A stretch of DNA of 38,679 bases, from assembly GCA_027048265.1 (NCBI GenBank), contig JALTXS010000161.1, forward strand, positions 1-38,679, read 5' to 3'. Below the pieces are notes generated by a model, which was not told the DNA's origin, made no database searches, and saw nothing but the letters and a program-made list of their open reading frames with translations. Origin of the DNA: Desulfurococcales archaeon. Its GTDB lineage: Archaea > Thermoproteota > Thermoprotei_A > Sulfolobales > Fervidicoccaceae. Shown here in pieces: positions 1 through 38,679 of this stretch; positions within the stretch are counted from its first letter, which is position 1, and every line of letters starts with the position of its first letter. The position numbers and the translations under genes were made by a program.

Positions 1-3
1 GGG

Positions 4-438
4 CTAGCCTGCGGAGTACAGCTCCTCCACGTCAACTTCCTCGAAGAACACCCGGGCGATGTCCTTTATGCTCACAATCCCCACGAGAACACCGTTGTCG
101 TCAACGATGGGCAGGTGACGGAACCCTCTTGATATCATTGTCTCGAGGGCACGAGAGGCGCTCCAGTCCTCCTTACCGACTATGGGGTTGGGGGTCATAA
201 CATCGCCCAGCCTGGTGTCGAGGCTCCTACCCTCACCGATGACCTTTATGAGCAGGTCCCTCTCGGTGAAGATACCCTCAGGCCTACCCTCGTCGTCAAC
301 TATGACCACCGAGCCTATCCTCCTATCAACCATCTCCCTAACAGCGTCAGCAACCCGGTCATCCCGCCTCATTTTCACAACATCCTTAATCTCGAGAGTA
401 AAAAGGGGAGGACCCTCACTGCAGAGGAGCTTACCCAT
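4..438 (-). CDS. Tandem CBS-domain protein (putative signal-transduction / nucleotide-sensing)
   Basis: 144 aa complete ORF (ATG at 438, TAG at 4-6); two CBS-like repeats: 'VADAVREMVDRRIGSVVIVDDEGRPEGIFTERDLL' and 'ASRALETMISRGFRHLPIVDDNGVLVGIVSIKDIA'. Confidence 0.93.
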   Translation of the reverse strand: MGKLLCSEGPPLFTLEIKDVVKMRRDDRVADAVREMVDRRIGSVVIVDDEGRPEGIFTERDLLIKVIGEGRSLDTRLGDVMTPNPIVGKEDWSASRALETMISRGFRHLPIVDDNGVLVGIVSIKDIARVFFEEVDVEELYSAG

Positions 439-912
439 ACCATAATCACCCCATAAGCTACAAAGAATGGTTGAAACATGTTAGCAAGGACTGTTTGATA
501 AGATATGGAGGGAGTCAGTTAAAAAACATACCTCAAATTCCCCGAAAGGCTGTCAACGTAGTCATTCCTTGTATGGACTCTGCGGATGTGTTCTTTTTAC
601 CCTACTTAGGAAGGGAAAAGTTTAGTTAACTTATGGAACTTTTACTGAAAGCTTTTAAGAATAATTCAATAACATGAACATATAGTTACAATGTGTTTGA
701 CTGGTATAACCTCGTGTTATAGCTTTAGTTACAGTATTAAGAGTCCCAGAAGTGGGATGAAGGAATAGTTAGACAAGAGACAAGTTAGATATAGACTGCA
801 CACATGAAATGAGGGTGTTTTTATTCAATTTTCAACTAACCGAAAATAATAAGGGAACCTAGATGCATTCAATTGAACAATACTGCAGACTACTTTCACA
901 CACAATGATGCT

Positions 913-2430
913 TTGGTAGGTGCGTGTGTTGTGTCGAGACTCTGCGTTTTTCAGGTTCTTGGGGCTATTAGGGGTTATGAGAAAGTTATATACGAACTTA
1001 AGGACCGCAGGGAAGAAGCTAGACTCTCGGGCAAAGCACTTTGCAACTTTCTCGCCAGCCCCGATGAGTGCAAACTGTACATTTTGGCCCCCGAGAGCCT
1101 AGTAACGACTGTCGCGAGTACTTCTAAAGAGGCACATGATCTCCTCAGCAACTGGGAAGAGCTGTCAATGACGATCGGCAACCATGTTAAGGAGCTCGCA
1201 TCTGGTATTCCAATGGAAGTAAGAATTTTGCCGTCCATAGGCTTATACAGCGGTAACAACTGGAGGGTTAGGTTCGATGGATCTGGGCAGGGTGAGGTGG
1301 AGCTGGCTATTCTAATACATATGCTTGAGGCGACAGGCTACGGGGGTAACTGCTGTTCTAGGGTCGTGTTCGATATCTCAACCGGGCTCAATATCTACGC
1401 ATCAATGGCTGTGAAAGCCCTCCGATCCCTGGTGACCGCGGACAAGCTTGGTAGACTGGATGATATACTTTTTGGTGATATATCTGGAATAGAAGCTGCT
1501 ATAGCATATGCTACACCTGTTCAAAGGGGATACAGAGGCCCCTATACACTTAATATCGAGGAGCTAGACGCTAGAATATTCTTCACATACCCCCTTACAG
1601 TAAGCGACATCCACAATGTGAAGCCAGATAATATCATAAGGGGCTTAAATAAGGAAGAGAAAAAGAAGGTTGGTAAATGCTACTCCGAGTTATTCAGCAA
1701 AATAAGGGATTTTCTGAGGCTTGGTCTTAAACTTCATAACACCATAAAATACAATGTGCCGCTGGCATTGTACCAGATTAGGTCCGAGGGACTGGTTGAA
1801 AGATGTGCCCACTATCCCCTGAATCTGGTTGAGAAACTAGCGAGATTCATTGAAGATTCGTGGAAATTAGGTATTGTTCCTAAAGCACGGTCTGTCGACT
1901 TTAACGGTAGCGAGCTAAAAGTGAAGTACAGTGGCGTGGAGAGAAGGCTCACGCTTTATACTGTACAGGCATTATTTGAGACAGCTGCACTAATGAGGCT
2001 GAGAGAGAGGCTCCTAGCAGGTGCTAGCATGGATATAGGCATTAGTATCGACAAGATAAGGAGTGATTTCACCAGTATCTACGAGAATAATAGCTATCTC
2101 TCACAGGACCTCATGCTTAACAAAAGACTGCTAGAAAGGGACCTGAGGGAAGTGGAAAGAGCTGCAGCCAAGCTGAATGAGGGAGAATGCAAGACGCTCA
2201 AAGAACTTCTTGAAAGTAACAGCAACCACGAAGGAAGCTCTAAACAAGGAGGTAGTAGAGGCAGTAATGAAGAAATGAAGCGGGTATCAGACCCTAAGAG
2301 AAACTTCTTCGCCCACAGCGGCCTCTCCAAGGAACTGGTTGAAACGTGTAGGGAAAACGCGAACACGTTAATAAGATATAGAAAAGAAAAACTTAGAGAA
2401 GTGGAGGATTGGCTGGAAAAACCTGTTTAG
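913..2430 (+). CDS. Csx1-like CARF-HEPN family protein (CRISPR type III ancillary ribonuclease), stand-alone
   Basis: 505 aa; CARF-type signature 'SRVVFDISTGLNIYASMAVKAL' (D-x-S-x-G-L-N) and C-terminal HEPN motif 'RNFFAHSGL' (R-x4-H). Start codon uncertain (TTG 913; GTG alternatives nearby). Confidence 0.82.
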   Translation: MVGACVVSRLCVFQVLGAIRGYEKVIYELKDRREEARLSGKALCNFLASPDECKLYILAPESLVTTVASTSKEAHDLLSNWEELSMTIGNHVKELASGIPMEVRILPSIGLYSGNNWRVRFDGSGQGEVELAILIHMLEATGYGGNCCSRVVFDISTGLNIYASMAVKALRSLVTADKLGRLDDILFGDISGIEAAIAYATPVQRGYRGPYTLNIEELDARIFFTYPLTVSDIHNVKPDNIIRGLNKEEKKKVGKCYSELFSKIRDFLRLGLKLHNTIKYNVPLALYQIRSEGLVERCAHYPLNLVEKLARFIEDSWKLGIVPKARSVDFNGSELKVKYSGVERRLTLYTVQALFETAALMRLRERLLAGASMDIGISIDKIRSDFTSIYENNSYLSQDLMLNKRLLERDLREVERAAAKLNEGECKTLKELLESNSNHEGSSKQGGSRGSNEEMKRVSDPKRNFFAHSGLSKELVETCRENANTLIRYRKEKLREVEDWLEKPV

Positions 2431-2589
2431 TTAACTTGTTAATTACCATTATAAAAAATTAGGTGCGTTCATTACACTGGCCCAGCCTAGTTAGCTCAAT
2501 TAATAGCCTTACATAAACTGTAATGCGGAATAAGCATTTAACTCTGTGATTAGGCTTTTGAGTCTTGGAAAGACTCTGGTTAGGACCCG

Positions 2590-2990
2590 TATGCATAGCA
2601 CGTCTGCCTCTCCCCTAGTAGGGTGTGGAGAAATAAGCAGAGACTTGCTAGTGGTCCAAGGTTCTCGGCCGCTTTGTTCGCGAGCATGTATGCTTTCCGT
2701 ATTTGCTGAGGTAGCTTGGAGTAATTGAACCGTATCTTCTAAGTGTGCCGTCGCCATTATCTCGCTGGTGGCCTTTCTTATCTTAGTACTTGACTATGGG
2801 TATCTTAATTTCTTAATGTTAACCCTCAATAGTTCTAATTCAAAGTCTAGGTCTAGCGCTCCGTAGATGCTATCATATCATGTTTTGTAGAGTATGTTTA
2901 GTAGACCCTTTCCGTAGGATTGTCCTCAGCGAGTTACGCCTCTATCTACAAAGCAAACCATATCGCATCGTATTCCTGAGTTAATGTGGA
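2590..2990 (-). pseudogene. Decayed protein-coding sequence of unknown family (approximate boundaries)
   Basis: Minus-strand conceptual translation across in-frame stops: 'HINSGIRCDMVCFVDRGVTR*GQSYGKGLLNILYKT*YDSIYGALDLDFELELLRVNIKKLRYP*SSTKIRKATSEIMATAHLEDTV', then a frame change to 'IRFNYSKLPQQIRKAYMLANKAAENLGPLASLCLFLHTLLGERQTCYAYGS*'. Composition is protein-like, but stops and a frameshift interrupt it. Confidence 0.45.
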
Positions 2991-3192
2991 AAAATGTACT
3001 GTGGTATTTTTCCCGGCTCTACTTGGAGACGAGGAAACCTATAAGAGGATTAAGGGAGGAGGAAGAAGCGGCTTTCCTAGACCTAGTCCTTTATGCCCCA
3101 CTTTTCGGCGAGTTCCTTATTCTCGTGGAGCTAATCTATTAGCTCCACCCTTTCTATGGAATTGGGTATAAGTTCTATGAGCCTCTCTATTA

Positions 3193-3543
3193 TTAGCCTT
3201 CACCTATAAGCCTCAGTGAGAAAAACAATCTATGCTCATGTTCTGCTATAGTGAGAAGTTCAAGGACTAAGGTTTAGTCTATTGTACCGTCTTCTTTAAC
3301 TGTATCGAGGCTTCTTAGTACCCCCAACGTTACTAGCTCCTCGAACTCGTGGCGTGAGAGTAGCTTGAGGAGTGGTTTCACACACTCTGGCTTGACTGGC
3401 GACTTCTTCTCAAGGATTATCCAAAGGGTTACCCTGCTTACCCCTGCAAGCTCCGTCACACGCTTCCTACCGTGCTTCTCAACCTTATGTTTGAGTATAC
3501 GCTGACGCGTCTCCTCGCTCAACTTTGTTGGGTCGACTTGCAT
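3193..3543 (-). pseudogene. Probable decayed integrase / HTH-domain protein; intact 89-aa N-terminal part is 3274-3543
   Basis: N-terminal HTH-like ORF 'MQVDPTKLSEETRQRILKHKVEKHGRKRVTELAGVSRVTLWIILEKKSP...LLKLLSRHEFEELVTLGVLRSLDTVKEDGTID' ends at TAA (3274-3276). The same frame continues as '*TLVLELLTIAEHEHRLFFSLRLIGEG' to about 3193. It resembles, from memory, N-terminal regions of crenarchaeal tyrosine-recombinase-like proteins. Confidence 0.5.
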
Positions 3544-3617
3544 CTACTACTCCTGATTGTCAGCCATGACTACCACTTCTGAAGTTTCAGCCTGCTCCAA
3601 GGAGGTGAAACACAGGA

Positions 3618-3632
3618 TATTTTTTATATAGA
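3618..3632 (-). promoter_or_regulatory. Putative TATA box for the HTH/integrase-like ORF
   Basis: Minus strand reads CTATATAAAAAATATCC, about 80 nt upstream of the ATG at 3543; AT-rich and archaeal TATA-like. Confidence 0.4.
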
Positions 3633-3674
3633 TTGTGGGGCTGGAGGAGAAGGTTTAAATATGAGGCATTTAAG

Positions 3675-3781
3675 TGGAGCCGCCGGCGGGATTCGAACCC
3701 GCGGCCACCGGCTTACAAGGCCGGCGCTCTTGGCCCCCTGTGGGGCCCTGCGCAGGGGTCTGCCAGCTGAGCTACGGCGGC
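3675..3781 (-). tRNA. tRNA-Thr (anticodon UGU) with a non-canonical D-loop intron and encoded CCA
   Basis: Minus strand spliced: GCCGCCG TA GCTC AGCTGGCA GAGC G CCGGC CTTGTAA GCCGG TGGCC GCGGG TTCGAAT CCCGC CGGCGGC T CCA (76 nt, all four stems perfect). About 31 nt of extra sequence sits in the D-loop at about 3728-3758 (junction ambiguous by up to 2 nt). Confidence 0.93.
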
Positions 3782-3943
3782 TTTCTCGGGTTTTTATTTG
3801 TTGTTTGTGTGAGGGTTTTATTTTTGGCGTTTTCCATGTGTTTGGTGTTGTGGTTTTTGCGTTAGCTTTTTTATTCTGGTTGGTGGTATTGTTGGTTGGT
3901 GGCTTGTCTTTTCTTGTATATGTTTGTATATATGGCGGTGTTT

Positions 3944-4648
3944 ATGGCAGGGGCTGTTGTCGAGCTTAGGGATGTTTGGAAGGTGTATAGGGTCGGGAAG
4001 AGGAGCTATCCCGCTCTAAGGGGCCTGAGTTTGTCTGTGGAAGAGGGGGAGTTTGTGGCTATTGTCGGTCCCTCGGGAAGTGGTAAGTCCACCCTCCTTA
4101 ACCTCATAGGGGCTCTTGACAGGCCTAGTAGGGGGAGTGTTCTTATAAACGGGGTGGACATATCGAGGCTCAGTGACAACCAGATGGCGGAGTTGCGTAA
4201 TCGTGTAATAGGGTTTGTGTTCCAGAGTTTTAACCTGATAAGCCACCTGACGGCCCTGGAGAACGTCATGGTCCCCATGATACCTGCGGGCATCCCTCGG
4301 TCTGAGAGGAAGAAGAGGGCCCGTAGGCTCCTTGAGAGGTTCCTCCCACCCGAGATTGCGAATAAGAAGCCCCTGGAGCTGAGCGGGGGGGAGCAGCAGA
4401 GGGTGGCGATAGCGCGGGCCCTGGCCAACGATCCCCGCATAATACTGGCGGACGAGCCCACGGGGAACCTTGACTCCAAGTCGGCTGAGAGGGTGATGGA
4501 TGTCTTCCGGGAGCTCCACGGTGAGGGCCGGACCATAATCATGGTTACACATAACCTCGAGATAACCCGATACTGTGACCGGGTAGTACGCATACAGGAT
4601 GGCAGGATTGCGGGATACGATGTAAGGGGTGGCGGACGTGCTAGTTAG
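3944..4648 (+). CDS. ABC transporter ATP-binding protein (MacB/LolD-like)
   Basis: Walker A 'GPSGSGKST', signature 'LSGGEQQRVAIARAL', Walker B 'IILADEPTGNLD'. The ORF track starts at 3896, but ATG at 3944 (MAGAVVELRDVWKVY) fits better. Confidence 0.95.
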   Translation: MAGAVVELRDVWKVYRVGKRSYPALRGLSLSVEEGEFVAIVGPSGSGKSTLLNLIGALDRPSRGSVLINGVDISRLSDNQMAELRNRVIGFVFQSFNLISHLTALENVMVPMIPAGIPRSERKKRARRLLERFLPPEIANKKPLELSGGEQQRVAIARALANDPRIILADEPTGNLDSKSAERVMDVFRELHGEGRTIIMVTHNLEITRYCDRVVRIQDGRIAGYDVRGGGRAS

Positions 4649-7600
4649 AAGAGAAGCTTCTACCATTCCTAGATTAATTGTAATCATAGCCATGGTTCTC
4701 CTAGCATTCATTACTACCCTGTTAGTCCAAGAAACGAATGCCCAACTTCCGCCCCAGCTTAACATGACCCGGGTCATAGGCGTCGCGTGGGAGGGTGTCG
4801 AGAACGGTGTCTGCCCCTCCCCAGGCGATAGTGCTGTGAACTTGCTGGTAAGGGTCCAGTACCTGGGGAAGGAGCCCCTGGCGGGGATTGAGGCCACTCT
4901 TGAACTTCCCTGGGGTCTGGAGAGCCTGGAGGGAGACGATAGTGCAAAAGTGTACCTTCCCGGCCCCATTCAGCCAGGGGGAATTGTGGTATTTAAGTTC
5001 CCCCTGAACGTGAGTGACAAACTAACGGTGGGGGAGAAAGAGGCAGACCTCACCCTGAGTGCTCCTGGCGTGTTAGAGGAGACCCACAAGGTCGCCGTAT
5101 GGATTGGGGATTCTCCCCTTATTGAGGTCAGGCTACTTAACCTCAGCGCCCTAGCGGGGGGCGAGAACAGGGTCCTGCTCAGCATAGCAAACCGGGGTAC
5201 GGGGGAAGCCTGGGACCTGAGGGTCTACCTGGAGAGCAGGGAGGGGCTTCCCCTGGAGCCGAGTACGGTCTACATAGGAACCCTGCCTGGAGGGGAGGAG
5301 AGAATAATTGAACTAATGCTTAACACAAGCCGTGAGACAAGCCCCCGGCCGCTTAGCCTAGAAGTCAGGCTAAGCGGTTATGATGAGTGTAGGGGGCTCT
5401 GGGAGGAAACGAAGCTCCTAACACTACCTCTCGATCTCCCTCCAGTGGACGGTGTTAGGATAACCGCATGGGCTAGAGATCTTAGAGCGGGCGGTCAAGG
5501 AGTGCTTCACGTGGCCCTGGAGAACCAGCTACCCTACGCGGCTCACGACATTGTCCTCAGCCTCAGCCTGCCGGGGTTCCTGGCCCTACCTAACACAAGT
5601 GACCTCATTGAAGTTGGAAGCCTAGGGCCGGGGGAGACCACTGTCATAGATTTGCCGCTCAGGGTATCGAGCACCGCGCCCGACCTGGGCAGGGTTGGGA
5701 TAAGCGTCGCGTACAAGGTGGGCTTGATTAGCCTTACCCACACCACATCCGTAGATATTCCCATCGAGAAGCCCCCGAGACCCCAGGTCGATTTGAATGT
5801 AAATGTTAGGGACACCCCAGTTTCTGGGAGTGTATCAAGAATAAAGGTCACGGCCACTAATAAGGGGGATACGCCTGCCGAGAACGCACAGATTGTTGTT
5901 AGCGCCCAGCCACCTGCACAGGTTCTTGGACTAGCGTCGAGGACTCTGGGGAGGCTGGAGCCTGGTGAGCAAATCAGCCTGTCTTACAACGTATACATCC
6001 CCCCAGGCGTCTCGGGAACCCTGCAACTAAGGGTTTCACTCTCATACGAGGACGCTTTGACGGGTAAGCCCGGAGTGAAGGAGCAGGCCTTTGCATTACC
6101 AATAGAGTCGAGGGGAAGCAGTGACCTGACTGTCATTCTTTCTCCTCCCAGCTTGAAGGCAGGCCACATAGTCCCGGTTGAGGCTACCGTCATAAACACT
6201 GGCCAAGCTTCTCTAGAGAACGTTACAATAACTCTCAGCCTGCCCCCCACTATAAGGCTAGTAGGAGTAAACCAGGAATGGTTCATACCAGAGCTAAAGC
6301 CAGACGAGAAGGCTGCGAGAGTCTACTATGCATACACTGTTCCCCAGGCAAGCGGCGTTGAGACCATTACTGTTACCCTGACCTATTACAAGGATGGTAT
6401 GCGTAACGAGAAGGTCCTCCCCTTGGGCATCCCCGTAGTGAGCCCTCCTACACCCATGCCCTCTGTTAGGCTCTACGAGAAGGCTCTTGTCGAGGGCAGG
6501 GAGAATAGGGTTTCCCTAGTTGTTGAGAATCGTGGCAGGGAGACCGCCTACAACCTGACCCTGAACATCCAAAGCCCTACAGCCACCATAGCCCCGCCTA
6601 CGCTCTATGTTGGCACCCTTCCACCGGGTGGCAGTAAGGAATTTAGAACGACTGTAACCCCCTCATCTCCGGGGCCGATTACCCTCCAGTTGCAGATGTT
6701 CTACGAGGACGAGCTTGGGAGGCAGCATTCGGTGTCCCAGACGTTGGGGGTCAAAGTCCTCCCAAAGCCGACCTCGAGCGCCATCGAGATAAGGTTGGTC
6801 CGCCCAAATAATGCGGAGCTTGGACCGGGTAGCCACAGGGTGGTGTTCGAGATTATTAACAAGCTTGACCATCCCCTGCAGGATGTGGTTGTTGGCGTCA
6901 GGACTGGGGCGGCTTCTCCCATAGTAGTAAACACTGGGGCATCACCCATCGTTATAGGGGGGATGGGGCCGGGGGAGTCTCGGGAGATCGGGCTCGACGT
7001 GCTTGTCCTCCCAGTACAGTCGGAGGCACGGGCATCCATAATTCTCAGTGTGTCCTATTGGGACCCGGAAAACGGTCCTGGAAACAGAATGTTGGAGACC
7101 TACTTCAGGGTTAGTCCCATCCCCACACCCCAGCTCCAGGCGAGCCTGGAGCCCACAACGATAGAGGCCGGGAGACCCACGCCTGTCCTGATAAAAATCC
7201 AGAATACAGGTACGAGTGACTGGGAGTCAGTTGAGGCAACGTTAACGCCCCTGGGTCCGTCTTCAATCATAGTTGGCACGTCACATTACTCCCTAGGAAT
7301 GATGCCTGCAGGGAAAGCCAGTGTAATAAATACGACGCTCTACGTGCCCCCCACGCTTGGGGATAATGTTGCCCTTACCCTAACTCTAAAACTGTACCAG
7401 GGAGGCATGCCTTTCACAATTACGAGTACCCTGGGGTTCCTTGTCAAAAAGACTCCTGTCCTGGAGGTCACTGAAATGAGCGTTATACCCGAAGACGTGG
7501 TAGAGGGGCAGCCCTTCAGCCTATCTATAACTCTGAGCAACCTTGGCAAGGGGGCTGCTGAGAAGGTCTTCTTAGAAACGGGGCTTCCACAGGGGATTGA

Positions 7601-7946
7601 GGCCCTTTCATCGACCAGGGTCTTTGTTGGCAGGATAGGCCCGGGTACAAGCAGTACCCTGACCCTGAGCCTAGTGCCCCAGGCGGGCTCTGCTGGAGAC
7701 AGGACCCTTTCCCTAAGGATAACATATGAGGACAATCTGGGCAACTCTTATCAGGAGACCCTGGAAGTGCCCGTCAGAATACAGTCTACCCTAAATCAGG
7801 TTACAGGAGAGGGAGGAGGACAGGTTGAACAGGGGAGTAGTGCTGCCCCCTTCGGGCTTGAGGGGGCTCGCCTGATAGCCGTACTTGGTGTCGTGATTGT
7901 TGCACTTGTGGTCGCCAAGATTGTGAGGAGCCGGGGCCATGATTAG
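4629..7946 (+). CDS. Large secreted/membrane-anchored protein with about nine tandem beta-sandwich repeats (COG1361/NEW3/CARDB-like); ABC-transporter partner
   Basis: 1105 aa; N-terminal hydrophobic signal 'LIVIIAMVLLAFITTLLVQ'; recurring 'vGxLxPGexxxIxLxlxV' motifs; C-terminal TM 'LIAVLGVVIVALVVAKIVRSRGHD'; overlaps both neighbours. Confidence 0.85.
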   Translation: MADVLVRREASTIPRLIVIIAMVLLAFITTLLVQETNAQLPPQLNMTRVIGVAWEGVENGVCPSPGDSAVNLLVRVQYLGKEPLAGIEATLELPWGLESLEGDDSAKVYLPGPIQPGGIVVFKFPLNVSDKLTVGEKEADLTLSAPGVLEETHKVAVWIGDSPLIEVRLLNLSALAGGENRVLLSIANRGTGEAWDLRVYLESREGLPLEPSTVYIGTLPGGEERIIELMLNTSRETSPRPLSLEVRLSGYDECRGLWEETKLLTLPLDLPPVDGVRITAWARDLRAGGQGVLHVALENQLPYAAHDIVLSLSLPGFLALPNTSDLIEVGSLGPGETTVIDLPLRVSSTAPDLGRVGISVAYKVGLISLTHTTSVDIPIEKPPRPQVDLNVNVRDTPVSGSVSRIKVTATNKGDTPAENAQIVVSAQPPAQVLGLASRTLGRLEPGEQISLSYNVYIPPGVSGTLQLRVSLSYEDALTGKPGVKEQAFALPIESRGSSDLTVILSPPSLKAGHIVPVEATVINTGQASLENVTITLSLPPTIRLVGVNQEWFIPELKPDEKAARVYYAYTVPQASGVETITVTLTYYKDGMRNEKVLPLGIPVVSPPTPMPSVRLYEKALVEGRENRVSLVVENRGRETAYNLTLNIQSPTATIAPPTLYVGTLPPGGSKEFRTTVTPSSPGPITLQLQMFYEDELGRQHSVSQTLGVKVLPKPTSSAIEIRLVRPNNAELGPGSHRVVFEIINKLDHPLQDVVVGVRTGAASPIVVNTGASPIVIGGMGPGESREIGLDVLVLPVQSEARASIILSVSYWDPENGPGNRMLETYFRVSPIPTPQLQASLEPTTIEAGRPTPVLIKIQNTGTSDWESVEATLTPLGPSSIIVGTSHYSLGMMPAGKASVINTTLYVPPTLGDNVALTLTLKLYQGGMPFTITSTLGFLVKKTPVLEVTEMSVIPEDVVEGQPFSLSITLSNLGKGAAEKVFLETGLPQGIEALSSTRVFVGRIGPGTSSTLTLSLVPQAGSAGDRTLSLRITYEDNLGNSYQETLEVPVRIQSTLNQVTGEGGGQVEQGSSAAPFGLEGARLIAVLGVVIVALVVAKIVRSRGHD
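5349..5377. repeat. Perfect 11-bp inverted repeat with 7-nt loop inside the large repeat protein gene
   Basis: CCGCTTAGCCT (5349-5359) / AGGCTAAGCGG (5367-5377), loop AGAAGTC. Confidence 0.9.
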
Positions 7947-9147
7947 TGATTTTATACTGGTCTCGCTCAAGTCGCTTACTGCCAGGAAGACACGGGTAGT
8001 GTTGACCCTGTTCAGCGTCGCTGTCGGCGTGGCTACCATACTTGCCCTCGTTGCCCAGACCGCAGGTATAAGTCAGAGCATACAGGAGACCCTGGAGAAA
8101 ATGGGGCCTGAGACCATATTCGTCTTCAGCAGCAGGCTCACTCCCAGCGATATAGAGGCTGTTAAGAGGATACCTGGGGTCAGGGACGCTGAGCCTATGA
8201 TTACTCTTATAACGAACGTTTACGTGGGGGGAGAGAAGCTCCAGCAGCAGATTGTCCTGGGGGTGACCCCCAAGGGTCTTGAGATGTTCCTTTCTGATAT
8301 AAAGCTGCTTGACGGCACCGTGTTCCCTGACACAAAGGCCCCTTTGGCCCTAATCGGGTACAACGTAGGCTACGATCACCTGAGGGAGAGGCAGAAAGTC
8401 TTTGCAGGGCAGCCGATTTTCATGGAGGTCGGCTCGGGCGGCGATGTTAGGCTCGTGAGACTCACTGTGTCGGGTGTCATGGACAGGTATGGTGCACTCG
8501 CGTTCCTCAGACCCGATGACATAATTTTCATACCACTGAGGAGTGCCCAGGACATCCTGGGCAGTGCGACTTACAATAGGATTATAGTGAAAGCTGTTAG
8601 CGTGGACCAGGTGGACCCTGTCGTCGAGAGTATTTCTAACATGTTCGGAGAGAACGCCATGCCTGTCTCCGCCCAGCAGATCGGAGAGGCCTTCCAAACA
8701 GTGGTCAGGCAACTCAGCTTTCTCATGGCAGGTATAGCAGGCATTAGCCTCGTCGTAGCCAGCCTGGGCATACTTAACACAATGCTCATAACCGTGCTTG
8801 AGAGAACACGTGAGATTGGCACCTATAAGGCCCTGGGCTACAAGAACAGGCATGTCCTCCTCATGATACTCGTTGAGGGGACCCTCATAGGCTTCATGGG
8901 GGGGCTAGTAGGAGTGGGCATGGGTGTCGCGGGCTCCCTAGCAATACCCAAGATAATCGCCCGCAGGGCTGCAGAGAGGGCATCGGCCTTCGAGGCGCCC
9001 GCTCCCATCGGGTACACGCCAGTCATAGACCCCCAAATCATACTCCTGGCTCTAGGAGTCGCTGTTCTAGTGAGCATGATCTCGAGCCTATACCCTGCTT
9101 GGAGGGCGGCTCGGATGGACCCTGTGAGAGCCCTGAGGTACGAGTAG
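7939..9147 (+). CDS. ABC transporter permease, FtsX/MacB-type
   Basis: 402 aa; 'MISDFILVSLKSLTARKTRVVLTLFSVAVGVATILAL' N-terminus, 'GILNTMLITVLERTREIGTYKALGYKNRHVL' and 'SSLYPAWRAARMDPVRALRYE' typical of the family. Confidence 0.94.
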   Translation: MISDFILVSLKSLTARKTRVVLTLFSVAVGVATILALVAQTAGISQSIQETLEKMGPETIFVFSSRLTPSDIEAVKRIPGVRDAEPMITLITNVYVGGEKLQQQIVLGVTPKGLEMFLSDIKLLDGTVFPDTKAPLALIGYNVGYDHLRERQKVFAGQPIFMEVGSGGDVRLVRLTVSGVMDRYGALAFLRPDDIIFIPLRSAQDILGSATYNRIIVKAVSVDQVDPVVESISNMFGENAMPVSAQQIGEAFQTVVRQLSFLMAGIAGISLVVASLGILNTMLITVLERTREIGTYKALGYKNRHVLLMILVEGTLIGFMGGLVGVGMGVAGSLAIPKIIARRAAERASAFEAPAPIGYTPVIDPQIILLALGVAVLVSMISSLYPAWRAARMDPVRALRYE

Positions 9148-9165
9148 CCTCGAGCTTCAGGCGCC

Positions 9166-9181
9166 GCCCACGTTCGTGGGC
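9166..9181 (+). terminator. GC-rich hairpin just downstream of the ABC operon (possible transcript 3'-end element)
   Basis: GCCCACGTTCGTGGGC, 7-bp palindromic stem, 19 nt after the permease stop codon. Confidence 0.3.
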
Positions 9182-9269
9182 CTATATTGGAATTGTTATC
9201 CATTATTATCCTCAGAACGTGATAGAAAAACGAGCCCATCACATAACCCTACGGGAGAAGGGGTGCCTG

Positions 9270-10469
9270 TTGCACAGGAACCTGAAGGCCATGCTGGTCT
9301 ATGTGCTTATGTTCTCCTTCGCTATGAACACGTTTAGGATATACTATCCCTACTACCTTGCAGAGAGGGGGCTTGAGCTAAACACTATTGGAGGGCTTAC
9401 TGGCATAGGCCTACTGGCATCGGCCATAGCACTCCCCCTCGCAGGAGCTCTAATAGACACGGTTGGACGGAAACCCGTAATCCTGATGACAAGCCTAATG
9501 ATAACCGTAGCATCCCTCATAGCACTAGCCCCCCTCAGCCTGCCCCTAGTGGTCCTGGCACTGTTTTTCTTCTACACAGCCTTCGTCACAGGTAACCCCG
9601 CGCGGAGTTCCCTAATCGCCGACAGCGTTCCCCCAGAAAGGCTGGGGGCAGCCTTCGGCCTCATCGCCACTTTCTTCAGCATATCTAGAGTCCTCTCACC
9701 ATACCCTGCAGGTCTTGTTGCTGAGAAAATGGGCTACGCCCGACTGTTCTCCCTGATACTGGTTCTAGCCCTCGCCAGCCTCGTGTTCGCTGCAATCGCG
9801 TTCAAGGAAACCCTGACCGATAGGAGGCTCCCCCATCCAAGCGAGCTACGAGCCCGGTTGATTGAGACGGTTAAGGTACATCCCCGCGAGAGAACAGTCA
9901 TAGAGTTTATGGTGATGGACAGGATTGCCTGGTCGCTCTGGTTCCCCCTCCTCACGCCGTATCTCAAAGTCGCCTACGGTCTCGAGCCTGCCGAGGTGGG
10001 TGTACTTATGACCTTGGTCGATGTCGTGGGTGTTTTCACCCAGTATGGAGTAGGCATTGCTGCCGACAGAATAGGGGCACTCAAGCCCCTCATGCTAAGC
10101 GAGGTTGCCGGCATTACTATAGGCACGCTAATGTATGTGGGGCTACCCAAAAACCTCCTGCCAGTCGCCATGGTTCTATTGGGCATAGCAATATCATCCT
10201 GGATACCCGCGTACAACACGCTACTCTCACGCATATCCCCATCCCCCGGGGAAAGGGGGCGTCTGTTCGCAAAGTCCAACTTCTACAGAACAATCGTGGG
10301 GAGCCCCTCCTCCGGCCTGGGGGGATGGATGTTCTCCCACATAGGCCTAGGCTCCCCGTTTGCCACAAGCGCGGTTCTCCTAACCATGGTGGTTGTAAGG
10401 TATTACCCCAGGCTTAAGAGGGAAACCAATGGTGGGAGACCCACCATCGTCCATATACCGGAGAAGTAA
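9270..10469 (+). CDS. Major facilitator superfamily transporter
   Basis: Multiple TM segments and MFS-type loop 'GALIDTVGRKPVILMTSLMI'. The ORF track starts at 9099 inside the permease; the plausible start is TTG 9270 or ATG 9291. Confidence 0.85.
   Translation: MHRNLKAMLVYVLMFSFAMNTFRIYYPYYLAERGLELNTIGGLTGIGLLASAIALPLAGALIDTVGRKPVILMTSLMITVASLIALAPLSLPLVVLALFFFYTAFVTGNPARSSLIADSVPPERLGAAFGLIATFFSISRVLSPYPAGLVAEKMGYARLFSLILVLALASLVFAAIAFKETLTDRRLPHPSELRARLIETVKVHPRERTVIEFMVMDRIAWSLWFPLLTPYLKVAYGLEPAEVGVLMTLVDVVGVFTQYGVGIAADRIGALKPLMLSEVAGITIGTLMYVGLPKNLLPVAMVLLGIAISSWIPAYNTLLSRISPSPGERGRLFAKSNFYRTIVGSPSSGLGGWMFSHIGLGSPFATSAVLLTMVVVRYYPRLKRETNGGRPTIVHIPEK
10429..10447. repeat. Perfect 8-bp inverted repeat, 3-nt loop, near the 3' end of the MFS gene
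   Basis: ATGGTGGG AGA CCCACCAT. Confidence 0.85.
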
Positions 10470-11420
10470 TTATCCCACCCGGCCTAAAATTACTATAAGG
10501 GGGAACGATCTCTCATCGAGTCCCTTCCAAACAACATAGTCTTGCTCACCACATCGGTGGTCCTCATATACTTCCCCCTCGTGCTCCCTTACACGCTCAT
10601 ATTGTTTTCTGTGATGGTGCCTTTCATCTCCTCTGTCCTCATCATCGTTGTGGTGCACCTTCTCTGCGTTATCACATTCTCCATCAGGGGGCCTCGGTTC
10701 TAAGTGTCTGGAATCTAGGTACGGGTAAGCGTGTTTTCCATCAACGTGTATAAATCCCAACCACAGCTCAACCTCTTCTCCAATACTTTGGCTTTGATAC
10801 AAGGGACGGGCATGTACAGTATAGCCTTCTTCCTCTCCCATGTACTCTACCCAAATCTCCATCAATAATCCTTCAATATCCATAACCTTGGGGTTATCAC
10901 GCGTGTTTGCAATAGTAAGAACAGAGTAGTCCGTCGGAGTAAGGGTGCAGGGCAGCTCGTACTTGAACGAGTCGCTTATCGAGTACCTCCCCGTTATTTT
11001 AAGAACAATGTTACCTGGGCTAATACTCCTCGGCGTGGCGAAGACGAGCTCCTGTGCTTCCCCCGGCACTAGTATATCATTGTAGGGTGCTACTGGATCC
11101 ATGACTTGAGCCAGGGTGTCGTCTATGTATACGTAGAGCCTTATGTCGTGAAGTGGGAGAGGGTCTTTCCCATTGTTCCTAACAGTTATTCCAAGTAGAA
11201 TACAGGTGTCTGGACGCTCTTCGTCTTGAACCGGGATCACTTCTTCTACGAGCATCTTGCCCAGTATCGGCCCGGCGCTTGCTCTAGTATCTTCCCCACC
11301 TATGCTGTTAACAGCGCTGTATATTCCCACTAAAGATACTATTGTGAGGACAAGCAGGAGTATTACTGTCAGGGGCTGACTGTTGCCTTTGGCCCTTGAG
11401 CTGGTGTTTCTGTTTATCAT
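10470..11420 (-). CDS. Type IV pilin-like protein (archaeal class III signal-peptide-like N-terminus) with unusual charged C-terminal tail
   Basis: 316 aa; 'SRAKGNSQPLTVILLLVLTIVSLVGIYSAVNSIGGEDTRASAGPILGKMLVEEVIPVQDEERPDTCILLGITVRNN', paralogous to the ORF at 11544-12374. Confidence 0.65.
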   Translation of the reverse strand: MINRNTSSRAKGNSQPLTVILLLVLTIVSLVGIYSAVNSIGGEDTRASAGPILGKMLVEEVIPVQDEERPDTCILLGITVRNNGKDPLPLHDIRLYVYIDDTLAQVMDPVAPYNDILVPGEAQELVFATPRSISPGNIVLKITGRYSISDSFKYELPCTLTPTDYSVLTIANTRDNPKVMDIEGLLMEIWVEYMGEEEGYTVHARPLYQSQSIGEEVELWLGFIHVDGKHAYPYLDSRHLEPRPPDGECDNAEKVHHNDDEDRGDERHHHRKQYERVREHEGEVYEDHRCGEQDYVVWKGLDERSFPLIVILGRVG

Positions 11421-11543
11421 ATTAGCACCGTTGTAAATACAGTAATATGTATATATTATACTTGTTTACATGAAGTAGTATTTTTATTTTGTTATTTTAT
11501 TCCCAAACTTGAATATAGGCTATGAGAACCGGACGACACTAGA

Positions 11544-12374
11544 CTAGCGTAGCAGGCTCCAGAGAACCGTTACTTTCTCGTAATCCCCTAGGCTTACGGG
11601 GCCTAAGTAGCCCATGTAGACCTCTCCGGGAACATATTCTGTTGGGTTATGGAAAACTGGTCCATGCGGGGAGCCTATAGTCTCGCGGAGCACGACCTCT
11701 CCTCTTATAGTTCCCGGGGGTAGGGTGGTGTTCACGGTTATATTGAACCAGACCATGACGCTGTTAGAACCCGCATCGCTTAGCCATAGGGTTATGGACA
11801 GGTTGCCGAGTCTTAGGGTCCTGGCCTCCTCACTCCCCTCGGATAGTGTCATCGTGCCTCCTCTACCAAGTGTGCAGGGCATGTGTTTCCTTATTATACT
11901 GGATGAGGGCGTGTCCTGTGATAGTCTTACCTCGATATAACTGGGGTCGATGCGGCTGTTGGGATAGTATATTGCCGTAAACGAGTTTCCGGGCTGTATT
12001 GTCTCTCTTCTCCACGAAAACACACGCTCGCCTAGTATCGTGCGCTCATTTGTTCTTATGAATATGGGGGTGAGGTCTGTGCTTATGGGCTCTCTAGTAG
12101 GATTCCTGACCACTATTCCTATGGCGTAGCAGTAGTTGGGTTTTTCCTCGTCGACCAGTGGAACGACCTCTTCTATTAAGGTACCTCCTAGGAGCGAGGC
12201 TCTGCTGTCCTCTCCCAGCGCTATTCCGAAGTTTGCCATGGTCGAGTGTATGACCACTATGGAGGTCACTATTATCAGTGTTAGCAGGATTAGCGCTAGT
12301 GTCTGTGACAGGGTCTTATGTCTTGTTCTTTCCGTATTCCCCTCCATGGCACCCACTCTGATGTGCTCAAACAC
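11544..12374 (-). CDS. Type IV pilin-like protein, paralogue of the downstream gene
   Basis: 276 aa; 'RTRHKTLSQTLALILLTLIIVTSIVVIHSTMANFGIALGEDSRASLLGGTLIEEVVPLVDEEKPNYCYAIGIVVRNP'. Start is GTG 12374 or ATG 12347. Confidence 0.68.
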   Translation of the reverse strand: MFEHIRVGAMEGNTERTRHKTLSQTLALILLTLIIVTSIVVIHSTMANFGIALGEDSRASLLGGTLIEEVVPLVDEEKPNYCYAIGIVVRNPTREPISTDLTPIFIRTNERTILGERVFSWRRETIQPGNSFTAIYYPNSRIDPSYIEVRLSQDTPSSSIIRKHMPCTLGRGGTMTLSEGSEEARTLRLGNLSITLWLSDAGSNSVMVWFNITVNTTLPPGTIRGEVVLRETIGSPHGPVFHNPTEYVPGEVYMGYLGPVSLGDYEKVTVLWSLLR

Positions 12375-12396
12375 TTTAATGTATATTATTTACTGG

Positions 12397-12410
12397 TTTT
12401 TATATAGTTT
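12397..12410 (-). promoter_or_regulatory. Putative TATA box for the pilin-like gene at 11544-12374
   Basis: Minus strand AAACTATATAAAAA, about 25-35 nt upstream of the GTG at 12374. Confidence 0.45.
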
Positions 12411-12498
12411 CTCTATTACACCAAATGATACTCTCAATAAACAAGATTACCTCCACTCACCGGAAATGTAAGATAAACAACAGCGGGGACAGTCGGGG

Positions 12499-13137
12499 AT
12501 GAACAGTCACGCCGAGAAGGCCTTAATACCACTAATGGCCGTCCTGACGGCTCTCACCGCCCAACTCCGGATAATGGTTGGCCCAATACCCTACACTCTC
12601 CAGAACACAGCAGTTGTCCTGGCAGGACTCCTATTATCCCCGAGGAACGCTTTCTACTCAATGATGATATACATCATGCTCATAGGCCTTGGCCTTCCAC
12701 TCGCATCGGGATTCAGGGGCGGGTTACCCGTACTGTTCGGGTATACTGCAGGTTATCTATGGGGCTTCCTAATCAGCGCGCCCCTGATATCAATACTAGC
12801 TCGAATATTCCTGAGAAACAGGGGAAAGAACCTGACTGGGCTTAACGCAACTGATAAGGTGGCACTAGTTATCCTCTCAGCCCTGGGCATGCTACCCACT
12901 TACTTGCTGGGATTCGCTGTTTTCACACACTATGCCATACCCGGTTCCCCGCTATATGAGTGGTCACTATCATCATTAGAATACCTTCAAATAGACGCGG
13001 ATGGATGGCTCCTTACTTTCACTGCTAGCGTCCTCATATTCCTCCCCGAGGACCTGCTAATAGACCACCCCCTAGCGGTTCTGCTTGCATCTGGACTCCA
13101 CAGACACCTTGTTGAGAGGGGATTCGGAGACGGATAG
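12499..13137 (+). CDS. bioY: Biotin transporter BioY (ECF S component)
   Basis: 212 aa; 'VGPIPYTLQNTAVVLAGLLLSPRNAFYSMMIYIMLIGLGLPLASGFRGGLPVLFGYTAGYLWGF' is BioY-like. Confidence 0.92.
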   Translation: MNSHAEKALIPLMAVLTALTAQLRIMVGPIPYTLQNTAVVLAGLLLSPRNAFYSMMIYIMLIGLGLPLASGFRGGLPVLFGYTAGYLWGFLISAPLISILARIFLRNRGKNLTGLNATDKVALVILSALGMLPTYLLGFAVFTHYAIPGSPLYEWSLSSLEYLQIDADGWLLTFTASVLIFLPEDLLIDHPLAVLLASGLHRHLVERGFGDG

Positions 13138-14398
13138 ACAAGCCCTATACGCAAAAATCTCTAGAATAGTCTCCCCCAGAGGACAGGTTATCTTAAGAGA
13201 TGTAGATATCGAGATAGGAGAGCCTGGGCTCTACTGGATTGCGGGCGATACCGGCAGTGGTAAAACCACCCTCCTAAAGGCCCTCGCTGGCCTGATACCA
13301 AACGTATACAAGGGATATAGTGCAGAGGCCCTGATAAGAGTCTGGGGCAGGGCTCCCCAACAGGCGGCCTCGGAGGGCATGCTGGACCTTGTACCCAACC
13401 CGTCCACGTTAAGATTCCTGACAAACCGGGTGCGTGACGAGCTCGCGCTGAACCGGGCACCTAAGGAGGTATGGGAGGCCCTCAGGCCCCACCTGGGTAA
13501 GCCTGTATATGTTCTTTCCGACGGCGAGAAGTACCTGGTAATAACACTCCTATCGCTCAGTACTGGGGAGAGGAGGCTTTTAATGCTGGACGAGCCCCAG
13601 TCCAACCTCGATGACGAGAATCTGGATAGGATAGCCTCCCTGTTTGAAGCCCATGCGGATAACAGGGAAGTCATTATTGTTGCCACAATGCATGGCAGCA
13701 GAAAGGAGACAACCTTGGGGAGAGACCTGCTAAGCCTTCCAAATAACAGCAAACCTACAGCTAAGGGACTCCCCTTGCCGCGGGAGCCTGAGGGTGACGC
13801 TAGTCTCCTGATTGAGGACTGTAGCTTCGCCTACCCGGGGAGGCCTTTGTTCAAAGAACTCTCGCTAAAACTGGGACCAGGGGACGCTGTAGCGATAACT
13901 GGTGCCAATGGTAGCGGTAAGACCACCTTGCTTAAGCTCTCAAGCGGTATTATGAAATGCAGTGTGGGGCATGCGCGTAGGAAGGGTATTGTCAGGATAA
14001 TACCCTCTCCCCACTCCCATGTTTTCTTCAAGCGTACCATACTAGAGGAGCTCAAATACCCTGCGGATATGGCTGGCTATGACGTAGGGAAAGTGTTGGA
14101 GGAAATTGGGCTCTGGAGAGAGAGACATAGGGATCCTTACACTCTCAGCACAGGTGAAGCAAGGATACTTCTATACGCGAGGCACCTTATAGAAGGCCCC
14201 AATATACTCGTGGTGGACGAGCCCCTGAGGGGGTTAAGCGAGGAGTTAAGAAAGATAGTATTGGACTCACTGAGGAGGTTTAGGGATGCTGGTGGCATAG
14301 TGTTGGCTGCAATGCTTAGGCCCTGGGAGGCACGGGGTGTCTTCGACAAAGTTTATGCAATAGATGGGAGGGGGAGCCTGGTTGAGGTCTCTTTGTAA
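13085..14398 (+). CDS. ECF transporter ATPase with two fused ATP-binding domains
   Basis: 437 aa; two Walker A motifs 'GDTGSGKTT' and 'GANGSGKTT', two Walker B 'LLMLDEPQSNLD' and 'ILVVDEPLRGLS'. Overlaps the bioY end; start is one of several TTG codons. Confidence 0.92.
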   Translation: MHLDSTDTLLRGDSETDRQALYAKISRIVSPRGQVILRDVDIEIGEPGLYWIAGDTGSGKTTLLKALAGLIPNVYKGYSAEALIRVWGRAPQQAASEGMLDLVPNPSTLRFLTNRVRDELALNRAPKEVWEALRPHLGKPVYVLSDGEKYLVITLLSLSTGERRLLMLDEPQSNLDDENLDRIASLFEAHADNREVIIVATMHGSRKETTLGRDLLSLPNNSKPTAKGLPLPREPEGDASLLIEDCSFAYPGRPLFKELSLKLGPGDAVAITGANGSGKTTLLKLSSGIMKCSVGHARRKGIVRIIPSPHSHVFFKRTILEELKYPADMAGYDVGKVLEEIGLWRERHRDPYTLSTGEARILLYARHLIEGPNILVVDEPLRGLSEELRKIVLDSLRRFRDAGGIVLAAMLRPWEARGVFDKVYAIDGRGSLVEVSL

Positions 14399-15029
14399 CT
14401 CGATGCATGCAAGCTCCTCCGAGAATAGAGGAATTACTAGGGGTGCCCTACTACCCTTATTCCTGATGTTAATCGTGGGAATCACTGCGTTCACTGGAAG
14501 CTCTCTGGTCGTCGTCATGCTCTTCATAGTCCTTACAGCTTACGTTGCTATCCGCTCGCCCGTCATGCTTTTGGCCTCGGCTAGGTTTTTACTGGTGTTC
14601 GCTGGGGTGTTTATTGCTACCGGGTCTTTTTTCCAGGTCCTAGTGGGCGTGTTCTCTCCCGAGCACTTGTTGCTAGGAGTGCTGAGGTTGACTGTTCTCA
14701 CGCTGGGGGGTCTCGCCGCGTATAGTATGATGGACACCGTGGCCTTTGTTAGGCTACTGTCTAGGGTGTCACCTGGGGTCGCGCTAACCTACTTAGCTGC
14801 GCTAAGGCTCGTCTCCCTCGCTTTATGCCTATCGGGCGACATATGGGGTGTTATAAGGGTTAACGGATACAGGCCCGGCGGGCTGAGAGAGAGGCTGGGT
14901 TTGCTCACTACTGGTCTAAGGGCCTTGGCTCACAACCTTTTGGACCAGTCCCTTCTCCTCGCAGAGGCCCAGTACCTACAGGGCCGATATATATTGTCTA
15001 GGACTGTAAAGGGGAGAGGGAATGGTTAG
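14364..15029 (+). CDS. ECF transporter T component (EcfT/CbiQ-like)
   Basis: 221 aa hydrophobic; 'ALAHNLLDQSLLLAEAQYLQGRY' resembles the coupling-helix region; overlaps the upstream ATPase gene. Confidence 0.82.
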   Translation: MGGGAWLRSLCNSMHASSSENRGITRGALLPLFLMLIVGITAFTGSSLVVVMLFIVLTAYVAIRSPVMLLASARFLLVFAGVFIATGSFFQVLVGVFSPEHLLLGVLRLTVLTLGGLAAYSMMDTVAFVRLLSRVSPGVALTYLAALRLVSLALCLSGDIWGVIRVNGYRPGGLRERLGLLTTGLRALAHNLLDQSLLLAEAQYLQGRYILSRTVKGRGNG

Positions 15030-15064
15030 GTTTTTGCACCATCCCATCCCTATCTTCAACCTGG

Positions 15065-15961
15065 GTGGGGGCGTCAGAGTTGCATGTTAGGATAATCGCA
15101 GCGGACAGCATGGGTGTAAGGAGTCTTGCAACTCAGGTGGAAATGTGTAGCGTAAAGGTGGGTCTCGACCTAGGCGCTTCCCTCGCACCTACACGCTTTG
15201 GCTTACCGCCTCACCCTATTGAGATGGAAAGGCTTGGGAAGCTGCGAGGAGAGGCGCTGAGGGCGTTGGAGTCCTCCGAGGTGGTTACAATCACTCACTA
15301 CCACTATGACCACTACATGAGGGACCAACCTGGATCCTATGAGGGGAAAACCCTCCTGGTTAAACACCCTTTAAAGGACATCAACTCCAGCCAAAGGTCC
15401 AGAGCTCGGTTCTTCCTGGAGAAATTGGGAGTCGCTGAGACGGCCCGGGTTATATACGCGGATGGCGAGATGGTAGCGATTGGTGATCTCAGGATAGAGT
15501 TTTCCCCACCTGTATGGCACGGCGAGCCTGGTACTAGGGTGGGTAAGGTCCTTATGGTGAGACTCCAATGCGGTGACAAGACGCTGATCTTTACAAGCGA
15601 CGTACAGGGACCGGCAGATGACACTGCATTAGAGGTCCTCGAGAGATGGCGAACACCTCGTCCGAAGCTCGTCATCCTGGGAGGGCCACCCACTTATTTC
15701 GCGGGTTACAAGGTACCGGTACATGCAGTTAAGCGGGGGCTTGAAGGCATGCTAAAGGTAATAAGAACACTGAAACCCGAAACATTGGTCGCAGACCACC
15801 ATCTTGTGAGGGACCCCAAGTACAGGGAGAGGATACAGCAACACGTAGAGGAGGCTGAGAGATTGGGCGTTAGGCTAGTGACTGCGGCTGAATACATGGG
15901 AAGCAAGCCAGAGCCCCTGGAAGCGTTCAGGAAACACCTCTGGAAAGATAATCCGGTCTAA
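15065..15961 (+). CDS. Metallo-beta-lactamase-fold hydrolase (UPF0282-like)
   Basis: 298 aa; 'VRIIAADSMGVRSLATQVE', 'THYHYDHYM' and 'TLVADHHLVRD' metal-binding motifs. True start may be slightly downstream. Confidence 0.85.
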   Translation: MGASELHVRIIAADSMGVRSLATQVEMCSVKVGLDLGASLAPTRFGLPPHPIEMERLGKLRGEALRALESSEVVTITHYHYDHYMRDQPGSYEGKTLLVKHPLKDINSSQRSRARFFLEKLGVAETARVIYADGEMVAIGDLRIEFSPPVWHGEPGTRVGKVLMVRLQCGDKTLIFTSDVQGPADDTALEVLERWRTPRPKLVILGGPPTYFAGYKVPVHAVKRGLEGMLKVIRTLKPETLVADHHLVRDPKYRERIQQHVEEAERLGVRLVTAAEYMGSKPEPLEAFRKHLWKDNPV

Positions 15962-16138
15962 ATCTAAATCATGAAAAACGACCCAGACCAGCTGTTATTT
16001 CCGCGCATCCCTGCCATACCAATTAGCTGGCCTTTGGCTGTTGAGAAGCCTTGAGTAATTACAATTTATGGTTTCGAAATTCACGAAGTAAAAACGTACC
16101 CCTAAAAACTCTTGGGGAACCTCTATGCGGAGGGGGAG

Positions 16139-17017
16139 TTATTGGCCCTTTTCTAGTATTTGCTTTGCTATCTGTGCCACCTCAAGGGGGGTCTTACCAA
16201 CTTTGGCGCCTGCGCTCTCCAAGGCTTTTATCTTAGACTCCGCTGTTCCCCTTCCCCCCTCTATTATGGCACCCGCGTGGCCCATTCTCTTACCTGAGGG
16301 AGCGGTTATTCCGGCAATGTAGCCCACGACGGGTTTGGTCATTTTGCTTTTTATGTACTCCGCGGCTTCTTCTTCAGCCGTGCCACCGATTTCGCCTATT
16401 AGTATGACAAGCTTTGTCTGGGGGTCCTTCTCGAACTTTTCGAGCACTTCCACAAAAGTCAGGCCGACTATCCTGTCGCCTCCGATGCCCAGGACTGTTG
16501 ACTGACCAACGTAAAGGCTGGTTAGGTAGGCTCCTACCTGGTACGTGAGGGTACCGCTTCTCGACACTATGCCCACAGGCCCTGGTTTGAAGACGTGTGT
16601 GGGCATTATCCCTAGGTGGGTCTCACCTACGCTGAGTATGCCGGGCGTGTTTGGACCGATTAGTGTCACTCCCTCCTTCTTTGCCTTGTGGTACATCTTC
16701 AGCTCGTCATGCACAGGTATGCCCTCAGTGATCACTACCACGGTTTTTAGACCGGCTTCCACGGCTTCCATGAAAGCGTCGGCCGCGAAGGGGGCGGGCA
16801 CGAATATTATGCTGGCGTCAGCTCCGGTCTGTTTTACTGCTTTTTCCACGGTATTGTAAACTGGGACTCCATGCACACTCTGGCCCTCCTTGCCCGGGGT
16901 TACGCCCGCTACTATACGTGTGCCGTACTTCAGCATCCTCTCTGTGTGGAAGCGTCCTTGGCTACCGGTTATACCCTGTACTATAACCTTGGTGTTACGG
17001 TCTACTATTATCGCCAT
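16139..17017 (-). CDS. sucD: Succinyl-CoA synthetase (ADP-forming) alpha subunit
   Basis: 292 aa; '[33 protein letters not shown]', 'GPNTPGI', active-site region '[19 protein letters not shown]'. Confidence 0.97.
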
Positions 17018-18198
17018 CAGGCCTCACCTCCTTCCTCCATCTTGCGGGCGAGTTCAACTGCCATTTTCGCTCCCTCCTCCATCGTCTTGGCTATGTGCAA
17101 CTTTATGCCCGTCTCGCGTATGAAGTCTTCAAGTATCTTACGACCCTCCTCCTCATTTGTGCCAGCGAGCCTAATGACTATGGGTACTCCAATCTCCATC
17201 TCGGAGAGGGCCTTGACTATACCCCTTGCTACCTCGTCGCACCGGGTTATTCCCCCGAATATGTTAATGAATATCACCTTGACGTTCTTGTCCATTAGTA
17301 TTGTTTCTATGGCCTTCTTCACGACCTCGCTGCTCGCACCGCCTCCCACGTCGAGGAAGTTGGCCGGCTTACCCCCCATTATGTATATCAGGTCCATGGT
17401 GGCCATAGACATGCCCGCGCCATTCGCTATCACTCCTATGTTTCCGTCGAGCTTGACATAGTTCAGACCCCTCTCAACAGCTATTCTCTCGAGCTGGTCC
17501 TCCTCCGTGTAGTCCCTGAGCTGTTCTAGGTCCTTGTGGCGGAAGAGCGCGTTGTCGTCTATGTTAAGACGGGCGTCGGCCGCAACTATCTTCCCATCTC
17601 CTGTCACGACCAGGGGGTTTATCTCAGTCAACTCCGCCTCGTAGGTGGTTAGTATCTCATACAGTTTCTTTGCTATTCTGAAAACCTCCTTGAAGTACTC
17701 GCTTGGCATACTTGCCTTGTAGAGGGCGTTTCTCACCTGGAAGTCCCATAGCCCATAGACGGGGTCTATGGTTGTCTTGGAAATCTTGTCCGGGTGTTTC
17801 GCCGCTATTTCTTCTATCTCCATCCCCCCAACGCTGCTGACTATGAGCGTGAAGCCCTTCTTCGCACGGTCGAGTACATAGCCCACGTACATTTCGCGGG
17901 CTATGTCGAGCTGTTCCTCTACGTATATCTTTTTGACAACATGGCCTTTGAAGACCCGGCCGAACAGCTCCTCAGCCACCCTACGGGCCTCCTCGGGGGA
18001 GTTTGCCAGCCTTATAGCACCCGCCTTGCCACGGCCTCCTACGAGTATCTGTGACTTTAGGACAACTTTGCCGCCGAGCTCGCGGGCGGCCTGCTCTACT
18101 TCCTCGGGGGTTGTGGCCAGCTTTCCCTTGGGTATGGGTATCCCGTGCTTGGCGAAGAACTGCTTAGCTTGGTACTCATGCAGTTTCAAGCCCGACAC
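17017..18198 (-). CDS. sucC: Succinyl-CoA synthetase beta subunit
   Basis: 393 aa; '[20 protein letters not shown]' ATP-grasp start, '[15 protein letters not shown]', '[13 protein letters not shown]'. TGATG overlap with sucD. Confidence 0.97.
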
Positions 18199-18237
18199 CG
18201 GGTCTAGTATATTGGCTTTGGAATGTTAATATTGTTA

Positions 18238-19428
18238 TTAGTTTTCCCCAGAGGGCTTTTCCTTCCACACGCGTGTACGGTGCCATCTTATTATGTCCTC
18301 AAGTGGGATGGACACCGGGCAAACCTGGCTGCAGCGGCCGCAGAGTAGACAGTAGAAGGAAAGCTCACTAGCAAGATCCGGGTCATGCACGATTGAGGTC
18401 CAGTTGAGCCCCATGGGCCCCCCGTAAACTGGGCCGCCCCAGTGGTTGGCGAGTTTTTCCCAAACGGGGCATTCGAACTGGCATCGTCCACACCTAACGC
18501 ATCTCAGCTGGGCTTTGAGAACGGGGTGCTTGCTGGCCTTTAGGCGCCCGTTGTCGAGCAATATGACGTCCAGCCTGCGGGGCCCCTGGGCGCCAAGGAC
18601 TCGCTTGTGCTCTATGTCGGCTGTGCTACTGGGCCCGGTTATTACGTTTATGTAGGTTGGGGGGAATATGCCCGCGTAGGCGGACTGGACTAGCACCATG
18701 TCCAGCGCTGTCCTTAGGTCGGGTAGTATCTTGTCAACCGGGACTATTGCAATATGATGCTCGACAACGCCTGATACTAGTCTAATGTTTCCCTCATTCT
18801 CAACCAGCACCAGGCTCCCAGTGTCAGCTGCTATCGCGTTGCCTCCAGTGACCCCCGTCTTGGCTGATAGTATCTTTATCCTTAGAAACTCTCTGGCAGC
18901 GTGCGCCAGTTTCTCCGGCTCCTCACTTCCCGGGTCCCTCCCCAGTCTACTTAACAACCGCCTGGCCTGAGACCGGGTTATGTGTATGGCTGGGGCTATA
19001 GTGTGCATGGGCTTCCCATTCTCGAGCTGTACTAGGAACTGCCCCAAATCGGTCTCCCAGACCTCCACCCCTCGTTTCTCCAGGTGTTCCCTCAACCCTA
19101 TTTCTTCTGCAGCCATACTCTTCGACATGACAACGAGGTCCACGCTCTGCGTTAGTTCATCGAATATCCTGAGCGCGTGGCTCGAGTCTCTCGCGAAGTG
19201 TGCCCCTGCGCCGGCTTTTTGGAGGCTGGCAAGGGTCTTGTCTATATAGTTTTCCAGGTCGCTGATTACCTGGTCCTCTACCTCTTTTATCCTCGCAGCC
19301 AGCTCCTCCAGCCAAGGGTTCTCCTTGAGCGCCTTTGAGACCCCCTGGCGGGCGTTGTTGGAGGCCCTCGCTATGCTCTCTTGGAACCTTCTGTCATCGA
19401 GAAGCTTGTAAACCTGGAGTATGAACAA
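18238..19428 (-). CDS. LUD-domain iron-sulfur protein (LutB-like)
   Basis: 396 aa; LUD-like 'GNAIAADTGSLVLVENEGNIRLVS', two ferredoxin-type clusters 'CVRCGRCQFECPVW' and 'CLLCGRCSQVCPVSI'. Confidence 0.85.
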   Translation of the reverse strand: MFILQVYKLLDDRRFQESIARASNNARQGVSKALKENPWLEELAARIKEVEDQVISDLENYIDKTLASLQKAGAGAHFARDSSHALRIFDELTQSVDLVVMSKSMAAEEIGLREHLEKRGVEVWETDLGQFLVQLENGKPMHTIAPAIHITRSQARRLLSRLGRDPGSEEPEKLAHAAREFLRIKILSAKTGVTGGNAIAADTGSLVLVENEGNIRLVSGVVEHHIAIVPVDKILPDLRTALDMVLVQSAYAGIFPPTYINVITGPSSTADIEHKRVLGAQGPRRLDVILLDNGRLKASKHPVLKAQLRCVRCGRCQFECPVWEKLANHWGGPVYGGPMGLNWTSIVHDPDLASELSFYCLLCGRCSQVCPVSIPLEDIIRWHRTRVWKEKPSGEN

Positions 19429-19466
19429 GATGGACGCCCCTTGTAGGGGATGTTGGGTGTTGTTTA

Positions 19467-21578
19467 TTGTCGCTGACGATTTATATCTTCGACACTGATA
19501 TTCTAGCCTGTCAGAGCCCGCCTGGCGCTAGGGAGGGGTTAGGCTTGTCCGCCGGCCTTGTGGGCATTGAGCACTTCCTCTACGTCGAGGACCTCGAGCC
19601 TCTTGTTTACGTATTCACTCTTGCTGTAGCTATTGTTCTTGTGTATGGGTTCTCCAGGTATTCTAGAAGGTGGTTTGGCAAGGCCTTCTACCTACCCAAG
19701 CCCAATAGAATTGCAGAACGCTTGGGGAGGCTCTTTTCTCACTCCTTGCTACAGGCGAAGGTTCTCCAGAAGATGTTCGAGGGAGCCATTCATGCTCTGA
19801 TCTTCTATGGAATGCTCCTCCTCTTCATAGCTACGTTTTTAAGGGGAATAGAATTCGAGATTACACTCAGGCTCTTTGACGAGAGGTTCCTTGTAGATGG
19901 TGTTTATAGGGCTTTTAAGCTTATGGCAGTCTCCGGAGGCCTTATGGCGCTTGCTGGCATAGTGTTGGCTTTTTATAGAAGGGCCAGGGGCCTGACCACG
20001 GGTCTTCCACAGTCACGTGAGGACTACGCGGTGCTACTGCTTCTCGGAGTGATACTGGTTACTGGTTTTATACTGGATGCAATTAACACGATTGCCTATA
20101 GGAGGGAGTGGATAGGATACTGGGACCCCATAGGCATGTATCTGTCGGGACTCTTCCAGGGAATGGATGAGGATGCTCTGCGTCAGCTCTACAGGGGACT
20201 GTGGCTTTTCCACCTGGGCATCGCGATGACCGGTATTGCTCTCCTGCCCTTCACCAAGCTATCCCACATAGTTGTCAGCGGTATTCTGAACATATTCTAC
20301 TCTAGGTTGGAACACCCTTCTGCGTTCAAGCCTGTGGATAACCTGGAGAAGGCTGTGGAGACAGGGGAGCTGGGTATAGTCAAGCTCTCTCACACAACTT
20401 GGAAGCAGAGGATGGACTACGACGCCTGCACGAAGTGCGCCCGCTGCCACAACGCGTGCCCAGCGAACATAAGCGGCAAACCTTTGTCCCCTATGAGGAT
20501 GGTCCTAGACATGAGGCAGGCCATGGACAGGGGAGACTGGGACAAGGATATAGAAGCGATAATGGAGCCCGACATATTCTGGTCCTGTGTGATGTGCGGC
20601 GCCTGTGTATACGAGTGCCCCGTGGACATACACCATGTGGAGACGATCCTTGACGCTAGGAGGGGTCTTTACGCCAAGGGGGGGAATGTGCCAGAGGGCC
20701 TCCTCCAGCTATCCTATAACATAATGAGGACGGGCAACGCGTATGGCATGAACCCTGTGGACCGAGAGGAGTGGATAAGGAGTCTAGAGGAGAGGGGCCT
20801 GGCGGAGGTGGCAAGAGAGGGAGAGGAATACGACGTTCTCTACTGGACAGGCTGTAACGTGTCCTACGACCCCAATCTTAGGGGCGTGGGCGAGAGTCTT
20901 CTAAAGCTCCTGAAAACAGCAGGTCTTAGGGTCGCCGTACTTGCTGAGGAGCAGTGTTGTGGAGAGCCGGTGAGGAGGGCAGGAGACGAACTTATGTTCG
21001 CTGAGGTTGCCAAGACCAACTATGAGGCCCTGAAAAGATACAAGTTCAAGAAACTGCTCGTTAACTGCCCCCACGGGTACAATGTTTTCAAGCATGAGTA
21101 CCCACTATACGGCTACGAACTCGACGTAGTACATCACACCCTGCTCTTAGACCAACTAGTAAAGGAGGGTAGGCTACCCAAGCCCGTTGCCAACGCGTAC
21201 AAGGATGTAACCTACCACGACCCCTGCTATCTGGGAAGATGGAACGGGCACTTCGAAGAGCCGCGGAACCTACTGCGTAACGTTAAGGGTCTCCGGCTAA
21301 AAGAGATGCCCCGGAACAGGGAAAGGAGTTTCTGCTGTGGAGCGGGAGGGGCTCACGGGTTCTTCGAGCTGAAAAAAGGTAAACGGATTAGCAGAATAAG
21401 GGCGGAGGAGGCCGCCAGCACAGGCGCCAAAGTTGTTGCCGTTGCCTGCCCCTTCTGTAACGCTATGTTCAGGAGCGAGGCAAGTGACCTCGGGTTTGAG
21501 GTAAAGGATATAGCAGAGATACTGGCTCAGGGGCTGGAGGAGAAAGGAGTTGAGAAGCTTCCTAAAAATGGGGGCTAG
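19467..21578 (+). CDS. Membrane-bound Fe-S oxidoreductase: HdrE/NarI-like membrane domain + two [4Fe-4S] + two CCG domains (HdrD/GlpC/EMO-like)
   Basis: 703 aa; several N-terminal TM helices, 'CTKCARCHNACP', 'CVMCGACVYECPVD', CCG motifs 'EEQCCGEPVRR' and 'RSFCCGAGGAHGFFE', 'CPFC'. TTG 19467 may not be the true start; a downstream TTG/GTG is possible. Confidence 0.88.
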   Translation: MSLTIYIFDTDILACQSPPGAREGLGLSAGLVGIEHFLYVEDLEPLVYVFTLAVAIVLVYGFSRYSRRWFGKAFYLPKPNRIAERLGRLFSHSLLQAKVLQKMFEGAIHALIFYGMLLLFIATFLRGIEFEITLRLFDERFLVDGVYRAFKLMAVSGGLMALAGIVLAFYRRARGLTTGLPQSREDYAVLLLLGVILVTGFILDAINTIAYRREWIGYWDPIGMYLSGLFQGMDEDALRQLYRGLWLFHLGIAMTGIALLPFTKLSHIVVSGILNIFYSRLEHPSAFKPVDNLEKAVETGELGIVKLSHTTWKQRMDYDACTKCARCHNACPANISGKPLSPMRMVLDMRQAMDRGDWDKDIEAIMEPDIFWSCVMCGACVYECPVDIHHVETILDARRGLYAKGGNVPEGLLQLSYNIMRTGNAYGMNPVDREEWIRSLEERGLAEVAREGEEYDVLYWTGCNVSYDPNLRGVGESLLKLLKTAGLRVAVLAEEQCCGEPVRRAGDELMFAEVAKTNYEALKRYKFKKLLVNCPHGYNVFKHEYPLYGYELDVVHHTLLLDQLVKEGRLPKPVANAYKDVTYHDPCYLGRWNGHFEEPRNLLRNVKGLRLKEMPRNRERSFCCGAGGAHGFFELKKGKRISRIRAEEAASTGAKVVAVACPFCNAMFRSEASDLGFEVKDIAEILAQGLEEKGVEKLPKNGG

Positions 21579-23563
21579 CGTCCTTTGAACTTTGGCTTTC
21601 TCTTTTCCATGAAAGCTGTTATCCCCTCGACAACGTCATCCGTGCTGAATAGTAGCCCGAAATAGCTGCTCTCTAGGAACATGCCGCTCCAAATGCTCGT
21701 CTCTCTACCCACCTGAATGGAGTACTTTGCCGCCAGCAGGGCAAGCGGGGGCTTCTCCGCCAGCTTTAGCCCCAGTGTACGTGCCTCCGACTCGAGCTTC
21801 TCTGGGGGGACCACTTTGTCGACAGCACCTATCTTAAGTGCCTCGCTGGCTGGGATCATGTCCCCAGTGTAGATGAGTTCTTTTGCTTTGCTTGGACCCA
21901 CAAGTCTCGGTAGTCTCAGAGTCCCCCCGGCTCCCGGTATTATGCCCAGGTTTATCTCGGGCTGCCCGAGCATTGCTGTCTCCGACGCTATCCTGAAGTC
22001 TCCTGCCATTGCCAGCTCCATTCCACCGCCTAGGCAGAAGCCATTAATGGCCATTATGACGGGCTTGGTGTAGTATTCTATCTTGAACAGGAGCTCCTGG
22101 AATCTCCTTGAGAGTATTGCAGCCTTAAATGGGGATAACCCTACGAACTGGTTAACATCTGCTCCTGCACTGAAGGCCTTACCATTCCCCGTTATTATGA
22201 GTACTCTTATGTCCTCGTTTTCTTCCAACTCGTCTAGTGTTTGGGAGAGCTCCTGGAGCAACTTTGGAGATAGCGCGTTTAGCTTGTTCGGCCTGTTGAG
22301 CACAACCCACGCCAGGGGGGGTTCGAGCTTTATTAAGAGCGTGTCCTTTTCAATGGTCTGTACTTCACGGTACTCGTAGAAACCCTTGCCAGTCTTCCTC
22401 CCCAGTTTTCCTTCCTCGACCATCTTCCTGAGCAGCGGGTCGGGCTTGTACTCTTCCCACCCTGTTTCCTTATACATTTCCTCAAGTGTTTGAACAATGG
22501 TGTCTATCCCCAGGTCATCAGCGTACTCGAAAACCCCCTTGGGGTAGCCCAGTCCAAGTTTCACCGCCTTGTCAATATCGTCCCTGGTTGCAATATTTTC
22601 ACGCAGGAGGTAGGCAGCCTCGTTTATCGCTGGGGCAATGACGTAAAGGGGGTCTACGTTTTCTCCCTTCTCCTTAGGTATATTGGGCCGAGCGTATACG
22701 CCTGGCTTGGGGTACTCGTAAAAGCCCTTGCCAGTCTTCATGCCAAGCTCGTTTTTCTTGAACTTCTCCTCAAATAGGGGACAAGGGTTGCTCTTGAAGC
22801 CACGCTCACTCATTGCCTTGAAGACGTAGTAGAAGACATCTATCCCACTGTAATCGGCTAGTTCGAAAGCTCCCATGGGAAAGCCCAGTTTATACTTAAG
22901 CGCGCTGTCCACTGCTATGTGGTCTGGCGCCTTTCCACTAACAACCATCCAGCAGGCCGCGTTCATCACACGTGCGAGTATCCTGTTTACAATGAAGCCC
23001 GGCACGTCCTTGTTCACAACCACCGGCTGCTTGCCGAACTTCTTGGCCAACTCCACGGTGGTTGCCAGAGTCTGATCGCTTGTCTTCTCCCCTCTAATGA
23101 CCTCCACAAGGGGCATAAGTGGGGGTGGGTTGAAGAAATGCATTCCCACAACCTTTTCAGGCCTACTGGTAGAGGCCGCTATCTCAGTTATAGGGAGGCT
23201 GCTTGTGTTCGTCGCAAGTATCGCGTGGTCCGGGGTCACTCTGTCTGCCGTCTGGAATATTTTTGTCTTCAAGTCTAGCTTCTCAGGAACAGCTTCTATC
23301 ATGAAGTCTGCTCCATTCAAAGCCTCTTCCAGGTTTGTAGTGGTCGTGATGCGGGACATTACATCCTCTACGCTTTCCCTAAGAACTCCTTTATCGCTAA
23401 GCTTCTGTAAGCTCCACCTTATCTTCTCGAGAGCATTCCTAAGTATGTCGTCCGAAATGTCCGTCAGGGCCACCTGGAACCCCGACATGGCAGCGACTTC
23501 AGCAATTCCGTGGCCCATGGTGCCTGCTCCTATGACCGCTATCTTCCTTATATCTCCGGGCAA
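21575..23563 (-). CDS. Fused 3-hydroxyacyl-CoA dehydrogenase / enoyl-CoA hydratase (crotonase)
   Basis: 662 aa; N-terminal 'KIAVIGAGTMGHGIAEVAA', 'MHFFNPPPLMPLVEVI', tandem C-terminal HCDH domains, C-terminal crotonase 'NKLNALSPKLLQEL', 'GKAFSAGADV', 'LGIIPGAGGT'. Confidence 0.96.
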   Translation of the reverse strand: MPGDIRKIAVIGAGTMGHGIAEVAAMSGFQVALTDISDDILRNALEKIRWSLQKLSDKGVLRESVEDVMSRITTTTNLEEALNGADFMIEAVPEKLDLKTKIFQTADRVTPDHAILATNTSSLPITEIAASTSRPEKVVGMHFFNPPPLMPLVEVIRGEKTSDQTLATTVELAKKFGKQPVVVNKDVPGFIVNRILARVMNAACWMVVSGKAPDHIAVDSALKYKLGFPMGAFELADYSGIDVFYYVFKAMSERGFKSNPCPLFEEKFKKNELGMKTGKGFYEYPKPGVYARPNIPKEKGENVDPLYVIAPAINEAAYLLRENIATRDDIDKAVKLGLGYPKGVFEYADDLGIDTIVQTLEEMYKETGWEEYKPDPLLRKMVEEGKLGRKTGKGFYEYREVQTIEKDTLLIKLEPPLAWVVLNRPNKLNALSPKLLQELSQTLDELEENEDIRVLIITGNGKAFSAGADVNQFVGLSPFKAAILSRRFQELLFKIEYYTKPVIMAINGFCLGGGMELAMAGDFRIASETAMLGQPEINLGIIPGAGGTLRLPRLVGPSKAKELIYTGDMIPASEALKIGAVDKVVPPEKLESEARTLGLKLAEKPPLALLAAKYSIQVGRETSIWSGMFLESSYFGLLFSTDDVVEGITAFMEKRKPKFKGR

Positions 23564-23595
23564 GTTTATTCACCCTTTTTGAAGACGTGGCTTGT

Positions 23596-24804
23596 TTAGG
23601 TAATGTTTATGGGGGCTCCAAACACTTGGCGCATGAGCTCCCTTATTATGTTGAGCCGCTGTATGTCATTAGTGCCCTCATAGATGGTCGTTATCAGGGT
23701 ATCCCTAAGGTACCTCTCCACACCCGTCTCCACATCAACACCGTATCCTCCGTGTATCTTTATGGCATGGGCGGACGCCTCCTCCGCCACTTCCGTGGCG
23801 AAGGTCTTTGCAAGGCTCGCAGCCATCACGTACTCCCTTCGCTTCTGGTTGGCCAAAGTGGCGGCCCAGTATACTAGGAGCCGCGCGGCCTCTAGTTTTA
23901 TGAGCATATCTGCCAACTTGAAGGCGACGGCTTCGAAGCCAATTATAGGCCTACCAAAGGCCTCCCTCTGCATAGCATAGTTGAGGCTCTTCTCAAACAC
24001 CGCCTGGGCTATACCAACAGCCTGGGCTGCTATGTTGACCCTGCCATGGTTGTATGTGTTCACGGCTACCTTGAAGCCCTCGCCAATTGGTCCCAGTACA
24101 TTCTCCTCGGGAACCTTCACGTCCTCGAGTATGAGTTCATGGGGATGCTCTCCCCTCAGGCCAGTGACGTTTATCTTCTGCCCTACCTTGAAACCCGGCG
24201 TGTCCCTCTCGACTATGAAGAACGTGATACCCTTCCACCTCTTGTCCTGGGGAGGAGGGCTGGTCCTAGCGCTCACGACGAAGAATTCTGCCCTATCAGC
24301 CCCTGTTATGAACATCTTCCTCCCATTTATGACCCAATGGCCATTGACCTTCTTGGCGGTGGTCCTGATTCCCGCTATGTCGCTCCCGGCCCAGGGCTCT
24401 GTGTTGGCATGCGCCGCCAGTTTCTCTCCCCTGGCCACCGGGGGTATGTACTTCCTCTTCTGCTCCTCCGTTCCGTAGAGAAGGACGGGGACAACAAACA
24501 GCCCGTGCACGGTAACGGCTGTGCCAAAGGCCGGGCTAACCCGCGATATCTCCTCCATCATGAGAACCGTGTTCATATGGTCAGCTCCCTGGCCACCATA
24601 CTCTTCGGGAATACCTACGCCAAACAAGCCCAGCTGCGCCGCTTTCTCGAACAGTTCGTCGGGGATATGATTGTTCTTCTCAATCTCCATGGCTATTGGC
24701 TCGAGCTCTTTTTCCACGAACTCCCTAATGGTCTTCCTGAAAAGCTCGTGCTCCTCGGAAAGTTTTATGTTGAAGTCTAGGGAGGAGTTAAAGGGGAAAA
24801 CCAT
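23596..24804 (-). CDS. Acyl-CoA dehydrogenase
   Basis: 402 aa; 'AHANTEPWAGSDIAGIRTTA', 'YAMQREAFGRPIIGFEAVAFKLADM', 'KIHGGYGVDVETGVERYLRD', 'IYEGTNDIQRLNI'. Confidence 0.97.
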   Translation of the reverse strand: MVFPFNSSLDFNIKLSEEHELFRKTIREFVEKELEPIAMEIEKNNHIPDELFEKAAQLGLFGVGIPEEYGGQGADHMNTVLMMEEISRVSPAFGTAVTVHGLFVVPVLLYGTEEQKRKYIPPVARGEKLAAHANTEPWAGSDIAGIRTTAKKVNGHWVINGRKMFITGADRAEFFVVSARTSPPPQDKRWKGITFFIVERDTPGFKVGQKINVTGLRGEHPHELILEDVKVPEENVLGPIGEGFKVAVNTYNHGRVNIAAQAVGIAQAVFEKSLNYAMQREAFGRPIIGFEAVAFKLADMLIKLEAARLLVYWAATLANQKRREYVMAASLAKTFATEVAEEASAHAIKIHGGYGVDVETGVERYLRDTLITTIYEGTNDIQRLNIIRELMRQVFGAPINIT

Positions 24805-24889
24805 TCCAGCTTCACCTCTCGCTAACTCGGGGGATGTTCGCCGTGTTGAAAAATGGGTATGCTCTGGAGATAAATGTTCCTCTAAAAAC

Positions 24890-25438
24890 CTAGTCGTTCA
24901 CAGGGACTATCTCGTAGGTGAGGTAACCCTCGGGCTGCCTCTTCACAACCTCTATCCTAACCCTCATGCCCACCTTTAGTCTCTTAGGGTCTTTTTCTCT
25001 GACCCATGCCGTCACGTTTATGCCTTCCTTAAGACGGGCAATACCCACGATGTAGTCATCGTAGTGCGCGAAGCTGGCTGGCTTTATGTTTATAACTGTA
25101 AAGGTCAGTAGCTCTCCCTCCCTGCTTAATTCCATCCATTGCATCTCGCTTTTCCTGCACGTGGGGCAGAATGACTGCGGCGGGAAGTATATAGTGCCGC
25201 ACTTACTACACTTGGTGGCCATTAGCTTCCCGTCCATAAGCCCGTCGTAGAAGGGCTTTATCTTCTCCACGGATATCGTGTACTTAAGCCTCAGCTCTCT
25301 CTGGTCAACCCATAAGGCCGCCCCAGTCTTCTGGTCAGGCACGATTGGGAGGCCTGTGGCCTGTTTTATGGACTCGACGAATTGCTCGAACTGTTTGAGG
25401 GCCTCCTCCATGGCCTCTTTCTGGCTCTTCTGACCCAA
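24890..25438 (-). CDS. DUF35/OB-fold zinc-ribbon protein (acyl-CoA-associated)
   Basis: 182 aa; zinc ribbon 'MATKCSKCGTIYFPPQSFCPTCRKSEMQW' followed by an OB-fold-like region. Confidence 0.9.
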   Translation of the reverse strand: MGQKSQKEAMEEALKQFEQFVESIKQATGLPIVPDQKTGAALWVDQRELRLKYTISVEKIKPFYDGLMDGKLMATKCSKCGTIYFPPQSFCPTCRKSEMQWMELSREGELLTFTVINIKPASFAHYDDYIVGIARLKEGINVTAWVREKDPKRLKVGMRVRIEVVKRQPEGYLTYEIVPVND

Positions 25439-25444
25439 GGCGTT

Positions 25445-26644
25445 TCACCCCCTGGGCTTATCCAGGCTATATATGTTGACATAGGCATAGTGACCTGTCC
25501 CACCAATGTTATGGGACAGGGCCCAGCCCCTCTCTATTACAGCCTGCCTCTCTTTTTCGACCTCCTGCCTAAGCTGCTTGGTCAGCTCCACAGCCATGCC
25601 CACACCCGTAGCAGCGATCGGATGGCCCTTGGCCTTGAGACCGCCGCTAAGGTTGACCTGAATTGGGCCTCCAACGTAGGTTTGCTCCTCTCTTATTAGG
25701 TTAACACCTTCGCCTCTCTTGGCGAATCCGAGGTCTTCGTACGCGAGTATCTCAGCGATGGTGAAACAGTCGTGAACCTCGGCCACGTCGAAGTATTTAA
25801 TCGGGTTACTTGGGTCCACACCCGCCTTCCTGTAGGCCATGTGAGCCGCCTCAACCGCTGCTCTTAGGCTTAGGAAGTTGTCCCTCTTGCTCAAGTTGCT
25901 CGTATCAGAAGCGTGGCCAATGGCCCTTATCCACACAGGTGTATCGGTTAGCTTCCGGGCAACGTCCTCCGATGCAAGTATGGCTGCGGCACTACCGTCG
26001 GTTATTGGGGAGCTGTCGAGAAGCTTCAGAGGCCAAGCCACGTATCGGGACTTCATGCACTCTTCCAGTGTTATCTTTTTGGGGAACTGGGCCTTTGGAT
26101 TGTATGAGCCATAATAGTGGTTCTTAACAGCTACCCTGCACAGGTCCTCCTCCGTGGCTCCGTATTTGTGCATGTATGCTGTCGCGTAAAGTGCGTAGTA
26201 TCCGGGGAATGTCAGGCCGAAGTTCTGGAACTCCCAGAAGTAGTTACCAGCTCTCCCTATGAACTCTACCACGGTGGGTGTGGGTGACTCGTTCATCTTC
26301 TCTATGCCCAGCGCCAGTACAATGTCAGCCTGACCACTCGCTATAATGTCATGGGCCAGCTTAATAGCCGAGCTTCCGGAGGCGCATGCAGCCTCCACGC
26401 GAGCAGTACCCTTAGGCGTGAGCCCACAGTACTCCCCCACAACTACAGCTGGGAGAGGCTCGCTACTCCACCCACCAGCGTTTGAAACAATAAAGTATTC
26501 TATGTCCTTCTGCTCCAAGCCCGCGTCGTCCAGGGCCTGGGAGACGCTTTCCCAGGCAAGCTCAGGGAAACTCACATCGTGCCTAACACCGAATTTAGAG
26601 TGACCTACCCCAACTATTGCAACGTTACGCACCAAGTCGGGCAC
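25445..26644 (-). CDS. Thiolase-family protein (acetyl-CoA acetyltransferase / lipid-transfer-protein type)
   Basis: 399 aa; 'RVEAACASGSSAIKLAHDII', 'AEVHDCFTIAEILAYEDLG', 'NLSGGLKAKGHPIAATGVGMAVEL'. Confidence 0.94.
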   Translation of the reverse strand: MPDLVRNVAIVGVGHSKFGVRHDVSFPELAWESVSQALDDAGLEQKDIEYFIVSNAGGWSSEPLPAVVVGEYCGLTPKGTARVEAACASGSSAIKLAHDIIASGQADIVLALGIEKMNESPTPTVVEFIGRAGNYFWEFQNFGLTFPGYYALYATAYMHKYGATEEDLCRVAVKNHYYGSYNPKAQFPKKITLEECMKSRYVAWPLKLLDSSPITDGSAAAILASEDVARKLTDTPVWIRAIGHASDTSNLSKRDNFLSLRAAVEAAHMAYRKAGVDPSNPIKYFDVAEVHDCFTIAEILAYEDLGFAKRGEGVNLIREEQTYVGGPIQVNLSGGLKAKGHPIAATGVGMAVELTKQLRQEVEKERQAVIERGWALSHNIGGTGHYAYVNIYSLDKPRG

Positions 26645-26704
26645 CCTCCAGCAGGAGCATCTGGTAGTAGAAGTTGTGTTCTCTATTGGAGAATATGTTG
26701 TCCT

Positions 26705-26722
26705 CTTTATTTAAATTTAAAA
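26705..26722 (+). promoter_or_regulatory. Putative TATA element in the thiolase/SCP2 divergent intergenic region
   Basis: TCTTTATTTAAATTTAAAATAA-type AT-rich element upstream of GTG 26776. Confidence 0.35.
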
Positions 26723-26775
26723 TAAATAAGAATAAATACAGAACCAGTGAACCATATTTCACACGGTGGATACCC

Positions 26776-27114
26776 GTGAGTGAGGAACTCCTTGCCCTTG
26801 CGAAAGGCGTGCTGGACAAGGCCAAGGCGAAGATGGCTGATGAGATAAAGGCCTGGAACAAGTCGTTCCAGATAGAGACCGAGGAGGGCGACAAGTTCTT
26901 CATAAAGATAGCAGATGGGGAGATTACACTAGACAAGGGGGAAATCGAGCGTCCCACCGCTACTCTTAAAATGAGCAGGGAGGTCTTGGAGAAGATTTTG
27001 AAAGGAGAAATGGACGCTATGGCCGCCTTTATAAGGGGAAAGATGAAGATTACCGGCAATGTTATCGAGACAGCTAATTTGAGGAAACTGATAGAGGCAG
27101 GGATAAAGGGCTAG
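26776..27114 (+). CDS. SCP2 sterol-binding-domain-like protein
   Basis: Likely GTG start 'VSEELLALAKGVL...WNKSFQIETEEGDKFFIKIADGEITLDKGEIERPTATLKMSREVLEKILKGEMDAMAAFIRGKMKITGNV'. The track start at 26674 would include the AT-rich promoter region. Confidence 0.85.
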   Translation: MSEELLALAKGVLDKAKAKMADEIKAWNKSFQIETEEGDKFFIKIADGEITLDKGEIERPTATLKMSREVLEKILKGEMDAMAAFIRGKMKITGNVIETANLRKLIEAGIKG

Positions 27115-27215
27115 CCACATGCGTGGCAATTTCTAACCTAAAATCACAGTATTTATTATATATTGTTTCTTTGAAAGCTACATATTCTCCGCAGATGTTC
27201 TACATTGAGAGTTCC

Positions 27216-28421
27216 TTAGACTAAAAGCTCTACTGTAATCCCAGCGGCTCCTCCCAGGCCGTGGCATATGGAGGCCATTCCTCGAGAGCCCCCGTGTTTC
27301 TCGAGCACGTTGAGAAGCTCGATAAGTATCCGGGCCCCTGACATGCCCAGAGGATGGCCGACTGCGATGGCACCCCCATGAACGTTCAGGCGTTCTCTAG
27401 GTATGCCCAGGTGCTTCTCCAGTATTATCGTGTTCACCGCGAATGCCTCGTTGTTCTCCCAGAAGTCCACCTTATCTAGGCTCCAGCCGGTTTTTTCCAG
27501 CATCTTTTTAATAACCTTGACAGGCGCTATTGCGTACCTGTAGGGGGTCGTTGCCGCGTAGGCGTGGGCCACTATTCTTCCCTTCGGCTCCAGACCCAGC
27601 CTTTTTACCGCATCTCCTGAAGCCAGTAGCAGTGCAGCTGCTCCATCGCTTAGCTGGCTTGAGGTTCCCACAGTGTGTGGCCCCTCCTTTGTGAATATTG
27701 GGGGGAGGCGTGCCAGTTTCTCGGGGGTCAGACTGGGCCTTATACCCTCATCCGTCTCTAAGAGGGGCTGACCTCCACTGTCCTTTACAAGCGTGATCGT
27801 GTCTCTTATCAGGCCCTGTTCCCATGCATTGTGGGCCTTCCTGTGACTCTCTAGCGCAACCTCCTCAAGCTCGCTTCTCCCTATACCTTCCTCCCTCGCC
27901 ACCCTATCCGCCTCCTCGCCCATGACCATATTGTAAATGGGGTCATAGAGGCCGTCCTTGACCATCGAGTCTTCCAAAGGTAGGGATTTATCGAATATCA
28001 GGTGTTTTATGCCCCACCTGAGCCTTGGCCCGGGCAGAAGGAAGGGAGCATAGCTCATAGACTCCATTCCACCGGCAATAACCACGTCGTAGTCACCAGC
28101 CGCTATGTATTGAGACGCCGTTATGACGGCGGTCAGGCCGCTCGCGCAAACCATATCCACGTTCATTGCGTCAATCTCCTCAGGCACACCCGCGGCGAGA
28201 GCCGCTTGCCTCGCGGTGTTCATACCGGTTCCAGCTCTTATCACCTGGCCCATGATGACTAGATTTATTGACTCGGGTGGCACCTGTGTTCTCTTTATAA
28301 GGTCACTTATGACGGTGCTTGCCAGCTTGGCGGGATGTATGCCCTTGTAGGCTCCCCCGAACCTGCCTATAGGTGTCCTTAATCCTCCTACTATGTAAAC
28401 TTCTTTGGTCAATTTGACCAC
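27216..28421 (-). CDS. Acetyl-CoA C-acetyltransferase (thiolase)
   Basis: 401 aa; 'VYIVGGLRTPIGRFGGAYKG', 'NVDMVCASGLTAVITASQYI', 'NVHGGAIAVGHPLGMSGARI', 'SICHGLGGAAGITVE'. Confidence 0.97.
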   Translation of the reverse strand: MVKLTKEVYIVGGLRTPIGRFGGAYKGIHPAKLASTVISDLIKRTQVPPESINLVIMGQVIRAGTGMNTARQAALAAGVPEEIDAMNVDMVCASGLTAVITASQYIAAGDYDVVIAGGMESMSYAPFLLPGPRLRWGIKHLIFDKSLPLEDSMVKDGLYDPIYNMVMGEEADRVAREEGIGRSELEEVALESHRKAHNAWEQGLIRDTITLVKDSGGQPLLETDEGIRPSLTPEKLARLPPIFTKEGPHTVGTSSQLSDGAAALLLASGDAVKRLGLEPKGRIVAHAYAATTPYRYAIAPVKVIKKMLEKTGWSLDKVDFWENNEAFAVNTIILEKHLGIPRERLNVHGGAIAVGHPLGMSGARILIELLNVLEKHGGSRGMASICHGLGGAAGITVELLV

Positions 28422-28677
28422 TCTCTGGAAATGGTCTCTTGATGGTTTTCTGCATGCTTTTCTATTATGGGTTTGCCGTTGAGCTTAACGACTATAGACT
28501 AAACGCAGTGTAAGAAGAAGCTGGGCAACCGTGTTTCTAGGTAGCATGGTTGAATTCTATTAAATTTCTATGAGCGGGCTATAGACGCTTAAGATGCTTG
28601 GTGAGAAAAAGCCTTAGAGAGAAAATTTTGTGCCAAAAAACACGTGGGGACCATCCATCCTGTTTTTTTGAGTTTGT

Positions 28678-30003
28678 TTATGGTATTCCTGGCTGTGTTA
28701 GCTTTTTGAGGTCAAGGAGCCTCTCTATCTCATCCTCGCTAAGGCCCGCTGCCTTAAGCGCTTCTCGAACGCTCTTCCCCTCGTATATCATCTTTGACAG
28801 TTCCGCTGCCTTATCGTATCCTATCTTCGGGGACAGTACTGTTATTAGTGCTTGGCTGTTCTCCGCGAGAGTCTTCATCCTCTCCAGGTTGGGTCTTAGG
28901 GTCTCTATAGCCTGCTCCGACAGCTTGTCCATGGCCTCGGCGAGTAACTTCGCCTGCCTTATTATGAGGTACCCAGAGAGCGGGAGGCCCATGCTAAGCT
29001 CGAGCTCTCCGAGAAGACTGGCATTGGTTAGGCTCTGCTCCATTCCCATTACATGTGAGGAGGCCTGCATTACTGCCTCTACTGTGACCGGGTTCACCTT
29101 ACCAGGCATTATGCTGCTGCCCGGCACCTTTTGGGGCATGTCTATCTCATTGAACCCAGTGTTGGGGCCCGAGTACATTAGCCTGAGGTCCTGCGAAAGC
29201 CTCCACAGGTCTACTGCAATGGCCTTGTATATTGATGAGAGTATGAGCAGGTCGCTTAGGCTCCTCATCGCCCTGAACCGGCTCTTCGCAGGTTTGTAGG
29301 TCCTCTTGGTAGTCTCCGATATGTAACCTATCGCTAGCTCAGCGTAACGTGGGTGGGAGTTCAGCCCTGTGCCCACGGCAGTGCCTCCTAAGGGAAGCTC
29401 CATTACATTTTCAACCGCTTTTAGAAACATTTCAAGATCCTTCTCCAGGGCGTTCGCCCAAGCGTCCAGCTCCTGGCCAAGCGTAACGGGTAGCGCGTCC
29501 CTCAGGTGAGTCCTGCCTGGCTTAACAGCATCTTGGGTTTCCTCCGCCTTTTTCCTAAGCGTTCCTATGAGGTTCTCAAGCGATGGTTTTAATTGGCCCA
29601 GGGCCGTCTCAACGGCAGCTATGCGTATCACAGTAGGTATGACGTCGTTACTAGACTGGCCCATGTTTACATGGTCGTTCGGGTGAACGTCCTTTCCAAG
29701 CTTCTCCGATGCCTTAAGGGCTATGACCTCGTTGGCGTTCATGTTAAGACCCGTTCCCGAGCCCGTTTGGAAGACGTCAACCTGTATCAAGTCATCATAC
29801 TTGCCCTCAGCCAGCTCTAGTGCGGTCTCCATTATTGCATCTGCCAACTGGGGTTCTAGGAGGCCAAGCTGCTTATTGGCTTTAGCTGCAGCGTACTTTA
29901 CTATTCCTATGGCCCATATCATCTCTCTTGGTATACGGGTTCCCGTGTTGAGAAACACCTTCTTGGCATTTTCCACGTATTTCATTTTCTTCAATCTGGT
30001 CAC
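28678..30003 (-). CDS. fumC: Fumarate hydratase class II
   Basis: 441 aa; 'TGSGTGLNMNANEVIALKA', 'GQSSNDVIPTVIRIAAV', signature 'GSSIMPGKVNPV'. Confidence 0.96.
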   Translation of the reverse strand: MTRLKKMKYVENAKKVFLNTGTRIPREMIWAIGIVKYAAAKANKQLGLLEPQLADAIMETALELAEGKYDDLIQVDVFQTGSGTGLNMNANEVIALKASEKLGKDVHPNDHVNMGQSSNDVIPTVIRIAAVETALGQLKPSLENLIGTLRKKAEETQDAVKPGRTHLRDALPVTLGQELDAWANALEKDLEMFLKAVENVMELPLGGTAVGTGLNSHPRYAELAIGYISETTKRTYKPAKSRFRAMRSLSDLLILSSIYKAIAVDLWRLSQDLRLMYSGPNTGFNEIDMPQKVPGSSIMPGKVNPVTVEAVMQASSHVMGMEQSLTNASLLGELELSMGLPLSGYLIIRQAKLLAEAMDKLSEQAIETLRPNLERMKTLAENSQALITVLSPKIGYDKAAELSKMIYEGKSVREALKAAGLSEDEIERLLDLKKLTQPGIP

Positions 30004-30115
30004 CCTACGGGAGAAGTCTGGGGACCTAAATGAATACTATGTCAATGGAGGATATATATCGGCTTTCTAGAATCTATAGATCAGCTGCTCATAACAAGAC
30101 CATAGGTGAGGAGCC

Positions 30116-31138
30116 TTGAAAGCCATAGTCCAAACAGGTTACGGGGAACCAGAAATGCTGGTCGAGAGAGACGTTGACACACCCACGCCAGGGGAGGGCG
30201 AGGTTCTTGTAAGAGTAGCCGGATGCGGGGTTTGTTACAGGGACACGCTTGTCAGAAGGGGCCATATGAAGGCTAGGCTACCAGTGATACCCGGCCACGA
30301 GCTGGCAGGCCAAGTCGTGGAGGTGGGTGAGGGTGTCGAGGGACTAAATAAGGGTGATAGTGTAGCCTCACTTATCTACACCTTCCCCAGGAACTGCAAA
30401 AGGGGGGAAGAGAACCTCTGCCGCGGTAACCAGTGGCTCGGCGAGGATAGAGATGGTTGCTACGCAGAGTACGTGAGCCTCCCCTACTGGTCGCTAGTTA
30501 AGATTGGGGCGCATGGTGAGGCACCTCTGGAGTCTTATAGCTTCGCTGCTTGTATAGTTGGCACCGCTTATAGGGCGCTAAAACAGAGGGCCAAGGCTGT
30601 CGAAGGCGAGACCGTCCTTGTCACAGGAGCTGGCGGTGGGCTTGGCTTACACTCTGTTCAGGTTGCCCGGGCCCTAGGACTTAGGGTTATAGCAGTCACG
30701 AGGAGCGAGGAGAAGGCTCGCATACTAGAATCTCTAGGAGTCGACCATGTGGTTGTGTATGGGTCGGAGGGCTTTTCGCAAGAGGTGAAGAAGCTCACCG
30801 ACGGCGATGGAGCTGATATTGTGCTTGAAAACGTTGGCGGCCCAACGTTGGACCAGTCTCTGCGCAGTGTTAGGAGGGGAGGACGCGTTATACTGACAGG
30901 TAATGTGGACCCTAGGCCTCAGCAGGTGCTGCTGGGTTTGGTTATATTGAAAGAGGCTGGTGTGTTGGGCTCCCTTAACTCTACCTTGAGAGACCTAGAG
31001 GAGGCCGTAAGATTGTTGAGTAGCGGAGCGGTAAAGCCTGTTTATAAGAGCATACCTCTTAGTGTTGATGAGGTTCGGCAGGCTCACTCTTTGCTTGAAG
31101 CGGGTAGGGCTCATGGTAGGATTGTAATCGTACCATGA
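30116..31138 (+). CDS. Zinc-dependent MDR alcohol dehydrogenase / acryloyl-CoA reductase-like
   Basis: 340 aa; 'GCGVCYRDTLVRRGHMKARLPVIPGHELAGQVVEVG', structural-Zn Cys cluster 'CKRGEENLC', Rossmann 'VLVTGAGGGLGLHSVQVA'. Confidence 0.92.
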   Translation: MKAIVQTGYGEPEMLVERDVDTPTPGEGEVLVRVAGCGVCYRDTLVRRGHMKARLPVIPGHELAGQVVEVGEGVEGLNKGDSVASLIYTFPRNCKRGEENLCRGNQWLGEDRDGCYAEYVSLPYWSLVKIGAHGEAPLESYSFAACIVGTAYRALKQRAKAVEGETVLVTGAGGGLGLHSVQVARALGLRVIAVTRSEEKARILESLGVDHVVVYGSEGFSQEVKKLTDGDGADIVLENVGGPTLDQSLRSVRRGGRVILTGNVDPRPQQVLLGLVILKEAGVLGSLNSTLRDLEEAVRLLSSGAVKPVYKSIPLSVDEVRQAHSLLEAGRAHGRIVIVP

Positions 31139-31254
31139 GCGTTTTTTCCCACTTAGCACCCTTTTCACCCCTCCCCCGCGTTCTGCTAGGGGGTCTTAGG
31201 CCAGTTGTTTTGGGCAATGGATAAGTAGTTATCCGAAGATTTTTTGAGTGTAAA

Positions 31255-32937
31255 GTGGCAGGGTGCTTCCCCATGCCTCTTAAAGGAATAGAAGATATTA
31301 GCCTTGCCTACGGTCTTGACCATTACAAGCTTGACTACCCTTTCCGCAATATGCTGTCAGCATTCCTCGGATACGAACCCGACTTAAGCGACCTAGGTAG
31401 GTTTGTGGGTAGGGAAGTCTATGAGGTAGCTTATCGAGTAGATAGGCTAAGTGAGCCTATCTTGCTCAACTGGTCCGTTTATGGCAGCGAACTCGATACA
31501 GTGTGGCTAGATCCCCGTGAGAGAGAGGTACTTGTCAGCCTTGTACGCGACTATGGTGTTAACAGATCCCCATTCCAGGGGAAGTCCTGGCTTGAGCATT
31601 ATGCCGGGATTTACCTTGTAGGTGACCCGGGTATCTCTTGCATATTGACAATAACAATCCAGACAGCCTACGCTCTCTATAAGTATGCCCAGGATGGGCT
31701 AAGGGATCTTTACAAGGGACTCACTGGTATCTCCAGCGATGTTCGCTGGGGTGCAACCTGGTTCACCGAAGTTCAGGGAGGAAGCGACCTAGGAGCCAAC
31801 GTTACAAAGGCTGAGAATGTGGGTGGGGTGTGGAGGCTGTCTGGGTACAAGTACTTTGCAAGTGGTGCTGGCCTGGCTGATATAGCTTTGGTTACCGCTA
31901 GGCCTCCTGGCTCTAGGCCAGGCGCTAAGGGGTTGGCGCTGTTCGCTGTTCCCCGTATTAACAGCAATGGGTCGCTGAATTACAGGGTTAGGAGGCTTAA
32001 GTGGAAAAGTGGCACAGTCTCGGTTCCCACGGGTGAGGTTGAGCTTCTTGGGAGTGAGGCATATCTTATAGGTGATCTCGACAAGGGTATCTACTATACT
32101 ATGGAGGACCTCATGGTTTCGAGGCTCGCGAACTCCATAGGGGCGCTCGGGATTGCCAGAAAAGCGTATATTGAGGCATACGGATTCTCCCAGGTTAGAA
32201 GAGCGTTTGGGAAGAGAATCATAGAACACCCTCTTCTCGCCCGAGACTTGCTCGAAGCAGAGCTGGGCATCGAAGCAGGCCTCGCACTTGCACTCAAGGC
32301 TATAGACTCTTTTGATAAATCATGGAGAAAAAAGCCTCCATACGACGACGATTATCATTATGCCAGGCTACTCACACACATGGCCAAGAACTTCACCGCA
32401 GACATAGCCGCGGACGTGACCAGGCGGGCAATGGAGATCTACGGTGGTATCGGTTTCCTCCACGAGTTCCCCATAGAAAGGTGGCACAGGGAGGCTCTAA
32501 TAACACCAATTTGGGAGGGCACGAGCAACATACAAGCCCTGGATATGCTTGAGGCCATGGTTAAGAAGAACGCTCATACAAGGCTGATAGAAGACCTTGA
32601 AAACATGGTCACGTCTAGTTACTGGGTGGCTAGTCGTAGACTGGGAGAGGAACTTCTGGAGATGGCGGGAAAGGCGCTTCGCTCGATAGGAGAGGACTCT
32701 TACAGGGCGCAGTGGACGGCTAAAAACGTCCTCGACACGCTGGCTAAAACAGTAGCCATTGCAGGGCTAATATGGCTCTCGGGAAAGACGGGAAACGAGC
32801 TGCTCACCATGTCAGGGGAGCTTTACTTTTCAAACACTTTTAGAGATAGAAGACTGGATGCAGCCGTCCGTGAAGTGAGAGAAATAATAAGCCTTGGGGG
32901 AATGCTTGAAGAAGTTGACTGGCATTCTAAGGATTGA
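31255..32937 (+). CDS. Acyl-CoA dehydrogenase, AidB-like long form
   Basis: 560 aa; 'GATWFTEVQGGSDLGANVTKA', 'RRAFGKRIIEHPLLARDLLEAE', 'MEIYGGIGFLHEFPIERWHREALITPIWEGTSNIQALDML'. Start uncertain (GTG/ATG 1255-1275 offset region). Confidence 0.92.
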   Translation: MAGCFPMPLKGIEDISLAYGLDHYKLDYPFRNMLSAFLGYEPDLSDLGRFVGREVYEVAYRVDRLSEPILLNWSVYGSELDTVWLDPREREVLVSLVRDYGVNRSPFQGKSWLEHYAGIYLVGDPGISCILTITIQTAYALYKYAQDGLRDLYKGLTGISSDVRWGATWFTEVQGGSDLGANVTKAENVGGVWRLSGYKYFASGAGLADIALVTARPPGSRPGAKGLALFAVPRINSNGSLNYRVRRLKWKSGTVSVPTGEVELLGSEAYLIGDLDKGIYYTMEDLMVSRLANSIGALGIARKAYIEAYGFSQVRRAFGKRIIEHPLLARDLLEAELGIEAGLALALKAIDSFDKSWRKKPPYDDDYHYARLLTHMAKNFTADIAADVTRRAMEIYGGIGFLHEFPIERWHREALITPIWEGTSNIQALDMLEAMVKKNAHTRLIEDLENMVTSSYWVASRRLGEELLEMAGKALRSIGEDSYRAQWTAKNVLDTLAKTVAIAGLIWLSGKTGNELLTMSGELYFSNTFRDRRLDAAVREVREIISLGGMLEEVDWHSKD

Positions 32938-33020
32938 ATAACTGGATTAGACCTCTAGTTTTGTTTCCAGCTTCTTATTTTTCACACAACCTCTAGCCAT
33001 TTCGTTCAATGTGAAAAATT

Positions 33021-33968
33021 TTATGAAGACGTTATTGTACGGAGGTAGTCTCTTAGAGCCTGTGCCACGTATGGCAGGTCCTGCTCAAGCTCCTGGGCTG
33101 TCTCCTCAAGGTGCTTGACAAGCAGGCTCTTATCCTCCACGGTTGGCTTAGGAGCATCCCCCACATCGACGTAGCGTACTGTAGTTGGAGTCGCTACGTG
33201 GGTTGGTTTCTTCTCTCTCCTAGCTCCAGCAGTGAGTGCAACTAGTTTTGAGCGGAGGAGCTGTATTCCCTGAGCGGGATCGACTCCCTTGGGACAGGCG
33301 GCTGAGCAGGAGCCAGCGAAGTGGCATCTCCACACGCCGTGCTTGTCGTCTACTTTCTCCAGCCTGAGCCTAAGACCCTCGTCCCTAACGTCGGTGACCC
33401 ATCTATAGGCCTGTCCCAGTGCCTGTGGTCCTAGGAACTTCTTGTCGATCGCGACCACGGGGCACGCAGCGTAGCATAAGCCGCACATTATACAGTAGGA
33501 GAACCTGATTATCTTGTTCAGCTCGTCAGGCGGCATATAGTACTCTCTGTAGGGCTCTTCGTTCTCCTTCTTGCTCTCCCTCACTATATAGGGCATGATG
33601 TCCCTATGCTTCTTGAAGAAGTCACCGAAGTCCGTTATCAGGTCCCTTAGGACTGGGAAGTTAGGCAGGGGCTCTATAGTGACGGTATCTGTCCCGAGAT
33701 CCAGGAGCTGGGTCTCGCATGCGAGGCGAGGCATCTTGTTTATAAGCATGCCACAGCTTCCGCAGGCCCCCATTCTGCACGAGTATCTCATGGCTAGTGT
33801 GTGGTCTTGCTCAGCCTTTATCCTGAGCAGCGCGTCCAGCACGGTGGTTCCCTTCTTAGCCTCCACTCTGTACTCCTGCCACCACCTCCTACCAGTCTCG
33901 GGATCGTATCTCCTCACCCTTATCTTGACTACCCGCGTAGCGGGCCTGCCGTTACCATTGACGCCCAT
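33021..33968 (-). CDS. sdhB: Succinate dehydrogenase / fumarate reductase iron-sulfur subunit
   Basis: 315 aa; 'CRMGACGSCGMLINKMPRLAC', 'CIMCGLCYAACPVVA', 'CHFAGSCSAACPKGVDP'. Confidence 0.97.
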   Translation of the reverse strand: MGVNGNGRPATRVVKIRVRRYDPETGRRWWQEYRVEAKKGTTVLDALLRIKAEQDHTLAMRYSCRMGACGSCGMLINKMPRLACETQLLDLGTDTVTIEPLPNFPVLRDLITDFGDFFKKHRDIMPYIVRESKKENEEPYREYYMPPDELNKIIRFSYCIMCGLCYAACPVVAIDKKFLGPQALGQAYRWVTDVRDEGLRLRLEKVDDKHGVWRCHFAGSCSAACPKGVDPAQGIQLLRSKLVALTAGARREKKPTHVATPTTVRYVDVGDAPKPTVEDKSLLVKHLEETAQELEQDLPYVAQALRDYLRTITSS

Positions 33969-33974
33969 CCATAA

Positions 33975-34337
33975 TCACCCCCCGAAGTGTATTATCCCAA
34001 GCCATGTTAGGAGGGTGTATGTACCCAAACCCAACATGTACGCGCCTAGGAACACTACGAGGAAGTTGACGAACGCCTCCCACCTGGGTCCCTGCCTTAG
34101 TTCCAGCAGTATTCCCCTGAGACCTATGAGGCCGTGGATGACGGCTACTATTAGCAGGGCCACCAGCGCCCATCCGAAGTTCTCGTAGTTCTTGCGGACG
34201 CTCTCCCTCTGCACGCTTTCCTTGTAGGTGTCATAGAATAGGCCCGGAGCGTGGAGGGCGACGTGTATTGTGAGAAAGACTGCTAGAAGCCCGGCAGTGG
34301 CGTATAAGAGTAGGTGGAGCGTGGATTCCCGAGGCAC
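33975..34337 (-). CDS. sdhD: Succinate dehydrogenase membrane subunit
   Basis: 120 aa hydrophobic, three TM segments, between the sdhC-like and sdhB genes. Confidence 0.8.
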   Translation of the reverse strand: MPRESTLHLLLYATAGLLAVFLTIHVALHAPGLFYDTYKESVQRESVRKNYENFGWALVALLIVAVIHGLIGLRGILLELRQGPRWEAFVNFLVVFLGAYMLGLGTYTLLTWLGIIHFGG

Positions 34338-34350
34338 GGCGATGCACCTC

Positions 34351-34824
34351 CTAGAACCAGCCGAACTCTCTAAAAAGTATGATGCCTCCCACTATCCATA
34401 CGACCAGCCAAATGGCGAATACAGCGTAGAGCCATGTTCTCTGGGTTGATGAAAGGCTTGTGGGTTTGTAGGGAGGCTCTGGGGGTTCTGGCTTTCCTAT
34501 GCCCTTTCCTAGTCCCTCTACTAGTAGCAGTCGTATCCCGTTGAGCCCGTGGAAGACTATGGAGCCGAAGAGTATCCACAGGAAGAATTGTGCGAGAGGG
34601 TTCTCTTCAAGTAGTAGGAAGTCTTCCCACTTCTGTGGGTTCACCGTCATGCTGGTGACGAATATGTGTACTGGCAGATATATTATCAGGAGTAGGCCAG
34701 TAAGCCTGTGGAGCACGAAGGCCACACGTTCGGGATTGTCCCTTATCATGAGGACCCAGGGAATTATGTTACCTGCTATGCCCAGGCGGTTTTCCAGGAA
34801 CCGGGGTTTTCTCCTTTCCCCCAT
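34351..34824 (-). CDS. sdhC: Succinate dehydrogenase cytochrome b subunit
   Basis: 157 aa; 'RVAFVLHRLTGLLLIIYLPVHIFV' and 'GSIVFHGLNGIRLLLVEG' heme-ligand-type motifs. Confidence 0.9.
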   Translation of the reverse strand: MGERRKPRFLENRLGIAGNIIPWVLMIRDNPERVAFVLHRLTGLLLIIYLPVHIFVTSMTVNPQKWEDFLLLEENPLAQFFLWILFGSIVFHGLNGIRLLLVEGLGKGIGKPEPPEPPYKPTSLSSTQRTWLYAVFAIWLVVWIVGGIILFREFGWF

Positions 34825-34847
34825 TCTAGTACACCTCCTTAGGTCGT

Positions 34848-36602
34848 CTAGTATTTCCTTTCCACGGGCTTCCAGGTGGTTATGGTCACGGGCCAGTAGC
34901 TGAGCACAGGCCCGTTCTTGCTATAAGTGGCGAGCGTGTGCTTTAGCCAGTTCTCATCGTCCCTTTTCGGATAATCTGTCCTCGCGTGGCTTCCCCTGCT
35001 CTCCCTACGCTCTAGGGCACCCACTACTATCACCTCTGCTATGTCCAGGAGGTTCTCCGTCTCAAGCACAGTTATGAAGTCGGTGTTGTAAATACGGGAC
35101 TTGTCAGTGGGGGCCACGTTCTTGAACCTTTCTTTGAGCTCCCTTATCTTCGACAGGGCCTTCTTAAGCCCCTCCTCGTTCCTATAAACATAAACGTGTG
35201 TGTCCATGACGTGGTTGAGCTCTTTCTTTATCTGGTACGCGGTCTCTCCACCGCTTTCTCTCTTAAGGAGTCCGTCGAAGAGCCTCTTTTCCTCACCTTC
35301 TACCTTTTCCTTCGACGGTATGGGTGGTAGCGAGGGTGACCTCAATGCGTATAAGCCTGCCTCCCTACCAGTTATCTTGCCCCATACAAGACACTCTGCC
35401 GTACTGTTCGAACCCAGCCTGTTAGCACCATGGACGCTATAAGCAGCCGCTTCACCCGCTACCCACATGCCTTTTATCCATCTACCCTGGGCGTCTAGCA
35501 CCCGTCCCCTAATGTCCGCGTGTATGCCCCCCATGGTGTAGTGTGCCACGGGCCTTACTGGTATGGGTTCCTCGGCCGGGTCCACTCCGGCGAACTTTAT
35601 AGCAACCTCCCTGACCAGGGGGAGTCTCTCGTTGAGCTTCTCCTCACCAAGGTGCCTCAGGTCTAGAAGGAGGTATTCTAACCCGCTTTCCTCGTCCTTG
35701 AAGCCCCTTCCCTCCTTCATCTCGGTGAACATGGCCCTAGAGACTATGTCTCTAGGGGCGAGCTCCATTTTTGTGGGAGCATATTTTTTCATGAACCGTT
35801 CCCCGTTTTTGTTCAGCAGAATACCTCCCTCTCCCCTGGCTCCTTCCGTGACCAATATTCCTGAAGGTATTATACCAGTTGGGTGGAACTGGTAGAACTC
35901 CATGTCCTTTAGCGGTATCCCGGCTCTGTAGGCCATCGCCAGGCCGTCTCCCGTAACCGTGTGGCCGTATGTGCTGAACCCGTAGACTCTTCCCCCTCCA
36001 CCTGTTGCTATGATGACGGCCTTGCTTCTGAACAGATACAGGTTCCCGTCCCTCATGTTAATCGCTGTCACGCCCTTGTATTCTCCATCTTCTATAATGT
36101 ATGAGGTTACGAACCACTCGTCATACCTCTCGTAGTTATCGTACTCCTGAAGCTTGCCATAGAGGGTCTGCATCTCGAAAAGCCCAGTCTTGTCACCAGC
36201 GTATACGGTCCTAGGGAAGGTTTGGCCACCAAAGTACCTCTGGGCTATGCGTCCGTCCTCTCTCCTGCTCCAGAGAATACCCCAGTGTTCAAGGAGGTAT
36301 ATCTCCTGGGGCATGTGTGATACCAGGGTCCATACCGCGTCTTGGTCGGCGAGGAAGTCTGAGCCCTTAACAGTATCCCACGCGTGAAGCGCTATACTGT
36401 CCCCCTCGTCGGGGTAGAGGACGGCTGCTGTGCCCCCCTCGGCAGATACGCTGTGGCTTCGCATCAACTGTACCTTGGATATTATGCCGACGTTGACCTT
36501 CTCTTCAAACATCCTCATTATCTCCACGGCTGCCCTGAGGCCAGCCAGGCCAGAACCGATTATTACCACATCGTGGTTTATCGTTTCAACCAAGAAGGCC
36601 AC
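34848..36602 (-). CDS. sdhA: Succinate dehydrogenase / fumarate reductase flavoprotein subunit
   Basis: 584 aa; 'DVVIIGSGLAGLRAAVEI', 'MRSHSVSAEGGTAAVL', 'PVAHYTMGGIHAD', 'VHGANRLGSNSTAECLVWG'. Confidence 0.98.
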   Translation of the reverse strand: MAFLVETINHDVVIIGSGLAGLRAAVEIMRMFEEKVNVGIISKVQLMRSHSVSAEGGTAAVLYPDEGDSIALHAWDTVKGSDFLADQDAVWTLVSHMPQEIYLLEHWGILWSRREDGRIAQRYFGGQTFPRTVYAGDKTGLFEMQTLYGKLQEYDNYERYDEWFVTSYIIEDGEYKGVTAINMRDGNLYLFRSKAVIIATGGGGRVYGFSTYGHTVTGDGLAMAYRAGIPLKDMEFYQFHPTGIIPSGILVTEGARGEGGILLNKNGERFMKKYAPTKMELAPRDIVSRAMFTEMKEGRGFKDEESGLEYLLLDLRHLGEEKLNERLPLVREVAIKFAGVDPAEEPIPVRPVAHYTMGGIHADIRGRVLDAQGRWIKGMWVAGEAAAYSVHGANRLGSNSTAECLVWGKITGREAGLYALRSPSLPPIPSKEKVEGEEKRLFDGLLKRESGGETAYQIKKELNHVMDTHVYVYRNEEGLKKALSKIRELKERFKNVAPTDKSRIYNTDFITVLETENLLDIAEVIVVGALERRESRGSHARTDYPKRDDENWLKHTLATYSKNGPVLSYWPVTITTWKPVERKY

Positions 36603-36822
36603 CCTTCTCCCACATGGGGCTTCGGTTCGGAATACATATTGATCTAGTAAATTACCTTGCTCTCTTCCCCTTATTTCAGTTACTTGCTACACAGCATTTG
36701 CTTGGAGTAAAAGATTGTGTATAAGGGAGGTGAAGACAAGTATAGTATAGAATAGAATGATAGACCATATGATTAAAAAACTGGACCCGCTGGAAGGGCC
36801 ATGTAAAATCAGGTAGGTTTGG

Positions 36823-38679
<1,857 letters not shown>

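Follow-up and report, generated by a model that had tools for sequence, protein, structure and literature searches.

Among the described CARF-HEPN ribonucleases, SisCsx1 of Saccharolobus islandicus (6QZQ/6R9R) joins a CARF to a HEPN domain with an R-N-x-x-x-H active site, belongs to a III-B setting, and contacts cA4 through Y14, Y19, S51, T154, H155, G156, and N158 (PMC6754442). The same source gives the name SsoCsx1 to PDB 2I71 and reports that the Csm6 of Thermococcus onnurineus (ToCsm6) cleaves cA4 through W14 and H132. CARF genes unlinked to CRISPR-Cas have been reported (PMC4012209), and a survey of the Sulfolobales describes one strain with csx1 and ring nucleases and without a type III system (PMC7694759).

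The window, by which the whole 38.7-kb stretch of DNA analyzed is meant, is contig C161 of a draft genome (1.2 Mb, 213 contigs, 61% complete) and carries a csx1 gene. The explanation that we favor, and consider quite probable, is that this gene encodes an acquired, ordinary Csx1 that is activated in trans by the cyclic oligoadenylate of a distant Cmr complex, the gene itself lying in a mobile-DNA hotspot. Its features are as follows:

931-2430, plus strand: csx1, CARF-HEPN ribonuclease (ORF, Pfam, PADLOC, homologue alignment, fold)
946-1437, plus strand: CARF domain, cyclic-oligoadenylate sensor (Pfam PF22230)
1363-1398, plus strand: CARF pocket motif VVFDISTGLNIY (from the sequence; D, S, T, G, and N invariant in alignment A2)
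2119-2382, plus strand: HEPN ribonuclease domain (Pfam PF09455)
2299-2316, plus strand: HEPN catalytic motif RNFFAH (R-x4-H), invariant in alignments A1 and A2

The ORF list gives an intact frame of 505 codons from a TTG at 913 to 2430; the GTG at 931, which is preceded by an AGGTG stretch, is the preferred start, and the resulting 499-aa protein aligns from residue 1 with its homologue in a related genome (G033). The protein is a CARF-HEPN Csx1, as the sequence-only reading had claimed, and is not placed outside these families by HMM comparison: both Pfam models exceed their gathering cut-offs (Csx1_CARF, PF22230, residues 12-175, 43.9 bits, 4e-11, cut-off 24.7; Csx1_HEPN, PF09455, residues 403-490, 45.7 bits, 9e-12, cut-off 23), and the PADLOC Csx1/Csm6 model matches at 2e-40. 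The whole-length NCBIfam equivalog TIGR01897 (cas_MJ1666) scores 73.5 bits, under its cut-off of 110, which indicates a divergent Csx1; the protein is thereby excluded from this equivalog branch, though not from Csx1 in general. The structure prediction that had been proposed for the protein agrees with the assignment, as an AlphaFold model built from an alignment with four relatives (mean pLDDT 77.5, pTM 0.78) has a predicted Csx1/Csm6 fold, and the top eleven Foldseek matches in the PDB are all Csm6 or Csx1, among them Csm6 6O6S (8e-16), Pyrococcus furiosus Csx1 (4e-15), and S. solfataricus 2I71 (2e-14). As had also been stated, no CRISPR-like array was found in the 38.7-kb window, and no cas gene besides csx1 among the window ORFs inspected. 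A 13-bp repeat, GTTTAGTTAACTT, present at 620 and 2425, is regarded as chance-level.

The ligand pocket of the window protein has the motif D-x-S-T-G-x-N instead of the common D-x-T-H-G-x-N. In an alignment with the PDB sequence, Y16, Y21, and S56 fall on Y14, Y19, and S51 of SisCsx1, and in the motif, where the alignment past residue 113 was made by eye, S150, T151, G152, and N154 fall on T154, H155, G156, and N158. Thus, five of the seven published cA4 contacts are identical, one is conservatively replaced (T154 by S150), and H155 is replaced by T151. Four homologues located near Cas10 genes have the same STG sequence, which therefore characterizes the branch and does not point to decay. Judged from these residues, cA4 is the likeliest ligand.

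Type III genes are present elsewhere in the same genome. Contig C59 (L004) encodes a Cas10 of 1381 aa with the HD motif FHDPPWK and the cyclase motif AGDD, and the last 127 bases of this contig are the exact start of contig C54 (L046), on which cmr3 comes directly next; C59 plus C54 is a type III-B fragment, cas10-cmr3. Exact contig-end overlaps, such as these 127 bases or the 91 bases shared by contig C10 and window positions 1-91, are an assembler pattern at graph branches, so that neighboring contigs can be deduced from them. The palm motif of the C59 Cas10 is AGDD, against GGDD in the Cas10s of G033, G002, and G001, and published Cas10s whose loci have known effectors include AGDD variants (PMC11229360). 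Past cmr3 on C54 there are two small ORFs (L046:1472-2301), the first containing a run of N and the second without a PADLOC match; they may be what is left of additional cmr genes. Contig C59 starts just upstream of the cas10 start, where G033 has cmr4, cmr5, and other RAMP genes; no contig continuing upstream of it was found, nor any RAMP-superfamily gene (cmr1/4/6) in the 61%-complete draft, and a complete Cmr complex is therefore a prediction from cas10 and cmr3. Because the genome is a draft of this completeness, a binning error for C59/C54 is possible; the tetranucleotide composition of C59 correlates with that of the window at r 0.81, compared with 0.54 for G033 DNA.

On contig C188 (L005:5572-7235, 7637-9582), a second csx1, interrupted by frame changes and by a stop, adjoins a Cas_APE2256 CARF gene. 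An ATPase resembling AriA/HEC-01A and its HEC-01B-like partner are next to it as well, and together these genes form a small defense island beside trp-like genes. The claim that the window gene stands alone thus holds within its contig and fails for the genome, which has cas10-cmr3 on C59/C54 and this second csx1. The genome-wide search that the sequence-only reading had recommended recovered cas10 and cmr3 and no CRISPR array, the latter sought by the sole repeat-end pattern TTGAAAG, which makes a weak test because the array of G033 uses another repeat.

Comparison with relatives provides the best evidence for a link between the two loci. Among 98 related genomes, matches to the window Csx1 were found only in G033, in G002, and in its own genome, and in both G033 and G002 csx1 adjoins a cmr operon. 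The closest Csx1 found is that of G033 (L009:8751-10301), full length at 34-38% identity (34% over 547 columns, 259 bits), whereas the G002 protein, from the same family, scores 48 bits. In G033 the gene heads the cmr operon, and cas6 and a CRISPR array lie close by. The C59 Cas10 follows the same order, with 303 bits against the Cas10 of G033 and 105 bits against that of same-family G002, and the Cmr3 of C54 is 33% identical to that of G033; the Cas10 and Cmr3 of G033 are the best matches to those of the window's genome among those compared. This parallel among Csx1, Cas10, and Cmr3 suggests that the window csx1 and the C59 cas10 belong to one system. Supply in trans by a distant type III locus, one of three options offered by the sequence-only reading, is consequently the best supported of them, since the genome has a Cas10 and a Cmr3 of the operon type of the nearest homologue.

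An alignment query retrieved five further archaeal homologues from a genome contig collection, in which a single-protein scan had found none. Four of these five have a Cas10 gene within 10 kb, which by best model is of III-A or another non-Cmr type, and the Csx1 branch is therefore not bound to one subtype. No homologue was found in phage, plasmid, or viral-contig collections.

The site of the gene is bounded by a CBS-domain gene and a tRNA, neighbors that had been named correctly and were recovered by Pfam and by Rfam, respectively. Its features are as follows:

4-438, minus strand: CBS-domain gene, conserved left boundary of a variable island (Pfam; G001, a genome of the same genus, has a copy at 98% identity)
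439-813: remainder of the left flank, common with G001, ending in a vapB-like antitoxin remnant (about 704-823)
2595-2700: short noncoding relic, aligned colinearly to the island of G001 (107 columns at 74%, E 1e-10)
3226-3594, minus strand: archaeal integrase N-terminal relic of PF16795 type (tblastn)
3674-3722, minus strand: attachment-site-like tRNA 3' half, with two further copies, of 49 bp and 43 bp, in the G001 island (L023)
3678-3781, minus strand: tRNA-Thr with an intron and anticodon TGT (by eye), 3' end towards the csx1 island (Rfam RF00005, 61 bits; gene also in G001)

Window positions 1-813 (82.5% by blastn to L023 11804-11022), 2595-2700, and 3674 onward match G001, and csx1 has no counterpart there; the antitoxin remnant is detected by tblastn at 779-823 (E 0.004). 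At the same site (L023:6129-11022), G001 has PIN-domain toxin/antitoxin pairs, a 338-aa orphan, and the two tRNA-Thr 3'-half copies, an interval that is apparently the product of tandem integration at the tRNA. The integrase relic is separated from the tRNA 3' end by 84 bp and corresponds to 124 of the 437 codons of an intact integrase (L025), to which it is 52% identical over 124 aa (tblastn, E 6e-35); a stop lies inside it, near 3274, the first 89 codons being open (3274-3543). Its PF16795 assignment comes from intact relatives, and PF16795 is a domain of archaeal suicidal integrases (PMC8371274). A similar-looking integrase relic in G003 was rejected as a counterpart: it is at a tRNA-Ser, beside a different CBS gene. 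The tRNA-Thr was missed by ARAGORN, presumably due to its unusual intron, which is apparently in the D-loop.

To the left, contig C10 (L043), joined to the window by the 91 exact bases, is colinear with G001 at 88.6% and carries metabolic genes (aconitase-, thioesterase-, and peptidase-like, named by eye). A type III operon directly beyond the left edge, which would have refuted the sequence-only reading, is thus ruled out for at least 6.8 kb.

The GC3 of csx1 is 0.49, against 0.54-0.68 in sampled window genes. Taken together, the integrase relic, the tRNA 3'-half copies of G001, and this low GC3 identify the location as a tRNA-Thr integration hotspot. The arrival of csx1 itself on a mobile element is likely, and not more than that, because no outer attachment copy survives: the tRNA 3' half is not present a second time in the window as a direct repeat flanking the insert.

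These observations bear on three other explanations. The gene could be cargo of a decayed integrative element, kept for the benefit of the element (e.g., against competitors) with the host cyclic oligoadenylate as the trigger. Such an origin would account for an island flanked by a conserved CBS gene and a tRNA-Thr, for the integrase relic next to that tRNA, for the toxin-antitoxin genes and tRNA 3'-half copies of G001, and for the low GC3 of csx1. Nevertheless, it is unlikely, as the distal attachment copy is absent from the window, no replication or virion gene is seen next to csx1, the phage, plasmid, and viral-contig collections contain no homologue, and the relatives examined are mostly beside cas operons. 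Of the mobile-element-borne effector suggested earlier, then, the location stands, and nothing indicates a hijacking of host signaling.

A stranded leftover of a cmr operon, its signal gone and the gene heading for loss like the broken csx1 of C188, has a very low probability: the window csx1 is intact over its full length and its catalytic residues are invariant among the aligned homologues, the AGDD that might speak for a failing C59 Cas10 also occurs in Cas10s with effectors (PMC11229360), and the RAMP genes not found in the draft fit an assembly that is 61% complete. The least credible alternative is a CARF-HEPN protein outside CRISPR that answers another ligand, as the sequence-only reading had also contemplated. 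The DxSTGxN pocket in place of DxTHGxN and the known CARF genes without CRISPR-Cas linkage would agree with it; however, the same DxSTGxN occurs in homologues near Cas10 genes, the genome has a Cas10 of its own, and the HEPN residues are kept along with the five cA4-contact positions.

According to the favored explanation, activation in trans, foreign RNA would be recognized by a III-B (Cmr) complex whose genes lie at another place in the genome, and the Cas10 subunit, putatively that of C59, would then make a cyclic oligoadenylate, probably cA4. The messenger would diffuse to the CARF dimer and turn on the HEPN active site (R457, N458, H462), which would degrade RNA unspecifically. The cyclase output and the ligand are less certain because of AGDD in place of GGDD and of a threonine in place of the pocket histidine. 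Its place in a tRNA-Thr-linked hotspot, where defense cargo comes and goes, would explain why the gene is separated from its cas operon.

Isolation of this kind is ordinary here, as indicated by the surveyed Sulfolobales strain and by single-contig relatives, in which 18 of the 32 Csx1_CARF places are more than 20 kb from a detected Cas10 or in a genome without one, a count in which Cas10 was sought with two Pfam models that divergent Cas10s may escape, genome sizes are rounded, and some places are fragments. In this order, Csx1 occurs far from any detected Cas10 about as often as near one, and finding it by itself on a contig does not point to a new signaling pathway. At one and the same site, the window's genome has a type III effector where a same-genus genome has toxin-antitoxin genes; this comparison bears on how effectors come to be parted from the operons supplying their signal. 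It is conceivable, if doubtful, that csx1 is traded as free-moving cargo through tRNA-linked hotspots, in the manner of toxin-antitoxin genes, arming any type III system of the host; if true, effector and signal maker would be uncoupled in evolution.

The locus can finally be set against the known systems. ToCsm6 (6O6S; cA4-bound 6O6Z) and P. furiosus Csx1 (4EOG) are CARF-HEPN ribonucleases and the best fold matches, with 12-15% identity to the window protein; W14 and H132 of ToCsm6 appear, by eye, to correspond to Y16 and T151, which makes a self-limiting ring cleavage less likely. SisCsx1 shares the domain plan, the active site, the III-B setting, and most of the cA4 contacts, and differs in its pocket histidine, in its weak overall sequence match (E 0.16) and poor whole-chain superposition, and in that the window gene is away from its operon. 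The G033 Csx1, the closest full-length homologue, is beside its cmr genes and has the pocket motif DTSVGYN. The inter-locus (in trans) use of effectors proposed for type III systems (PMC11229360) likewise involves an effector encoded away from the signaling Cas10, whereas the window effector lies in a tRNA-linked hotspot and not in a second type III locus.
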